A stretch of 64,000 bases of DNA, taken from assembly GCF_000316645.1 (NCBI RefSeq), contig NC_019684.1, forward strand, positions 3,749,501-3,813,500. The letters are read 5' to 3'. The translations under genes were made by a program, and so were the position numbers. Within the stretch, counting starts at the first letter, position 1; each line of letters starts with the position of its first letter. Positions 1 through 64,000 of this stretch are shown here, piece by piece. The notes beneath the pieces are model-generated. The model saw only the letters and a program-made list of their open reading frames with translations, was not told the DNA's origin and searched no databases. This stretch comes from Nostoc sp. PCC 7524 (GTDB lineage: Bacteria; Cyanobacteriota; Cyanobacteriia; Cyanobacteriales; Nostocaceae).

Positions 1-2
1 GC

Positions 3-164
3 AAAGACATGTTGCAGATGCTTCTTGGACAAATAAACGAGAAAATTGATCACAAATTTAAAAGAAGCCTATTTTACACGCGGGAAATTCAGCGATTCTT
101 GCAGCGAACGACAGAATACCAGATTAGGGAATATGAGGAGCAGACTAGCAGCCCGAATGAGTAA
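3..164 (+). CDS. C-terminal end of an unidentified protein (5' partial)
   Basis: The only frame open from the left edge reads KDMLQMLLGQINEKIDHKFK and continues to a TAA at 162-164, 53 codons in all. It is charged and helix-prone, with several E/K/Q residues, and ends in NE. The start lies outside the window, and I do not recognise the family. It converges with the small zinc-ribbon gene four bases away. That the other two frames close early is the main support for coding. Confidence 0.45.
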   Translation, partial: KDMLQMLLGQINEKIDHKFKRSLFYTREIQRFLQRTTEYQIREYEEQTSSPNE

Positions 165-168
165 TTAA

Positions 169-357
169 CTATTTACCCCAGTGAAACCCACACTTAAAGC
201 ATTCAAACTGATTTTCACGGCAACCATACTCAACCTCTAGTGAATGGCAACGAGGGCAACCTTTAGCGATGATTGCTAGTATTTCTGATAAATCCTGATT
301 TTTATTGCTGTCCATACCAGTTTTTTTTTGGTACAGCTTAACTTGCTGGGGATTCAC
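169..357 (-). CDS. small zinc-ribbon-like protein
   Basis: A 62-residue protein with two cysteine pairs, CPRC and CFKC, about 20 residues apart, ending in a FHWGK tail. This spacing is typical of a small zinc ribbon that could bind nucleic acid or serve as a protein module. The start chosen is a GTG at 355-357 preceded by AAGGAG a few bases upstream. An internal ATG at 313-315 would give a 48-residue protein keeping both cysteine pairs. Function unknown; no operon partner is evident. Confidence 0.5.
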   Translation of the reverse strand: MNPQQVKLYQKKTGMDSNKNQDLSEILAIIAKGCPRCHSLEVEYGCRENQFECFKCGFHWGK

Positions 358-410
358 TCTACTCCTTCGGGGAATTCAAAATTCAAAAATCGTCATTAGT
401 TATTAGTCAT

Positions 411-469
411 TCTCCCCCATCTCCCTCATCTCCCCCATCTCCCCTACTCCCCTACTCCCCACTCCCTAG
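411..469. repeat. heptameric STRR tract (CCCCTACT / CTCCCCCAT type)
   Basis: Near-tandem units of CTCCCCCAT, CTCCCTCAT and CCCCTACT lie at the 3' end of the next gene leftward and run into its last codons, so the repeat encodes the C-terminal residues and the stop. Confidence 0.75.
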
Positions 470-770
470 CCTCATAATACCGACACCCCTGACAAGGTCC
501 ACTGGGGTTGATAGCACAACGGAGATAGCCGGAACGAGCATTAAATTTGCAACTGATGTCACCAATGAGGAAGCCTACCCCTTCTAGATAATAGCGATCG
601 CCTTCTATGGGTCTGAGATTTTGCCTTATTCTGACTCTGGAGGCATTTATGGCTGCTTGTCTTAACCTTGAACGTGTCCGTAAGCGGGTTTTACGGATCA
701 CCCACAGAGAAAACAGGGACGGTAAGAAACCGATGGTAATTACCAAAAGTGTCTTGAACACGGAAAACAT
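444..770 (-). CDS. DUF6464-like cyanobacterial membrane-anchored protein
   Basis: 108 residues. One N-terminal hydrophobic helix (about residues 5-24) is followed by an Arg-rich stretch and a conserved core with GDRYYLEGVGFLIGDISC, NARSGYLRCAINP and CQGCRYYE. The three-cysteine pattern in the core suggests metal binding or disulfides. From memory this matches the cyanobacterial DUF6464 family, whose function is unknown. The last residues (AREWGVGE) and the stop codon are encoded by a GGGGAGTA-type heptamer tract, so the native C-terminus has probably been replaced by read-through into repeat DNA. The ATG at 768-770 leads directly into the membrane helix. Confidence 0.6.
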   Translation of the reverse strand: MFSVFKTLLVITIGFLPSLFSLWVIRKTRLRTRSRLRQAAINASRVRIRQNLRPIEGDRYYLEGVGFLIGDISCKFNARSGYLRCAINPSGPCQGCRYYEAREWGVGE

Positions 771-864
771 TACAACTGCTACCTACCCCAGCATAACTGC
801 TACAGCCTTCTTAGATAAAGCCTAGTCAGAAACCTCCCTTTGGGTGGCTACGTGCGTAGGTAGT

Positions 865-2958
865 TCAGATAACTGGTAATGAGGGCGATAAGTGTAAAAG
901 ATTTGTCACCACAGCAATCAATTTATGAGGATCAACGGGTTTAGATAGATGTTGCTGAAATCCTGCTTGAATAGCTTGTAGACGGTCTTCCTCAAGGGAA
1001 TATGCTGTTAAGGCGATCGCCGGAATATTTTTGCTTCCCTGTTGTGCTTCTAAAGAGCGCAATTGCCGGATGAAGCTATAACCATCTGCTTCGGACATCC
1101 CAATATCACTAATGAGGAGATCCGGTTGTGATTGGGCAATCAGTGCTATTGCGGTATCAGCTGAGGCTGCAACATTCACATTTGCTCCGTATTCCTCAAA
1201 CAAGAAGGCCAGAAAATTACGGGTATCGGTTTCATCATCGACAATTAGCACTTTTAACCCTTCCAAGGGTGTGGAATGATTGCCAGAATCCAATGATTTT
1301 TCCTGGTTGATGTCTGTAGTATTCATGTTGCTATACATCAGTGGGAGACGCACAGTAAAGGTTGCCCCTGTTCCTTCTCCTTGACTATCTGCTGTGATTG
1401 TACCGCCGTGCAACTCTACTAAATGTCTGACGATCGCCAATCCTAATCCTAAGCCATTGTGCGATCGCGTTGTGGTGCTGTCTGCTTGTCGGAAACGTTC
1501 AAATACTTTGGGGAGAAAGTCGGGATCAATACCAATTCCTGTATCGATGACTTGGATTTGAGCGTAAACAGACGATGTAGGAATATTCGGGGGAATACCA
1601 AGGGCAGATGCTTGATGTTCTTGGGCAACTTGATGTTCCTGGTGTACAGCCTCTAATCTCATTTCTACCTTCCCACCTTTGGGCGTGAATTTAATCGCAT
1701 TGGTGAGGAGATTCCAGACAATTTGTTGCAACCGAGCCGGATCACCACAAACTGAACCCAGGGTAGCATCAAGGGCAGTATATAGTTGAATTCCTTTGCT
1801 ATCTGCCAGGGGACGCACTATATCTAAGGCAGTTTCTATGACTGTGATCGGATTAACAGCGCAGAGATTGAGGCGGAGTTGACCCCGGATAATCCGCGAG
1901 ACATCCAAAATATCTTCAATCAGTTGCCCCTGTGAATTGGCATTGCGTTCGATGGCTTCCAAGGCGCGAGCTGTGGCTTTTTCGTCTAATTTTTTGGCAC
2001 GGAGAATTCTCGACCAGCCCAGCATAGCTGTTAAGGGTGTGCGGAGTTCGTGGGAAAGCACCGCCAAAAACTCATCTTTCATCCGATTTGCCGCTTCTGC
2101 TTCTTGTCTGGCGGTTTGTTCACGAATGACTTGAGCGCGAATTTCTTCTGCTTGTTTACGATCAGTGATGTCTTCTATCGTGCCAACATAACCCAGTAAT
2201 TCACCTTGATTAGACAGCATTGGTGAGGAATGTACCCGCACCCACCGCAGACTATCATTGGTTGTTAGAAACCTAAATTCTGCTGAGTATTCGCCACCTT
2301 GGTCAATAAACTCAGACCAACTAGCGATCGCCCGTTCTCTATCTTCGGGATGAACTGATTCTAACCATCTGGTTTGTAGACTTTCAGCCGCACTCAAACC
2401 ACAAATGGCTTGATAACGGGGATTGGTATATTTACATTGTCCTTGATTATCGGTTTCAAAAATTCCCACAGGTGAGCAGGTACTTAGGGAACGGAAACGC
2501 TCTTCACTTTGCCTCAGTTCCGCATTAATGGCCGTGAGTTGAGCCGCTTGACGCTGGACGGCTTGGGTTTTCTTAAACAATTCCACAAATACTGTCACTT
2601 TGGAAGTGAGAATATTCGGGTCTATGGGTTTGAGGAGATAATCCACTGCCCCTAAAGCATAGCCCTTAAATAGCATTTGGTCGCTGGTACTAAAGGCCGT
2701 TAAAAAGATAATGGGAGTCTGACGCGATCGCCCCCGATTGCGAATTAGGGTGGCAGTTTCAAAACCATCCATCCCTGGCATTTGCACATCCAACAGAATG
2801 ACTGCAAAATCTTGATGCAACAGACACCGCAAAGCCTCCTCTCCAGAAGTGGCTCTGACTAGATTTGCGCCCAGCCGCTCCAGAATCGCCTCCAGTGCCA
2901 GCAAATTTTCCAACTTATCATCCACTAGGAGGATGTTGACTTTGGGTTCCAGCTGCAT
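865..2958 (-). CDS. hybrid histidine kinase, REC-PAS-HisKA-HATPase-REC
   Basis: 697 residues, no membrane segment, so cytoplasmic. An N-terminal receiver (about 8-125; phosphoacceptor Asp in VILLDVQMPG) is followed by a short coiled coil, a PAS domain (about 155-270) and a HisKA helix with LSHELRTP around residue 300. The HATPase has N, G1 (DTGIGI) and GLGLGLAIV boxes, and a second receiver (about 575-690; Asp in LLISDIGM) closes the protein. The first receiver suggests that the kinase takes input from another kinase, most likely the 1209-residue protein at the other end of the cluster. The ATG is four bases after the cheB stop, so translation is probably coupled. Output partner unknown. Confidence 0.9.
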   Translation of the reverse strand: MQLEPKVNILLVDDKLENLLALEAILERLGANLVRATSGEEALRCLLHQDFAVILLDVQMPGMDGFETATLIRNRGRSRQTPIIFLTAFSTSDQMLFKGYALGAVDYLLKPIDPNILTSKVTVFVELFKKTQAVQRQAAQLTAINAELRQSEERFRSLSTCSPVGIFETDNQGQCKYTNPRYQAICGLSAAESLQTRWLESVHPEDRERAIASWSEFIDQGGEYSAEFRFLTTNDSLRWVRVHSSPMLSNQGELLGYVGTIEDITDRKQAEEIRAQVIREQTARQEAEAANRMKDEFLAVLSHELRTPLTAMLGWSRILRAKKLDEKATARALEAIERNANSQGQLIEDILDVSRIIRGQLRLNLCAVNPITVIETALDIVRPLADSKGIQLYTALDATLGSVCGDPARLQQIVWNLLTNAIKFTPKGGKVEMRLEAVHQEHQVAQEHQASALGIPPNIPTSSVYAQIQVIDTGIGIDPDFLPKVFERFRQADSTTTRSHNGLGLGLAIVRHLVELHGGTITADSQGEGTGATFTVRLPLMYSNMNTTDINQEKSLDSGNHSTPLEGLKVLIVDDETDTRNFLAFLFEEYGANVNVAASADTAIALIAQSQPDLLISDIGMSEADGYSFIRQLRSLEAQQGSKNIPAIALTAYSLEEDRLQAIQAGFQQHLSKPVDPHKLIAVVTNLLHLSPSLPVI

Positions 2959-2962
2959 GAGT

Positions 2963-3535
2963 TCAGTTCTCTATAGAATGACAAAGTTTTACCAGTAAAG
3001 GAGAAATTTCTAAAACTGACACAACCCAGTCTACGGCAACCGCAGAAATTGCTGCTGTTGGCATAATGGCACTTTCAGCAGTAGTTGGCTCTTGTACGAT
3101 AGTAATACCTCCCCGTGCTTTGACTGCTTTGAGTCCTTGCTTACCATCTTGATTTGCTCCTGTTAATATTAAACCAATGACTTGTTGTCCATAGACATCA
3201 GCTGCTGATTCAAATAACACATCTATTGATGGTCTGGCATAGGAAACAGGCTGATCGGTAGAAAGAGCAAAATGACCAGGTTCAACGAGTAAATGATAAT
3301 CTGCTGGTGCTATATATACCTGTCCTGGGAGGATTTCTTCTTTATCTTCCACTTCTTGAATTGGTAAAGCACTATATTCTTGTAACAGTGCTATCAAAGT
3401 ATCATCAGAATCTTTATGACGATGTTGGACGATCGCCATCGGCACTAAAAAATCAGCAGGTAAATTGCCTAAAATTTTTTGCAGCGCCCATAAACCTCCT
3501 AAAGAAGTACCAATAACTACTATTTTAAAGGACAC
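2963..3535 (-). CDS. cheB: CheB-type protein-glutamate methylesterase, receiver-less
   Basis: 190 residues covering only the catalytic CheB domain; the usual N-terminal receiver is absent. The triad is visible: Ser11 in GTSLGG, His38 in IVQHRH and Asp130 in LTGANQDG, followed by the family-typical IVQEPTTAESAIMP. It should remove methyl groups from glutamates, or deamidate glutamines, on a signalling protein. It starts with GTG overlapping the cheR stop by one base (TAGTG), so the two are translationally coupled. With no receiver, its activity cannot be set by its own phosphorylation; control may come through binding the neighbouring kinases. Stand-alone CheB domains are known in kinase-associated CheB/CheR pairs. 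Confidence 0.88.
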   Translation of the reverse strand: MSFKIVVIGTSLGGLWALQKILGNLPADFLVPMAIVQHRHKDSDDTLIALLQEYSALPIQEVEDKEEILPGQVYIAPADYHLLVEPGHFALSTDQPVSYARPSIDVLFESAADVYGQQVIGLILTGANQDGKQGLKAVKARGGITIVQEPTTAESAIMPTAAISAVAVDWVVSVLEISPLLVKLCHSIEN

Positions 3536-4365
3536 TAATTGAGCCTCCGGTAGAGCTTTTCACCCTTGGCTATCTCCTCATAAGATTTTTCATAAGGAGT
3601 AAATCTGAGGGACTCTTGCTTACCTAAACCCAGGATACCAAAGTTACATAAACTGTTATGAAACAGTGTATGTACTCGCTGTTGTAGTAATTGATTGAAG
3701 TAGATTAAAACGTTACGACAAAAAATCACATTAAACTCATTAAAAGAACTATCAGTGGCTAGATTATGTTGAGCAAAAATCACATTTTCTCGTAACGAAG
3801 TCCGAAAAATTGCATGATCATAAGCTGCGGTGTAGTATTCCGAAAAAGAACGTTTCCCACCTGCTCTTAAGTAAAGCTGAGTATAATCCTGCATCAGTTT
3901 TAAAGGAAAAATTCCACTTTTGGCATTTTGTAAAACTTTTTCGTTGGTATCTGTAGCATATATCCGACAACGGTGATACAGGCCTTCTTCCTGTAGTAAG
4001 ATTGACATCGAGTAAACCTCTTCTCCCGTGGAACAGCCAGCGTGCCAAATGCGAATAAAAGGATAAGTTCGCAGTATTGGTACAACTTGCTTTCTCAAGG
4101 CAAGATAAAAGCTAGGATCACGGAACATAGATGTCACATTCACCGTGAGACTCAACAAAAACCTCTCCAAGTAGGAGCGATCGTGTAATAACTTTTCTTG
4201 TAACCCAGAAATATGCTCTAAACCTTCCACACGCATAAAACTATGAATGCGCCGTTTCAGGGAAGAGAGAGCATAATTGCGAAAGTCATAACCGTAGTAT
4301 TGGTACAACCCTTCCAATAACAACTGGATTTCAATATCCTCTAAGCTGGGTTTGGGCAGGATCAT
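3535..4365 (-). CDS. cheR: CheR-type protein-glutamate O-methyltransferase
   Basis: 276 residues. The N-terminal helical CheR domain is followed by NVTSMFRD (family consensus NETxFFR) near residue 76, the SAM-binding loop HAGCSTGEE at about 108-116, and FCRNVLIYF. It transfers methyl groups from SAM to glutamate side chains. No methyl-accepting chemotaxis protein is encoded in the window, so the natural candidate substrate is one of the two kinases of the same cluster. The gene lies 101 bp downstream of the large kinase, across a repeat tract, and overlaps cheB by one base. Confidence 0.88.
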   Translation of the reverse strand: MILPKPSLEDIEIQLLLEGLYQYYGYDFRNYALSSLKRRIHSFMRVEGLEHISGLQEKLLHDRSYLERFLLSLTVNVTSMFRDPSFYLALRKQVVPILRTYPFIRIWHAGCSTGEEVYSMSILLQEEGLYHRCRIYATDTNEKVLQNAKSGIFPLKLMQDYTQLYLRAGGKRSFSEYYTAAYDHAIFRTSLRENVIFAQHNLATDSSFNEFNVIFCRNVLIYFNQLLQQRVHTLFHNSLCNFGILGLGKQESLRFTPYEKSYEEIAKGEKLYRRLN

Positions 4366-4466
4366 AGTGGGGAGTGGGGAGTGGGGAGCAGGGGGAGATG
4401 GGGGAGCAGGGGGAGCAGGGGGAGCAGAGGAGAATAACTATGTGCCTATTGCCTATTGCCTATTGC
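4366..4466. repeat. two heptamer tracts between kinase and cheR
   Basis: GGGGAGT/GGGGAGC/GGGGGAG units (about 4368-4432) are followed by four TGCCTAT units (about 4442-4470). Read on the minus strand the second tract is AATAGGC, and its first copy forms the TAG stop of the upstream kinase gene. Confidence 0.8.
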
Positions 4467-7400
4467 CTATCGATACAACCACACCCTTAGTAATGACAGC
4501 AATTGCTCTGTGTCTACGGGTTTGGTGATGTAATCAGATGCACCGGCTTCGATGCACTTTTCGCGATCGCCTGGCATGGCTTTGGCTGTTAAAGCAATAA
4601 TGGGTAGTGTCCGAAACTTTGATTGCTGGCGGATATAACGTGTAGCTTCGTAGCCATCCATTTCTGGCATCATCACGTCCATTAATACGGCATCAATGTC
4701 AGAATTGTCTTGTAGTGTTTCAATACCGTCTCTACCATTTTCAGCAAATAATACTTCCATTTGATAGCTTTCTAAAAAGCTGGTGAGCGCAAAAATATTT
4801 CGTAAGTCATCATCAATGATTAAAATTTTGCGATTAGCTAGTATGGGATCGGTTTGGTGTAGTTGCTCTAGTATCTGGCGTTGTTGTTGGGGTAAAGTTG
4901 CCTGTACCCGATGCAAAAATAGGGCGGTTTCATCTAACAACCGTTCTGGCGATCGCACATTTTTGACAATAATTGATTCTGCTAGTCTTCTGAGTTGGGT
5001 TTCTTCTTGGCGGCTGATTTCTTTGCCTGTGTAGACAATGATTGGTAGTTTCACAAGCTGAGGATCTTGCTTGATTTGTTCAATTAGTTCTAAACCTGTC
5101 ATATCCGGCAAACCCAAATCCAAAACAACACAATCAAAGTGCTGCGATCGTAAAATCTCTAATGCGGCTGTTCCCGTATCCACGGCTGTACTCTGCACGT
5201 CACTGTTACCAATGAGTGCAATAATACTTTGCGCTTGTACGTGATCGTCTTCGATTACTAAGAGATGTTTCACTTTACGCTCAATAAAGCTTTTTGTCTC
5301 CGTCAATATTTGATTAATGACTTTTGGTGAGATGGGTTTTTGTAAGTAAGTGATTGCTCCTAGTTGCAAAGCTCGTTGTTTTCTCTCATCCACAGACAGT
5401 ATATGCACAGGGATGTGTCGAGTTCTCGAATCATGCTTTAAACGATCTAGTAATGTCCACCCATCCATGTCTGGCAAATGAATATCTAAAGTTATAGCAT
5501 CAGGCTGATACTGTTGTGCTAAGGCTAAACCTTGTTTACTTCCTAAAGCCACAATTACTTTAAAACCCTGTTGCTGTGCCATTTCTAGTAAGATGCGGGC
5601 AAATTTATCGTCATCCTCAATAATCAGTAAAACTTGCTCCCCTGGTTGAATTGTTTGGCGATCATCGATAATTTCATTAACGGCATTAGTGGGAAGTAAA
5701 TTACCGATAGGGGCTGCTAATAAGTTTTCTTGACAGCTAGTTGGCGGTGATGAATAGACAATTTTTGCTGCGGTATTTGATGGCTGAGTTGCTGTTGTTT
5801 TAGCTCCTGAATATGTCTGAGGTAAGTAGAGAGTAAAGGTACTTCCCTTTTCTGGTTGACTGACAAGTTCTAGGCTACCACCCAACATTTGTGCTAGTTC
5901 GCGGCTAATTGACAAGCCTAAACCCGTTCCTCCATACTTACGGCTGGTTGTACCGTCTGCTTGTTGGAAGGCTTCAAAAATAATCTGCTGTTTATCTGTT
6001 GGAATGCCAATACCTGTATCTCTAACAGCAAAAGCAATCATTGGATTGCTGTTTTGATCATGGGCATTTAGTGGGGCTTGATTAATATTTAAAGTTACAC
6101 CCCCTTGCTCAGTAAATTTAAAAGCATTTGCCAACAGATTTTTCAAAATTTGTTGCAAGCGTTTGCCATCATTCACAATGAATGGGGGTAAATTCTCGTC
6201 TAGTTCAATAGCAAAACTTAATCCTTTATTCTGGGCAAATTGCCGGAAATTCTGTTCTATATAATTATGTAACTCTATAAAATTTATTTGATCTAACTCT
6301 ATCGATAGAGTTCCCGATTCAATTTTTGCTAGGTCTAGAATATCATTGATTAATTCTAGTAAATCATTACCTGCTGAATAGATTGTCTGGCTGTACTCGA
6401 TCTGCTTGGTAGTTAAATTACCTCCAGAGTTATCTGCCAATAACTTGGCTAAAATCAACAAGCTATTAAGTGGTGTGCGTAACTCATGGGACATATTGGC
6501 AAGAAATTCTGACTTGTATTTGGAAGATAAAGCTAATTGCCCTGCTTTTTCCTCTAAAGATTGCCTAGCTTGCTCAAGCTCCTGATTTTTATGAGCAACT
6601 TCTCGATTTTGTACTTCTAATAATTCGGCTTTCTCTTCAAGCTCTTCATTGAGTTGCTGTAATTCTTCATTAGATTGTTGTAACTCCTCTTGCTGCTGTT
6701 TCAGGAGTAATTCTGATGTTTCTAGCTCATGTGTTTGCTGTTCTAAGAGTTGATTGCTTTCTTTAAGTTCATCTGCTAAAGCTACAGATTCTGCCAATAA
6801 TTGCTGAGTTTGTAAGTTAGCAGCAATACCATTTAAAAATACACCCAGAATTTCACTAAACTGTTCTAGAAATGTCAATTGCAACTCACTAAACTGATGG
6901 AAAGAGGTAAGTTCTATCACAGCCATGATGCGATTTTCAAATAATATGGGGAATACAATAATGTTGAGAGGTAAAGCTTCCCCTAATCCAGAATTGATGG
7001 GTATGTAATTACTAGGAACATCTGTTACTATAATTCTCTGTTGTTCTAAGGCACACTGTCCTACTAATCCTTCCCCTAAATGCAGCTGGTTAGCTTGCTT
7101 TCGGCGCTCATTGCCAGCATAGCTACTCGTTAATTTCAGTACAGGCTCTTGATTGATTTCATCCATTAAGTAAAATACGCTTTGTTGTGCGCCCACCAAT
7201 GGCGTGAGTTTTGATAAAATCAACCGAGATACACTTTCGAGGTTACGCTGTCCTTGGAGAATTTGGGTAAATTCAGCTAAGTTGGACTTGAGCCAATTTT
7301 GCCCTTCGTTTTTTTGCGTTGTAATTCGCAGATTAGACACCATTTGGTTAAAGGTGCGTGTTAGGACACCAATTTCATCTAGGCGATCGCTGTTTGGTAA

Positions 7401-8096
7401 ACTAACTGCTAAATCTCCACTAGCCATTTTTTCGGCTGCATCTGAAATTCCTTTGAGTGGTGTTGAGATATGTCTGGTAAGAAAGTATCCGATCACAGCC
7501 AAGATAACAGATAGCAAAGGAATACTGTAAATAATGCTAGCGATCGTTCTATTAGCAGCTGCTTGAGCTAAAATGGTTTGTTGCTCTAGTCGCCTCAATT
7601 CCTCAGATTTCATTTCCCGGCTCAGGTTCCTGATTTGCTCCATCAGTTCCCTACCTCTATCAGTTAGCATGGCTTTTTGAGCTACTGCAAAACCCTGCTG
7701 CTGCCGTAAATTAATCACCTCTTTTAAGATAGTTCTTCTCTCATCAATCAATGGTAGTAACTTCTCTAGCAACAGCTTTTGATTAGGATTATCTACCGTT
7801 AATTTTTGCAGTTCTGTGATTTTGTTATCTAACACTCTGATAGCAGCTAAATAAGGCTCCAGATAGCGTGGCTCTCCGGTAATGATGTAGCCCCTTTGTC
7901 CAGTCTCAGCTTCAGTTAATTGCACACTGACGGATTCTAACTGGCTGATTACCTGATATGTACGTTTTTCATTATCTGAAGTTGTTATTAATTCTTTGGT
8001 ACTTTTGTAAGCAATGAATCCTATTGTACTCAGAATCACTATACTTAAGGCAAAACCTGCTCCAATTTTAGAGCCAATTTTTAATCGATTTAACAT
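4467..8096 (-). CDS. CHASE3-HAMP-GAF hybrid histidine kinase with three receivers
   Basis: 1209 residues. TM1 (about 11-29), CHASE3 sensor (about 35-170), TM2 (about 182-205), HAMP (about 207-258), GAF (about 275-420), then a roughly 95-residue coiled coil rich in Glu and Gln, HisKA with MSHELRTP (about 535), HATPase (DTGIGI, GGTGLGLSI) and three receivers with Asp in TLDIHLPD, VLDLGLPD and LMDVMMPE. The CHASE3 domain faces the periplasm. The coiled coil, with its QQSNEELQQLNEELEE-like pattern, is where a CheR/CheB substrate site could lie (inference). It is the first gene of the leftward cluster kinase-cheR-cheB-kinase. The stop codon comes from an AATAGGC repeat unit. Confidence 0.92.
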   Translation of the reverse strand: MLNRLKIGSKIGAGFALSIVILSTIGFIAYKSTKELITTSDNEKRTYQVISQLESVSVQLTEAETGQRGYIITGEPRYLEPYLAAIRVLDNKITELQKLTVDNPNQKLLLEKLLPLIDERRTILKEVINLRQQQGFAVAQKAMLTDRGRELMEQIRNLSREMKSEELRRLEQQTILAQAAANRTIASIIYSIPLLSVILAVIGYFLTRHISTPLKGISDAAEKMASGDLAVSLPNSDRLDEIGVLTRTFNQMVSNLRITTQKNEGQNWLKSNLAEFTQILQGQRNLESVSRLILSKLTPLVGAQQSVFYLMDEINQEPVLKLTSSYAGNERRKQANQLHLGEGLVGQCALEQQRIIVTDVPSNYIPINSGLGEALPLNIIVFPILFENRIMAVIELTSFHQFSELQLTFLEQFSEILGVFLNGIAANLQTQQLLAESVALADELKESNQLLEQQTHELETSELLLKQQQEELQQSNEELQQLNEELEEKAELLEVQNREVAHKNQELEQARQSLEEKAGQLALSSKYKSEFLANMSHELRTPLNSLLILAKLLADNSGGNLTTKQIEYSQTIYSAGNDLLELINDILDLAKIESGTLSIELDQINFIELHNYIEQNFRQFAQNKGLSFAIELDENLPPFIVNDGKRLQQILKNLLANAFKFTEQGGVTLNINQAPLNAHDQNSNPMIAFAVRDTGIGIPTDKQQIIFEAFQQADGTTSRKYGGTGLGLSISRELAQMLGGSLELVSQPEKGSTFTLYLPQTYSGAKTTATQPSNTAAKIVYSSPPTSCQENLLAAPIGNLLPTNAVNEIIDDRQTIQPGEQVLLIIEDDDKFARILLEMAQQQGFKVIVALGSKQGLALAQQYQPDAITLDIHLPDMDGWTLLDRLKHDSRTRHIPVHILSVDERKQRALQLGAITYLQKPISPKVINQILTETKSFIERKVKHLLVIEDDHVQAQSIIALIGNSDVQSTAVDTGTAALEILRSQHFDCVVLDLGLPDMTGLELIEQIKQDPQLVKLPIIVYTGKEISRQEETQLRRLAESIIVKNVRSPERLLDETALFLHRVQATLPQQQRQILEQLHQTDPILANRKILIIDDDLRNIFALTSFLESYQMEVLFAENGRDGIETLQDNSDIDAVLMDVMMPEMDGYEATRYIRQQSKFRTLPIIALTAKAMPGDREKCIEAGASDYITKPVDTEQLLSLLRVWLYR

Positions 8097-8681
8097 TATT
8101 ACTAGGGGTTTAAAGTTATGCTAATTTTGAGAATGCTTGAATCTTTTGACAAACTTCTAGTGGTAGATTAAGTAATTCTATTTATTCCTATTCTAGGATA
8201 ATGAAGTTGTTTATTAAGTATGGGGTTATGCGACGAAGTAAGTAATTATTCTTGTTTAATTACTATATTATCAGTAAATATATTCATGTTTTTATTTATT
8301 CTTGTTTAAAAGTTAAATATATGACATTTTTTCTAAAAAGTACATAAAGATAGATAATTCCAATATTTTACTGCCAATAATTTTCTAATTGCGTTTTACT
8401 TTAAATATTTATCAATGAAGTTTTTGATATTTGTCTTTCGCTTACAAGTATCATAAAGCGCCTATTTTAAATCTGACATTTAATTTCTAAAATCTCTTTA
8501 ATTAATCAATTTTAAATTTAATTGCAAGTATCATTTAAACTTTGCACTCCTGGTAGCTATTTACAGCTACAGTATTAAATACTACAATATTTGATGTAAG
8601 CGATAAAATTTTTTTGCGAAAAGCTAGAAAAAGCAACATATTCAGCAAAATAGTCTCTAAGTATAAAATTTTAATGTAGTT
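8097..8681. promoter_or_regulatory. AT-rich divergent intergenic region
   Basis: 585 bp without a convincing ORF, between the divergent CHASE3 kinase and CAP-domain genes; it must hold both promoters. Two palindromes lie side by side: GTAGCT-6 nt-AGCTAC at 8553-8570 and AGTATTAAATACT at 8571-8583, about 100 bp before the CAP start. They could form an operator. Neither has the GTA-N8-TAC spacing of NtcA. Confidence 0.45.
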
Positions 8682-9386
8682 ATGCAACGCTCAAAATTTT
8701 ACGTATTCATAGCTAGTAGTATCGTTACTATTTTTGCCTCTCCTTTGGTAATATCTCATGTTACTGTCGCACAAACTCCTTTAGAAGTAGTTGCAACAGA
8801 CACTCCAACTTTGTTAGCACAAGCAAATTACCTTTCACCTTTAGAACAACAGGTGATTCAAGAAATGAACAAAGTCAGGATAAACCCCAAAACATACATT
8901 CCCATCATAGAAAATTATCGAAAACGCTTTCAAGGCAACCGAGTAAAACTTTCCAGTAATTCCTATCTCATCACACAAGAAGGGATTAAAGCTGTTGATG
9001 AAGCGATCGCTTTTCTGAAATCAGCCCGTCCTGTAGGAACATTAAAAATATCCAAGGGGATGTCTTGGGGTGCTAGAGATCATATCAAAGATCAGGGAAC
9101 AAAAGGTTTAACTGGCCATAATGGTAGCGATGGTAGCAACCCCTCCACTCGCATCAACCGTTACGGTAAATGGCAAAAAACTGTTGGCGAAAACATCAGT
9201 TATGGCCCCAACACCGCCCAAGATATTGTTATGCAATTAATTATTGATGATGGTGTGCCATCACGCGGTCATCGCACCAATATTTTTAACCCAGCATTTC
9301 AAATTGCTGGTGTTGCCTATGGTAGTCACAAGGTTTATAGAACAATATGTGTGATTACCTATGCTGGTGGGTATCAAGAAAAATAG
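8682..9386 (+). CDS. secreted CAP-domain (SCP/PR1-like) protein
   Basis: 234 residues with a signal peptide (about residues 1-30; hydrophobic core [16 protein letters not shown], likely cleavage near VAQ). The CAP domain follows, with conserved His in LTGHNGSDG, Glu in GENISYG, and GHRTNIFNP plus VITYAGGY near the end. CAP proteins are extracytoplasmic; bacterial members have been linked to envelope functions, and the substrate here is unknown. A paralogue lies 152 bp downstream in the same direction. The TAG stop is formed by the first unit of an AATAGGC repeat tract. Confidence 0.85.
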
Positions 9387-9475
9387 GCAATAGGCACTCT
9401 TGCAATAGGCAATAGGCAAGAGTTATTAGTTTTTCTCCTCTGCTCCTCTGCTTCCTCTGCTCCCCTGCTCCCCAA
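9384..9475. repeat. AATAGGC and CTCTGCTCC repeat tract
   Basis: AATAGGC units start inside the stop codon of the first CAP gene and are followed by pyrimidine-rich CTCCTCTGCTC units, just ahead of the second CAP gene where a signal-peptide-coding segment would be expected. Confidence 0.7.
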
Positions 9476-9538
9476 TCATTCCGAAATATTTGGCTTAGGC
9501 TTTGGAGCTAGATATATCTTGATGATTAGCTCCCAGTT

Positions 9539-10192
9539 ATGAAATTACTTAAGCAAAGACTACAATTGTGGAGATTTATCCCGGATTTACCGCCAAACGG
9601 TGCTGAAAAATTGACACAGCCAAACCCTCTCTCAGCCTTAGAAAAACAAGTGGTAGAGGAGATGAACAAAGTACGGACAAATCCCCGCACATACTTACCA
9701 ATCTTAGAAAATTATCGTCGGCGTTTTCAGGGTAATCAAGTCAAACTGGCTGATCATGTTTATTTGCAAACCCAAGAAGGAGTAACAGCAGTAAATGAGG
9801 CGATCGCTTTTCTTAAATCAACCCATGCTGTGGGATCATTAAGTATCTCTCAAGGTATGTCTTTAGCTGCTAGGGATCACGTTAAAGACCAAGGTAAAAC
9901 AGGTGCTACAGGTCATGATGGTAGTGATGGTAGCAATCCCTTGACTCGGATGAGTCGCTACGGTGATTGGCAAGTCACAGCCGGAGAAAACATCAGCTAC
10001 GGTTCTCACACTGCCCAAGATATTATTATGCAGTTAATTATTGATGATGGCGTGCGATCGCGGGGTCATCGTACCAATATTTTTAATCCTAACTTTCAAG
10101 TCACCGGAGTCGCTTTTGGTATTCACGCCACATACAGACAAATATGTGTCATTACTTATGCTGGGGGATATCAAGAACTATCAGTTAAGTAA
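9539..10192 (+). CDS. CAP-domain protein without signal peptide
   Basis: 217 residues, clearly a tandem duplicate of the preceding gene: from [17 protein letters not shown] onward the two proteins align without gaps and share the CAP landmarks ([34 protein letters not shown]). The first 28 residues ([20 protein letters not shown]) lack a hydrophobic core, so no signal peptide is visible and the protein should stay in the cytoplasm, unless a different upstream start or a sequencing change restores one. The gap before it is filled with repeats, suggesting that a repeat insertion removed the export signal. The domain itself looks intact. Confidence 0.75.
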
Positions 10193-10223
10193 TCTCAGAC
10201 GATTTAGGGAACACCAAAAATTA

Positions 10224-10271
10224 AATGAGTAATGAGTAGTAAGTAATAAGTAATAAGTAATGAGTAATGAG
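10224..10271. repeat. TAATGAG/TAATAAG heptamer tract
   Basis: Six to seven units of TAATGAG, TAGTAAG and TAATAAG follow the second CAP gene. The unit contains stops in every frame. Confidence 0.75.
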
Positions 10272-10272
10272 T

Positions 10273-10328
10273 AAGCGTCAGTATGAATAATTTCTGAGTG
10301 TAGTTAGGTTCTACCACACTGACGCACC
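10273..10328. repeat. palindromic dispersed repeat, copy 1
   Basis: Arms GCGTCAGT (10275-10282) and ACTGACGC (10318-10325) enclose a middle that contains AATAATTTCT and TAGTTAGGTT. The same arms and middle recur, reversed, at 56769-56827, so this is a conserved repeat of about 57 bp and not a chance hairpin. It may act as a bidirectional terminator between the CAP gene and the convergent DUF5132 gene. Confidence 0.7.
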
Positions 10329-10452
10329 TGCCACCTGTCACCTGTCACCTATCCCTTATCCCCTGTCCCCTGCTATAATTTTGAGTTAAAAAACACAAAA
10401 AAGGATGGATATCTACACCACCCTCAAAATTTTTATTCGATTGTTCACACAA

Positions 10453-10743
10453 TTATTTACTTTCTCCTTCCACTGCGCCATGCTCTACATTTTGCATCTG
10501 TGATTCAGCTAATTCAGCTTTGGCTTCAGCAACAATATCTTCAAATTTTTCACCAACTTCGGCAACTACTCCTTTACCCTTTTCATAAAGGACAATTCCA
10601 CCTTTGATAGTAGCTTTAGTTAGGGATTTGCCAAAGCCTCCTACTGCCGGAACCAGCACAGGTAAAAGAACAATGGCAGCAATACCAGGAACACCAAGAC
10701 CTTCAACTACTTCATCCAGTTCAGGTACAATTTTCGGTGTCAT
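10453..10743 (-). CDS. DUF5132 domain protein
   Basis: 96 residues. A hydrophobic stretch (about 19-36, GIAAIVLLPVLVPAVGGF) is followed by GKSLTKATIKGGIVLYEKGKG and an acidic helix FEDIVAEAKAELAES. This pattern matches the DUF5132 family common in Nostocales; its role is unknown and the helix suggests membrane association. Monocistronic, converging with the CAP genes and divergent from the hydrolase. The ATG at 10741-10743 is the natural start. Confidence 0.7.
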   Translation of the reverse strand: MTPKIVPELDEVVEGLGVPGIAAIVLLPVLVPAVGGFGKSLTKATIKGGIVLYEKGKGVVAEVGEKFEDIVAEAKAELAESQMQNVEHGAVEGESK

Positions 10744-10923
10744 AGGATTTTTAGCCTCATTTCTACAACTCTATAATATATAGTTGCCCAAAAATTACAT
10801 TCAAACTTTTTATAGATATTTTGGTTAATTTCAACACCATTTTTTGGTTGATTTCATATAATTTATCTATCTATAGTTTTATTTTTTCAAAGAGTTTACC
10901 TAAAAAAATAACTATTTTTATTG

Positions 10924-11811
10924 ATGCTAGAGAAATTACATCATTTTCGCCAACCACTGCACACAATGAACCATATGTTTGCAAAGCCTACCAACCTCAA
11001 ACTTGATATTCAAGGTCAAGGATTTCCGATTTTGGCATTACATGGTCATCCTGGTTGTGGTCGGAGCCTTTCTGTTTTTACTAATCACTTATCACAACGC
11101 TTTCAAACTTATGCCCCAGATTTACGTGGATACGGCAAAAGTCGCTTTAATGACAGTTTTACCATGCAGGATCATTTAACCGACTTAGAAGCCCTTTTAG
11201 ACCGTTTTCAGATGGAAAAATGTTTGGTACTGGGATGGTCATTGGGTGGGATTCTGGCGATGGAATTGGCGTTGCGTCTACCACAACGTGTCACGGGTTT
11301 AATTTTAGTAGCAACAGCCGCGCGACCTCGTGGGAATCATCCCCCAATTACTTGGCAGGATAATCTTTATACGGGTGTAGCGGCGCTGTTGAACTATGTC
11401 AAACCGAGTTGGGGTTGGAATATTGAGACTTTTGGTAAGCGATCGCTATTTCGTCACCTCATCCAACAACATACACCCACAGCCTATAGTTATATTGCTA
11501 AAGAAGCAGTACCCGCCTATTTAAAAACTTCTACTGCTGCTACTCGCGCTCTGTACAGTGCTATACGTTCAGGATATAACCGACTGGAAGATCTAAAACA
11601 AATTAATTGTCCTAGTCTGGTGATGGCTGGGGATCAAGACCGCCACATTACGGCTGAATCAAGTTTAGAAACTGCTCAACATCTCAAAAATAGCCATTGG
11701 CGATGCTACCCCAACACAGCCCATCTGTTTCCTTGGGAAATACCCGAGCAGGTGCTGAGTGATATTGACCATTGGTTAGTCAAGCATCCCCAAGTCATAA
11801 ATAGTTCATAG
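10924..11811 (+). CDS. alpha/beta-fold hydrolase
   Basis: Up to 295 residues. The oxyanion-side motif HGHPGCG, nucleophile elbow GWSLGG, acid in GDQDRHI and terminal His in NTAHLFPWE show a complete catalytic triad of the alpha/beta hydrolase superfamily. PDLRGYGKS after the first strands is typical of the esterase/epoxide hydrolase-like group. The substrate cannot be read from sequence. The start is uncertain: TTG 10921, ATG 10924 and ATG 10966 are in frame, none with a clear ribosome site; ATG 10966 puts the first strand at the usual distance. It stands alone and converges with the DUF1816 gene. Confidence 0.8.
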   Translation: MLEKLHHFRQPLHTMNHMFAKPTNLKLDIQGQGFPILALHGHPGCGRSLSVFTNHLSQRFQTYAPDLRGYGKSRFNDSFTMQDHLTDLEALLDRFQMEKCLVLGWSLGGILAMELALRLPQRVTGLILVATAARPRGNHPPITWQDNLYTGVAALLNYVKPSWGWNIETFGKRSLFRHLIQQHTPTAYSYIAKEAVPAYLKTSTAATRALYSAIRSGYNRLEDLKQINCPSLVMAGDQDRHITAESSLETAQHLKNSHWRCYPNTAHLFPWEIPEQVLSDIDHWLVKHPQVINSS

Positions 11812-11873
11812 TCCACAGTCAAAAGTCCAAAATCATAAACTATTGACTAATGACTATTGACTAATTGCCTAAC

Positions 11874-12176
11874 TTACATCTGACCGCCAAAGGCAGGCGT
11901 TACTTTGCGGTCAAAACGTTCCCCCAGGTCATCAGCAATGGTCAAATCATCTGGCTTACAACGCTTGACGTTTACTAAGATTCCTTGCGCTCCTTCCGCT
12001 TCTAAATCTTCCACGTAGCCTTTGATTGCTACTTTGGCATCAGTAGAACTGAGAAATGGCCCAAAATAGTAGGTGCAACGGGGGTTTTGAGTTTCAATCT
12101 CTACCCACCAAGCCAAGCCAAAGGTATTGAAAGTATTAATTAAAGCTTCCTTCAGGTTTTGCCAAATTGTTTTCAT
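11874..12176 (-). CDS. DUF1816 domain protein
   Basis: About 100 residues from the ATG at 12174-12176 (a longer in-frame start at 12197 is less likely). The core GLAWWVEIET, RCTYYFGPF, EDLEAEGAQGI and RCKPDDLTI is the cyanobacterial DUF1816 pattern, related to the CpcD-like linker fold of phycobilisome-associated proteins. Function unproven. It lies alone between the hydrolase and rlmB. Confidence 0.75.
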   Translation of the reverse strand: MKTIWQNLKEALINTFNTFGLAWWVEIETQNPRCTYYFGPFLSSTDAKVAIKGYVEDLEAEGAQGILVNVKRCKPDDLTIADDLGERFDRKVTPAFGGQM

Positions 12177-12274
12177 GGTTGCCGCCAAGTTGATCAAAGT
12201 GGTACTGAATGTTAAATGATTTTTGTTGCTGTTTGTTCTTGTTACATTTCTTTATACTCTTTTACTCGATATTT

Positions 12275-13237
12275 TCAAAGAGGTTTTGGTAATTTATCTA
12301 GGTATAAAGTGTTAACAGCACGTTGGCGAAAAATCTCGTACAGTGCCATACCCGATGCTACAGAGGCATTTAGGCTAGGGGTCTTACCCAGCAGAGGAAT
12401 TGATACCAACACATCACAGGATCGCTGTGTCAACATACTCAGACCTTCGCCTTCGGAACCGATGACTAAAACAATAGGCCCCCGGAAGCTAACGGTGTGT
12501 ATGGGTTCGCTACCATCTGCCGCCGTCCCATAAATCCAAAAGCCGGCCTCTTTCAATTCTTCTAAGGCACGGCTGAGGTTAACTACTCTGGCGACAGGGA
12601 AGTTTTCTAAAGCACCTGCTGCTACTTTCATGACTGTGGAAGTGATTCCCGATGCTCGTCTTTGGGGAATTACCAAGCCTTGAGCGCCTATAGCTTCGGC
12701 TGTGCGAATAATTGCCCCTAAATTATGGGGGTCGGTAATGCCATCAGCGACGACAATTACAGGATCAGTGACTGATTTTGCTTGGTCAATTAGCTCATGT
12801 AACTCGATGTAGCTATAGGGCGCAATTTGGGCGGCGATGCCTTGGTGATTGGCTTGGTCTGTGATTTGGTCTAGGCGCTTGGGTTCTACCTCGTCAATAA
12901 CTGTGCCATTTTCTTTCGCCCGCAGAACCAAGTTGTGAAATCTGGGATCATAGCGCAGACGGGAGGTGATCCAGATGCGGTTCAAATTGCGCTGATTTTC
13001 CAAGGCACTTAATACTGGATGCCGACCATAGATAATGTCGTTATCTTCTGTGGGCGTTGGCAATGGGGGCGCAACAGAAACTTGACGGCGTGGACGTGGG
13101 TGATTAGAAACAGAGTCACTCTCACCATGTTTGGCACGACGTACAGGATTAGGAAGTACGCGCTTGCCCTTGATTTTCAGGGCTGGGCCACGTTTTGGTT
13201 CGCCAGCAGTCTTGATTTTTCTAGCTTTATTAGTCAT
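12275..13237 (-). CDS. rlmB: TrmH/SpoU-family RNA 2'-O-ribose methyltransferase (RlmB-like)
   Basis: 320 residues from the ATG at 13235-13237 (an upstream ATG at 13297 would add 20 unconserved residues). A basic tail is followed by a substrate-binding domain beginning [12 protein letters not shown], then the SPOUT domain with [27 protein letters not shown] and the knot motif [18 protein letters not shown]. This is the 23S rRNA Gm2251 methyltransferase subgroup. It follows mrnC by 98 bp on the same strand, an order (mrnC-rlmB) also found in Firmicutes, which supports both assignments. Other TrmH-type targets (tRNA) cannot be excluded. Confidence 0.85.
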
Positions 13238-13335
13238 AAAAGTTTTGGGTATAACGCATGGGTAAACAGCCCAATTTCTGAACTTACTGAACCTCAATGT
13301 ACTGATTGTCCGATCATGGAGATAAAACCGTTTAA

Positions 13336-13815
13336 TTATGTCTCTAGATGGATTTTTTGCAACAGTTCGGTTAAGCGTGGGAAATTAGTGAGATACAGGT
13401 AGCCAATTAAAGTTTCTAAACTTGTCGCCTGTTGATATATTTCGGGGTTAACCCGCTTAGGTCGTCCTGTGGCGGCATTACGGCCCCGGCGGACAATTTC
13501 TAATTCGTTTGGGAGCAAGTAAGGAGTTAGCGATCGCAAATGTAGCGCCTGGGTTTCTGCCCTTACCTGTGCTACTACCAATCTATGATAAGCTTCTGGC
13601 TTCTTTAGCGGTAGCAGGTAATACATTCTAGCATGAAGTTCATAAATTGCATCCCCTACATAGGCTAAAGCGGCAGGGGAGATCTGTTGTATTTGCGCCT
13701 GGGAAATTTGTTGTGTTAGTTGCGCTGTATTTGCCAAGAGTGATTGATGCCAAGACTGATCTATCAGGGGATCTTCATCTTGTCTCTCTAATAACTCTTC
13801 CTCCTTTGAATTCAC
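13336..13815 (-). CDS. mrnC: Mini-ribonuclease III
   Basis: 159 residues: one RNase III catalytic domain without a double-stranded-RNA-binding domain. The signature [18 protein letters not shown] carries the catalytic acidic residues, and a second acidic site lies in [11 protein letters not shown]. In Bacillus, Mini-III matures 23S rRNA; cyanobacterial homologues are known. The start is a GTG at 13813-13815 with AAGGA upstream. It probably forms one transcription unit with rlmB. Confidence 0.88.
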
Positions 13816-14146
13816 CAGTTAGATATTCCTTAATGCGCTAAATTTGGGAGGCATATTTACAATAGATGATGATTTCCTCAAACTATGCTGTGTTTTTATA
13901 CCCAGCATAATTAACACTATCAGAATTATTTACTAAATTTTATCTTTTTGATTGTCAGTTGGGCTAAAAAAATTATTTATAAATTTAAAATACTCTATCG
14001 GCAAAGTATAGCTTTACCAAATTTTTATAGATTTTGGTGGCTTTTACCTCTCCCCCAAGGAGAGAGGTTGTTGCCATCCTGTTTGTAGACTTAAGCTATG
14101 CCGACCAAACATTCAGATAGCTTAATAGTTGAATTTGGCCAAGCGA
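13816..14146. other. intergenic region with two hairpins
   Basis: 331 bp, no gene seen. A stem TATGCTG/CAGCATA lies at 13884-13909, and a CCTCTC...GAGAGG stem at about 14046-14069 that resembles hairpins near 61954-61976. It lies between two leftward genes, so it should hold the mrnC promoter and the terminator of the STAS gene. Confidence 0.4.
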
Positions 14147-14548
14147 TCAAGACTCCTTGATGTTGTCTAGAGCTGCTTCAACAGAGGTTTGCAGCGAGAG
14201 AAACTTCTCTAAGCGCACAAGCTTGACCGTTTGAGTTACACGGGCGTTGGTGACAATTTGCAAGGTTCCGGTGGCATTTTGAGCTTGCTTGGCTAGCTGC
14301 ACCAAAGCACCTAAGCCAGAGCTATCAACAAAGTCAATTTGCGAAAGATCCAGAATAATATGCTTTGGGCCTTCTTCAATTTTTGTGCCAAGAACCTTGC
14401 GAAACGTCGGTTCAGAAAAGGCATCTAACAAACCTGTGAGGCGGAATAGCTGATAATTATCCCGTGCTTCACGAGTACCTCTCAGGCTGACGGTTAGATT
14501 CAGTGGTTCAGCAATAATTCCCTCCTCATGGTTAAAGTAAACGCTCAA
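14147..14548 (-). CDS. STAS-domain anti-sigma-factor antagonist-like protein
   Basis: 133 residues. A STAS fold is indicated by LFRLTGLLDAFSEPTF, HIILDLSQIDFVDSSGLGAL and the C-terminal VEAALDNI helix. Ser76/Ser77 in VDSSGLG correspond to the phosphorylated serine of SpoIIAA/RsbV-type antagonists, so a partner-switching role controlled by a kinase and a PP2C phosphatase is likely, though neither is nearby. The only in-frame start is a TTG at 14546-14548; no ATG occurs in the first 80 residues. The N-terminal 30 residues are longer than in minimal STAS proteins. Confidence 0.8.
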   Translation of the reverse strand: MSVYFNHEEGIIAEPLNLTVSLRGTREARDNYQLFRLTGLLDAFSEPTFRKVLGTKIEEGPKHIILDLSQIDFVDSSGLGALVQLAKQAQNATGTLQIVTNARVTQTVKLVRLEKFLSLQTSVEAALDNIKES

Positions 14549-14591
14549 GTATAGATGGTTTTTAGGGTTGTTGTCTACAGCCTGTTGGGTT

Positions 14592-14727
14592 AGTGGGGGT
14601 TGGGGATTGGGGATTGGGTACTGGGGATTGGAGATTGGGTACTGGGGATTGGATTTCCCCTTCTGCTTCCTTGTCTCCCCTAACTTTAGTTCCCAGTCCC
14701 TAGTCCCTAGTCCCTAGTTCCCAATCC
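14592..14727. repeat. GGGGATT/GGGTACT heptamer tracts
   Basis: GGGGATT, GGGTACT and GGAGATT units at about 14594-14660 are followed by inverted CCCAGTC/CCTAGTC units at about 14691-14727, directly downstream of carA. The two opposite tracts could pair into a long hairpin. Confidence 0.75.
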
Positions 14728-14732
14728 CTTTT

Positions 14733-15899
14733 TTAACTCACTTCGGCTGTAGTTGCTTGACGTGCGGTTTGCATGGCTTGGACAAACTGCTCAAACAAGT
14801 AATCAGCGTCGTGAGGGCCGGGACTGGCTTCTGGGTGGTACTGCACTGAGAAGATGGGCAGGGATTTGTGCCTTAACCCGGCTACGGTGCGATCGTTCAA
14901 GTTGAGGTGGCTAATTTCCACAACTGTATCCGGTAAAGAATCGGGATTGATCGCGAAGCTGTGGTTTTGGCTGGTAATTTCTACCTTTTGTTGTAACCCA
15001 GCTGGCTGATTTAAACCCCGATGGCCAAATTTCAGCTTGAAGGTTTCTGCTCCTAGTGCGTGACCCAAAATTTGGTGTCCCATACAAATACCAAAAATGG
15101 GTTTTTCACTGGTAAGCAGGGCTTTGGCTGTGGCAATACCTTCGGCAACTGCGGCTGGATCGCCTGGCCCGTTAGAAAGGAAGATACCATCTGGATTGTA
15201 TTTGAGAATTTCTGCTGCTGGTGTATCGGCAGGTACAACAATTACGCGACAGCCATAACTAGCCAAGCGGCGTAATATATTGCGTTTTACGCCAAAGTCA
15301 AGGGCGACAACAGTCAAGGATTCCTGATGATTGGCCGTAGCTTCTGAATTGAATTCCCAGGCTGGGATTGTGGGATCTGACCATTCGTAAACTTGGGGAG
15401 TGGTGACTTCCCGCACTAAATTTAGGCCTGCCATGTTGGGAGCTGCTAGTACCTGCTCTAACAACTCTGCCTCATCCAAGATTTCTGTAGAGATACCACC
15501 GTTCATGGCTCCGTACATCCGAATTTTGCGGGTAAGGGCGCGGGTATCTATACCGTAGATCCCTGGTATTTGGTACTGTTTGAGGTATTCAGGTAAGGAT
15601 TGTACCGATCGCCAGTTACTGGGTTGATGACAAATATTACGGGCGATCGCACCCCGGACTTGGGGTCTTGTCGATTCTTCGTCTTCTGGATTCACGCCTG
15701 TGTTCCCCAATTCTGGATAGGTGAACACGACAATTTGACCGCAGTAACTAGGGTCGGTTAAGACTTCTTGGTATCCAGTCATACCAGTGTTAAAGACTAC
15801 TTCGCCAATGGTGGTTCCCGTCGCACCGAAAGACCAACCACGGTAAGCTGTTCCATCTGCTAGGACAAGTAGAGCAGGTATTGCGTCAGACAGGGGCAT
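14733..15899 (-). CDS. carA: carbamoyl-phosphate synthase small subunit
   Basis: 388 residues from the ATG at 15897-15899. A longer frame to 16061 only translates heptamer repeats ([12 protein letters not shown]) and is rejected. N-terminal domain: [17 protein letters not shown] and [19 protein letters not shown]. The class I glutamine amidotransferase domain has LSNGPGDP, the nucleophile Cys in [14 protein letters not shown], and His and Glu in [12 protein letters not shown]. It releases ammonia from glutamine for the large subunit (CarB, not in this window), feeding arginine and pyrimidine synthesis. Length matches the family (about 380). Confidence 0.96.
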
Positions 15900-16343
15900 A
15901 AGCGATAAATGGGGATTGGGGATTGGGGATTGGGGATTGGGGACTGGGGATTGGGGACTGGGGATTGGGGATTGGGGACTGGGTAAAAATTCTACCTTGT
16001 CTACCTTGTCTCCCCTCACTCCCACCCTACGGGTAGGCTTACGCCATCGTAAGAGAAGCAAGCTACATCTTCCCCTACTCCCCTGCTCCTCTGCCCCTCT
16101 GCTCCCCTGCTTCTTCCTAGTCCCTTGTTAGCAGTGAGCAGTCTTTAGTCCCCAATTTAGTTAATACTGCGACTGTTAATTATCCCATGAGTTGGCAAAT
16201 TAAACGTTACCAAGGAAATTAATTAAAAATTAAAATGAAGAAGTGATTCGGAAATTCTGGGTTTTAAATTCTTCATTGGGAAATTAAATCTACAATGGGA
16301 ATCGGTGGCAGGAGTCCTGGGACAGTTAAAATCGAAATTAATT
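15900..16343. other. divergent intergenic region dominated by repeats
   Basis: Between carA and the rightward retropepsin gene. The left half is a compound repeat (separate entry). The rest (about 16130-16343) is ordinary AT-rich sequence that must contain the retropepsin promoter; no operator stood out. Confidence 0.5.
15911..16065. repeat. compound repeat A: GGGGATT/GGGGACT array plus conserved palindromic module
   Basis: About ten units of GGGGATT/GGGGACT (15911-15982) are followed by GTAAAAATTCTACC and a module of about 43 bp with CCACCCTACGGGTAGGC and the stem CTTACG-CCAT-CGTAAG. The same array and module occur at 52047-52223. Confidence 0.8.
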
Positions 16344-17426
16344 ATGCTTCAGCCCTTTTTTTCTCGTGCAACCCTAATTGTTCTCTCTGGTGCGATCGCA
16401 GTTGTGAGTGTTGGTTGTAGTGGAGGTAAACCAAAGACGGCTATTCTCCGCAATCAACAGTCTGTAGTGACTGATGATTTAGCAGTAGTACAATCTTCAG
16501 TTGAAACTACGCCAGCACCAGATATCGCAACATCAACAGACCTGCCATCGGTAATGGAACCCAGTACGTTTGAACTGGGACTAGATAAAGCCGCAGGTGC
16601 GACAAGTATCAGTCAATCGGCGCAATCGCCAGATGATTGGTATTTGGTGGCAAGTCAGTATCATGATGCGATCGCTCTGATGCAGAAAGTGGATAAAGAA
16701 AGTTCAGAGTTTGCGATCGCCCAAACGAAAATTTCTGAGTATGATCGCCAGATGAAGTTGGCAATTCGGCAAGCTAATACTGTGGCTCGTCCTGCGCCTA
16801 GATCGGTAGTTGTAGCATCTCAAAAGAAAAGCGTGGCTGTTGTCCGTCCATCCTCAAGCGCGCCTGCCAATTCAACTCCTCAATCTAGATTTATTATTCC
16901 TGTGCCTCCACCGGGAACGACGGAAATACCTCCAGAACCAAGCACTTTTGGGTTATCAGCAGCAATCACTCCGGAGAAAGTATATGTTGCCCCAATTAAA
17001 CGACGGGTTGGGGGTACGCCTGTGGTGTCTGTGACTTTTAATGGCAGACAGCAATTTGACATGATTGTGGATACCGGGGCCAGTGGGACTGTGATTACTC
17101 AGCAAATGGCCAGTGAATTGGGAGTTATCCCTGTGGGAAAAGCTAGAGCTAACACGGCTAGTTCTAAAGCTGTGGAATTTCCGATTGGTTATGTGGATTC
17201 GATGACTTTGGGGGGTGTGAGAGTGAATCGCGTCCCGGTGGCGATCGCGGGGACAGAACTGGAGACTGGGCTGCTGGGACACGACTTTTTTGGTAATTAT
17301 GATGTCACCATTAAACGCAACGTGGTAGAGTTCCGTCCCCAATCGCACGCCGAGGCTAACTCTGAAGGAATTCAACTAACTGTTCCAACTTTGTCCAGGC
17401 AGTACCAGTCTGTAGGATCTCCTTAG
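16344..17426 (+). CDS. retropepsin-like aspartic protease, putative lipoprotein
   Basis: 360 residues from the ATG at 16344. The N-terminus is a signal sequence ending in a lipobox (VVSVGC, Cys at about residue 26), so the protein is probably lipid-anchored outside the cytoplasm. A Ser/Pro-rich linker follows. The C-terminal domain (about 225-335) has [17 protein letters not shown] with the catalytic Asp and [15 protein letters not shown], the single-motif retropepsin fold that must dimerise to act. Substrate unknown. Its last 71 bp overlap the 3' end of trpD on the other strand, an unusual tail-to-tail overlap. Confidence 0.82.
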
Positions 17427-18438
17427 CAACTGTTACACCTTGGGCATGATCCAACAATGGAATTGCACCCGCCACCTGTAGTGCTAAGGAAGCATTAAGG
17501 GCTACAGCATCTTGTTGTGCCTGAGTGCCTTTACCTTGTAGCACCGCTTTTAAAATCACAGCGTTTTCTTGGACATGGCCACCTTTGAGGGCTGTAATGG
17601 GTGCTGGTGTGACACCTACTTCCTGGGGATTGACTGTAGTCAACTTGACTTCACCGCCAGATAACACTGCTAAGTCAGTTAAATCGCCTAACCCAGCCTC
17701 ATCAAGTCTTTCTCGTCCGTGTAAAACAATCGCCTTTTCTTTGCCTAAATTATGTAATGCTTGAGCAACAGTTTCTAGAAGTTTCGGTGTAAATAACCCT
17801 ACCACTTGCCCAGTCGGGCGCAAGGGATTTACCAAGGGGCCAAGCAAGTTAAACACTGTGCGAATTCTTAAAGTCCGGCGTAATTGTGCCACTGCTTTGA
17901 GTGCAGGATGCCAGCCAGGGGCAAATAAGAAAGTGATCCCGACTTCTTGCAGTGCGGCTTGGACTTTTTCGCTGGGAGCAGTCAAATTTACACCTAATGC
18001 TTCTAAGACATCAGCACTACCCGTCAAACTAGATGCGGAACGATTACCATGTTTGGCTACAGGTACACCATAAGCAGCCACCACAAAAGCCACAGCTGTA
18101 GAAATGTTGAAAGTGGAAGAACCATCTCCACCAGTACCACAAGTATCAACTATGGGGAATGGGTAAGATTTTTCCCCACTGCCCACTCCCGACTCCCCAC
18201 TCCCCGATTTAGATTGAGATTGTAAGACTTCCGCCATACCGGTGAGTTCGTCGGCGGATACGCCTTTAAAGTTGAGTGCGGTTAAGATTGCGCCGGATAA
18301 CTCTGGGGGGACGGCTTCAATCAGCCAACCTTGCATTAACTCGGCAGCTTGGGCGCGACTGAGGGATTGACCATCGATTAACTGTTGTAGGATCAGATAG
18401 GGTTCGGTGGAGGCAGGTGCAGCAGCAGAAGTTGTCAT
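17356..18438 (-). CDS. trpD: anthranilate phosphoribosyltransferase
   Basis: 360 residues. PRPP-binding motif [17 protein letters not shown] (about 98-114), [32 protein letters not shown] and [15 protein letters not shown] are all conserved. It transfers phosphoribose from PRPP to anthranilate, the second committed step of tryptophan synthesis. Residues of about 77-93, just before the PRPP loop, read [17 protein letters not shown] and come from an ACTCCCC heptamer tract in frame; the normal protein joins the flanking residues directly. Other trp genes are not nearby, as is usual in cyanobacteria. The gene lies 80 bp downstream of the DNA methylase gene on the same strand. Confidence 0.95.
18160..18210. 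repeat. in-frame heptamer insertion within trpD
   Basis: CCCCACT, GCCCACT, CCCGACT and CCCCACT units at 18174-18205 lie inside the reading frame and encode about 17 extra Gly/Ser/Glu residues. Neither strand of this heptamer type contains a stop codon in any frame. Confidence 0.8.
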
Positions 18439-18518
18439 ATTAAATTGATAACTGTTGGGGATAATTACATTAATTGTGTATCGCAGTTATCGTACCGGAA
18501 AATTGGACGGGATTAAAG

Positions 18519-19406
18519 TTAAGTCAAAATATTAATTTGCAACTGCAAAGCAGAATTGGTAAGACGATTTTGATTGATTTTTTTCTCGCCATTAAAATTA
18601 ATTTCGTAGTTAGTGATGAATAACTCTTTGCCTTTTGCTGCTCTTCCTTGGTTATAGTTATTCATGCCATATTGTAATTCCCATTCGTAGATATTCGCAT
18701 ATTTAAAGTTTTCCCTGATTTGCGGTGAATCATCGTAAGTAATTAACCATTGATGGGGGCAATTTTGTAATGATTTAGCAAATCTATGATGGTCGAAAGA
18801 TGTATGTAAATCTCCATTTTTACCATAAAGTTTAGATTTAGTTGCACTAAAATATGGTGGATCTAAAAATAAAAACACATTTTCGCCTTCTGCATTTATT
18901 AATTCGCTGTAATCTAAATTAGTAATTTGAATATCTTTAGTTAAAATAGTTTCTAATTTTCCCAATCGTTCTATAGAAGAGTATGTAAACCTTTTATGAA
19001 AAGCTTCTTGAGAAAATCCCCCTGATTCTACAGTTCCACTGAAGGTAATTCTATTGAGTACGAAAAATCGGACGGCTCTTTCTAAATCAGATAGACTATT
19101 AACCTCAACACTCGTTAATTCTGTGAATAGTAATTTACCATCTGTATATTTATTTTTGATATAATGTACTTCTTGAACTAATTGAGATATATCAGTCTGG
19201 GCAATTTCCCAGAATAGAAATAGCTCTTGATTTAAATCATTAATCCAAAACTTTAAATCAGGAAACTTTTGCTTTAAGTAAATAAAGACTGATCCACCGC
19301 CTATAAATGGTTCACGAAATTCTGCAAAACTTTCTGGTAGGTATTCAACTATCTGATTGATAGCTTTTGATTTACCGCCAGGATAGCGGAGAGGACTTTT
19401 AAGCAT
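18519..19406 (-). CDS. D12-class (Dam-like) DNA adenine-N6 methyltransferase
   Basis: 295 residues from the ATG at 19404-19406 (six fewer than the longest frame). It begins with the class hallmark PLRYPGGKSKAI, continues with REPFIGGGSVF (SAM motif I) and has the catalytic LFLDPPYFSAT around residue 182. D12 enzymes methylate adenine, often in GATC. No restriction gene is adjacent, so it is probably a solitary methylase; in Anabaena such enzymes act on GATC or CGATCG, both contained in the HIP1 octamer that is abundant here. Sequence specificity is inferred, not shown. Divergent from the cytochrome b gene. Confidence 0.88.
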   Translation of the reverse strand: MLKSPLRYPGGKSKAINQIVEYLPESFAEFREPFIGGGSVFIYLKQKFPDLKFWINDLNQELFLFWEIAQTDISQLVQEVHYIKNKYTDGKLLFTELTSVEVNSLSDLERAVRFFVLNRITFSGTVESGGFSQEAFHKRFTYSSIERLGKLETILTKDIQITNLDYSELINAEGENVFLFLDPPYFSATKSKLYGKNGDLHTSFDHHRFAKSLQNCPHQWLITYDDSPQIRENFKYANIYEWELQYGMNNYNQGRAAKGKELFITNYEINFNGEKKINQNRLTNSALQLQINILT

Positions 19407-19467
19407 ATATTTACAAATAATCAAATAATTTTATAATATAAATTAATTTTATACAGATTTAATTACT

Positions 19468-20163
19468 ATGTCTCGTTCTGCTCCCTATCAACCTTTATTG
19501 TTGAGGATTCTGCATGGTGTCAGTGGCATTTTAGCGATCGCTGCCATCATTACGGGATTTTTAGTTTACAATACATTCGATGGCAGATTCGGTAAAATCC
19601 TGATTCCTCGCATCGATGCCATTATCGATATTCACGGGACATTTGCAGTTTTTTTCTTGGTTGTGTTTCCGGCGATCGCGCTTTATAGTTTTCATGCGGG
19701 AAGTAAAAAACTATTACAGCCAGATTCTTTACAAAAGTTAACTGAGATTGGTAGGCCGATTTGGTGGGTAAGTTTGCAGAGAATCACTAATACTCTGATG
19801 TTGATAGCTTCTGTGTTCGCGTTGATTTCTGGCAGAATGATGCAGGAGGAATGGCTACCGACAGGAGAGTTAGATCACAGTTGGTATTATCTGCATTTGC
19901 TTAGTTGGGGGGTGATGATTGTTTGTGTGGCTATTCATGTTTTGATGTCTAGTAAGGTGGGTGGTGTCCCTTTATTAGTTTCGATGTTTTTATTGCAGGT
20001 GCGTCCTGAAGATACTCCTAGTAATTGGTTGCGTGGTTTACGTGATTGGTGGGGTAATTTTGGGATAGGAAATAATTTGGTTTTGAGGGTTGTGGAGGTA
20101 ATTGTGTTGCTGGGAATTGTGGCGGCGTTTATTTTACCTTTGGTTGCTGGGGGTGGAGAGTAA
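19468..20163 (+). CDS. cytochrome b-type (b561/NiFe-hydrogenase b-like) membrane protein
   Basis: 231 residues with four to five transmembrane helices. Histidines lie within or at the edge of helices (LRILHGVSG, IIDIHGTFAV, YLHLLSWG, VAIHVLMS), as expected for di-haem cytochrome b domains that move electrons across the membrane. The C-terminus is a further helix ending in VAGGGE. No redox partner gene is adjacent, so donor and acceptor are unknown. It is transcribed away from the methylase gene and converges with the PIN toxin gene. Confidence 0.75.
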   Translation: MSRSAPYQPLLLRILHGVSGILAIAAIITGFLVYNTFDGRFGKILIPRIDAIIDIHGTFAVFFLVVFPAIALYSFHAGSKKLLQPDSLQKLTEIGRPIWWVSLQRITNTLMLIASVFALISGRMMQEEWLPTGELDHSWYYLHLLSWGVMIVCVAIHVLMSSKVGGVPLLVSMFLLQVRPEDTPSNWLRGLRDWWGNFGIGNNLVLRVVEVIVLLGIVAAFILPLVAGGGE

Positions 20164-20165
20164 TT

Positions 20166-20212
20166 TTTTAAACGCAGAGGAGAGCAAAGGTTAACGCGAA
20201 GGAACGCAAAGT
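20166..20212. repeat. dispersed AACGCAGAGG-type repeat
   Basis: AAACGCAGAGGAGAGCAAAG and ACGCGAAGGAACGCAAAG in the 50-bp gap between convergent genes. Related blocks lie at 22052-22107, 49161-49187 and 53045-53091. Confidence 0.6.
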
Positions 20213-20213
20213 T

Positions 20214-20621
20214 TTACAGAGGATATATAGAAATAACCTTGATGCTTTTAGTTCGATGAATTGATTTTTCGGGTTTTTCATTAGTGATAAACTCTGTAGC
20301 TCCTACAGAGATAGCTGCTGCTATGTGAAGTGCATCCATGACTCCTAAACCTGACTGACTTGCTTGTTGATAGGCTCTTTGAATAATCTGATCAATATCA
20401 TTAGCCCAGTAAGTTACTGAATCAAAAAAGACTTCATAAAATTTAATTTCACTGACTTGTTGATTGTAAATCGCTTTTGGAAGAACCTCAAATTTAAGAA
20501 AGATACTAGAGGCAAAATCACGCTGAGGATCTTCGATAATTTCTAAGGCTTTTTCAGCAATTGAACCTACACCTCTAGCTGCATAAATTAAGACTCCTGA
20601 ATCAAGAAAAGTGCGAATCAT
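20214..20621 (-). CDS. PIN-domain ribonuclease toxin
   Basis: 135 residues. Acidic PIN residues are visible: Asp7 in MIRTFLDSGVLIYAA, Glu in FLKFEVLPKAIY, Asp in GLGVMDALHIAAA, and the terminal FITNEKPE. PIN toxins of VapC type cleave RNA with Mg2+ or Mn2+. It overlaps the preceding small gene by four bases (ATGA), the classic antitoxin-toxin arrangement. It is the last gene of a leftward run starting with the dynamin-like GTPase, so it could also be co-transcribed with that system. Confidence 0.82.
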   Translation of the reverse strand: MIRTFLDSGVLIYAARGVGSIAEKALEIIEDPQRDFASSIFLKFEVLPKAIYNQQVSEIKFYEVFFDSVTYWANDIDQIIQRAYQQASQSGLGVMDALHIAAAISVGATEFITNEKPEKSIHRTKSIKVISIYPL

Positions 20622-20881
20622 TCATCGTCTCCTTGATAGCCACCTCTGCGTTCTGCTTTTTCTCTCTCAACTTCTTCTGCATTGAGTAAAGGAATACCAG
20701 AGTCAACAATCTCTTGACGAATTTGACGCAGTTTTTGTCCTAAAATAGATATTGGTTTAGATAAAGAATTATTGCTTTGAGTTGCTGGAGTAATCACCAA
20801 TTCTACCTCATCCCCTTCTTGGAAAGAGTCTGGTAAATTTTCTAATAAAATAATATTGCGTCCTTGGATATAACCTTTCAT
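20618..20881 (-). CDS. antitoxin partner of PIN toxin
   Basis: 87 residues. The N-terminal half (GYIQGRNIILLENLPDSFQEGDEVELVIT) resembles small beta-barrel antitoxins of the AbrB or DUF104-like kind that bind DNA; the C-terminal half is charged and helical (REKAERRGGYQGDDE) and should wrap the toxin. ATGA overlap with the PIN gene. It starts 33 bp after the stop of the 372-residue gene. Likely autoregulates the pair. Confidence 0.72.
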   Translation of the reverse strand: MKGYIQGRNIILLENLPDSFQEGDEVELVITPATQSNNSLSKPISILGQKLRQIRQEIVDSGIPLLNAEEVEREKAERRGGYQGDDE

Positions 20882-20914
20882 ACTTATGACTCCTGATAGT
20901 AGAAATCAGTTTTT

Positions 20915-22033
20915 CTAGCGTGATGAACGAAAGATAACGCGTCCGGGAATTTCTTCGTTGTTAATTTTGGCATAGACTCGTAGACAGGTTAAAACTTCGC
21001 CTGGGATTCCGCCGCAGTCTAGTTGTAAATCATCTTTGGTTAATGCACAAATGTCAGCATAAATTCCTGTGAGTTGACGGATGCGTACTTCGTAACCGGC
21101 ATTAGTGGCGATCGCCACAATTTTCTTTAAAGCGCGGCGTGATTCTTGTTGCAGTTTACCCCACCAGGAATAACGTTCGGCTGGGGGGACAAATGTTAAG
21201 GAATGTATGGCTTCATCCATGTCAATCCAAGCGCGTAAAATTAACAATGGATCGGCTATTTCTTCGGCTTTTTTGGTGCGCTGGAAACGATCTGTTAATG
21301 CTTCAATATATTGTGTTTTTTGTTCTGGTTGAGAAGATAATGGGATGACATCAAAGCTAAATACACTTTTTAGAGCATGATATAACTCTGGTTCAATTTC
21401 AATAAATTTAATGAATAAAACTAGAAAACCTGCGAGTAAAGTTAATTCTTCTGAAGCATATTCTGAAATAATATTTGTCTGTTCAAAGGCTTTGTGAGAT
21501 AAGCATAATCCAGGAGAAATAACAGTTCCACTTAGTCCAGGGTAGATAATTTCGTCTCTGATGAAGGGTAAATGATAGAGTCGCGAATTATCTGCGATCG
21601 CACCCACTTCTTGCACTAATTCTAAAGCCCGTTGTCGCCAAAATTCCGCCAAATCTTCAGGAACTCGCAACAGTTTGCGGTGGATTTCGTGCCATAAATC
21701 AGCATCTGTTTCACTATATAACGGTGATTCTCCTAAATAAAAACTGAGTTCTGAGTCAGAATCAAATGCAGCGCGGAGATAATCTAGTTTTGATGTAGTG
21801 GGAGGTGGTGTAAAAGCAATTACTTGTTCCTGCTTTTCTTCCTTCACTTCCTCCTTTACCTGTAACAGATAGTGAATCTCACGCAGCACCTCATCACACA
21901 CATCAGCACCAGCATCATGCGGATATTCTGCTTGCGCCTTTTTCAGCGTCGCCTCCAATCCATGCAGACTATACCGCAATACCTGAGCTAATGTTGAGTT
22001 TTCTATTGCTAATAATTTTTTGAAATGCTGCAT
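20915..22033 (-). CDS. unrecognised 372-residue protein of the GTPase-Hsp70-like cluster
   Basis: I do not recognise the family. It is mostly helical, without membrane segments. The first 65 residues (QHFKKLLAIENSTLAQVLRY onward) look like a helical bundle, a short Lys/Glu and Pro/Thr linker follows (about 70-90), and the last 60 residues turn to beta-like sequence ending PGEVLTCLRVYAKINNEEIP. It is the third gene after the GTPase and actin-fold ATPase on the same strand, with a 78-bp gap holding a perfect hairpin. A cofactor or adaptor of the ATPase is a reasonable guess; a nucleotide-exchange role is possible but unsupported. Confidence 0.7.
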   Translation of the reverse strand: MQHFKKLLAIENSTLAQVLRYSLHGLEATLKKAQAEYPHDAGADVCDEVLREIHYLLQVKEEVKEEKQEQVIAFTPPPTTSKLDYLRAAFDSDSELSFYLGESPLYSETDADLWHEIHRKLLRVPEDLAEFWRQRALELVQEVGAIADNSRLYHLPFIRDEIIYPGLSGTVISPGLCLSHKAFEQTNIISEYASEELTLLAGFLVLFIKFIEIEPELYHALKSVFSFDVIPLSSQPEQKTQYIEALTDRFQRTKKAEEIADPLLILRAWIDMDEAIHSLTFVPPAERYSWWGKLQQESRRALKKIVAIATNAGYEVRIRQLTGIYADICALTKDDLQLDCGGIPGEVLTCLRVYAKINNEEIPGRVIFRSSR

Positions 22034-22054
22034 GAGTATAACCTTACTTTATAT

Positions 22055-22106
22055 CTCACGCAAAGATCCTCAGAAAACTCTCTGCGTCTTTGCGCCTTTG
22101 CGTGAG
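22055..22106. repeat. hairpin CTCACGCAAAG / CTTTGCGTGAG inside the cluster
   Basis: Perfect 11-bp arms at 22055-22065 and 22096-22106 surround CTGCGTCTTTGCGC. It lies between the second and third genes of the GTPase-ATPase cluster, where it could reduce read-through or stabilise the upstream mRNA. Confidence 0.7.
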
Positions 22107-22111
22107 GTTTC

Positions 22112-25100
22112 TCAGTGTATACCGGAAAAAGGATCGCGTTCTTTATCAACCTCATTCGGCTGTAAATCCAACTCGCCACAGTAGACGCATCCTTCCTGTG
22201 TCAAACATTCTAAATCTGGTGATGTCCAGTAAGGTACATCGCCTGCATGGATACGCAGCATACCGCGATCGTCAATAGTGACACGATATTGACAGGGATA
22301 ATCTGTGTTGACATCAGGTTTTTTCAATGCACCAATACGTATCCACTTTTTAGTATTAGTTTCCATATCGGTTTGGTACATATAAAACGTGTGCTGATTA
22401 GCGTAGGGAAAGGGAGGCAGAGGATTACTAATTAAACCGCTTCCTGGTTCGCGCATACCATCACGTAAATAATGGAATTGTTGCAGAGGTTTGCTACCAT
22501 CTTTATCGACTTCAAATACCAAATGATAAGCATCGGGATGATCAACGGTGGCTGATTCGATGACGTTGACGGCGATATCACCATCGTTTAAGTCTTTATA
22601 AGGACGTTCGACGGCGATATTCCATTGCAATTTCCCGTTAGCAAATAATGATGTTGCTGAAACTTGTGATAATGCTGCGCTAATATCAATTCCGGGAACA
22701 TCTATTAAGTAATGGGGATTTCCTTGACACAATAAAACATTAAATTGCAGGGTTTGGTCAATCTCAAACTGGACTTTGATTTTTTTCAGGAACTCCCCTT
22801 CCTCCATTCTCAATTGTTCCATCAGGTGTTTACCGTCGAAGCTACCCCATAGGCGTAAGTCTCCATCCTCGTAGTCTTGGCGGTAAATGATGTTAGTTAA
22901 CTGTATCCCTAACCAGTTGGTTCGCACTTTGGCGACGTTTTCTGAGGGTGAGAGTTGATAGAGTTCCTGTCCAGCTTTGAAGACTGTCAGGAGTTCGTTG
23001 CTTTGGGTTTTGCGTTTAAAGTTGCAGGGTAGGTAATAAAATAGGTTTTTAACGTCTATTTCTAACTGGTTTGCGCCTTTACGTAACAATCCTTTCGATT
23101 CTTCGGGGTCAAATCTTAATCTTCGTAATTTCTCAGCGTAACAAGCACCGGCTGAGGTGGCGAGTTTGGTGTACTCCAAAACAAAGGTGATGCGCTCAGG
23201 ATTCCAAACAAAGTAAGGAGATTTGCTAAATTCTTGGTAAATCTGGCGTTGTACTAAGTCGAGATTACAAGTTTTACCGGAGAGAATTAACCAATCAACT
23301 TTATGGGTATTCCAGGGATCTATATTGTTGCTGTCAGGACGTAAACGGCTTTCCATTAAACCTTTTGCAATCCCAATTGCTTCTTTGATAGCGGAGGAAG
23401 CGGCGCGTTCAAATTGTTGACTATCTAAAGTGACGCAAATACTTTCAGAGTTTCTTACCTGGAATTTAATTGCACTTTGGGTGAGAAGTTCCGCAATTTG
23501 CTGTTCGGAAATGTTGAAAGTTAAGAGGGAATTATCAGGTTTCTGACCAAGTTTAAGTTTAGCAGTTTCCGCATGATCCCAAAGGGTGTAAAAGGTTTGC
23601 AGGCGTTGGGGTGCTTGTTGCCAACGGGTGGGGATGACTTTTTCGGCGGTATCTAACGCGTCTTTATAAGCTGCATCACCTTCGGGATTTTCTTTATCAA
23701 CACATTTTAATAAACTACCGCTTTTGAATTTACCTTGTTCTAAAAAGCGTTCATTTAATTCAGCGTTGATTAAGTCTTCTAGTTTGTCGCTTTCGATGTC
23801 GCCTCTGGTAACGGCTGTGAGTAAAAAGTCAGCGATCGCAACTTTCAATAATCTAAATATTCTCAGGGTAATTAACTCACCACCTAACTGTAAATGTCCC
23901 GAAGAACCTAACAATTTCGGAGTCAATTTATAATAACGTCCTCCTAAACCCCGGTCTTCATGATTAGCAAAGTAGGGAGTATTATCTTCTAAGGTAAGTT
24001 CAATTAATGCTAAATCTGTTGTGCCGCCACCAATATCTAGAACTAGAACATTTTGTGACCATTTATTGTTTTCTTGGCGACAACGGGTTTTAAAAGATTC
24101 AATCCCAATATTCAAATTCCCGCCAAATTCTCGCCATAAAAAGAAGATGGCAACAGAAACAGCTTCATCGTAAGCTGTTTGTACGTCATCAATCCCCAAT
24201 TGTTCGACTAATTGTTTAACTTCTTTCCTGACTACAGGCGGTGCGACGGTGGGATAGGTGACAACGGCTGTTAAAAAATCTCCTTCGGAAAATCTGCGTC
24301 TAGCGCGTTGACGATAATCTTCTGTTAATTCGATTAAATGCGCCCATGCTGCTTGGATGAGTTGGTTAACATTAATAATATCTTCTTCGCCATCCAATAT
24401 CACGGAAAAATTTCTATCTTGTCCAAAATAACGTTTGGGTGAATGGTGAAATCTGCTAATAATTTCTTTTAAAGAACTGCTGGTTCCTTGGGCAATCGCT
24501 TTCTTTCTGTTATCCCTAGCTTCCCTACCCATGCGAAGTTTTAACGCTTCTAAACTAGAAACTTCTAACTCACTAGGTATCTCCGTATCCCGACGATCAA
24601 CATCTAAAACTACGGGAATTAAATTCTGGGATTCTAATGTCGGGACGCGGAAGACTTCATGATAAATTTGGTACAGTTTTTTGCTGACGGCGCGACGAAA
24701 TCTATCACTGTTACCTAAACATAATTCAATTTGGCGAATTGCTTCTAAAAATCTTGGTTTATGATCACTGCTAAAAACTTCACTTAAATTACTCGGTTCA
24801 ATTTCTAGGTTTTTACTAATATCAACAATAAACTTTTCCCACTCACTGCCATTCACTTCTGGTAACGCTACAGCAGCCGGAGAACTCAACCACTGGGAGA
24901 GGCGATCGCGTAATCTAATTTCCTGTTCTCTAGGTAAAACTTCCGCAATTGGCACTTCAATTGGGTCGAACAGTGTCACTGTAGAATTTGATGTGCCGAA
25001 ATCTACCGCCAACCATCCCGGAAATCGTTTTTTAGGTTTACCGTTGCCATTGCTTGGCTTTTCACTATAGTTACGAATTTCAAACGGATTGCTCCCTGAA

Positions 25101-25507
25101 TTATTTGGTATTTTTTGTTCCATAGGTAGTGACCACAGATGACAATAAGCTGCTACTTTTTGTCTTACAGATAATAGTGGATTACCTGAGTGATCAGAAT
25201 CGAAATATTCCACCATTACCCGTAAATGACAGTTGATTGCTTGTATTAATGGTTGATCTAATTTACAAGGATATTGTTCTAATTGACCAATTTGAGAAAT
25301 TTTTGGTGTATCAGAATCAAACTTTTTATACGCCTGTTGAATTTTAGTTGCTAATTCACTTGGTATGCCTTTGACAGTGCAGTTGATACGGGAAATATGA
25401 GGTACATTGTTACCAGAAGCAAGTAGTTGAATACTTGGTAATTCTAAATACTTCCTATGATTAACTCGCACTTGAAAGCGAGGCACAAGTTGAATCTCTA
25501 CAGGCAT
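22112..25507 (-). CDS. large actin/Hsp70-fold ATPase, SrfB-like
   Basis: 1131 residues. An N-terminal region of about 165 residues unlike Hsp70 and a short Gly/Lys/Asn linker precede an actin-like ATPase core: phosphate-1 loop VDFGTSNS (168-175), phosphate-2 loop LDIGGGTTDLALIEL (about 490-504), LGGELIT near 541 and adenosine motif LILSGKTCNLD (about 740-750). About 330 C-terminal residues follow with no DnaK-type substrate domain and a CxxC (CVYC) near the end. The architecture recalls SrfB of the enterobacterial srfABC operon. It starts 58 bp downstream of the dynamin-like GTPase gene, so the two are almost certainly co-expressed. Role unknown. Confidence 0.8.
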   Translation of the reverse strand: MPVEIQLVPRFQVRVNHRKYLELPSIQLLASGNNVPHISRINCTVKGIPSELATKIQQAYKKFDSDTPKISQIGQLEQYPCKLDQPLIQAINCHLRVMVEYFDSDHSGNPLLSVRQKVAAYCHLWSLPMEQKIPNNSGSNPFEIRNYSEKPSNGNGKPKKRFPGWLAVDFGTSNSTVTLFDPIEVPIAEVLPREQEIRLRDRLSQWLSSPAAVALPEVNGSEWEKFIVDISKNLEIEPSNLSEVFSSDHKPRFLEAIRQIELCLGNSDRFRRAVSKKLYQIYHEVFRVPTLESQNLIPVVLDVDRRDTEIPSELEVSSLEALKLRMGREARDNRKKAIAQGTSSSLKEIISRFHHSPKRYFGQDRNFSVILDGEEDIINVNQLIQAAWAHLIELTEDYRQRARRRFSEGDFLTAVVTYPTVAPPVVRKEVKQLVEQLGIDDVQTAYDEAVSVAIFFLWREFGGNLNIGIESFKTRCRQENNKWSQNVLVLDIGGGTTDLALIELTLEDNTPYFANHEDRGLGGRYYKLTPKLLGSSGHLQLGGELITLRIFRLLKVAIADFLLTAVTRGDIESDKLEDLINAELNERFLEQGKFKSGSLLKCVDKENPEGDAAYKDALDTAEKVIPTRWQQAPQRLQTFYTLWDHAETAKLKLGQKPDNSLLTFNISEQQIAELLTQSAIKFQVRNSESICVTLDSQQFERAASSAIKEAIGIAKGLMESRLRPDSNNIDPWNTHKVDWLILSGKTCNLDLVQRQIYQEFSKSPYFVWNPERITFVLEYTKLATSAGACYAEKLRRLRFDPEESKGLLRKGANQLEIDVKNLFYYLPCNFKRKTQSNELLTVFKAGQELYQLSPSENVAKVRTNWLGIQLTNIIYRQDYEDGDLRLWGSFDGKHLMEQLRMEEGEFLKKIKVQFEIDQTLQFNVLLCQGNPHYLIDVPGIDISAALSQVSATSLFANGKLQWNIAVERPYKDLNDGDIAVNVIESATVDHPDAYHLVFEVDKDGSKPLQQFHYLRDGMREPGSGLISNPLPPFPYANQHTFYMYQTDMETNTKKWIRIGALKKPDVNTDYPCQYRVTIDDRGMLRIHAGDVPYWTSPDLECLTQEGCVYCGELDLQPNEVDKERDPFSGIH

Positions 25508-25565
25508 TTTTTATCTTCCTTAACAGGCCAAACCAGTCAGCAGTAAATTTAGGGCTAATTACTGA

Positions 25566-28118
25566 TTACTGATTAGCCGTTAGAGAATCAGAAATATTAG
25601 CAATTTCTGTGAGATTCTGTAGCCAAGTGGGAACGGCTACACCCGATTGGGAGTCACCAGCCGCAATAAATCTCAGCAAGCTATCTTTTTTCGAGAGGTT
25701 TTGTAAAGTGGGAATAATTTGATCCAAAATACCCTCTAATTCTGAATTGACTTGTTGATTAACTTCGCTGACATACTGTACCAGATGTAAGCTAGCACTG
25801 GCAGTAATTTCATCACGTAATCGTAATACAAATAACTGGTGATTAGCTGCCCTTGGTAGACCTTGATTTTTTTCTGGCGACCAATCAAAGATTTGACCAA
25901 TATTGTGTTTTTCATCCTGACGCGCCAGAGGAAAGATAACTTCCGGGAGAAGAGATTTATCTTGTTGATTTATCTCCTCTAAAATTACGTCTTGCCATTT
26001 ATTGGGGTCGCATCCTAACAGCAATTGATAAAATAAATCGGCTTCTTCCGGGCCAAATTTTGCCTCAATCTCTTGTTCCATTTCTGGTGTCAAAATTGTC
26101 AAGAGTTGATCGCGCTCTGGGGCAATGTAGTGAGATAATTGACTGAGTAAGTCTACTACAGCCTGACGGATGCGATCGCGAGCAAATTCTTCTAATTCTT
26201 TGACTGTCTTGGCAAAGGCTGGATAAAAATCATCGCTTTTGGTCGGGATGCTGTTATTAGTCCTATTACCCCGGTCAAATAACTTACCTGCTGCACCTTT
26301 TGATTCTGCTAATGTAATTGTGCCATTGTTGACTTTGTTAAATAATAAAGTCCACTGACTCCAATTAATCACGCTAAAAGTCAATTCGTCTTTGACAACA
26401 TCACTAACCACCGTTCCGCGACGGTCTTTAAGTGGTTGTGTCCCTAAATCTTTTTGAAAATTACGGTAGATTTTATCTAAACTTTCAATGGCATTTCGCA
26501 AGTCAATTAAAGCCTGACTGTCGCCGGTGGGAATCCCTTGGGCATGAATTTCAGCAATAATGCTTTTGAGGTTTTCTTGTTGTAGTTGTAAATTCTCAGC
26601 TGCACGACGGGTATCTTCATACAGTTGCTTCAATCCATGAGTGGCGACGTGATTTTGAATCAATTCCCGCAGTTTGGCAATGCCCCCATCTTGAGCGAAG
26701 TAACCCAACTTCCGCCCTAAATGGTGACGTGCATCTGATTCTAACAGGCGATCGCTCAACCTGCGCCATTTTTGTTGTAGTCGCTTTGACCTTTCTAGAT
26801 ACTCAGGATAATCCAAGTTCGCTAAAAACTCCGGTGAACCAGCTTTCACACTACTTGAACGTTTGGCTAATTCCGCTAACCCCAACAAAGGAGATAGTAA
26901 AACGATGCGGTCTTGATTAATCGTAAATGCACTTGCACCGTCGATGGTGGTTTGTAAAACCTTGAGCTTTCGCAACACCATCTCAGCTGTGAGGTGGGGA
27001 GTGTGAGTGTCATCGATGAGTAAATCTAATTCCCGTTCACCACCTTCACTTTCTAAAGGTAACTGGTCAAACCGTCCCACACCCACGAGAATTAAATCCT
27101 TGAGTTCTTGTCCCGGACGCTGTTGCTGCATCATCGTGAAAATTTTGTTGGCGCGATCGCTCCCCGGTGATTTACCATTCAGAAGAACCAAAATTGTCTG
27201 GACTTCCGCCAATTCCCGTAGCGATAAAAATGTATCCCTCGCGCCAGAGTTCGCTGCCCCCAAACCCGGAAAATCTAGCAGAATAAATTTATTAGCACCT
27301 GTAACATCCCAAATTTCTTGAGAGATTTTAACTTCAATATCAATACGCCGAATTAAGGGAAAACTATTTTGTAATAACTTGGTGAGTAGCTTTTGGGGTG
27401 GACTTGGTAGACGAATATGTGCGGACGGTAAATCTTCAAAGCGCAGGGTTTGGATAGCCATTGGCTGTTCTGCTAACTGTAACCCATCACGCGCCGTTGC
27501 GGCATCAATTTCGTAGCGTTTACCACACAAAGCTTCGCCATAGGAACTGTAGGCGCGGACAAACAACACCAACTCTCGCAGCAGATAACGCAATTCTAAG
27601 TTATTGCTGCTCTTCCAAGTTTCTTCACACCAGCTAAGAATCTCTTTCCCAGAATTGAGTTTAGCGACTGGGATGGGGGGAAGTCCGGCTGCTATGGTAC
27701 ACTGGTTAGCTTCCCCCAACATGAAGCGCAAGCACTCATTCACCCCTTCCCGACTCAAATAGTCCACAGTAAAGTTGCCTACCTGTGTTGTTGAGTAACC
27801 CTCTTGGGGGATGATATGAATAGCGGTGACGTTCCCCGTTGTAGGATTTTCACTAATGGGTAAAGCATCGCCATAACCAATTAAGCTGCCTAAAAGTAAA
27901 GTTTTGCCACTACTAAACTCTCCCATTACCCCAATTTTTACAGGTGAAGTAGCAAGACCTACAGTTTTCTCAGCAGCTTCTCGGAGACGCAAAATACATT
28001 CATCTAAGCTAGTAGGAACCCAATCTTCTTGTTTAGAAGGATTTTGAGGTACTGAATCAATTTTTTGCAGAATTAGTTCACCGTATTCTTTAAAACGTCG
28101 CAGTTTTTCTGGCTCCAT
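25566..28118 (-). CDS. dynamin-like large GTPase, SrfC-like
   Basis: 850 residues. GTPase motifs are spread as in bacterial dynamins: P-loop GEFSSGKT (66-73), switch-I TTGNVTAI (93-100), G3 LLDFPGLGA (280-288) and a degenerate G4 GRFD (348-351) instead of NKxD. Unusually, about 185 residues separate G2 from G3, with a helical insertion. The rest is long alpha helix (about 430-850) that could form stalk or membrane-tip regions; no clear transmembrane helix is seen. It is the first gene of the leftward cluster and is followed 58 bp later by the actin-fold ATPase. This pairing resembles SrfC plus SrfB. Function unknown; membrane remodelling or defence are possibilities only. Confidence 0.8.
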   Translation of the reverse strand: MEPEKLRRFKEYGELILQKIDSVPQNPSKQEDWVPTSLDECILRLREAAEKTVGLATSPVKIGVMGEFSSGKTLLLGSLIGYGDALPISENPTTGNVTAIHIIPQEGYSTTQVGNFTVDYLSREGVNECLRFMLGEANQCTIAAGLPPIPVAKLNSGKEILSWCEETWKSSNNLELRYLLRELVLFVRAYSSYGEALCGKRYEIDAATARDGLQLAEQPMAIQTLRFEDLPSAHIRLPSPPQKLLTKLLQNSFPLIRRIDIEVKISQEIWDVTGANKFILLDFPGLGAANSGARDTFLSLRELAEVQTILVLLNGKSPGSDRANKIFTMMQQQRPGQELKDLILVGVGRFDQLPLESEGGERELDLLIDDTHTPHLTAEMVLRKLKVLQTTIDGASAFTINQDRIVLLSPLLGLAELAKRSSSVKAGSPEFLANLDYPEYLERSKRLQQKWRRLSDRLLESDARHHLGRKLGYFAQDGGIAKLRELIQNHVATHGLKQLYEDTRRAAENLQLQQENLKSIIAEIHAQGIPTGDSQALIDLRNAIESLDKIYRNFQKDLGTQPLKDRRGTVVSDVVKDELTFSVINWSQWTLLFNKVNNGTITLAESKGAAGKLFDRGNRTNNSIPTKSDDFYPAFAKTVKELEEFARDRIRQAVVDLLSQLSHYIAPERDQLLTILTPEMEQEIEAKFGPEEADLFYQLLLGCDPNKWQDVILEEINQQDKSLLPEVIFPLARQDEKHNIGQIFDWSPEKNQGLPRAANHQLFVLRLRDEITASASLHLVQYVSEVNQQVNSELEGILDQIIPTLQNLSKKDSLLRFIAAGDSQSGVAVPTWLQNLTEIANISDSLTANQ

Positions 28119-28918
28119 AGCGTAGCCTTCCGCTAAGATAATTTTCTGTGAGTTTTATAACACAAAAAAACGTCGGCAAGTGCCTATTTTGCCAGTTGTA
28201 TAGTAGTCTACTTTAATTTTCAACCTTAAAGGGTGTTTGAAAAGTGTTCGGCTGTGACTTTAAGTACATTCAGATCCCCCCTACCTTAAAAAGGGGGGAA
28301 TAAGAATCAAAGTCCCTCTTTTTAAGGGGAGCCACTGCGTTGGGCGGGTTCCCCAACTTATAGCAAGTGGCGTGGATTTAGGGGTATCTAAAAATATTTG
28401 CTACATCATTAGAGACTTTTCAAACATCCTCTTAATTGTGTAGTCAGGTAATAGGTAATAGGCACTCTTGTAATCAGAAATAATCCTGTTTGATTTGTGT
28501 CTAGTTTTGCAAAAATTAACTCTGAGAAATAACTTTTTTGCATATTTTAGATAATTATTAGTTGATTCATCACTCATTACTCGCTACTCATTACTCATAA
28601 CTCATTATTCACTACCCATTTAATATCTGACTGACGCACCCTACTAACTAATTTACGTATTTTCACTAATACTTTATTAATTAGCATGAATTAATATAAT
28701 GTAAAATCTTCAGATTAGTACATTTAATAATATAATATAGCGATCCGATTTTATTCCTGAGATTATTTGCTTAGGCAGGCAATAGGCACTCTGACAATTA
28801 AATAAAATTCCCGGATTAAATCAAGATTTATATATTTTCTGAAGGATGTTGAATTATTTGAAAAAAGCCTTGCTTCAGATGTTATTAAAAATCATTAATG
28901 AATTAGGTTTTAAATTAA
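28119..28918. other. 800-bp divergent intergenic region
   Basis: Holds the promoters of the GTPase cluster (left) and of the PAS/GAF kinase (right), a complete MITE-like element (28226-28434), a half copy of the palindromic repeat (ACTGACGCACCC, 28630-28641), and AATAGGC and CATTACT-type heptamers. No ORF or RNA gene was recognised. Confidence 0.55.
28226..28434. mobile_element. MITE-like element, complete copy
   Basis: Terminal inverted repeats of about 20 bp: AAAGGGTGTTTGAAAAGT at 28228-28245 and ACTTTTCAAACATCCTCTTA at 28415-28434. The interior carries two opposed CCCCTTTTTAA/TTAAAAAGGGG blocks and no ORF. The left end recurs at 41067 and 47649, showing a mobile family. The transposase source is not in the window. 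Confidence 0.7.
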
Positions 28919-31717
28919 GTGATAAAATCAAACTCCGAAGTTACTAAATTAACCAATGCCCTGGCAAAATTGCAAGTTGAAATCTTAGAACATGAGCAAA
29001 CTAAACAACAGCTAGTCCAAAAAACATCAGAATTATCAGCTATCTTACAATTAATACCAGACGCATACTTGCTGCTAGATGCCAATGGCACTGTTTTAAA
29101 ATATCAGCCTGGAAAGACGCAAAATCCCTCCAGTCTGCCAGAAATGATTCCTGGTAGGCAAATCCTGGAATACCTGCCAGAACAGGCCAGAGATGAATTT
29201 CAGCAAGCGATCGCTCAAGCCTTGCAGACACAATCTCCAATCAGTTTTACTTATACTGCAACTAGCACATTTGTAGTCAGATTATTATCCTTGTCTCCAC
29301 AGCAAGTTATAGTTTTAATTCGTGAAAGTTATCAACCTCTAGAAACAGAATTTAGTCATAGTCATATTAAGTTTCAAGACATTGTAGAAAATGCCAAAAA
29401 CATTATTTTTACATTAACAACTGAAGGTATACTATCTTATGTCTCTCCCAATTGGAAGGATATATTAGGACATGAATTAGCGGACGTTATCGGTCAATCT
29501 TTTGTCCCCTTTGTCCATCCTGATGATGTACCACTTTGCTTAGATTATTTATCAAAAATTATCCACACTGGCCAAAACCAAGAAGCTATAGAATATCGTG
29601 TAAAGCATAAAAATGGCAGTTGGCGATGGCATACAAGTAATGCCTCAACCATTAAAGATGCTAATGACAATATTTTGTACTGTCTGGGTATTTCTCATGA
29701 TATTACTGCCCGTAAACTTGCAGAAAAGGCACTAGCAGAGAAAGTCAAGTTAGCTAATTTTCGGGCTGAAGTTGATGCTTTGCTCGCGCATAGTTCCAGC
29801 TTACAAGAGATTATGCACGGTTGCACCGAGGCTATAGTTAAACATCTAGAAGCTGCCTTTGCCCGCATCTGGATACTGAACAAACAAGAAAACATTCTAG
29901 AATTACAAGTCAGTTCGGGAATGTATACCCATGTTGACGGCCCCCATAGACGTGTACCAGTTGGTCAATTTAAAATTGGTTTAATCGCCGAAGAAGGTAA
30001 ACCCCATTTAACAAACTCGGTACAAACAGATCCGCGTGTAGGTAACAAAGAATGGGCTAAAAATGAGGGTATGGTGGCTTTTGCTGGCTATCCCTTAATT
30101 ATAGACGGGGAAACACTAGGGGTAATAGCGATGTTTTCTCGTCACATACTTAGCGAATCTACCTTTGAAGCGTTAAGAATTACTGCCCATGAAATTGCTA
30201 TTGGGATTAAGCGCAAACAAACTGAAGCAGCATTGAGAGAATCCGAGGCTAAATTTCGAGAAATTGCTCAAAAAGAAGCTTTACTTAACCGTCTTGCCAG
30301 TCAGATTCACGCTTCTTTGGAACTCAATGCCATTGTAGAAACCGCAGTCAAAGAAATATGCCAGTTGTTGCAAATTGATCGTTGTGCTTTCTGGTGGTAC
30401 AGACAAAATATCGATGTACCTTATTGGGAAATTGTGTATGAGGTACAAACTTGTCCTGACAAATGTTTGTTGCCCACTCAAATTAATGATGTGGAAGCTA
30501 AACTCATAGCCGCAAACACTTTAAATAAACAGATGATCCGCATCAATAACCTAGAAACAGTGACAGATGCGACTGCCCAGAAGTTTTTGCGTGATTTTGG
30601 CCTTACCGCCTTTATGTCTTTGCCTGTACACACCCAATCCGGTGAGATTGGTGCTTTTAGTTGTGGTTCTTGTAGTGGTTTTCGACTTTGGTTAGATAAT
30701 GAAGTAGAACTACTACAAGCCGTTACTAATCAACTTGCGATCGCAATCGACCAAGCTAAACTTTACAGCCAAAGTCGCATCGCTGCCCAGGCTGCCGAAG
30801 AAAAAGCCCAACAATTAGAAGCAGCTTTACTAGAACTACAACAAGCCCAAGTGCAATTAATTCACTCAGAAAAAATGTCCAGTTTGGGACAATTGGTAGC
30901 AGGTATTGCCCACGAAATCAATAACCCTGTAAATTTTATTTACGGTAATATCAACCATGCCCGTGAATATGTCAGAGACTTACTGCACTTGGTAGAACTT
31001 TATCAACAGCACTACTGCCCACCATTACCAGAAATTCATGAGCAAATCTACGCGATGGATTTAGATTTTCTCAGTCAAGATTTGCTCAAAGTTTTAGATT
31101 CTATGAATGTAGGCGCTGAACGCATCCGCCAGATAGTTCTCTCATTACGCAATTTCTCCCGCTTAGACGAAGATGGCATGAAGCCAGTAGATATCCATGA
31201 GGGTATCGATAGCACTTTGCTGTTGTTACAAAACCGCCTAAAAGCTAAAGCAGAATATAGCGAAATTCACATTATTAAAGAATACGGCAATTTACCAAAG
31301 GTTTTCTGTCACGGTGGACAGATGAATCAGGTATTTATGAATTTGTTGACTAATGCGATTGATGCGTTAGAAGCGGGAATAGGGAATGGTGAGTGGGGAG
31401 TAGGGGAAAAATCACATCCTATTCCCCATATTCTACCCCCTACTCCCCAAATTCTGATTCGGACTGAACTCACTGCTGATCAGCAAGTCCTGATTCGCAT
31501 TGCAGATAATGGCCCAGGCATGACTGAAGAAGTACGCGATCGCTTATTTGATCCCTTCTTCACCACAAAACCAGTAGGTAAAGGTACTGGCATGGGCTTA
31601 TCAATTAGCTACCAAATTATTGTTAACAAACACCAAGGGAAACTACAGTGTATCTCTGCCCCAGGGGAGGGAGCAGAGTTTATAATTACAATTCCACTAT
31701 CAGAATTAGGGAGCTAG
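28919..31717 (+). CDS. PAS-PAS-GAF-GAF sensor histidine kinase
   Basis: 932 residues, soluble. A coiled coil is followed by two PAS domains (about 35-130 and 150-270), two GAF domains (about 285-430 and 455-625), a HisKA-like region with GIAHEINNPVNFIYGNI (about 665) and an HATPase domain with NLLTNAIDAL, DNGPGM and GTGMGLSISY. The GIAHEINNP box marks the group common in filamentous cyanobacteria. GAF2 has several cysteines, but no clear bilin-binding signature. It starts with GTG at 28919. Residues of about 819-844, between the N and G1 boxes, are an in-frame heptamer insertion (GNGEWGVGEK...), and the stop TAG lies in another repeat. No response regulator is adjacent. Confidence 0.88.
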   Translation: MIKSNSEVTKLTNALAKLQVEILEHEQTKQQLVQKTSELSAILQLIPDAYLLLDANGTVLKYQPGKTQNPSSLPEMIPGRQILEYLPEQARDEFQQAIAQALQTQSPISFTYTATSTFVVRLLSLSPQQVIVLIRESYQPLETEFSHSHIKFQDIVENAKNIIFTLTTEGILSYVSPNWKDILGHELADVIGQSFVPFVHPDDVPLCLDYLSKIIHTGQNQEAIEYRVKHKNGSWRWHTSNASTIKDANDNILYCLGISHDITARKLAEKALAEKVKLANFRAEVDALLAHSSSLQEIMHGCTEAIVKHLEAAFARIWILNKQENILELQVSSGMYTHVDGPHRRVPVGQFKIGLIAEEGKPHLTNSVQTDPRVGNKEWAKNEGMVAFAGYPLIIDGETLGVIAMFSRHILSESTFEALRITAHEIAIGIKRKQTEAALRESEAKFREIAQKEALLNRLASQIHASLELNAIVETAVKEICQLLQIDRCAFWWYRQNIDVPYWEIVYEVQTCPDKCLLPTQINDVEAKLIAANTLNKQMIRINNLETVTDATAQKFLRDFGLTAFMSLPVHTQSGEIGAFSCGSCSGFRLWLDNEVELLQAVTNQLAIAIDQAKLYSQSRIAAQAAEEKAQQLEAALLELQQAQVQLIHSEKMSSLGQLVAGIAHEINNPVNFIYGNINHAREYVRDLLHLVELYQQHYCPPLPEIHEQIYAMDLDFLSQDLLKVLDSMNVGAERIRQIVLSLRNFSRLDEDGMKPVDIHEGIDSTLLLLQNRLKAKAEYSEIHIIKEYGNLPKVFCHGGQMNQVFMNLLTNAIDALEAGIGNGEWGVGEKSHPIPHILPPTPQILIRTELTADQQVLIRIADNGPGMTEEVRDRLFDPFFTTKPVGKGTGMGLSISYQIIVNKHQGKLQCISAPGEGAEFIITIPLSELGS
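31375..31450. repeat. in-frame heptamer insertion within the kinase ATPase domain
   Basis: GGGAATA, GGGAATG, GTGAGTGGGGAGTAGGGG and the inverted CCCCCTACTCCCC form an imperfect hairpin within the reading frame, encoding about 25 extra residues in a loop of the HATPase domain. Confidence 0.75.
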
Positions 31718-31764
31718 GGGATTGGGGAGATGCCCAATACTCAATACCCAATACCCATTGACTA

Positions 31765-32142
31765 ATGACTATTCAATATACCGATGCAATTGTGACAATA
31801 GCAACGCTAAATCTAGATCAATTAGCGAATTTCTACACTAATTTTTTGGGAGAAAACCCAATAAAATTTATACCGAACGTATATGCTGAGTTCCAATTTA
31901 CTGGGTTGAGATTGGGGATTTTTCAACCCAAAAATACACATAATTCAGAATTTCAAGACTCAGCTAAAAGTAAGATGAGTCTGTGTTTAGAGGTGAGTAA
32001 CTTAGAAGATGCGATCGCCCACCTGACAGATTTAGGTTATCCCCCACCAGGAGAAATTGCCGTAGCTTCCCACGGTAGAGAAATGTACGCCTATGATCCT
32101 GATGGCAATCGCCTGATTTTACATCAAAACCATAGGGGATAA
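31765..32142 (+). CDS. VOC-family (glyoxalase/bleomycin-resistance fold) protein
   Basis: 125 residues. The paired beta-alpha-beta-beta-beta pattern is visible: IVTIATLNLDQLANFYTNFL in the first half, MSLCLEVSNLEDAIAHLTDLGY in the second, and the closing YAYDPDGNRLILHQ that is highly typical of VOC proteins. The metal site of true glyoxalases is not fully identifiable, so the substrate is unknown. It lies between the kinase and rbgA on the same strand, separated by repeats on both sides. Confidence 0.8.
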   Translation: MTIQYTDAIVTIATLNLDQLANFYTNFLGENPIKFIPNVYAEFQFTGLRLGIFQPKNTHNSEFQDSAKSKMSLCLEVSNLEDAIAHLTDLGYPPPGEIAVASHGREMYAYDPDGNRLILHQNHRG

Positions 32143-32177
32143 TAATAAGCAGAGGGGCAGAGGAGCAGAGGAGATAT

Positions 32178-32228
32178 TTTACCCCAGTCCCCAATCCCCA
32201 ATCCCCAATCCCCAATCCCCAATACCCA
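32178..32228. repeat. CCCCAAT/CCCCAGT heptamer tract
   Basis: Six tandem units CCCCAGTCCCCAAT... end five bases before the rbgA start codon region, so they lie in or near its leader. Confidence 0.8.
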
Positions 32229-32233
32229 AATCT

Positions 32234-33118
32234 ATGGGCTTAACAGATAACTATAAATTAAACCTAATCCAGTGGTATCCAGGTCATATTGCCAAGGCGG
32301 AAAAGAATCTCAAAGAACAGCTATCACGGGTAGATGTGGTATTTGAGGTAAGAGACGCGCGGATTCCTTTGGCAACACACCACCCCCAAATCGATGATTG
32401 GGTGGGAAATAAAACGCGAGTTTTAGTATTAAATCGGTTAGATATGATACCGCCCCAGGTGCGATCGCTGTGGGTGGATTACTTCCAAAATCGGGGAGAA
32501 GAACCATATTTTACCAATGCTCAACATGGTCAAGGTATTACCGCCGTTGCCAAAGCAGCGCAAGCAGCCGGGGTAGAACTGAATCAAAGAAGACGCGATC
32601 GCGGGATGTTGCCTCGTCCTGTGCGGGCTGTGGTGATTGGTTTTCCTAACGTTGGTAAATCAGCCTTAATCAACCGTTTATTAGGCAAGCGAGTTGTCGA
32701 AAGTGCCGCCCGTCCCGGTGTAACGCGTCAACTGCGCTGGGTACGCATTTCCGATCAGCTGGAATTATTGGATGCCCCTGGAGTCATCCCGGCTAAGTTG
32801 GGAAATCAAGAAGCAGCAGTGAAACTGGCAATTTGTGATGATATTGGTCAAGCCTCTTACGATAATCAGCTAGTAGCGGCGGCACTCGTAGATTTACTAA
32901 ATTCTCTCCAAGAGCAAGCAGGTGAATTACTACCAAAATCACCCTTGTATTCCCGCTACCAACTCGACCCCATACCCCATACAGGAGAAGCCTACTTACA
33001 CGCCTTAGCACAGCATCGTAATCAAGGTGATGTAGAACGAACAGCTAGGCAACTTTTAACCGATTATCGCAAAGGTTTATTAGGAACCATGCCTTTAGAA
33101 TTACCACCTTACATATAA
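32234..33118 (+). CDS. rbgA: ribosome-assembly GTPase RbgA/YlqF
   Basis: 294 residues with circularly permuted GTPase motifs: G4 NRLD (67-70) precedes G1 GFPNVGKS (136-143) and G3 DAPG (about 176). The N-terminal IQWYPGHIAKAEKNL is the diagnostic opening of YlqF/RbgA, which acts late in 50S subunit assembly. The C-terminal helical domain (about 200-294) binds RNA. Its length matches Bacillus RbgA. The leader is heptamer repeat DNA and no clear ribosome site is seen. Confidence 0.93.
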   Translation: MGLTDNYKLNLIQWYPGHIAKAEKNLKEQLSRVDVVFEVRDARIPLATHHPQIDDWVGNKTRVLVLNRLDMIPPQVRSLWVDYFQNRGEEPYFTNAQHGQGITAVAKAAQAAGVELNQRRRDRGMLPRPVRAVVIGFPNVGKSALINRLLGKRVVESAARPGVTRQLRWVRISDQLELLDAPGVIPAKLGNQEAAVKLAICDDIGQASYDNQLVAAALVDLLNSLQEQAGELLPKSPLYSRYQLDPIPHTGEAYLHALAQHRNQGDVERTARQLLTDYRKGLLGTMPLELPPYI

Positions 33119-33131
33119 ACAGCAAAACAGA

Positions 33132-34616
33132 TTAACTTCTCATTTTTAATTGAGAAGCTCTCACTTTTAACACCAGTATTGTCCCTGCGGTAAATGTTAT
33201 TCCTAATAACAAGTGTTTCAGATTGAAAGTCTTGCCGCTTTCACTCACTAAAATACCTTCTAGGATTAAAGAAGGTATCAAGATTCCACTGTAAAGAACA
33301 ACTTGAGAGAAGATTAATCTGCCTTTTGCCAATAGGCTTAATATGGCTAAACCAATTCCTAAAGGAATAAAAGTAAGTGCATAATAAAACACTCGTTGCT
33401 GTTGAGGAATTAATTCTATGAGATTAAAAGAGTAAGCATTCTGTAACTGGTCTACATACACTTGGATTGTAGCTCTAGAGTAAGTAATAACTAGATGATG
33501 TGGTTTTGTATCTAAAAATATATTAGGTATATGCAGGTTTAACTCTGTCCCATTTTCTCCCGTAATCGGTGTTCGTAAGCGAAAATCTAGGCTATTTCCC
33601 TGTTGTCCTAATGTCCAGTTACGGCGTAAAGAATTACCAGAAACAGAGAGAATCCGCGCCGGGCCATTCTGTTCTAAATTAGCAGTGGCAACGGTGGTAC
33701 TGATGGTAAATTCTGATGTTTGACTAATTCTGTTACTCAGGTAAGTCACAGGAGTTGATGTTTGTAGCCAATGTTCAGCACTTAAAAACACACCTTTGCT
33801 TTCTTGCTGATTTTTAGGGTTTCCTTTCCAGATTAATTTGGGTAGCTTTCCTGTTTGGTCTTGATAGCAGCATTTCCCAGTTAATTGGTAGTTTGCTAGT
33901 AAAGAATCACCAAATTTTTCAAAATAACCTGGCTCATCTAAAATTTTTCCTACCTCACTTATTGATATAGCCCTATCGGCAATTTGCAACTCAGATACAT
34001 ATCCTTGCCAGGGTTTATCACCCGTTCTCTCATTACCAATGATGAGGGGATAGTTAATATCCCAATTACTTAAAGTAGTAGTAGTTTGCCATAAAAATGA
34101 AATTAAAACTGCCAAAATTATGTATCCAACACAAAATCCTATTATTTTTTGAATAGATTGGCTAACTCTACTATTTTCTATTTGTTTGACTGTAGAGCTA
34201 AAGCTGGGATTATGCCAGATTTGAAAACAAATTAACCCTAAGAAGCCACCCAATGTGTTGTTTATTAAATCCGCAGGTGTCGGCATTCTTGAGGGTAAAA
34301 ATATTTGGGAAAATTCTACTGTTAATGACAAACTAAAGCTTGCTAATATGACAATTAAAATTTGCCGTATCTTTTTTATATTTAAGTTTTGCAAACCGCT
34401 AGCTAAACTAAAACCTAACGGCATAAATAACAAGATGTTATTTACTTGGTCTTGAAAAGAACTAGCATTTTTAAAACTGATGATAATTTTAGATAAGGAA
34501 AAACTATCGAAGCCTGAAAAATCAAATGGATAAAGGGTAGCTAATAAGACAGCTAAAATGCTGATAAGGCAAAGTAGCCAATTATATTTTTGTCGTAATT
34601 TATTGTTTCTAGTCAT
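33132..34616 (-). CDS. VanZ-family membrane protein with LamG-like domain
   Basis: 494 residues. An N-terminal VanZ-like domain (about 10-150) has several helices and the signatures NILLFMPLGFSLASGL, EFSQIFLPSRMPTPADLINN and GGFLG. After one helix (about 158-180), a concanavalin/LamG-like region follows (about 185-395; WQGYVSELQIADRAISISEV, PHHLVITYSRATIQVYVDQL), then three to four C-terminal helices. The central domain probably faces the periplasm and could bind a glycan. VanZ proteins confer low-level teicoplanin resistance in some hosts, but most are uncharacterised. Monocistronic, converging with rbgA 13 bp away. Confidence 0.82.
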   Translation of the reverse strand: MTRNNKLRQKYNWLLCLISILAVLLATLYPFDFSGFDSFSLSKIIISFKNASSFQDQVNNILLFMPLGFSLASGLQNLNIKKIRQILIVILASFSLSLTVEFSQIFLPSRMPTPADLINNTLGGFLGLICFQIWHNPSFSSTVKQIENSRVSQSIQKIIGFCVGYIILAVLISFLWQTTTTLSNWDINYPLIIGNERTGDKPWQGYVSELQIADRAISISEVGKILDEPGYFEKFGDSLLANYQLTGKCCYQDQTGKLPKLIWKGNPKNQQESKGVFLSAEHWLQTSTPVTYLSNRISQTSEFTISTTVATANLEQNGPARILSVSGNSLRRNWTLGQQGNSLDFRLRTPITGENGTELNLHIPNIFLDTKPHHLVITYSRATIQVYVDQLQNAYSFNLIELIPQQQRVFYYALTFIPLGIGLAILSLLAKGRLIFSQVVLYSGILIPSLILEGILVSESGKTFNLKHLLLGITFTAGTILVLKVRASQLKMRS

Positions 34617-35159
34617 ATCTGAAATAGTTACTAATAACTATGCTAAGTGTAAATTAATGCTTGCCAATTAATTATTGATAATTAATTGGCTTCTAAAGCC
34701 CGACGAGGTATCAGAGTAAATACAGCACTTTTGAAGTAAGTGAGGTACACCATGAGTATTAAGTAATGAGTAATGAGTAAGAAATTTACTTATTACTCAC
34801 TACTTATTACTCATTACTTTTTTCAATCAGTTGCTGTACCTCATAAACATCGAATCTGCTGTAAATGCCTTTTTTATGTTATTTACTCAAACAATTTTAG
34901 AGCCAAGTATTTGATGAAGTTCTGATAAAATCCATTTTGTTTTAGCACAATTTAATCAGAAAAATTGTGTAAGCCCATACAGGCATAAATCGAGTAACTA
35001 GGATTCTCCTAACCGAATTATATCTAAATAAATATATTTTACGTATATTTTTATACATATAGTTGTCGATCGCCATGAACAATGCCATAAAGAAATGGTA
35101 AAGAGGATATCCCTTACTGAAATCAGTTTGCACTCCCAACCCCCAGACACATCACACCC
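34617..35159. other. 543-bp divergent intergenic region
   Basis: Between the VanZ-LamG and adenylyl cyclase genes. It contains a 143-bp inverted-repeat element (34721-34863) and otherwise AT-rich DNA that should hold both promoters. A 65-codon minus-strand frame near 34942-35139 has no family features and is not called. Confidence 0.5.
34721..34863. mobile_element. MITE-like 143-bp inverted-repeat element
   Basis: Imperfect terminal inverted repeats of about 30 bp, TACAGCACTTTTGAAG...TGAGGTACA at the left and TGTACCTCA...TCTGCTGTA at the right, enclose a TAATGAG-type heptamer hairpin (34759-34818). Flanked on both sides by an AAA-type sequence (TAAA / AAAT). No ORF. Confidence 0.55.
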
Positions 35160-36800
35160 ATGACTGAACTGACTTTACGCTTAAAACAGGGAGATACGGA
35201 AACCACTGTCACAGTGAATTACGACGTATTTACAATAGGTCGGTTGCCGGAATGTAACTTATACTTACCTTTTGGGGGAGTGTCCCGCAAACACGCCCAA
35301 ATCGTCAAAAAGGCTCATGACAGCTGGATAATTGAGGATTTAGGCAGTAAAAACGGGACACAGGTTAATCAAACGTTTATTAACAAGACTCAACAGCTAC
35401 ATCACGGTGATGTCATTTGCTTGGGTAACGTGGATATAGTCGTGTTATTTCACACTCCGCCACCACCGCCACCTCCAACTAAACAAGTAACTGTAGTGGA
35501 GAATTCTGAGCAAAGAACCATTTTTCGTAACGTCAAACAATTACAACAGCAATGGATAGATGCTGATAGTAATAATGGTGATATTGGTAATAAGAATAAA
35601 ACTATTGCTCGTCTAAAAGATTTAGTAGATATAGCTAAAAATCTTTGTGCAGCAGCATCTATAGAAGAGATTTTTTATCAAGTTGAGCAAGTTGTATTTC
35701 GCTACCTCAGCAGCATTGACCGTTTAGCATTATTAATTGATGTCAATGGTTGCGGTCATTTAGAATTAGTTAATGCTGGCACTAGAAGTAAAACCCAACA
35801 GAAATATTTATTGGCTGATGCCAGTTGGATTAGTCGGAGTATTTGCCAAAAGGTATTTGAAGAAAAAGTAGTAATTCAAACTGCTGATACTCATAAAGAT
35901 GAGAGATTTTCTTGCGAACATAGCATTTTGCTCAAAGGGATTCGTAGTGCTATGGCTGTACCCTTATGGGATGAAAATAAAGTAGTAGGTGTGCTGTATG
36001 CTGATGCTCATCTGTCTTCTTACCACTGGGCAAATGAAGGTGAGGAAGAACTGAGCTTTTTTTCAGCTTTAGCAAATCTTGTAGCTTCGAGTGTCCAACG
36101 TTGGTTACTAGCAGAAAAACTAAAAACAGAAGAAGTTATTCGCCATCGCTTAGAACGTTATCACTCACCGGCGGTTGTCCAGCAGTTGATAGCTGTGGGT
36201 AGTTCACCAGATGGACGTTTACCGCCCGCAGAAAGCGAAATTAGTATTTTGTTTGCAGATTTAGTTGGTTTTACAGCTATTTCTGAAAGGTTAACACCAA
36301 CCGCGATCGCCCAATTATTAAATAAGTTATTTGAAGAAATGCTACAGGAAGTGTTTGCTTGTGGCGGCACTTTAGATAAATACATCGGTGATTGTATCAT
36401 GGCATTTTTTGGCGCACCCGAACCGCAAGCAGACCATGCCGATCGCGCCACAACCGCCGCTAAAGGTATGCTAAATCGTCTAGAACATCTCAATGCCAAT
36501 GGTTTCTGGCAAGAACCCTTACAATTACGGATTGCGATAAACAGTGGTAAAGCAGTTGTTGGGGATGTGGGGAGTTCCCAAAGGGTGGAATACACAGCAT
36601 TAGGCGCTACTATTAACCTAGCGGCAAGAATGGAAAGCATTTGCCCTCCTAGTGAATGTGTGATTAGTGAAGCTACATATCACTTACTTTCACACCCTGA
36701 TGATTTTCAAGAAATGGGAGATTACCGCTTTAAAGGTATTGATAGATTAGTCAAGGTTTATCAAAGAAAATTACAGTCGGTAACGACGTTTATTCATTAG
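35160..36800 (+). CDS. FHA-GAF class III adenylyl cyclase
   Basis: 546 residues. FHA domain (about 20-95; FTIGRLPECNLYLPFGGVSRKHA, DLGSKNGT), a poly-Pro linker, GAF domain (about 165-320), then the cyclase domain (about 355-535). Both metal-binding aspartates are visible, in ILFADLVGFT and in GDCIMAFFGAP; the purine-selecting Lys is in LDKYIGD, and YTALGATINLAARME carries the Thr of adenylyl (not guanylyl) cyclases plus the transition-state Asn and Arg. It makes cAMP in response to a GAF ligand, with FHA binding a phosphothreonine partner. Domain order recalls Anabaena CyaD. The TAG stop lies in a TTAGTCA-type repeat. Confidence 0.9.
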   Translation: MTELTLRLKQGDTETTVTVNYDVFTIGRLPECNLYLPFGGVSRKHAQIVKKAHDSWIIEDLGSKNGTQVNQTFINKTQQLHHGDVICLGNVDIVVLFHTPPPPPPPTKQVTVVENSEQRTIFRNVKQLQQQWIDADSNNGDIGNKNKTIARLKDLVDIAKNLCAAASIEEIFYQVEQVVFRYLSSIDRLALLIDVNGCGHLELVNAGTRSKTQQKYLLADASWISRSICQKVFEEKVVIQTADTHKDERFSCEHSILLKGIRSAMAVPLWDENKVVGVLYADAHLSSYHWANEGEEELSFFSALANLVASSVQRWLLAEKLKTEEVIRHRLERYHSPAVVQQLIAVGSSPDGRLPPAESEISILFADLVGFTAISERLTPTAIAQLLNKLFEEMLQEVFACGGTLDKYIGDCIMAFFGAPEPQADHADRATTAAKGMLNRLEHLNANGFWQEPLQLRIAINSGKAVVGDVGSSQRVEYTALGATINLAARMESICPPSECVISEATYHLLSHPDDFQEMGDYRFKGIDRLVKVYQRKLQSVTTFIH

Positions 36801-36822
36801 TCATGGGGCATTTCCAGAAATT

Positions 36823-36968
36823 ATAGTAGGTGACAGGTGACAGGTGATAGGTGACAGGGATAGGTGACAGGTGAGCTTGATGTCTATTGGGCATGAGGAA
36901 GAAGACTTTCCCCTTTTCTCCCTACTTCTCTGCTTCTTCCCAATCCCCAATCCCCAATCCCCAATCCC
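36823..36968. repeat. GTGACAG and CCCCAAT heptamer tracts
   Basis: GTGACAGGTGACAG units (about 36829-36870) and CCCCAATCCCCAAT units (about 36939-36968) separate the convergent cyclase and adhE genes; the second abuts the adhE stop. Confidence 0.8.
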
Positions 36969-39640
36969 TACACCCCTACACCCCTGAGAATTGCCGCATC
37001 ACTGTTGTGATATAGTGCTGCGTCTATCCGACAACCTTGATAGGCTAAGACATATAATTCTTTCAAGTCGTTCATTAGTGGATAGCGTGGATTTGCTCCG
37101 GTGCATTGATCATCAAATGCTTGTTCTGCCATCTCTTCCAACTTGGCGTAGAACTCTTGATCTTCGTCTCCTAAAGCTTGTTTAATTGTGGCAGGAATAT
37201 CAATTTGACGTTTGAGATTTTCAATTGCAGATACCAATAATTCCACTTTTTCATCGGCTGTATTGCCACCTAAATGCAGGTGATCAGCTATTTGAGCATA
37301 TCTGTCTTTAGCATTAGGATATTTGTACTGGGGAAAAATTGCTTGCTTGAATGGAATATCCGTAGCGTTGTAGCGGATGACGTGGGAAATCATCAAGGCG
37401 TTGGCGAGTCCGTGGGGGACGTGGAAGGTTGCACCGAGTTTGTGTGCCATTGAGTGACAAATACCCAAGAACGCATTCGCAAAGGCCATACCGGCAATTG
37501 TGGCGGCATAATGGACTTTTTCCCGTGCTTTCGGATCATTAGCACCATTTTGGTAAGCACTGGGTAAATATTTAAACAATAGTCTAATTGCTTGCAATGC
37601 CAAACCATCTGTAAATTCGCTAGCCATTACGGATACGTAGGATTCTAAGGCATGAGTTAAAGCATCAATCCCACCGTAGGCTGTGAGTTTTTTGGGCATA
37701 TTTGAGACGAGTTCCGGGTCGGCGATCGCAATATTCGGAGTTAGGGCATAATCTGCTAAGGGGTATTTCACGCCTACTCTGTCATCTGTCACCACAGCAA
37801 AGGGTGTCACTTCTGAACCAGTCCCGGATGTTGTGGGAATCGCCACCATGATGGCTTTTTGTCCCAAGGGTGGTAATTCATAAACTCGCTTGCGGATATC
37901 CATAAACCGCATCGCCAAGCCTTCAAATTCCACATCGGGATGTTCGTACATCAACCACATGACTTTGGCTGCATCCATTGGCGAACCCCCACCAATGGCA
38001 ATAATTACATCTGGTTGATAGCTTCTGAGTAAGGCTAATCCTTTATTGACGTTGGATAATGTGGGATCAGGTTCAACATCGTGAAACACGTCATGTTTTA
38101 CGCCAATTTCGTCTAACACCTGGGTAACTTTATCGACTATTCCTAAATCAAATAATTGTTTATCTGTAACGATAAAAGCGCGTTCTTTCCCTACTAAATC
38201 ACGTAAAGCTACAGGCAAACACCCATATTTAAAATATACTTTGGGTGGAACACGAAACCACAACATATTTTGGCGACGTTGGGATACCGTTTTAATATTG
38301 ACAAGGTGATGGGGTGTGACGTTATCGGAAACTGTATTACCTCCCCAAGTCCCGCAACCTAAAGTTAAAGATGGATCAAGTTTAAAGTTATATAAATCAC
38401 CAATTGCACCTTGAGAAGATGGGGTATTAATCAAAACACGCCCGGTTTTCATTTTGTTCTCAAAATAGGCAATATCATCCAGATTGGCGGGATTTGTATA
38501 CAAAACTGATGTATGTCCCAATCCCCCAAATTCCACCAATTTTTCAGCTTTATCTACTGCTTCAGGAAAATTTGCAGCCCGATACATAGCCAAAATTGGC
38601 GATAATTTTTCATAGGCAAAAGCTTCACCTTCTCCCACTGTTTCAACTTCACCAATTAAGACTTTATAAATCTTTGGGGCTTGGGAAGCATCGGTATCAT
38701 TTGGCAGTGAAATTCCGGCTAATTTAGCTAAATTATCGACTGACTGTCCGACAATAGCGGGATTTAATCTGCCCTCTTTCAAAATTACACTACCCAGCTT
38801 TTGTTTTTCCTCATCATTGAGAAAATATGCGCCCCGGCAGATAAATTCCTGTTTGACTTTTTCGTAAATATCATCAACTACAACAACTGATTGTTCCGAA
38901 GCACAAATCATGCCGTTGTCAAAGGTTTTACTTAATAAAATTGAACTCACAGCAGTTTGAATATGTGCGCTGCTATCAATGACTGCTGGAGTATTACCAG
39001 CACCCACACCTAACGATGGATTTCCAGAAGAATAAGCAGCACGTACCATTCCTGGCCCGCCAGTGGCTAAAATTAATTTAATTTCTGAATGCTGCATTAA
39101 AGCTTTGGATAACTCTACCGTTGGCTCATCAATCCAACCAATAATATCCTCTGGCGCACCTGCGGAAATTGCAGCTTTCAGAATAATTTTTGCTGCTTCT
39201 ACAGTACATTTTTTAGATTTGGGATGGGGTGAAAAAATAATGGCGTTACGAGTTTTTAAAGCAATTAACGCTTTAAAAATTGTTGTAGCAGTAGGATTAG
39301 TTACGGGGACAATTCCGGCAACAATCCCTACAGGCTCAGATATCTTTTGAATGCCAAATGTATGGTCTTCTTCAATGATCCCGCAGGTTTTTTCATGCTT
39401 GTATTTATTGTAGATAAATTCCGAAGCAAAGTGATTTTTAATCACTTTATCTTCGACAATCCCCATACCTGTTTCTGCTACTGCCAATTTTGCTAGGGGA
39501 ATCCGTTCGGCATTAGCAGCTAATGCCGCCTTTTTAAAGATGACATCGACTTGTTCTTGAGAGTAATTTGAGTATTTAGCTTGTGCAGTTTTAACTCGTT
39601 GCACAAGTAATTCTAATTCTTCGATATTAGTGACTTGCAT
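36968..39640 (-). CDS. adhE: bifunctional acetaldehyde-CoA/alcohol dehydrogenase
   Basis: 890 residues, the full length of AdhE. N-terminal aldehyde dehydrogenase half with catalytic Cys245 in NGMICASEQS and the GVGAGNTPAVID segment; C-terminal iron-dependent alcohol dehydrogenase half with AIGGGSPMDAAKV, PTTSGTGSEVTPFAV and HGLANALMISH, which supplies metal-binding histidines. It reduces acetyl-CoA to ethanol, consuming two NADH, and probably forms spirosome filaments. It is the third gene after pflB and pflA on the same strand (82 bp after pflA), so it should dispose of electrons when pyruvate formate-lyase makes acetyl-CoA without oxygen. Confidence 0.96.
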   Translation of the reverse strand: MQVTNIEELELLVQRVKTAQAKYSNYSQEQVDVIFKKAALAANAERIPLAKLAVAETGMGIVEDKVIKNHFASEFIYNKYKHEKTCGIIEEDHTFGIQKISEPVGIVAGIVPVTNPTATTIFKALIALKTRNAIIFSPHPKSKKCTVEAAKIILKAAISAGAPEDIIGWIDEPTVELSKALMQHSEIKLILATGGPGMVRAAYSSGNPSLGVGAGNTPAVIDSSAHIQTAVSSILLSKTFDNGMICASEQSVVVVDDIYEKVKQEFICRGAYFLNDEEKQKLGSVILKEGRLNPAIVGQSVDNLAKLAGISLPNDTDASQAPKIYKVLIGEVETVGEGEAFAYEKLSPILAMYRAANFPEAVDKAEKLVEFGGLGHTSVLYTNPANLDDIAYFENKMKTGRVLINTPSSQGAIGDLYNFKLDPSLTLGCGTWGGNTVSDNVTPHHLVNIKTVSQRRQNMLWFRVPPKVYFKYGCLPVALRDLVGKERAFIVTDKQLFDLGIVDKVTQVLDEIGVKHDVFHDVEPDPTLSNVNKGLALLRSYQPDVIIAIGGGSPMDAAKVMWLMYEHPDVEFEGLAMRFMDIRKRVYELPPLGQKAIMVAIPTTSGTGSEVTPFAVVTDDRVGVKYPLADYALTPNIAIADPELVSNMPKKLTAYGGIDALTHALESYVSVMASEFTDGLALQAIRLLFKYLPSAYQNGANDPKAREKVHYAATIAGMAFANAFLGICHSMAHKLGATFHVPHGLANALMISHVIRYNATDIPFKQAIFPQYKYPNAKDRYAQIADHLHLGGNTADEKVELLVSAIENLKRQIDIPATIKQALGDEDQEFYAKLEEMAEQAFDDQCTGANPRYPLMNDLKELYVLAYQGCRIDAALYHNSDAAILRGVGV

Positions 39641-39722
39641 ATTTTTATCCTGTTGCGGAGTTTACTACAGAGATTTCACTCGTTCATCAATTAATCAAAC
39701 TTCATCCTAGAGGATTTATTTA

Positions 39723-40526
39723 TCAAATAGCAAAAATTTCTCTACTACGAAAAATATCTAATGCGGCTTGTACTTGTTCTGGAGTTGGCGGAGGGGTATT
39801 TTCTAATAGGTATTCTAAACCCAATTCTTGCCATTTGTATTCACCCATTTTATGAAATGGCAAGACTTCTAATCTTTCAATATTATTGAATGGAGCGATA
39901 AAATCAGCTAAACCAGTAATATTCCCTGGATCATCAGTTAGACCTGGAACTAACACAAATCGCATCCAAGTAGGCTGATTAATTGTGTTGAGATATTTCG
40001 CTAAATCCAATGATGTTTGGATATTACATCCTGTAACTTTAGCATAAGTTGCTGGGTCAAATGATTTAATATCCAGCATGACTAAATCTACAAATTCTAA
40101 TACGGATTTAGCAGATTCTAAGTTACAAAATCCAGAAGTATTTAACGCTGTATGAATACCTAATTCTTGACAACGTTTAAATATTTCTCGCACAAACCCA
40201 GGTTGCATTAATGGTTCACCACCACTGATTGTCACACCTCCACCAGAAGATTTCATATAAGATGTATACTTCTGAATTTCTGTCACCAGTTCGTCAACGC
40301 TGACTTGTTTACCATTTTCCAGGTAGCGACAATCAACATTGCTGCAATAAAGGCAACGCAGAGGACAACCAGATGTGAAAATTACGAATCGAATCCCAGG
40401 CCCGTCAACTGTTCCACAGGTTTCTACTGAATGTACGTAGCCAGAATTAATTATTTCTGGAACTATATGACTATTTTCTAGTGTGTGATGTTCGATTTTA
40501 GGAATTGGGAATTGTACATTTTGCAT
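39723..40526 (-). CDS. pflA: pyruvate formate-lyase activating enzyme
   Basis: 267 residues. Radical-SAM cluster motif CxxxCxxC at Cys54, Cys58 and Cys61 (TSGCPLRCLYCSN), preceded by VETCGTVDGPGIRFVIF, the PflA-specific opening, and GGVTISGGEPLMQPGF for SAM binding. It abstracts hydrogen from the C-terminal glycine of PflB to make the active radical. About 20 residues longer at the N-terminus than the E. coli enzyme. It lies between pflB (630 bp upstream) and adhE (82 bp downstream), all leftward. Confidence 0.95.
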   Translation of the reverse strand: MQNVQFPIPKIEHHTLENSHIVPEIINSGYVHSVETCGTVDGPGIRFVIFTSGCPLRCLYCSNVDCRYLENGKQVSVDELVTEIQKYTSYMKSSGGGVTISGGEPLMQPGFVREIFKRCQELGIHTALNTSGFCNLESAKSVLEFVDLVMLDIKSFDPATYAKVTGCNIQTSLDLAKYLNTINQPTWMRFVLVPGLTDDPGNITGLADFIAPFNNIERLEVLPFHKMGEYKWQELGLEYLLENTPPPTPEQVQAALDIFRSREIFAI

Positions 40527-41156
40527 GAAGTTTACCTAATTTGACATCACTCATCAATTTGTCTTTTGCATCTAACTATGAGTTATAGATAAAAAATGTG
40601 AGGAAGTTGTGGGGATTTATTGTTATACACAATCAATTTCAGGAATTAGTTTTTATTTATAGTGATCCCTCTTAGATATTGATCAAAATAACAATGCTGT
40701 ATCTTTAAATTTTGATTAAGGAATCATGATATTTTTAATTCATGATGATACTATTCACATCTCTTTTGAAGAAAATTAGTGATTTGTTTGGTTTTTGTTA
40801 TTTAAGATATCCAAATATATACCTCAAGATTATAAATATACATAATTTTTTAGCAACTCTTAAGAAATACAGGTGACACAGAAAAGTAAGCTTTTTTATT
40901 TTTATTGGTTTTGTCTGATTTCAAGTCATAAAAAAATCTCCCTAACTGTTGAGATAAGTCAGGGAAATCATAGGTTTTAAGACGTGATTTATCGCGTCTC
41001 TACAAGTGGGTTATGAATCAATTCAAAATAGCCTACGGCAAGGCTTGCGCCTACAAAATTCAAAATTAAGAGGTTGTTTGAAAAGTGCTTGGCTGTGATT
41101 TTAGAGACTTATTGATCCCCCCTACCCCCCTTAAAAAGGGGGGAAATTGAATAAAA
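40527..41156. other. 630-bp gap between pflB and pflA
   Basis: No gene seen. It holds a truncated MITE end (41067-41147), a palindromic AGACGTGATTTATCGCGTCT (about 40980-40999), the TAGGCTTGCGCCTAC-type repeat near 41030-41053, and an imperfect stem TCCCTAAC/GTCAGGGA at about 40941-40968. The size of the gap suggests that pflA-adhE may have its own promoter. Confidence 0.5.
41067..41147. repeat. MITE-like element, left-end fragment
   Basis: TAAGAGGTTGTTTGAAAAGT at 41067-41086 followed by CCCCCTTAAAAAGGGGGG matches the left part of the 28226-28434 element. It ends about 10 bp before the pflB stop codon; the right terminal repeat is missing. Confidence 0.7.
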
Positions 41157-43385
41157 CTAAAATCGTTCGTGGAATGTCCGCTTAATTACGTCAAGTTGTT
41201 GTTCTCGCGTCAATTTAATAAAGTTGACGGCGTAACCGGAAACTCTAATGGTTAGCTGCGGATATAACTCAGGATGTTCCATTGCATCTAGCAACATTTC
41301 CCGCTTCAAGACGTTAACGTTGATGTGGTGTCCACCATCATGGAAGTAACCATCCAGCATTCCCACAAGGTTGTTGATTTGGTCAACTTCTAATTTACCT
41401 AAAGCCGATGGTACAACTGAGAAAGTGTTGGAAATTCCATCTTGTGCGTATTCGTAGGGAATTTTGGCTACTGATTCTAAAGAAGCGATCGCACCTTTAC
41501 TATCCCTTCCGTGCATGGGATTTGCACCAGGCGCAAAGGGTTCACCGGCTTTTCTCCCGTCGGGTGTGTTACCGGTTTTCTTCCCGTAGACAACGTTTGA
41601 GGTGATGGTTAATACTGATTGCGTCGGTGTAGCTTGGCGATACGTTGGATGTTTACGCAGTTCTTCCATGAATTTAGTAACTAAATCGACTGCGATTACA
41701 TCAACTTGATTGTCATTGTTACCGTATTTGGGGAAATCGCCGGTAATTTCATAATCAACGGCTAATCCTGTCTCATTCCGTAATACTTTGACTTTTGCAT
41801 ACTTAATTGCCGATAAAGCATCTGTCACCACCGATAAACCCGCAATCCCGCAAGCCATTGTCCGTAAAATATCGCGATCGTGCAGTGCCATTTCGATGCG
41901 TTCGTAACAGTATTTATCGTGCATATAATGGATGACGTTGAGGGTGTTGATATACGCTTTTGCCAACCACGCCATCATGATTTCAAGTTGATCCCACACC
42001 TGTTGGTAGTCAAGATACTCAGAAGTGATAGGTGCGATCGCAGGCGCAACTTGTTCCCCTGATTTTTCATCTCTACCGCCATTGATCGCATACAGCAAGC
42101 ACTTAGCTAGATTGACTCGCGCACCGAAAAACTGCATTTGTTTACCAATTCGCATGGCGGAAACGCAACAGGCGATCGCATAATCATCTCCCCAATATGA
42201 ACGCATTAGATCATCGTTTTCATACTGAATAGAGCTAGTATGAATTGAAACTTTGGCACAGAAACGTTTAAAGTTCTCTGGCAAGCTTTCCGACCACAAC
42301 ACGGTTAAGTTTGGCTCTGGTGCTGCGCCTAAATTATACAAAGTATGCAAAATACGGAAACTATTTTTAGTTACCAAAGGTCTACCATCTTCACCTATAC
42401 CACCCACACATTCTGTTACCCAAGTGGGATCACCAGAGAAGAGTTGATTATAGTCCGGTGTCCGCAGAAATCTCACCATGCGTAATTTCATCACAAAATG
42501 GTCGATGAGTTCTTGCAGTTCAGACTCGGTGATTTTGCCTTGTTGTAAGTCCCGTTCAAAGTAGATATCCAAGAACGTAGAAACTCGTCCCAAGGACATC
42601 GCCGCACCGTTTTGTTCTTTGACGGCGGCGAGGTAGCCAAAATATAACCACTGCACAGCTTCTTTCGCCGTGGCTGCGGGTTGACTAATATCAAAGCCGT
42701 AGCTTGCAGCCATTGTCTTCAATTCAAACAGTGCTTTGATTTGTTCCGAAATTTCTTCACGCAGGCGAATTGTACCTTCATCGATGACATCTAATTCTAA
42801 CGATGTGAGTTGTGCTTTTTTGTCTTCAATCAGAGCATCAACACCATACAAAGCTACTCGTCGATAATCCCCAATAATTCTGCCGCGTCCGTAAGCATCT
42901 GGTAATCCAGTGATAATACCATAGTGGCGGCATAAGCGCATTTCACGTGTATAGGCATCAAATACCCCATCATTATGGGTTTTGCGGTATTTGGTAAATA
43001 TCTCTGCGGTTTGGGGATTGATTTCGTAACCGTACGCTTGTAATGAATCTTTAACGACGCGAATCCCACCTAACGGCATAATGGCGCGTTTCAGGGGTTT
43101 TTCAGTTTGCAATCCCACTATTTGTTCGAGTTCGCGGTTAATATAACCCGGTTGATGGGAGGTAATTGTCGAAACAACTTCTGTATCTGTATCGAGAATG
43201 CCCTTTTCGCGCTCAACTGCCATTAAGTCTTTGACTTGATCCCAGAGTGCTTGAGTTGTGGGAGTTGCACCTGTTAAAAAAGATTCATCACCATTGTAAA
43301 GGGTGTAATTTTTTTGGATGAAGTCGCGGACGTTGATTTCTTCCATCCATGTGCCACTTTTAAAGCCTTGCCATTGTGCCAACAT
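41157..43385 (-). CDS. pflB: formate C-acetyltransferase (pyruvate formate-lyase)
   Basis: 742 residues from the ATG at 43383-43385; the longer frame to 43454 adds 23 unconserved residues. The catalytic cysteine pair is in [11 protein letters not shown] and the glycyl-radical site is Gly717 in RVSGYAVNF, 25 residues from the C-terminus, as in the E. coli enzyme. It converts pyruvate and CoA to acetyl-CoA and formate. The radical form is destroyed by oxygen, so in an oxygen-producing host it should work in the dark or in anoxic cells. First gene of the pflB-pflA-adhE run. No formate channel gene is adjacent. Confidence 0.96.
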
Positions 43386-43664
43386 TTTAGATTTCCCCCA
43401 GTTGATGAAGCTGATGATTGACTGCGGTATCTTATTGGGGATAACGTAGCACATTTGACTTTGATGTTAACCCCAGTGATGGGTTATGAACCTCCATGAG
43501 TAAAGCAAGAGGCCAATAGTTACAGGGGTTTTGGACGACTATTAAACCTTTATGTATATGACGTGATGTGTCAAATCCCCTGAGTCATGTTTTTGGTGCT
43601 TTTTTCCACCCGTCGGACTCACCTTAATTTAATATTTGCTTAGGTCTTTTCGTTGTGAATCAAC
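43386..43664. promoter_or_regulatory. divergent promoter region of pflB and DUF1622 gene
   Basis: 279 bp, no ORF. An imperfect dyad TGACGTGATGTGTCA lies at about 43559-43573, spaced like a homodimer site but not matching Crp or Fnr consensus well. It is a candidate oxygen or carbon control point only by position. Confidence 0.3.
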
Positions 43665-44207
43665 ATGAAGCGGGAGTCATTACTGGAATCATTGGTTAAT
43701 CTGTTGCTCCCTTTAGGATTAATTTTTGGATTGGTTCTACTTTTAAGTATTAACATCGGACAAATTGACACAACAGCAGCCGCTAAAAATCCCTTGGAAT
43801 CATGGCTAAAGTTAATTATTGGTTACTTAGCAGCCACAGCAGAAATTGCAGCAGCCGTAGTCATTGGCATGGCAGTAATTCGCGGTATTATGCTTTACTT
43901 TCTGCAAATATTTTCTCGTTCCAGACAACATCTTGATTCTACAGAATTGGTGCGTCTGCAATTAGGGAGAGCTTTGGCTTTAGGATTAGAATTTTCTGTT
44001 GCAAGTGATATTTTGCGGACAGCAGTTGCACCAACACGCCAAGATATTCTCAATCTGGGAGCGATTGTATTGTTAAGAACTCTGCTGAACTACTTCTTAG
44101 AAAGGGAGATTAGGCAGGTTGAGCAAGCACGTTTCAGCAGTAGAGAAAATATTCATAGTTCAAGCTTGGAAACATTAGATACATCTGATTTTCATCAAGA
44201 TGAATAG
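43665..44207 (+). CDS. DUF1622 membrane protein
   Basis: 180 residues. Two to three transmembrane helices (about 11-28, 46-75, 125-145) and the family core LQLGRALALGLEFSVASDILRT then APTRQDILNLGAIVLLRTLLNYFL. DUF1622 proteins are small inner-membrane proteins of unknown role. It is divergent from pflB and co-directional with the SSADH gene 261 bp further on; neither position assigns a function. The hydrophilic tail (Ser/Thr/Glu-rich) faces one side of the membrane. Confidence 0.8.
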   Translation: MKRESLLESLVNLLLPLGLIFGLVLLLSINIGQIDTTAAAKNPLESWLKLIIGYLAATAEIAAAVVIGMAVIRGIMLYFLQIFSRSRQHLDSTELVRLQLGRALALGLEFSVASDILRTAVAPTRQDILNLGAIVLLRTLLNYFLEREIRQVEQARFSSRENIHSSSLETLDTSDFHQDE

Positions 44208-44232
44208 AAATAAATATTTCTTTGTGTTTTTG

Positions 44233-44253
44233 CATCTTTGTACTACAAAGATG
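44233..44253. terminator. perfect palindrome CATCTTTGTA-C-TACAAAGATG
   Basis: A 10-bp perfect inverted repeat with a one-base centre, 25 bp after the DUF1622 stop. It could be a terminator-like structure or an operator for the SSADH gene; there is no T tract. Confidence 0.4.
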
Positions 44254-44468
44254 AATTATTAACCACACAGGCACGAAGATATATGAGGGAATTTTAATGA
44301 TTATTACTGAATGAATTAGTGTAATTTTATTCAATTTTAATTGCGAGATTTTAAGATTGAGCAACTCCATCTGAATTCAAAGACTACAATTTGTGTGGTA
44401 GCTGACTTCAGAGATATGTGTAACACTAAGAAGCTACCTCAAGCTATTTTGAAACGGGAGGTCAGGCA

Positions 44469-45833
44469 ATGGCGATCGCCACTATCAATCCCGCTACTGG
44501 GGAAACGCTCAAAACCTTTGAGCCACTCAATGATACAGAAATTGCCGCTAAATTAGATGCGGCACAACAGGCTTTTGAACAGTACCGTCAGACAAGTTTT
44601 CCAGAGCGATCGCAGTGGTTAAATACAGCTGCGTCAATTTTAGAGCAAGATCAGGCTGATTTTGCCAAAATCATGACTATTGAAATGGGCAAGCCTTACA
44701 AAGCCGCGATCGCAGAAGTGGAAAAATGCGCTTCAGTGTGTCGCTACTACGCTGAAAATGCTGTTGATTTCTTAGCTGATGTTTCAGTCAAAACTGATGC
44801 CAGCCATAGTTTTGTGCGCTATCAACCCTTGGGTATAATTCTCGCTGTCATGCCGTGGAATTTTCCCTTCTGGCAGGTGTTTAGATTTGCTGCGCCAGCA
44901 CTGATGGCGGGGAATGTCGGCTTACTCAAACACGCTTCTAATGTGCCGCAATGTGCTTTAGCAATTGCAGATATCATGCAACGGGCTGGTTTTCCTGAAG
45001 GTGTATTTCAAACTCTATTAATAGGTGCAGCGAAAGTTGCCGATTTAATGGCGGATGAGAGGGTAAAAGCTGCTACCTTAACAGGAAGTGAGCCAGCCGG
45101 CGCATCTCTAGCGGCGGCGGCGGGCAAACAAATTAAAAAAACCGTGTTGGAATTGGGAGGAAGTGACCCCTTTATTGTTTTAGAAAGTGCTGATTTAGCA
45201 GCAGCCGCTACGACAGCAACAACAGCACGAATGTTAAATACTGGTCAATCTTGCATTGCTGCCAAACGCTTTATTATTGCCGAAGCGATCGCTGATCAAT
45301 TTGAGAAATTGCTGTTAGAAAAATTCACGGCGTTGAAAGTTGGTGATCCCATGCTGCCCGACACCGATTTAGGCCCTTTAGCAACACCTGATATTCTCCA
45401 AGATTTAGACCAACAAGTACAAACTGCTGTCAAAAGTGGGGGAAAAGTCCTCACAGGTGGACATCCTTTAGATATGCGTGGCAACTTTTATCCGCCAACA
45501 ATTATCATAGATATTCCCATTGACTCACCCATTGCCCAAGAAGAATTTTTTGGACCAGTGGCGTTGTTATTTCGTGTGCCAGATATCGATGCTGCCATTA
45601 AACTAGCCAATGCTACACCCTTTGGTTTAGGCGCAAGTGCTTGGACAAACAACGATCAAGAACGCGATCGCTTAATCGCAGAAATTGAAGCTGGCGCAGT
45701 ATTTATCAACGGCTTAGTTAAATCTGATCCCCGACTACCATTTGGTGGTATTAAGCGTTCTGGGTATGGCAGAGAACTAAGCATTCAAGGCATACATGAG
45801 TTCATGAATGTTAAAACCGTTTGGGTGAAATAA
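44469..45833 (+). CDS. succinic semialdehyde dehydrogenase
   Basis: 454 residues, aldehyde dehydrogenase fold: MPWNFPFWQVFRFAAPAL, catalytic Glu228 in VLELGGSDPF and nucleophile Cys262 in NTGQSCIAAKRF. The short N-terminus and VNGLVKSDPRLPFGGIKRSGYGRE are typical of the NAD(P)-dependent succinic semialdehyde group. The ribosome site GGGAGG (44456-44461) lies seven bases before the ATG. Right next to it, in the same direction, is a ThDP decarboxylase; in Synechococcus PCC 7002 the equivalent pair turns 2-oxoglutarate into succinate via succinic semialdehyde. Substrate assignment rests on that context. Confidence 0.88.
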   Translation: MAIATINPATGETLKTFEPLNDTEIAAKLDAAQQAFEQYRQTSFPERSQWLNTAASILEQDQADFAKIMTIEMGKPYKAAIAEVEKCASVCRYYAENAVDFLADVSVKTDASHSFVRYQPLGIILAVMPWNFPFWQVFRFAAPALMAGNVGLLKHASNVPQCALAIADIMQRAGFPEGVFQTLLIGAAKVADLMADERVKAATLTGSEPAGASLAAAAGKQIKKTVLELGGSDPFIVLESADLAAAATTATTARMLNTGQSCIAAKRFIIAEAIADQFEKLLLEKFTALKVGDPMLPDTDLGPLATPDILQDLDQQVQTAVKSGGKVLTGGHPLDMRGNFYPPTIIIDIPIDSPIAQEEFFGPVALLFRVPDIDAAIKLANATPFGLGASAWTNNDQERDRLIAEIEAGAVFINGLVKSDPRLPFGGIKRSGYGRELSIQGIHEFMNVKTVWVK

Positions 45834-45932
45834 ATAGGAAATAGGGAGTAGTAAATAGTGAGTAAGGATTTTCTTTCACTACTCCTAACTCCCGATTTCC
45901 TACTCCCCAAATTAACTAATGAGGAATTTAAA

Positions 45933-47576
45933 ATGAATACGGCAGAACTATTAGTACAGTGTTTAGAAAATGAAGGTGTAGAATATGTTTTTGGTCTTCC
46001 TGGTGAAGAGAATTTACACGTTTTAGAAGCAATTAAACATTCATCGATTCAATTTATTACCACGCGTCATGAACAGGGTGCAGCGTTTATGGCTGATGTC
46101 TATGGACGCTTAACCGGCAAAGCTGGGGTGTGTCTTTCTACCCTTGGCCCTGGGGCAACAAATTTAATGACTGGTGTAGCAGATGCTAACCTTGATGGTG
46201 CGCCATTAGTAGCCATTACTGGGCAAGTGGGAACAGATAGAATGCACATTGAATCCCATCAATATTTAGATTTGGTGGCAATGTTCGCCCCTGTAACTAA
46301 GTGGAATAAACAGATTGTTAGACCGAGTATTACACCAGAAGTAGTGCGAAAAGCCTTCAAGCGATCGCAAACTGAAAAACCCGGTGCAGTTCATATAGAT
46401 TTACCAGAAAATATTGCTGCCATGCCCGTAGAGGGTAAACCATTGCATAAAGATAACGTTGAAAAAACCTACGCTTCTTTTGCGAGTATTCGAGCCGCCG
46501 CCGCCGCCATTTCTCAAGCAGTTAACCCACTAATATTAGTAGGAAATGGGGCAATTCGCGCTCAAGCTAGTGATGCAGTAACGCAATTTGCCACCCAGAT
46601 GAATATCCCTGTGGCTAATACCTTCATGGGTAAAGGTGTAATTCCCTACACTCATCCTTTAGCCTTGTGGTCAGTAGGATTACAACAAAGAGATTTTATT
46701 ACCTGCGGGTTTGATAATACAGATTTAGTCATTGCGATCGGTTATGATTTAATTGAATTTTCCCCTAAAAAATGGAATCCCGAAGGTAAAATTCCCATTG
46801 TGCATATTGGGGCAAGTTCTGCGGAAATTGATAGCAGTTATATTCCCAATGTAGAAGTAATCGGGGATATTTCCGATTCTCTGATGGAAATTTTAAAAGT
46901 AGCAGACCGACATGGTAAACCCAACCCCTACGCTATTAGTTTACGGGGAGAAATTCGGAGTGATTATGAACAATATGCTAATGATGAAGGTTATCCAATT
47001 AAACCGCAAAAGTTAATTTATGACTTGCGGCAAGTCATGGGGCCAGATGATATTGTGATTTCTGACGTAGGCGCACATAAAATGTGGATTGCTCGCCATT
47101 ATCATTGTCATAGCCCCAATACCTGCCTAATTTCTAATGGCTTCGCTGCAATGGGTATTGCTATTCCTGGTGCTTTAGCGGCAAAACTCGTCTATCCTAA
47201 CCGCAAAGTTGTAGCAGCTACCGGTGACGGTGGTTTTATGATGAATTGCCAGGAATTAGAAACAGCATTGCGTGTTGGTACGCCCTTTGTCACCTTAATT
47301 TTTAATGATGGTGGCTACGGTTTAATTGAGTGGAAACAAGAAAATCATTTTGGTAAAGGAAAATCATCTTTTGTCCATTTTGGCAATCCCGATTTTGTCA
47401 AATTAGCTGAAAGTATGGGCTTAAAAGGTTATCGAGTCGAATCAGCTTTGGACTTAATTCCTGTACTAAAAGAAGCCCTGGCTCAAGATGTACCTGCTGT
47501 CATTGACTGCCCTGTAGACTACAGAGAAAACCGCCGCTTTACCCAAAAAGCCGGTGAGTTAAGTTGTGAAGTTTAG
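45933..47576 (+). CDS. 2-oxoglutarate decarboxylase (acetolactate-synthase-like ThDP enzyme)
   Basis: 547 residues from the ATG at 45933, which has GAGG nine bases upstream; a longer frame from 45858 includes repeat sequence. ThDP enzyme: activating Glu47 in TRHEQGAAFMADVYGR and cofactor motif GDGGFMMN...NDGGYG. Such proteins are often labelled acetolactate synthase. The length, the adjacency to SSADH and the closing DYRENRRFT match the cyanobacterial 2-oxoglutarate decarboxylase that, with SSADH, closes the TCA cycle in place of 2-oxoglutarate dehydrogenase. A true biosynthetic IlvB cannot be fully excluded, but no ilvN is present. Confidence 0.82.
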   Translation: MNTAELLVQCLENEGVEYVFGLPGEENLHVLEAIKHSSIQFITTRHEQGAAFMADVYGRLTGKAGVCLSTLGPGATNLMTGVADANLDGAPLVAITGQVGTDRMHIESHQYLDLVAMFAPVTKWNKQIVRPSITPEVVRKAFKRSQTEKPGAVHIDLPENIAAMPVEGKPLHKDNVEKTYASFASIRAAAAAISQAVNPLILVGNGAIRAQASDAVTQFATQMNIPVANTFMGKGVIPYTHPLALWSVGLQQRDFITCGFDNTDLVIAIGYDLIEFSPKKWNPEGKIPIVHIGASSAEIDSSYIPNVEVIGDISDSLMEILKVADRHGKPNPYAISLRGEIRSDYEQYANDEGYPIKPQKLIYDLRQVMGPDDIVISDVGAHKMWIARHYHCHSPNTCLISNGFAAMGIAIPGALAAKLVYPNRKVVAATGDGGFMMNCQELETALRVGTPFVTLIFNDGGYGLIEWKQENHFGKGKSSFVHFGNPDFVKLAESMGLKGYRVESALDLIPVLKEALAQDVPAVIDCPVDYRENRRFTQKAGELSCEV

Positions 47577-48206
47577 AAAGTTATCAGGTATCTAGCATAA
47601 GTAATGAGTTAGGGTTTATTTATTTCTAGCTCATTACTTATCAATTTCTAAGAGGTTGTTTGAAAAGTGGTTGGCTGTGATTTTGGAGATTTATTGATCC
47701 CCGCTACCCCCCTTAAAAAGGGAAATTGAATCAAAGTCCCCCTTTTTAAGCTATCCATTATAAACATATTTACTTAACATTTCGAGAGTATTAACTCATG
47801 TCTCTAGAACCCTGATTCGTTCGTTTTTTATTCTCAATAAAAACACTGTTTTAGCGAGAAGAATAAATGGTGATTTGTCAAGTAGGCTTAAAGGTTCAGT
47901 CCTTAAGATGCCTATAGAGCAAGGGCTTTAAGATTGTAAAGAAAGATGTGGGTAACGCATAGCTTTTTAAGGGGGATTTAGGGGGATCTAAAATGTTTTG
48001 ATACCAACAAGAGAACTGTTAAAATCGGGTTAGTTGCAGTCACAGCAAAGGTTTATAAAATAGCCCATACAAAATACCGGACGTAATTTGGAACTTGAAC
48101 CAGATCCTATGGTTTAATTCACATTAGGCTGAATAAATATCCCTGTACCCCGCGTCAATTCTACAATAGAGTCAGTTGCAATTATCGCCTCACTACATTC
48201 ACGCTG
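47577..48206. other. 630-bp intergenic region
   Basis: Between two rightward genes. It is dominated by an interrupted MITE-like copy (47649 to about 48000). The remaining 200 bp, up to the methyltransferase ATG, should hold its promoter. No gene recognised. Confidence 0.5.
47649..48000. mobile_element. MITE-like element, interrupted copy
   Basis: Left end TAAGAGGTTGTTTGAAAAGT (47649-47668) and the CCCCCTTTTTAAG block match the 28226 element. At 47747 the element is split by about 215 bp of unrelated AT-rich sequence and resumes with AGCTTTTTAAGGGGGATTT at about 47961. The right terminal repeat is absent. The AGCT at both junctions may be a target duplication. Confidence 0.55.
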
Positions 48207-49157
48207 ATGAACACAAAAAACAAACCAGACTGGGCTGGTGAAAGTTTACTCTCCAATTTCGTTAATTTGTTAATTCAAACCAAACCTATTTACGGTGTGA
48301 TGAAACACCAAGCCAGACAAGTCCTCATCAAAACGGCTGAAAAAAATGGTATTCCCTGGCGCAAAAATTATGAGGCGCTGCAAAAATCGGGAGCAAAACA
48401 ACTGTTATCAGCAGTGACTAACCCGCGTGTTGTTTACCCCGATTACTACAACGTACCCTTCCATGCCTACTCTGAGGGGAATCTGTGCTGGGAGGCTGCT
48501 TTTGAAACGGAATCAGCTACCTATGCGATGGCATTACGGGTATGGCCGCAAGAAAATCTGACTTGGGAAGATGCCCATGCTAGACTCAGAGGCACTTTTC
48601 ATGATGCCCTGGAGACATACGGGCCTCGGCAAGTCAGGGATATTTTAGATATTGGTTGTTCTGTGGGTGTCTCTACCTTGGCGCTACACCGCTATTACCA
48701 ACGCCGGGAAAGATATCCAGTTCGCACGGTGGGTTTGGATTTGTCGCCCTATATGCTGGCTGTAGCTAGGACTAGAGATGTTAATAGTGAGATAGCCGAG
48801 TGGATTCATGGCAGGGCAGAAAATACAGGCTTACCAGATAACTCCTTTGATTTGGTAACTATCCAGTTTGTCACCCATGAACTCCCAAGTTATGCCAGCC
48901 AAGACATTTTCGCCGAGGCTAGAAGGTTACTTAGACCGGGTGGTTATATTGCCTTAGTAGATAATAACCCGCGATCGCCTGTCATCCAAAATCTCCCCCC
49001 CGTCCTCTTCACTCTCATGAAAAGTACTGAGCCGTGGAGTGACCAATACTACAGCTTTGACATAGAAGCAGCACTACAAAAAGTCGGTTTCCTAGAACCT
49101 GTAACCGTTCCCAGCGACCCCCGACACCGCACAATTATTGCTAGAAAACCAGAGTAA
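48207..49157 (+). CDS. class I SAM-dependent methyltransferase
   Basis: 316 residues. About 140 N-terminal residues of unknown fold (with NVPFHAYSEGNLCWEAAFE) precede a Rossmann methyltransferase domain: motif I ILDIGCSVGVSTLAL, VGLDLSPYML, then LPDNSFDLVTIQFVTHELP and RRLLRPGGYIALVDNNP. The post-motif pattern resembles UbiE-like small-molecule methyltransferases. The substrate cannot be read. It converges with the CrtI-like oxidoreductase gene with a 25-bp gap. Confidence 0.82.
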   Translation: MNTKNKPDWAGESLLSNFVNLLIQTKPIYGVMKHQARQVLIKTAEKNGIPWRKNYEALQKSGAKQLLSAVTNPRVVYPDYYNVPFHAYSEGNLCWEAAFETESATYAMALRVWPQENLTWEDAHARLRGTFHDALETYGPRQVRDILDIGCSVGVSTLALHRYYQRRERYPVRTVGLDLSPYMLAVARTRDVNSEIAEWIHGRAENTGLPDNSFDLVTIQFVTHELPSYASQDIFAEARRLLRPGGYIALVDNNPRSPVIQNLPPVLFTLMKSTEPWSDQYYSFDIEAALQKVGFLEPVTVPSDPRHRTIIARKPE

Positions 49158-49182
49158 ACAAATACTCCGCGCCCCTGTGCGT

Positions 49183-50715
49183 TTAAAAACTAACTCTATT
49201 CAGCATCCCCAAATGCTCACTCACAGGCGCAAGAGTATTAGCTACAATCATCCCACTAGCAGCGACAGCAGGTAAACCAATACCTGGAAACGTCGAATCA
49301 CCACAGCACATCAACCCAGTTATGGGTGTGCTGTGTCCCGGAAATAAACCCACGCCTGCGGAAATTGCTGGCCCATAAGAACCATGATGACGACGCAAAA
49401 ATCTTTCATGGCTAAGGGGTGTACCTACCAATGTAATTTCACAACGGGAGCGAATATCGGGAATAATTCTTTCTAAAGCTTGCCACATAACTTCAGCCCG
49501 CGATCGCTTCTGCTGCTCATATTCTTTACTTCTCCTGTCCATCCCTTCCCAGAGCATGTAAGGTTCATTACCTGGGGTGTAAACATGAATTACGTGTTTT
49601 CCTGGGGGTGCTAGGGATGGGTCGATAATGGAAGGAATTGATACTAATACGACATTTTGAGGCGCATTAATCCCCAATTCCCAATCATTGACTACTATAT
49701 AATGACAAGCTAAATCTGCTGGTAAACCCTGAGCGTCAATCCCTAAATGCAGGTGCATGAAACTATCACACTCAGGTATGACTTGGCGTTGGGTGCGGAA
49801 TTTTTCGGGTAATGCTCCCTCTGGTAATAGCTTCAGCGTATCCCAGACCGAAGCATTAGAAACAACTGCTCGCCGCGCCCGAATTTCTTCACCATTTCGC
49901 AGCCTCACACCTACGGCGCGTTTACCTTCTAATAAAATTTGCTCAACATGAGCGCCTAATATTAATTCTCCACCATGTTTTTTTAGTCCTTGTACTAAGG
50001 CATCCACTAAAGCACCACTACCACCGACAGGGTAATCTAACATTACTCCTGGTTTGTACCAGTCAGCAAACATAAATGCTACTTCGGCGGCATTAGTTCC
50101 CGATGCGGGTAGTCCAGAGAGGAGAAAACACAGCAAGTTGAGCCAGTTATAAATAAACGGGTCACGCACCACACCGTTCATGATACGGTCAAAAGACCCT
50201 GTTAACTTGAGAACATTGGCAGCGTGTTTAGCTAACGATGGGGCAAATTTACCGACAGTCACAGCTGCACCTATATCTAAGCGTAATGCAGCCGGAGGGA
50301 GAGCGATCGCTGCTTGGGCTAGTGGTGTCATCACCCTTTGCAGTTGTCGCCATTCCTTGACTGCATCCTGTCCCCGCAGTCTAGCCAAAACTTCACAAAA
50401 TTGGTCGCCTCCCACTGAGGTATCAAAATCACCTTCGGGCAAGCAACAGCCCCAGGTATCGTAATTAACACAAGGTAAATCAACACCAATTGCGTCTAGA
50501 ACTTGGCGTAAAGGATTAACAGAAGGACTGTAAGACAAACCAGAGTAGAGAGAAGGCCCTGAGTCAAACTTAAATCCCTGACGCTCAAAAGAGTGCGCCG
50601 CCCCACCTGCTATAGAATGACTTTCACAGACAGTCACCTCCAACCCATAGCGAGCCAAAAGAGCCGCACAACTCAAACCACCAATACCACTACCAATTAC
50701 GATTACGTCAGTCAT
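49183..50715 (-). CDS. CrtI/CRTISO-like FAD-dependent oxidoreductase
   Basis: 510 residues. N-terminal dinucleotide fold VIVIGSGIGGLSCAALLARYG and CESHSIAGGAAHSFER; RQGFKFDSGPSLYSGLS; and the C-terminal FAD-closing GLMCCGDSTFPGIGLPAVAASG. This set is shared by phytoene desaturases, carotene isomerases (CrtH) and retinol saturase-like enzymes, so a carotenoid or other isoprenoid is the likely substrate, but which one is not clear. About 510 residues is normal for the group. TTAGTCA heptamers begin immediately upstream of its ATG. Confidence 0.8.
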   Translation of the reverse strand: MTDVIVIGSGIGGLSCAALLARYGLEVTVCESHSIAGGAAHSFERQGFKFDSGPSLYSGLSYSPSVNPLRQVLDAIGVDLPCVNYDTWGCCLPEGDFDTSVGGDQFCEVLARLRGQDAVKEWRQLQRVMTPLAQAAIALPPAALRLDIGAAVTVGKFAPSLAKHAANVLKLTGSFDRIMNGVVRDPFIYNWLNLLCFLLSGLPASGTNAAEVAFMFADWYKPGVMLDYPVGGSGALVDALVQGLKKHGGELILGAHVEQILLEGKRAVGVRLRNGEEIRARRAVVSNASVWDTLKLLPEGALPEKFRTQRQVIPECDSFMHLHLGIDAQGLPADLACHYIVVNDWELGINAPQNVVLVSIPSIIDPSLAPPGKHVIHVYTPGNEPYMLWEGMDRRSKEYEQQKRSRAEVMWQALERIIPDIRSRCEITLVGTPLSHERFLRRHHGSYGPAISAGVGLFPGHSTPITGLMCCGDSTFPGIGLPAVAASGMIVANTLAPVSEHLGMLNRVSF

Positions 50716-50790
50716 TAGTCATTAGTCATTAGTTATTAGTCATTAGTCAAACTCCCCCCAATCCCCAATCCCCAGTCCCCAATCCCCCAA
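50711..50790. repeat. CATTAGT and CCCCAAT heptamer tracts
   Basis: Five CATTAGT units start at the start codon of the oxidoreductase gene and pass into CCCCAATCCCCAGT units, filling the divergent gap before the kinase gene. The oxidoreductase leader RNA therefore consists of repeat. Confidence 0.8.
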
Positions 50791-50849
50791 ATTTTTTGTC
50801 TATCCTAAGAATAGGGGAATCCTTTACGTAAATTGCCAGCAGGTGTCAA

Positions 50850-52043
50850 ATGCTGCAAGTAGAACAGATATTGCATGACCGTTATCAAGTCTTACGACAA
50901 TTGGGTAACAATGGTATTCGTCAAACTTGGTTAGCAAAAGATTTACAAGCTAATGATACAGAAAATTCGCAAGTTGTAGTTAAGCTTTTAGCTTTTGGTG
51001 GTACGGTACAGTGGGATGATTTGAAACTATTTGAACGGGAAGCCCAAATTCTCAAACAGCTAAATCATCCTCGTATTCCCCAATATATAGATTACTTTTG
51101 TGTCGATGACCGCAGCCTTTGGTTTGGTTTAGTCCAAGAATATATTCCTGGAGAATCACTCAAGGAAAAACTCACTGCTGGTAAAAGATTTACTGAAAAG
51201 CAAGCTAAAAAAATCGCGGTTGAGGTACTAAAAATACTCATGTATTTACATGAGTTAAACCCTGGTGTATTGCATCGAGATATTAAGCCCAGTAATTTAA
51301 TTTTGGGTGAAGATAAACATATTTATTTAGTAGATTTTGGTGCAGTTCAAGATAAGGCTGCTAAAGAGGGTGTGACTTTTACTGTTGTGGGTACTTACGG
51401 TTACGCACCTATGGAACAATATGGCGGTCGTGCCGTTCCAGCCTCCGATTTATATGCACTTGGCGCAACTCTAATTCATCTTTTAACTGGTGTTTCTCCG
51501 GCTGAATTACCCCAGCAAGATTTACGCATACAGTTTACAAATTTTGTTAATCTTAGCCCCGGTTTTGTGAAATGGTTGCAAAAACTGACAGAACCAGCAC
51601 CAGAACAACGTTTTACTGATGCTCATCAAGCTTTAGATACACTGAGAAATGGTTTAGTGGTGAAATCTGCAAGCTTAACCCGACTAGCACCTAGAAAACC
51701 TTTTATTAATAATTCTGGTTGTGGAATTAATAATACTACAGAGCTAGTACCGGAAGAAATTCAAGGCTGGAATTGGGGGGCTTTTTTATTACCTTGGTTT
51801 TGGTTGTGGAGTAATCAAGTCTGGTTTGGCTTATTTTGTTTTGTACCCCAAATTGGTTGGATAATGACGATCGCACTCGGTGCAAAAGGCAATGAATGGG
51901 CTTGGAAAAGTAGACACTGGCGCAGTATTGAACAATTTAAAGACCATCAAAGAGGTTGGGCGATCGCCGGGATTTTAATTGGCGCACCCATGAGTATTAT
52001 GTTATGGGTGGGTGCGATCGCTTTACTCAAATCAGTTTTTTAA
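50850..52043 (+). CDS. eukaryotic-type serine/threonine protein kinase with C-terminal membrane domain
   Basis: 397 residues. Kinase domain (about 11-270): Lys in VVVKLLAFG, catalytic loop LHRDIKPSNLIL, DFG in YLVDFGAVQD, and activation segment VGTYGYAPMEQY. The glycine loop is weak (LGNNGIRQTW). The C-terminal part contains the cyanobacterial module GWNWGAFLLPWFWLWSNQVW and two to three transmembrane helices ending at the C-terminus, so the kinase is probably membrane-attached. The partner is unknown; such kinases are numerous in Nostoc. Divergent from the oxidoreductase gene. Confidence 0.9.
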   Translation: MLQVEQILHDRYQVLRQLGNNGIRQTWLAKDLQANDTENSQVVVKLLAFGGTVQWDDLKLFEREAQILKQLNHPRIPQYIDYFCVDDRSLWFGLVQEYIPGESLKEKLTAGKRFTEKQAKKIAVEVLKILMYLHELNPGVLHRDIKPSNLILGEDKHIYLVDFGAVQDKAAKEGVTFTVVGTYGYAPMEQYGGRAVPASDLYALGATLIHLLTGVSPAELPQQDLRIQFTNFVNLSPGFVKWLQKLTEPAPEQRFTDAHQALDTLRNGLVVKSASLTRLAPRKPFINNSGCGINNTTELVPEEIQGWNWGAFLLPWFWLWSNQVWFGLFCFVPQIGWIMTIALGAKGNEWAWKSRHWRSIEQFKDHQRGWAIAGILIGAPMSIMLWVGAIALLKSVF

Positions 52044-52046
52044 ATT

Positions 52047-52290
52047 GGGAGTAGGGACTGGGGACTGGGGACTGGGGACTGGGGATTGGGGACTGGGGAC
52101 TGGGGATTGGGGACTGGGGACTGGGGACTGGGGATTGGGGACTGGGTAAAAATTCTACCTCATCTCCCTCATCCCCCACCCTACGGGTAGGCTTACGCCA
52201 TCGTAAGAGAAGCAAGCTAAATCTCCCTCATCTTCCTCATCTTCCTCATCTCCCTCATCCCCCTCATCCCCCCGTTCCCCTACTTCTTCA
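52047..52290. repeat. compound repeat B: GGGGACT array plus conserved palindromic module
   Basis: About thirteen GGGGACT/GGGGATT units (52055-52146), then GTAAAAATTCTACC and the module of about 43 bp (CCACCCTACGGGTAGGC, CTTACG-CCAT-CGTAAG, 52178-52222), then CTCCCTCAT units to 52270. Same order as copy A at 15911-16065. Confidence 0.82.
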
Positions 52291-52959
52291 CTATCCATTC
52301 ACATTTGATTCAATCAAACCCACAGGACAAGCCACATTTGTCCCACCTAAACCGCAATATCCATTAGGATTTTTAGCTAGGTACTGCTGATGGTAGCCTT
52401 CTGCGTAGTAGAACTCAGGAGCATCCAGAATTTCTGTAGTAATTTTCCCGTATCCAGCTTTGCTGAGGGCTGCTTGATAAGCATCCCGTGAGGCTTCGGC
52501 TAGCTGTTTTTGCGCTTGTGAATAAACGTAAATCCCTGAACGGTATTGAGTGCCAGCGTCATTACCTTGGCGCATTCCTTGGGTGGGATCATGACTTTCC
52601 CAAAATACTTTGAGTAATTCGGTGTAACTAATCACCTTGGGGTCAAACACCACCAACACTACTTCATTGTGTCCAGTCAAGCCAGAACAGACTTCTTCAT
52701 AGCTAGGGTTAGGAGTGTAACCAGCCGCGTAACCAACAGCCGTTGTATAAACCCCCTCTTTTTGCCAAAACTTCCGTTCCGCACCCCAAAAACAACCCAA
52801 ACCAAACACTGCTTGTTCCATACCTTCAGGAAACGGTGGCTTCAGTGGGTTTTTATTAACGTAATGATGAGCAGGTACAGGCATAGTTTGCGTCCTTCCT
52901 GGCAAAGCCTTCTCCGGAGTAGGCATAACCAACTTTTTGCCAAATCCAAAAAATCCCAT
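52291..52959 (-). CDS. msrA: peptide-methionine (S)-S-oxide reductase
   Basis: 222 residues from the ATG at 52957-52959; the longest frame adds 20 unlikely residues. Catalytic Cys56 in [14 protein letters not shown], then [30 protein letters not shown] and [19 protein letters not shown] are diagnostic. It reduces methionine-S-sulfoxide in proteins using thioredoxin, protecting against oxidative damage. The N-terminal 40 residues are a small extension common in cyanobacterial MsrA. The C-terminal CGLGG...CPVG includes a possible recycling cysteine. Monocistronic. Confidence 0.95.
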
Positions 52960-53044
52960 TGATTTCAACTCTGAATTCTTATACACATTACTTAATATTC
53001 TAATGACTCTCCCTCTCAAAATCAGACACCCAACCCAATTACCT

Positions 53045-53091
53045 CTCCGCGCTCCTCTGCGTTTCCCTCCGCGCTCCTCTGCGTTAAAAAC
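53045..53091. repeat. dispersed CCGCGCTCCTCTGCGTT repeat
   Basis: Two copies of CCGCGCTCCTCTGCGTT in tandem in the gap between two leftward genes; related blocks lie at 20166, 22052 and 49161. Confidence 0.6.
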
Positions 53092-55326
53092 CTACCCCCC
53101 TGGCACACAACCATGAACCAACGGTAACAAAGGCCCCAATTGCTCTTGCCCATTCACCGCTAAATCGCTGTGACACAAATAAATTCTCTCAGACACACGC
53201 CCAAGTAAATCTTGCAAAATCCTCTGCAATCGTTCCTCCTCAGCCAATTTCTCATCTTCTGCCGTCCAAGGCTGCCCCAGCCTATCTTGCAGGAAAAACG
53301 GCGCACCAAACAAAGTCGCTGCCCCACCTTTAGCCCATAAGGGTGAACCAGCATCCAGCCAAAAGTGCCAACGGTGAAATCTTCTACTAGCACGATATTG
53401 GAAGATAGTAGCTAAAGTGATAGCCTTCCTAGTTGTGCCGATGGAACGCAGGGGATAGGGGTTAGCGGTAATTGTCCCTCGTCGCAGCAGTTGAATGAAT
53501 TCAGCGATGGGAGTGCTGAGTGGGGAGTCAGGAGAGTTTGAAGTGGTTTGTTTTAACCTCGTGTCAATTTCCCAGTAGTGTTGGGCAGTTTCGAGTAATT
53601 CTCTCAGGGCTGCTAGTTGCTCGTAGGGAAGGTTACTACCATTCCATAAAAAGCGTTGAATTGCCCTATCTAAGAGGGATATGGGGCTAGGAATCAAACG
53701 CAATTCTTGCTGCGATCGCTGCTGTTCTAACCATTGTAAAATCTCGGTGTAAGCTGTAGTAGCAGCATAACCAATACGATCCCAACGCTCAAAGGTTGTG
53801 ACTGGTAGCAAGTTAGGATGTTCTGGATGGGGGACAAAGCAGTAATCTGCTATTAATCCTGCTCTAACTGGGTCAATTTTAGTGCTGAGTGGAGAGTGCT
53901 GAGTGGGGAGTTCTGAAGGGATGTCTGATGGTTCTGATTGTCTACTCAAGACAACTAACATCTCAGCTACAGCATCCCGGTCTACCAAGCGTCCTAAACC
54001 GGGGTAGACTAAGGCCAGCATGGTGAGTAATGCCCGAATGACTGGGGAACTAATCAGGGGACGTTGGTCATTAAGTGACTCGACAGGGATATTTTGCTTA
54101 GTGAGAATTTCTACTAGAGTATAACGAGCGATCGCATCTAAACCAGGGGCAATAATTGCTACATCTTCTGCTGCTACTTGTCCTGATTTGATCGCATGAC
54201 CAATGACTTCTGCTGTTTGCCGTAATAGTTGCGAACGCGATGTGGTTTGAATCGATTGCACCACTGTTGGTAAATCCGACAATACCATTTGTGTGGTGAT
54301 TGATTCTACCATTGGTGCAGCTAGTCTATCAGCTAGAGAGTCCGCCGCCGGACTACTCAAATGTTCTACTTGACAGCGACTCGCTAACCCTGCCATATAA
54401 TCGGGATCTGCCCCTAATCCCAATCGCACCCCACCATCAGGATTGTAGCTAAACGCGCCTACTGCCCCTTGATCTAGTAGCAACTCTAACAAATTCCGCA
54501 CCACCCCCGGATATTCATCCACATCATCCGCCAATACTGCTTGATAACGGCTGGCTAGATGCTGTTGGTAATGCTCATTGGTTAATAAATGCTGAGTGTA
54601 AAGTTCCGTGATAATTCCATATGTCAGAAATCCCCTTTCTAAACACCAATTCCGCCAATCTATGAGTAAAGATGCCAGAAATTCCGGCTCTAGATTCACA
54701 GATGGTTCATTTATAGCTGATTGTAAAATCCCAGCAATACCCTCACAAGCTGTACCACTGTAAGCCGCTAACTGCATCAAGTCTAAAATGCGCCTAACTA
54801 AGCGGTACTCATTCACTCCCGCACGACGTAATGTTTCTTCGTCTAAGTGCGCCTTCCAGAGTTTTGTTGCTAGTTCTTGCTCAGTTTCAGGACGCAAGCG
54901 TACAGGAAATTGTGCCTTTAGATTCAACAATTCAATTAGTAAAGGCCAAAATAAGATAACGTCGTCTTGAAAAAAACCTAATGGAGTTTTCACCCGCACT
55001 GGATATTTTCCTTGGGTATTGGTAACAATTTTATCACCTAATTCTCTGCGATTATCATCATTAGCAGCCAAACACAAAACCCCTGGTTTTGCGTGCTGAA
55101 TCAATAAAGATGGTAGCGTGTAAGTGCTTGCATTCAATTTTGCTTTTTTAGTATAAAATAATTCATATATTTGCTTTTCATTTTGTAGCCAATGACAAAA
55201 TTTTGTCACTAAGCGGGTAGTCTTACCACTGCGACTACTACCAACAATCCAAACAGAATGACCAACCACCAACTCTCTCCTTAACAGATTTATTTTTATA
55301 CCTTGCGTTAATTTAAGGATAATCAT
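53092..55326 (-). CDS. UvrD/AddB-like SF1 helicase-family ATPase
   Basis: 744 residues from the ATG at 55324-55326. Walker A GSSRSGKTT (29-37) near the N-terminus and a Walker B-like VLADDVDEYPGV (about 267) place it with superfamily 1 helicase/nuclease proteins of the UvrD, RecB or AddB type; other helicase motifs are weaker, so it may be a degenerate ATPase. It carries SDLPTVVQSIQTTSRSQLLR and VAIIAPGLDAIARYTL, comparable to AddB-like helicase halves. Two stretches (TQHSPLSTK and NSPDSPLSTP) are in-frame heptamer insertions. Role in recombination or repair is inferred. Divergent from pcxA. Confidence 0.65.
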   Translation of the reverse strand: MIILKLTQGIKINLLRRELVVGHSVWIVGSSRSGKTTRLVTKFCHWLQNEKQIYELFYTKKAKLNASTYTLPSLLIQHAKPGVLCLAANDDNRRELGDKIVTNTQGKYPVRVKTPLGFFQDDVILFWPLLIELLNLKAQFPVRLRPETEQELATKLWKAHLDEETLRRAGVNEYRLVRRILDLMQLAAYSGTACEGIAGILQSAINEPSVNLEPEFLASLLIDWRNWCLERGFLTYGIITELYTQHLLTNEHYQQHLASRYQAVLADDVDEYPGVVRNLLELLLDQGAVGAFSYNPDGGVRLGLGADPDYMAGLASRCQVEHLSSPAADSLADRLAAPMVESITTQMVLSDLPTVVQSIQTTSRSQLLRQTAEVIGHAIKSGQVAAEDVAIIAPGLDAIARYTLVEILTKQNIPVESLNDQRPLISSPVIRALLTMLALVYPGLGRLVDRDAVAEMLVVLSRQSEPSDIPSELPTQHSPLSTKIDPVRAGLIADYCFVPHPEHPNLLPVTTFERWDRIGYAATTAYTEILQWLEQQRSQQELRLIPSPISLLDRAIQRFLWNGSNLPYEQLAALRELLETAQHYWEIDTRLKQTTSNSPDSPLSTPIAEFIQLLRRGTITANPYPLRSIGTTRKAITLATIFQYRASRRFHRWHFWLDAGSPLWAKGGAATLFGAPFFLQDRLGQPWTAEDEKLAEEERLQRILQDLLGRVSERIYLCHSDLAVNGQEQLGPLLPLVHGCVPGG
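53509..53540. repeat. in-frame heptamer insertion 1 in the SF1-like gene
   Basis: GAGTGCTGAGTGGGGAGTC units within the reading frame encode SPDSPLST-like residues between two helices. Confidence 0.65.
53878..53915. repeat. in-frame heptamer insertion 2 in the SF1-like gene
   Basis: GTGCTGAGTGGAGAGTGCTGAGTGGGGAG within the frame encodes the TQHSPLST stretch; almost the same sequence as insertion 1. Confidence 0.65.
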
Positions 55327-55362
55327 CAAAACGCAATCAAGAATATTAGCTGATTAACCCCG

Positions 55363-56757
55363 ATGAAAAATTCTGTCTTTGACCAAAAAATCTATCCTTT
55401 TTTACTGTCTACTTACCGATGGTATTTACGTACACCAGAACGTTCTCTAGAAGAAGCTCACAAAGCAGCTTTAAAAATTAAAGCTATAGAAGATGAATAT
55501 TTTCAAGGTAATAAAATAGACTTCGATTCAGCCATCTATAGCAGCAGTGTGATGGATTATTTCGAGTCTGATTTAAAGAAACAATTAAAATTAGTCAGGA
55601 TGCGTCTGACTGAATTTAAGTTCAGTCGTTGGTTTTCCAACGAATCTCACCAAAAAGCTGCCCATAAAGCTGGTATAGAGTATCCTAGCTCTACTATAAT
55701 TCTTGAAAAATTAAAATTTATTGATGAAGTCACCTCAAAATACACTAATTTTGAGCAAGGAACAACTTATTCACCTGTTAGCAACCAGTCGCCAACCCTT
55801 GCCACTGAATCCGTTCAGAATCAGAACAAGTCAATTACCGCTTCTCCAGAGATTACCCAATTCAACAAAAATGATTTGGTTGAACGCATATACGCACCGA
55901 CATCACCACCACAATTAGCCAAACAGAATATAGAACCTAATAAAAAAACACGCCGAAAAGCTGATTCAATGGGTATCTTACCCCGTTCGATTTTAAGCAC
56001 TATTGGTCGGCTGCAAATTGAATTAGATCCCAACTCCGAACAAGATGTTGTGCAGAATTTTCGGCAAGCTCAAAGAAGAACTATCATATCTATTAGATTT
56101 ATATTATTACTTATTATTATACCTCTTTTAACCCATCAGTTATCAAAAGCATTAATTGTAGGGCCACTTGTTGATCGCTTTAGAAGCTCTCAAGCAGAGC
56201 AAATATTTCTCAATGCTGAAATGGAAGAAGAAGCCCTCATTACCCTGCAAAGATTTGAAGAACGAATGAAGTTTGAAAACTTCATTAGTAATGCTCCTCC
56301 TCTTTCCCCAGAAGAGATGGAAATTAAAATGCAAGCCAAAGCTCGTGAAGTTGCCAATGAGTTTCGAGGTGAAAGTGCCAATGCTATTAAAAATGTTTTT
56401 TCTGACATTTTTTCTGTAGGTGCATTTATTTGGTTGCTGCTCGTTAGCAAGTCTTCCATTATGGTGCTAAAAGATTTTTTTGATAATGTTGTGTACGGTC
56501 TAAGTGACAGTGCTAAAGCATTTATTATTATTTTGTTTACCGATGTCTTTGTGGGATTTCACTCACCTCATGGCTGGGAAGTAATTCTGGAAGGTGTATC
56601 TCGTCACTGGGGTTTACCAGCAAATCGAGACTTTATTTTCTTATTTATTGCTACTTTCCCAGTGATTTTAGATACCATATTTAAATACTGGATATTCCGC
56701 TATCTCAACCGGATATCACCTTCCGCAGTTGCTACCTACCACAATATGAACGAGTAG
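55363..56757 (+). CDS. pcxA: proton extrusion protein PcxA (CemA family)
   Basis: 464 residues. N-terminal region with RTPERSLEEAHKAALKIKAI, a variable Ser/Thr/Gln linker (about 140-190), then the CemA core: TM1 with SIRFILLLIIIPLLTHQLSK, a Glu-rich loop, and three further helices ending in FIATFPVILDTIFKYWIFRYLNR and the conserved SPSAVATYHNMNE tail. Synechocystis PcxA is needed for light-driven proton release and supports inorganic carbon uptake; the chloroplast homologue is CemA. It sits in the cytoplasmic membrane. A palindromic repeat directly after the stop may terminate transcription. Confidence 0.93.
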   Translation: MKNSVFDQKIYPFLLSTYRWYLRTPERSLEEAHKAALKIKAIEDEYFQGNKIDFDSAIYSSSVMDYFESDLKKQLKLVRMRLTEFKFSRWFSNESHQKAAHKAGIEYPSSTIILEKLKFIDEVTSKYTNFEQGTTYSPVSNQSPTLATESVQNQNKSITASPEITQFNKNDLVERIYAPTSPPQLAKQNIEPNKKTRRKADSMGILPRSILSTIGRLQIELDPNSEQDVVQNFRQAQRRTIISIRFILLLIIIPLLTHQLSKALIVGPLVDRFRSSQAEQIFLNAEMEEEALITLQRFEERMKFENFISNAPPLSPEEMEIKMQAKAREVANEFRGESANAIKNVFSDIFSVGAFIWLLLVSKSSIMVLKDFFDNVVYGLSDSAKAFIIILFTDVFVGFHSPHGWEVILEGVSRHWGLPANRDFIFLFIATFPVILDTIFKYWIFRYLNRISPSAVATYHNMNE

Positions 56758-56768
56758 TCACGCCAGTA

Positions 56769-56827
56769 GGGTGCGTCAGTGAGAGAAAACCTAACTGCAC
56801 CAAGAAATTATTTGTACTGACGCACCC
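56769..56827. repeat. palindromic dispersed repeat, copy 2
   Basis: Perfect 12-bp arms GGGTGCGTCAGT (56769-56780) and ACTGACGCACCC (56816-56827). Its middle, reversed, matches that of the 10273-10328 copy (AATAATTTCT, AGTTAGGTT). It lies between the pcxA stop and the right end of the IS element. Confidence 0.8.
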
Positions 56828-56836
56828 TTGTATATT

Positions 56837-56859
56837 GAGAGAAGTAGTGACGTTCTCTC
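56837..56859 (-). ncRNA. right-end hairpin, probable 3' part of a TnpB guide RNA
   Basis: Stem GAGAGAA/TTCTCTC immediately after the tnpB stop. In related elements the transcript of the tnpB 3' end and right end forms the omega RNA, and the DNA just beyond the end is the guide. Here that would begin TATACAAGGGTGCGTC on the minus strand. Inferred by analogy. Confidence 0.5.
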
Positions 56860-56862
56860 CCG

Positions 56863-58155
56863 TTAACCTTGCGGTATAACGGTAGCTTCTAATCTAGAAC
56901 CAGATAGTTGAGAACCATCAAATTCTAAAAAAGCTTCGCGTTTCACAGGCTGGGCAACCCCGAAGCCTCCACGCGCAGGCAAGATGAGTCCCACCTCGCT
57001 AATTGCCCGATCTAAAATGTTGACTGCGGCGTTTTCATCTCTATCCATCAATAATCCACATTTCGGACAATGATGCAAGCGAACAGAGAGAGTTTTCGGG
57101 ACTTTTTGGCCACAGCCAGAACAATTCTGCGAAGTAGAATGAGGATTAACTTTAACTACTCGGACACCGCGTTTGACCGCCACTGCCTCCAAGATATTGA
57201 TAAATGCCCCCCATGCAGCATCCAGAATTGATTTACTCAATTTTGTTCTAACAAGACCTTTGATATTCAGGTCTTCTACTGCGATTAAGTCAAAATTTTT
57301 AACTAATTTGTGTGCTGCTTTGTAATGAAAATCTTTTCTCTGACGCTCAATTTTTTGATGAATTCTGGCTATGTGGTTTTTCTTTTTAGCTTGTCGCCGA
57401 GAACCTTTTTGTTGACGAGCTAGTTGACGTTGTTGTCGTGCTAAGTGATGTTGAGTGCGACGATAAATCTGTGGAATAGGCACTGTATCACCGTCTGATG
57501 TCGTCAAAAATTCTTTTAGCCCAACATCAATCCCTACAGCAGATTTAACCTCATCCAGTGGTAATAATTGCGGCACAGAATCATCTTGCATAGAAATGCA
57601 GCAGTACCATCCATCAGCTTTGCACACAATCGTACAAGTTTTGAGTACAAAGCCCTGTGGTAATGGTCGGTGTAAGATGACTGGCATCTCACCAATTTTA
57701 CTCAACTTTAATCTACCATCTTGAAGTTTAGCACCTGCCTTTGGGCAATTCACTCGTGGGAAAACAAAAGACCTTAATTCCCCAGGTTTTTTAAATCTAG
57801 GGCGACCACCGCGTTTTCCTGATGCGTCAGGAATTAACCACCTTTCCCACGCTTGATTTAAACGCTGCAAATTGATTTGCTGAGATTCTGCCCAGATATT
57901 TTTGTACTCAGGAAATAGTATTTTCGTTTGCTTTAAATCTGCTTGTTGAGTATAGTAATTAACTCGCTGTGGGATTTCTCCAATTGGTTCACTAACTATT
58001 GAACATCGGTCAATTTGACAATGACTTCTGTTAAGTGCATCTAACCTCTGCCCCAATGAGTAATTCCAATGACGGCGTAGTAGCTCTAATGTATTTGACA
58101 TCAAAGCTATTTGCGCGGCACTGGGTAAAATTCGGTAACAGTAAGTTAGAATCAT
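56863..58155 (-). CDS. tnpB: RNA-guided nuclease TnpB of the IS element
   Basis: 430 residues from the ATG at 58153-58155 (the longest frame begins 30 bases earlier). The RuvC-like acidic triad is present: Asp in VGIDVGLKEFL, Glu in IAVEDLNIKGL and Asp in LLMDRDENAAVNIL, with a four-cysteine zinc finger (CSGCG...CPKCG) between the last two. The N-terminus (NTLELLRRHWNYSLGQRLDALN) is the usual helical region. Nothing is truncated, so it may be active, cutting DNA next to a target-adjacent motif and helping retain the element. Divergent from tnpA, 30 bp apart. Confidence 0.9.
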   Translation of the reverse strand: MILTYCYRILPSAAQIALMSNTLELLRRHWNYSLGQRLDALNRSHCQIDRCSIVSEPIGEIPQRVNYYTQQADLKQTKILFPEYKNIWAESQQINLQRLNQAWERWLIPDASGKRGGRPRFKKPGELRSFVFPRVNCPKAGAKLQDGRLKLSKIGEMPVILHRPLPQGFVLKTCTIVCKADGWYCCISMQDDSVPQLLPLDEVKSAVGIDVGLKEFLTTSDGDTVPIPQIYRRTQHHLARQQRQLARQQKGSRRQAKKKNHIARIHQKIERQRKDFHYKAAHKLVKNFDLIAVEDLNIKGLVRTKLSKSILDAAWGAFINILEAVAVKRGVRVVKVNPHSTSQNCSGCGQKVPKTLSVRLHHCPKCGLLMDRDENAAVNILDRAISEVGLILPARGGFGVAQPVKREAFLEFDGSQLSGSRLEATVIPQG

Positions 58156-58185
58156 ATTGATAATTATATTACTTATTGCTAACAA

Positions 58186-58599
58186 ATGGAAGAGTTATAT
58201 GATAAAGGTTTTCGCTCAGTTTACTCTCTTACTGCTCATATAGTTTTTGTGACTAAATACAGAAAGAAAGTTATTAATGAGGCTATGCTGTCTAGGCTGG
58301 CAGATATATTTAAAGATACCTGTGCTAAATGGGAATGCACATTAGTAGAATTTAACGGTGAAGTTGATCATGTACATTTACTCATTCGTTACCATCCACA
58401 AGTTGAACTCAGCAAATTTATTGCTAATCTCAAAACTGTTTCTAGTCGATTAATTCGTAAAGAGTTTGAATCTATTTTGAGCCAAGTGTATACAAAATCT
58501 GTGCTGTGGACAGGTTCTTACTTTGTTGCTAGTTGTGGTGGGGTCACAGTTGAGCAGTTAAAACAATATGTGCAGCAACAACAATCACCTCAAAAATAA
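58186..58599 (+). CDS. tnpA: IS200/IS605 TnpA Y1 transposase
   Basis: 137 residues, full length for the family. HUH motif in GEVDHVHLLIRYHP (His-x-His) and the nucleophilic Tyr in EQLKQYVQQQQ near the C-terminus; FVASCGGVTVEQLKQYV is typical. It excises and inserts single-stranded DNA after recognising end hairpins. The opening VYSLTAHIVFVTKYRKKV is diagnostic. Intact, so the element could still move. Confidence 0.93.
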   Translation: MEELYDKGFRSVYSLTAHIVFVTKYRKKVINEAMLSRLADIFKDTCAKWECTLVEFNGEVDHVHLLIRYHPQVELSKFIANLKTVSSRLIRKEFESILSQVYTKSVLWTGSYFVASCGGVTVEQLKQYVQQQQSPQK

Positions 58600-58630
58600 G
58601 GATTCACTTTGTTCAGTTACAAAATGTTTG

Positions 58631-58680
58631 CCTCAATTCCCCACCCATCAACCTTTGGTATGATGGGCGACCCCTTGAGG
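58631..58680. other. left-end hairpin of the IS element
   Basis: CCTCAA (58631-58636) pairs with TTGAGG at 58675-58680, and CCCATCA with TGATGGG inside. An irregular stem at the tnpA side of the element is what TnpA would recognise. The outer boundary lies a few bases beyond and cannot be fixed by eye. Confidence 0.65.
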
Positions 58681-58701
58681 CTTTTGGTTGGTATTCCCTA
58701 A

Positions 58702-61700
58702 TCAGACCTGAACCCGATCTTTATTGGCTTGTGTCGTCATATTTTTGTGAATTGTGTGTGATTTACGTCCAGAAATATCATGTAGCAAACCCATCAATGC
58801 GGGGACAACTGTAGGAGTTAAAACCGTGGAAAATGCTAAACCACCAGTGAGGACGATACCTAATCCCTGATACAGTTCTGAACCTTGTCCTGGTAGCACT
58901 GCCAAGGGTAACATTCCTAACACACTTGTTCCAGCAGACATGAAAATTGCTCGCAGGCGATCGCTGGTAGCATTATACAGAGATGTATCATAATCCTCCC
59001 CTGCTTGCTGTAGTTGTAAGGCTCTATCGACTAACAGAATGGCGTTGTTGACGACTATACCCGTGAGAATTACAAACCCTAACGCCGTAATCATATCTAA
59101 CGCTACATTCATTCCCGGAATGTTGTTAGCAATCACTAGACTCAACAATGCGCCACTCATCCCCATAGGTACAGTCGCCATAATTACTACTGGGTAAAGG
59201 AATGAACGATACAACGCCACCAGTAATAAATAAGTAATGAAAATCGAAAACACAAACGCTAAGGCTAGTTCGGTGACAGTTGTCGCTAATTGGTCGGCTG
59301 AACCTGCCAATTCTAGACTGTAACCTGGGGGGAGACTTGCACGTAAAGGTGCTAAAATTTCCGCTTCGGTACGTTCCACCAGTGTACCCAGAGGCGCATC
59401 GGGTGCAACGGAGACAGTCAGGCTAATTGAACGTTCTAAATTAACGTGATTAATGACATCTGGCCCTGTGGTTTCTTGAATTTCTGCCACGTCACCGAGT
59501 TGTACCTGTCGCCCTTGGGCATAGAGTGGTAATTGTCGCAGTTGTTCTGGGGTTTCGACGGCTGTGTTTTGCAGTTCTACTGACACGTCGAGTTCTTCTT
59601 TGCCATCAATATAATTAGAGGCGATGCGTCCCCCTAAAGCAGCCTCTACCATTGAGCCAATTTCGGCTTCTGAGAGTCCTACTTCCGCTAGACGTTCACG
59701 GTTGGGAATCACTTGGAGTTCTCCGGCACCGGCTACGAAGTTAGAACGGACATTCTGCACGCCAGGAAGTTGGCGTAATTGGGCTGTAATTTGCTTTTCT
59801 AAATCACCCAACTGATTTAAGTCAGCCCCCACAATATCCACTTCAAATTCCTTACCAGGGTCGCGGAAAATCGATATCCGTGTTGGTACGATAAAACGAT
59901 AACCAGCAAAGTTACTGCTGGCGGCGCGTAACCGATTTACCATTTCTGCTAGACCTGTAGTAGTGGCAAATTCTGGTTTTAAGATAGTGGCAATTCCCCG
60001 TAATGCCCCTGGACGGTCAACGTATAAAATACGGTCTACTTCTGGTTGCGATCGCAAAAATTCCCGTATCGGTTCAGATTGGCGGATGGCTTCCGGGATG
60101 CTTGTCCCCGGTAAAGGTTCAGCCCTCACTACTACTAAGTTACGATTGCCTTCCGGTAAATAATCAGCAGGTGGTAGTAATAAAACACTGATGACTAATA
60201 ACACTACAGGAATTGACAGCACCAGCAACCGTCTACCAACCCGCTTACGTCCTAATGACCAACTTACCGTAGAGGCGAGAAAGTTTTCTAATTTGCCCTG
60301 GAAATGTCGAAACACCACAGAAGTTTGAGCAACGGTACGTTCTAACCAATTACCGCCCCGATATTCTCCCCCTGCCATCATTTGCATTGCTTCTGATTGC
60401 TTGAGGAACAATCCCGACAGCATAGGAACTAGGGTTAAAGCAGCAAATAGGGAAAAGAGGGAAGAAGCAGAAAGGGCGATCGCCATATCAGCATACAGTC
60501 GTCCGGCTTCACCCGTAACCATAATTAGAGGTGCAAATACCACCACGTTGGTTAAGGTAGAACCCAGCATTGCCCCCCAAACTTCCTGCGTTCCCTCAAT
60601 TGCTGCCCGCATGGGACTTTTACCCTGTTGCATCTGGGTGAAGATATTTTCAATCACCACGATCGCATTATCGACAACCATACCCACAGCAAAGGCCAGC
60701 CCTGCCAAACTGATAATGTTGAGGCTTCGTCCTAACGCAGACATGACAATAAACACCATTACCAGGGTTGTAGGAATGGTAATTGCTACTACTGCCACGG
60801 TACGCATTGAGCCGAGGAACAAAATCAAGACGATGGTAGCGAGTAACGCCCCGGTGACTAAGTTACCTTGGACAAAGGCTACTGATTGATTAATATATTG
60901 ACTTTCATCGTAGTTGTAAGCAAAGCGAATCCCTTGATTTTGTTGATCAAACTCCGCTTGCAGTGCAGTGATCTCCTTCCTTACACCCTTAGCCACCTCT
61001 GGCACATTCGCCCCGATTTGGCGAATTACCCCAATGGCTACCCCTGGTTTCCCGTTAAATATCAAAGCACTATCTTGGGGTTTGCGTCCCATCTGTACCT
61101 GTGCCACATCCCGCAGGTAAACTGTACCTGATTCGTCACGACGCAAGACAAAACCCTCAATTTCGGATAAATCTTGTGAGCGGCTGACGGTGCGGACTCT
61201 GTATTCTCTGCGTCCTAAAATTAAGGGGCCGCCCCGGATATCACGGTTATTATCTCTGAGTACCCGGACGACATCACCGATAGTTAAATTGCGATCGCTT
61301 AATGCCTTCGGATCAACTTGTACCTCTACTTCCCGTTCTTGTCCACCCACTAACAAAAATTGTCCTGTTCCCTGCACTCGCCGCAATCTGGGAATCACCA
61401 CTTCTTCAGCTAAATCTCGATAGCGGTTAGAATCTGGCTCAAAACCGTCCTTGGTATCAAAAGGAATCCACATCATTGGGGAACTATTTGCACCCACCAT
61501 TTCCACACTCGATTCTTGGGCTTCTGGGGGTAAATTGTTCACCTGCTGCAAACGGTTGATCACATCAATCATCCGTTCCTGGACATTAGCATTTTGGGCA
61601 AATTCCAGAGTAATGCTACTACGTCCCGCACGGGAGTTACTGGTAATTTCCTGGACTCCCAGCACCTCTTCCATCTGTTCCTCAATGGGACGGGTGATTA

Positions 61701-61884
61701 AGTCTTCTACCTCTGATGGCCCTGCCCCTGGATAAGATGTAGTAATAGTAATTTCCGGGCGATCGCCTCCCGGTTGCAATTCCAAAGGCAACCTAAGTAG
61801 GGAGAATACACCCAAGATTGCCAATAAGCAGAATAAGACAAAAGTACCGTGTCGCCAACGTACAGCAGTTTCGATGAATTTCAT
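58702..61884 (-). CDS. RND efflux pump permease (AcrB/HAE1-like)
   Basis: 1060 residues, the usual RND length, with twelve expected transmembrane helices in two repeats. Signatures: VRWRHGTFVLFCLLAILGVF at the start, SSYPGAGPSEVED-like TTSYPGAGPSEVEDLITRP, the proton-relay helix LAFAVGMVVDNAIVVIENIF, and GSTLTNVVVFAPLI. It couples proton entry to export of drugs or other compounds from the periplasm or membrane. The adaptor gene lies upstream on the same strand, 334 bp away. No TolC-type channel is encoded here. The stop is close to the IS left end, but the gene is complete. Confidence 0.94.
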   Translation of the reverse strand: MKFIETAVRWRHGTFVLFCLLAILGVFSLLRLPLELQPGGDRPEITITTSYPGAGPSEVEDLITRPIEEQMEEVLGVQEITSNSRAGRSSITLEFAQNANVQERMIDVINRLQQVNNLPPEAQESSVEMVGANSSPMMWIPFDTKDGFEPDSNRYRDLAEEVVIPRLRRVQGTGQFLLVGGQEREVEVQVDPKALSDRNLTIGDVVRVLRDNNRDIRGGPLILGRREYRVRTVSRSQDLSEIEGFVLRRDESGTVYLRDVAQVQMGRKPQDSALIFNGKPGVAIGVIRQIGANVPEVAKGVRKEITALQAEFDQQNQGIRFAYNYDESQYINQSVAFVQGNLVTGALLATIVLILFLGSMRTVAVVAITIPTTLVMVFIVMSALGRSLNIISLAGLAFAVGMVVDNAIVVIENIFTQMQQGKSPMRAAIEGTQEVWGAMLGSTLTNVVVFAPLIMVTGEAGRLYADMAIALSASSLFSLFAALTLVPMLSGLFLKQSEAMQMMAGGEYRGGNWLERTVAQTSVVFRHFQGKLENFLASTVSWSLGRKRVGRRLLVLSIPVVLLVISVLLLPPADYLPEGNRNLVVVRAEPLPGTSIPEAIRQSEPIREFLRSQPEVDRILYVDRPGALRGIATILKPEFATTTGLAEMVNRLRAASSNFAGYRFIVPTRISIFRDPGKEFEVDIVGADLNQLGDLEKQITAQLRQLPGVQNVRSNFVAGAGELQVIPNRERLAEVGLSEAEIGSMVEAALGGRIASNYIDGKEELDVSVELQNTAVETPEQLRQLPLYAQGRQVQLGDVAEIQETTGPDVINHVNLERSISLTVSVAPDAPLGTLVERTEAEILAPLRASLPPGYSLELAGSADQLATTVTELALAFVFSIFITYLLLVALYRSFLYPVVIMATVPMGMSGALLSLVIANNIPGMNVALDMITALGFVILTGIVVNNAILLVDRALQLQQAGEDYDTSLYNATSDRLRAIFMSAGTSVLGMLPLAVLPGQGSELYQGLGIVLTGGLAFSTVLTPTVVPALMGLLHDISGRKSHTIHKNMTTQANKDRVQV

Positions 61885-62218
61885 ATAGGGGATTAGGGAT
61901 TGGGGACTGGGAATTGGGGCATAGGTGCAGTATGGTTTTAACCTCTCTCCAAACCTCTCTCCTACAAGGAGAGAGGCTTTGAGTATTACTCCCCTTCCCT
62001 ACAAGGGAAGGGGTTGGGGGTTAGGTCTGTATTGGAATTAACTGTAAACCACTACAAGGAATGTGTATTGGGCATTTAAGTAAGTCGGTGGGAAAAAATA
62101 CAACTATGTTAAGAAAAATAAACTAGGCTCAAACCCTCTTCCCTCCTGCCTCCTGCCTCCTGCCTTGCCATAGCGATAATTTTTAACACTAAGCTACTTA
62201 CTCTACCTCTGTCACCTG
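61885..62218. other. gap between RND adaptor and permease with hairpins and repeats
   Basis: 334 bp without a gene. Stems CCTCTCTCC/GGAGAGAGG (61954-61976) and CCCCTTCCCT/AAGGGAAGGGG (61991-62013), CCTCCTG repeats (about 62141-62163) and CACCTGT heptamers that end at the adaptor stop (to 62236). The hairpins could reduce read-through from adaptor to permease. Confidence 0.55.
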
Positions 62219-63577
62219 TCACCTGTCACCTGTCACCTCCTTCACCGGCGCACCATCTTGCAACCCATCGCCGCCACGTAGGACGATGGATTGACCTGGG
62301 GTTAAGGTAGGATGATAGATGGCTACTTCTTCACCCATGTCTGCAACCATCTCTACAGCGATTTGTTGGGCTTTGCCATCAGCAACAGTGAAGACTAACC
62401 ACTGATCCTGTCGTCTAGTTAGGGCATCTCTGGAGACTACAAAACTAGAGCGATTTGAGGGCATAGTGAGATTACCTGCGATCGCCATTCCTGGTAATAA
62501 TCCGGGCGGCGGATTGTCAATTTGGACACGTACACGCTGACGGCGGGAGGCTGGATCGGCGGCGGGAACGACGGCTGTAATTCTGGCGCGTTGTTGCCAC
62601 TGGGGTAAGGCGCGGGCTGTGAGGTCGATTGTCATACCGGGGCTGACTTGACTACTGAGTGCTTCTGGTAACTCTAAGAAAATATCGAAGCGATCGCTTG
62701 CTACTAGGCTGACGATAGGGCTAGAACTTTGGACTAAATCACCGTTGCTGATGTGTCGCATCTGGATCACGCCGGATTGTGCTGCGACAATCCGGGTGCG
62801 TTGCTGTGCTAGTTCTGCTTGGGCTAAGTAAGCCTTGGCCGCTTCTACATTAGCTTTTTGGGCAGCGATTTCTTCCCGAATTGGCCCAGCTTTGGCTTCA
62901 GCGAGTTGGGCTTCAGCTTCTAACAGTTCCCCCCGGATATCATCTAATCTGGCTTGTGCTTCCACTAGCAATCGTTTTGATAAAGCCCCCTCTTTCACTA
63001 AGTCGCGGGTACGCTTGAGGTTATCTTGTGCTTCCCTCTCCCGTGCTTGAGCTGATGTCACTGCCGCCTGACGCTGGGCAATAATTTCGGGGCGCGTCCC
63101 TACTTCTAAACGGGCTAAATTGCTAATTTGCTGTGCTAATTGTGCCTTAGCTTGGGAAATTGCCAGTTTTTGATCAGAGTCATCTAGAACAGCAATTACC
63201 ATTCCTGAATTGACGCGATCGCCTGGCTGCACTAAGATTTGTCTCACAACGCCACCAGTTTGAGCGCGGAGCGTAGATTGCTGGGTTGCTTCTACCTGTC
63301 CCAAAAGCTGTACACTTCTGGTAGCAGTTCCCATATCTAAGGTAATAGTTTCAATCGGACGTGGCGGTTGTCCTTGTCGCTGTTGGGCAACAGAAGGTTG
63401 CGACGTACCACCAGGAATCAGCATCCGCCACAGAATTATGCCCCCAGTTAGCAAACACAAAATTAGTATTGTCTGCAACCACGGTTTACCAGAACGTGCT
63501 GGTACTAACTCGGAAGCAGACACAGAACTGTCTGACTGGGTTTCAACTGTTGAAACTTGAGTTTCAGAAGTATCCAT
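62219..63577 (-). CDS. RND efflux periplasmic adaptor (HlyD/AcrA family)
   Basis: 452 residues. One N-terminal membrane helix (about 33-53, WLQTILILCLLTGGIILW), then lipoyl half (GQVEATQQSTLRAQTGGVV), a long Gln/Ala-rich coiled-coil hairpin (about 130-260), second lipoyl half (AAQSGVIQMRHISNGDLVQ), beta-barrel and membrane-proximal domain. It bridges the permease to an outer-membrane channel. Its last residues (VKEVTGDR) are encoded by CACCTGT heptamers, so the C-terminal end is repeat-derived. It precedes the permease gene on the same strand and probably shares its transcript. Confidence 0.92.
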   Translation of the reverse strand: MDTSETQVSTVETQSDSSVSASELVPARSGKPWLQTILILCLLTGGIILWRMLIPGGTSQPSVAQQRQGQPPRPIETITLDMGTATRSVQLLGQVEATQQSTLRAQTGGVVRQILVQPGDRVNSGMVIAVLDDSDQKLAISQAKAQLAQQISNLARLEVGTRPEIIAQRQAAVTSAQAREREAQDNLKRTRDLVKEGALSKRLLVEAQARLDDIRGELLEAEAQLAEAKAGPIREEIAAQKANVEAAKAYLAQAELAQQRTRIVAAQSGVIQMRHISNGDLVQSSSPIVSLVASDRFDIFLELPEALSSQVSPGMTIDLTARALPQWQQRARITAVVPAADPASRRQRVRVQIDNPPPGLLPGMAIAGNLTMPSNRSSFVVSRDALTRRQDQWLVFTVADGKAQQIAVEMVADMGEEVAIYHPTLTPGQSIVLRGGDGLQDGAPVKEVTGDR

Positions 63578-63885
63578 AGTGTTTGACGGCAGGCTATTGA
63601 GGGAACATGATCAGAATTGCTAGAAATTAGCTCCTTTGTATTTTGGCAAAGAAAGGTGACGAAAAAATGACAAATTTTGTATTTAGATTAAAAAATATTG
63701 CAGAAAATCAGACTTTGATGCGATTGAGTGTTATTTAGCTCTACGTGATTCATTGGGAAAGTACCTCACCATAAGGTAAAACCACTAAATACTTAGTGGC
63801 ACCTCAACTTGAATATCTAGTGATGTAATAGTTTAAGATATCAAGTCTGTTGCCTAAACCACAGCTCATTTTATAAATAACAGTT
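63578..63885. other. 308-bp divergent intergenic region at the right edge
   Basis: Should hold the promoters of the RND adaptor gene and the DNA methyltransferase gene. A stem CCACTAA/TTAGTGG lies at 63782-63799, next to a GTACCTCAC like that in the 34721-34863 element. No other feature seen. Confidence 0.4.
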
Positions 63886-64000
63886 ATGTTTGAGAGATAT
63901 GAAACCAGAGATCATATCATATTTCACGGTGATGCTCTGTATATTTTGTCTAGTGAAATTACCTCTGAATCTGTAGACTTGATTTTTCTTGATCCTCCGT
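63886..64000 (+). CDS. DNA methyltransferase (N-terminal part, runs off the window)
   Basis: The frame opens ATGTTTGAGAGATATGAAAC and reads MFERYETRDHIIFHGDALYI, then VDLIFLDPP at the edge. HGDAL followed about 20 residues later by LDPP(Y) is the opening of beta-class adenine or cytosine-N4 methyltransferases, in which the catalytic DPPY lies near the N-terminus. Target and restriction partner lie outside the window. Confidence 0.75.
   Translation, partial: MFERYETRDHIIFHGDALYILSSEITSESVDLIFLDPP

Follow-up and report, generated by a model that had tools for sequence, protein, structure and literature searches.

A dynamin-like GTPase, a large Hsp70-type ATPase and an orphan protein encoded together in Nostocaceae: a candidate membrane-remodelling module

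The locus and its upstream region

The window, i.e., the whole stretch of 64,000 nucleotides of Nostoc sp. PCC 7524 analysed here, harbors three leftward genes that are transcribed with the GTPase gene first, the ATPase gene second and the gene for a 372-residue protein last:

25566..28118, minus strand: gene 1, predicted dynamin-like GTPase, 850 aa
22112..25507, minus strand: gene 2, putative large Hsp70-type ATPase, 1131 aa
20915..22033, minus strand: gene 3, orphan protein, 372 aa, with a helical body and a beta C-terminal domain in the predicted structure
28143..28162, minus strand: conserved element TGTTATAAAACTCACAGAAA, located 25-44 nt upstream of the GTPase start

The placement of the trio in a first-pass annotation made from the sequence is exact, the genes being separated by 58 and 78 bp, and all three ORFs are intact. 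These are conserved genes and not chance frames, since 140, 139, and 139 of 145 sampled Nostocaceae genomes match genes 1, 2, and 3, respectively.

Upstream of the GTPase gene, TGTTATAAAACTCACAGAAA is likely the -10 region of a promoter, judging from the sequence; at four mismatches or fewer it occurs in 26 of 55 upstream regions and in 0.18% of mononucleotide shuffles. A regulon defined by this element was considered and rejected, the genome showing 15 places at three mismatches or fewer vs. 16 for the reversed control, i.e., no excess. Control of the operon by NtcA was similarly discarded: the window presents an NtcA-type GTAN8TAC site 93 nt upstream, and such sites were found in 4 of 54 upstream regions vs. 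6.6 expected by shuffling.

Motifs and predicted folds of the three proteins

The motifs and domains discussed below are located as follows:

27900..27923, minus strand: P-loop (G1) GEFSSGKT of gene 1, residues 66-73; G....GK[ST] in 33/33
27264..27275, minus strand: G3 motif DFPG of gene 1, residues 282-285; kept in 33/33
26232..26363, minus strand: candidate membrane-contact tip of gene 1, a low-confidence loop between long helices, with W586 and W589
24980..25003, minus strand: phosphate-1 motif DFGTSNST of gene 2, residues 169-176; 32/32
24014..24037, minus strand: phosphate-2 motif DIGGGTTD of gene 2, residues 491-498; 31/32
23264..23284, minus strand: adenosine-type motif LSGKTCN of gene 2, residues 742-748; 30/32; aligns with the DnaK adenosine region
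23186..24052, minus strand: DnaK-aligned region of gene 2, residues 486-774, vs. DnaK about 188-366
20918..21097, minus strand: GrpE-like wing domain of gene 3, residues 313-372, by predicted structure

All the motifs named in the first-pass annotation (GEFSSGKT and DFPG in gene 1; DFGTSNS, DIGGGTTD, and a third, adenosine motif of LSGKT type in gene 2) are indeed present and conserved among the aligned relatives. No canonical G4 motif (N/TKxD) could be read by eye within residues 58-420 of the gene 1 protein of the window; at the likely G4 place, G[VIM]GRF[DN] is conserved in 33/33 GTPases. The predicted structure of gene 1 combines a GTPase domain with a helical bundle and stalk, as in the dynamin superfamily, and on this model the dynamin fold proposed at first sight is practically certain. 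The best structural matches are the cyanobacterial dynamin-like proteins SynDLP and BDLP, which similarly present a GTPase domain and a long helical stalk, but with an identity of only about 13%. The confidence of the model falls below a pLDDT of 50 at residues 587-629, between helices 571-584 and 628-664, and both W586 and W589 are invariant in the 33 sequences; this loop may thus form the tip contacting the membrane.

Databases list proteins encoded by gene 2 under the names "virulence factor SrfB" or "molecular chaperone". Their phosphate-1, phosphate-2, and adenosine motifs follow each other in the actin/Hsp70 order, and profile comparison of gene 2 with the DnaKs of the host genome (hhalign) yielded a probability of 92.25 and an E-value of 5.7e-7 over 179 columns. 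The score of 64.7 compares with at most 28.1 in column-shuffled decoys (0/40 near). The likeness to Hsp70/DnaK thus includes, in addition to the order of the nucleotide-binding motifs, the stretch from phosphate 2 up to the adenosine motif, which we take to be lobe IIB. MreB alone, used as a control, aligns with gene 2 over 72 columns only. Because of this control, our confidence in an Hsp70-type protein rather than another actin-fold ATPase was lowered from near certainty to a high probability; the actin/Hsp70 fold suggested earlier is itself supported by the motifs and the Hsp70-type domain. Gene 2 differs from Hsp70/DnaK by its length of 1131 aa, by an extra N-terminal part and by a C-terminal part without match to the substrate-binding half, the hhalign alignment to DnaK stopping at the nucleotide-binding domain.

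Gene 3 was said to have no recognizable family, which was borne out: the protein of the window matches no Pfam family at E ≤ 10, GrpE (PF01025) included, and PF01025 is not among the families listed (25 of 26) for 37 gene 3 members at E ≤ 1. Gene 3 has 438 relatives at E ≤ 1e-3, and attempts to recover a kinship with GrpE by sequence failed. The predicted model (mean pLDDT 89.7, pTM 0.74) suggests that the C-terminal domain is GrpE-like, which is new here. In this model, the wing superposes on that of GrpE and GrpEL1 at 2.7-2.9 Å over 57-58 residues, and a Foldseek search placed GrpE chains at ranks 1, 3, 17, and 21, with the wing covered end to end. The similarity concerns the C-terminal wing fold, whereas the protein lacks a sequence family match to GrpE and its helical part was not assigned to a GrpE-type dimer stalk. 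Another GrpE-like gene of the host genome was considered as a sister module and rejected, no Hsp70-like or dynamin gene being read among its neighboring ORFs of at least 120 aa.

Distribution and co-inheritance

Among the 145 Nostocaceae genomes, 139 match all three genes, five match none and one, 89% complete, matches the GTPase only; one genome scored as matching (G159) holds merely broken or partial pieces of the trio. The five trio-less genomes are spread over four genera. Since all three genes are carried by G204 and G228, congeners of the trio-less G165, joint loss occurred more than once. Conservation of gene order, proposed as a check, was found within the family: the order is identical in 50/50 regions holding all three genes (60 regions fetched) and in 76/76 assessable contigs of a second scan (80 contigs). 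Five genomes (G051, G152, G162, G224, and G233) retain all three genes with one relocated or inverted. Protein trees of genes 1 to 3, built from 47 triads and the window, agree with distance correlations of 0.95-0.99; with midpoint rooting, all three recover the same 14-member clade, and G243 has two triads that each tree places on opposite sides. Given this co-inheritance and co-loss, the three proteins very probably form one functional unit.

In a sample of 292 cyanobacteria, the gene 2 profile had no match outside Nostocaceae; the GTPase profile gave seven weak hits outside the family, matching the P-loop only; gene 3 was searched in the Nostocaceae sample and by a pattern scan. Around other, weakly matching GTPases (nine regions, from seven genomes outside the family and two inside), no ORF of at least 150 aa matched the gene 2, gene 3, or DnaK profiles. 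The presence of the same module outside the family was thus rejected, both on the silence of the gene 2 profile and on the content of the weak-hit regions.

Proposed role and competing explanations

We propose, with a probability of about 0.5, that the cluster is a Nostocaceae-wide membrane-remodelling module made of a dynamin together with an Hsp70-type ATPase and an exchange factor dedicated to it. The GTPase, by its predicted fold, would assemble on a membrane, then shape, fuse, or pinch it. Gene 2 would be a dedicated Hsp70-type ATPase probably acting on the GTPase, e.g., by stripping its polymer off the membrane, a step that we hold only tentatively. Finally, the GrpE-like wing of gene 3 probably binds the ATPase domain of gene 2, ejects ADP and so resets the ATPase; on structural grounds, the chances that gene 3 is an exchange factor are about even. 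Slightly less probable is that gene 3 is a scaffold or adaptor whose likeness to GrpE arose by chance, as may happen with a small beta domain, the ATPase acting as a switch by which the GTPase is brought to a membrane site. The four GrpE ranks in Foldseek, the end-to-end coverage of the wing and the adjoining Hsp70-type gene argue against this alternative.

If the membrane-remodelling reading is extended, the cluster could be a bacterial counterpart of the eukaryotic chaperones that recycle coats and dynamins, in which a purpose-built Hsp70 and a GrpE-fold exchange factor disassemble a membrane dynamin polymer, the system having been fixed early in Nostocaceae. We consider this extension unlikely. 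If true, gene 3 would be a strongly diverged exchange factor, recognizable by its fold alone, and enterobacterial srfABC might share the same build. Switching off and recycling of bacterial dynamins are little described, as far as the literature was checked: the word "chaperone" is absent from the main texts of the LeoABC and SynDLP papers. No paper combining "bacterial dynamin", GrpE and Hsp70 was found among the PMC papers searched. A near-core module in which a dynamin is joined by an Hsp70-type ATPase and possibly an exchange factor offers a concrete and genetically tractable system, as well as a role for a family of proteins so far without one. Genes annotated as "virulence factor SrfB" may likewise be part of a membrane-chaperone machine.

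The resemblance to srfABC pointed out in the first-pass annotation proved weak. The srfABC genes encode a large actin/Hsp70-fold protein (SrfB), a large GTPase, and a third protein, a make-up and protein sizes that recall the trio, and Pfam includes a SrfC-like family. A remote srfABC branch, in which SrfC would correspond to the GTPase, SrfB to gene 2 and SrfA to gene 3, all sharing an older non-virulence function, is doubtful. The SrfB family (PF07520) is matched at E ≤ 0.01 in 32/32 gene 2 members, but over about 75 of 992 profile positions; in the window it covers residues 437-509 of gene 2 only, with 24.3 bits vs. a cut-off of 27.1. Gene 2 with its genomic neighbors reaches 27.1 bits, given as over the cut-off, which is passed by 3 of 98 cyanobacterial genomes, neighbors included. 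No SrfC-like family appears among the Pfam hits of the 33 GTPases at E ≤ 0.1, the order of GTPase, SrfB-like protein, and orphan is the reverse of A-B-C, and the trio is near-core in Nostocaceae. A point in favor of such a branch is that srfABC has been reported in alpha-, beta-, and gammaproteobacteria (PMC6950479). Among the PMC papers searched, no title or abstract opening listed joined bacterial SrfB with dynamin-like proteins, and the matches listed for "virulence factor SrfB" and cyanobacteria were general papers only. At most, srfABC is a remote parallel of the trio.

Nostocaceae are the heterocyst-forming family, and gene 2 matches are confined to it in the cyanobacterial samples, as expected if the trio were heterocyst-specific machinery remodelling membranes during differentiation. 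We regard this as improbable. The five trio-less genomes carry nifH (intact in two, in two pieces in two, as a single piece in one) and are therefore probably diazotrophs too, a contig titled Plectonema radiosum, a species filed by NCBI under Oscillatoriales, holds all three genes in order, and NtcA-type sites stand at chance level. Moreover, phylogeny and phenotype are inseparable within a single clade. Neither dynamin nor SrfB is mentioned in the main text of a paper tabulating heterocyst-specific genes, whose Table 6 gives unknowns as Anabaena tags (PMC4365693). Two of the PMC papers searched mention both dynamin-like proteins and heterocysts.

The core membrane, stress, or phage-related role first suggested holds as far as the near-core distribution in Nostocaceae is concerned, and its phage part is not supported. 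A bacterial dynamin reportedly confers phage resistance in Bacillus subtilis, and LeoA of PADLOC matches the GTPase weakly (1.3e-5, 22.5 bits). LeoABC resembles the trio in having bacterial dynamins in an operon, but each of LeoA, B, and C is described as a dynamin, and Hsp70, like chaperones, goes unmentioned in the main text of that paper (PMC4159319). The near-core distribution, the congruent gene trees and the results for gene 2 below make anti-phage defence using a dynamin very improbable. Mobile or viral carriage, searched with gene 2, was rejected: the plasmid collection yielded no match, and the 12 pattern matches in viral contigs include no relative. Yet the annotation of a 1.78-Mb Nostoc linckia NIES-25 plasmid includes a GTPase homologue, P0278, the single sign of mobility seen.

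The locus and its inheritance

The trio lies on the reverse strand with intergenic gaps of 58 and 78 bp, and the coordinates and motifs assigned to it by the first-pass annotation proved correct.

Features of the locus (positions in the window)
25566-28118, reverse strand: gene 1, dynamin-like GTPase, 850 aa
22112-25507, reverse strand: gene 2, putative Hsp70-type ATPase, 1131 aa
20915-22033, reverse strand: gene 3, orphan with a predicted GrpE-like C-terminal wing, 372 aa
20214-20881, reverse strand: 87-aa ORF and 135-aa PIN-domain protein (PF01850), beginning 33 bp after gene 3

Gene 2 is single copy in the window's 6.7-Mb Nostocaceae genome. Many database entries for gene 1 homologues are named "proteasome protein", a label that nothing found here explains. 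The two small genes downstream of gene 3 are arranged like a toxin-antitoxin pair; at E ≤ 1e-5, the 87-aa gene is present in L028 alone among the 60 regions fetched for gene-order comparison, and the PIN gene in none of the 60.

The trio is co-inherited. It is complete in 50 of these 60 regions, always on one strand and in the order GTPase, ATPase, orphan, mostly with spacings of 50-400 bp and a few gaps of kilobases; the other 10 hold only one or two of the genes owing to dispersal, breakage or a different contig. Among the best 80 of 178 contigs carrying gene 3, 69 have the trio in order with gaps below 1.5 kb, 7 keep the order with larger gaps and 4 stop at the contig edge, so that gene order, which the first-pass annotation had named as a check, is kept in all 50 complete regions and in 76 of these contigs. 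One gene is displaced or inverted, yet retained, in G051, G152, G162, G224 and G233, and co-retention is therefore not explained by physical linkage. The five genomes entirely devoid of the trio among 145 Nostocaceae (G155, G164, G165, G179, G213) are spread over four genera, and G165 lacks it, yet its congeners G204 and G228 have the full set.

Two sets occur in four of the six sampled genomes of one genus, g101 (G208, G243, G254, G265), and also in G149; one of the two GTPases of G208 is broken. Trees built for each protein from 47 triads and the window's own set gave distance correlations of 0.986, 0.954 and 0.962, which partly reflect shared phylogeny. With midpoint rooting, an identical 14-member clade appears in all three trees, and the two full triads of G243 (L053 and L054), the only double-set genome with both sets included, fall on opposite sides of each. 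Joint losses and double triads are stronger evidence for one unit than the tree correlations.

Distribution

Gene 2 as a single query matched 19 of 146 genomes phylum-wide, and its 32-member profile 32 of 292, every match lying within Nostocaceae. Among the 145 Nostocaceae genomes, each protein used as query matched 140 (gene 1), 139 (gene 2) and 139 (gene 3); G159 was scored as a match though its trio consists of pieces only, several with stops, and G270 (89% completeness) retains gene 1 alone. The 178 gene-3 relatives came from an alignment pattern scan over 84,980 species, one genome per species, and titles were examined for the best 80. Of these 80 titles, 78 name Nostocales; the remaining two are "uncultured cyanobacterium" (L235) and Plectonema radiosum (L236), placed under Oscillatoriales by NCBI. 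We take Nostocaceae to be the heterocyst-forming family, to which the Plectonema title stands as an exception.

In L236 (strain NIES-515), filed in the non-heterocystous Oscillatoriales, the trio is complete and in order, and this is either a misnamed strain or a carrier beyond the heterocyst formers. We also observed that nifH is divided in two in G091, G165 and G213, as though an element had inserted into it; the window genome has a second, split nifH (C2:1388352-1394879) separate from its intact copy.

Affinity of gene 2

When gene 2 was compared, profile against profile, with the four DnaKs of its own genome, its residues 486-774 aligned with about 188-366 of DnaK (probability 92.25, E 5.7e-7). 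Part of this region is what we take to be lobe IIB, the place where GrpE binds DnaK. Phosphate-1 matched weakly in a segment of its own (probability 2.8), keeping the order seen in DnaK, and the C-terminal part beyond the ATPase domain was without match in this comparison. The real profile scored 64.7, and none of forty decoys made by shuffling DnaK columns exceeded 28.1. As single sequences, DnaK (44.4, 262 columns) and MreB (43.8, 72 columns) score alike, and the genome's 532-aa Hsp70-like protein reaches 61.6 over 152 columns; for this reason we lower to about 0.85 the probability that gene 2 is, judging from sequence, Hsp70-type. Its likeness to SrfB, proposed by the first-pass annotation, amounts to borderline family membership: the SrfB Pfam model (PF07520) matched 15 of 98 genomes, all Nostocaceae, 3 of them above the cut-off.

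The initial 120-160 residues of the ATPase are absent in part of the family (L031, L032, L037, L042 and others); L031 is among the regions with a gap of more than 1 kb before the shortened ATPase. Elsewhere in the window genome, a divergent GrpE (L139:7689-8399, forward strand; C2:1115286) has an N-terminal part resembling, by eye, a helix-turn-helix; its relatives in L144 and L146 have, also by eye, a membrane-like N-terminus in its place.

Regulation and possible mechanism

Of 55 regions upstream of gene 1, 26 carry TGTTATAAANCTCACAGNAA with at most four mismatches, against 0.18% in shuffles; it lies 43-45 nt before the gene 1 start, and once at 40 nt. All 26 carriers have a GTPase at least 74% identical to the window's; L048, L049 and L080 fall in this identity group, yet are without TGTTATAAANCTCACAGNAA. 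Elsewhere in the genome it does not recur above background. A general promoter scan gave no excess (16 matches against 21.7 in shuffles). Control by NtcA was considered and rejected, as upstream NtcA sites are not conserved.

Structure prediction and profile comparison support the fold classes of genes 1 and 2, and co-inheritance of the trio is shown; we infer binding, exchange and disassembly by its proteins. Most likely, a dynamin-type polymer would act on a cyanobacterial membrane, the Hsp70-type ATPase would remodel or strip this polymer, and gene 3 would reset the ATPase. A eukaryotic parallel, described in excerpts of PMC4436892, is the removal of clathrin coats by Hsc70 and partners. 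The srfABC operon, to which the trio had been likened, is cytotoxic in Xenorhabdus and widespread in alpha-, beta- and gammaproteobacteria, according to excerpts of PMC6950479; its parts are no more than candidate homologues of those of the trio. Excerpts of three papers on cyanobacterial dynamins (PMC9950537, PMC5827413, PMC10104851) name no partner of the trio's kind. Around other cyanobacterial dynamin-like GTPases, a divergently oriented ORF of 421-537 aa adjoins in seven of nine regions (L263-L267, L269, L271).
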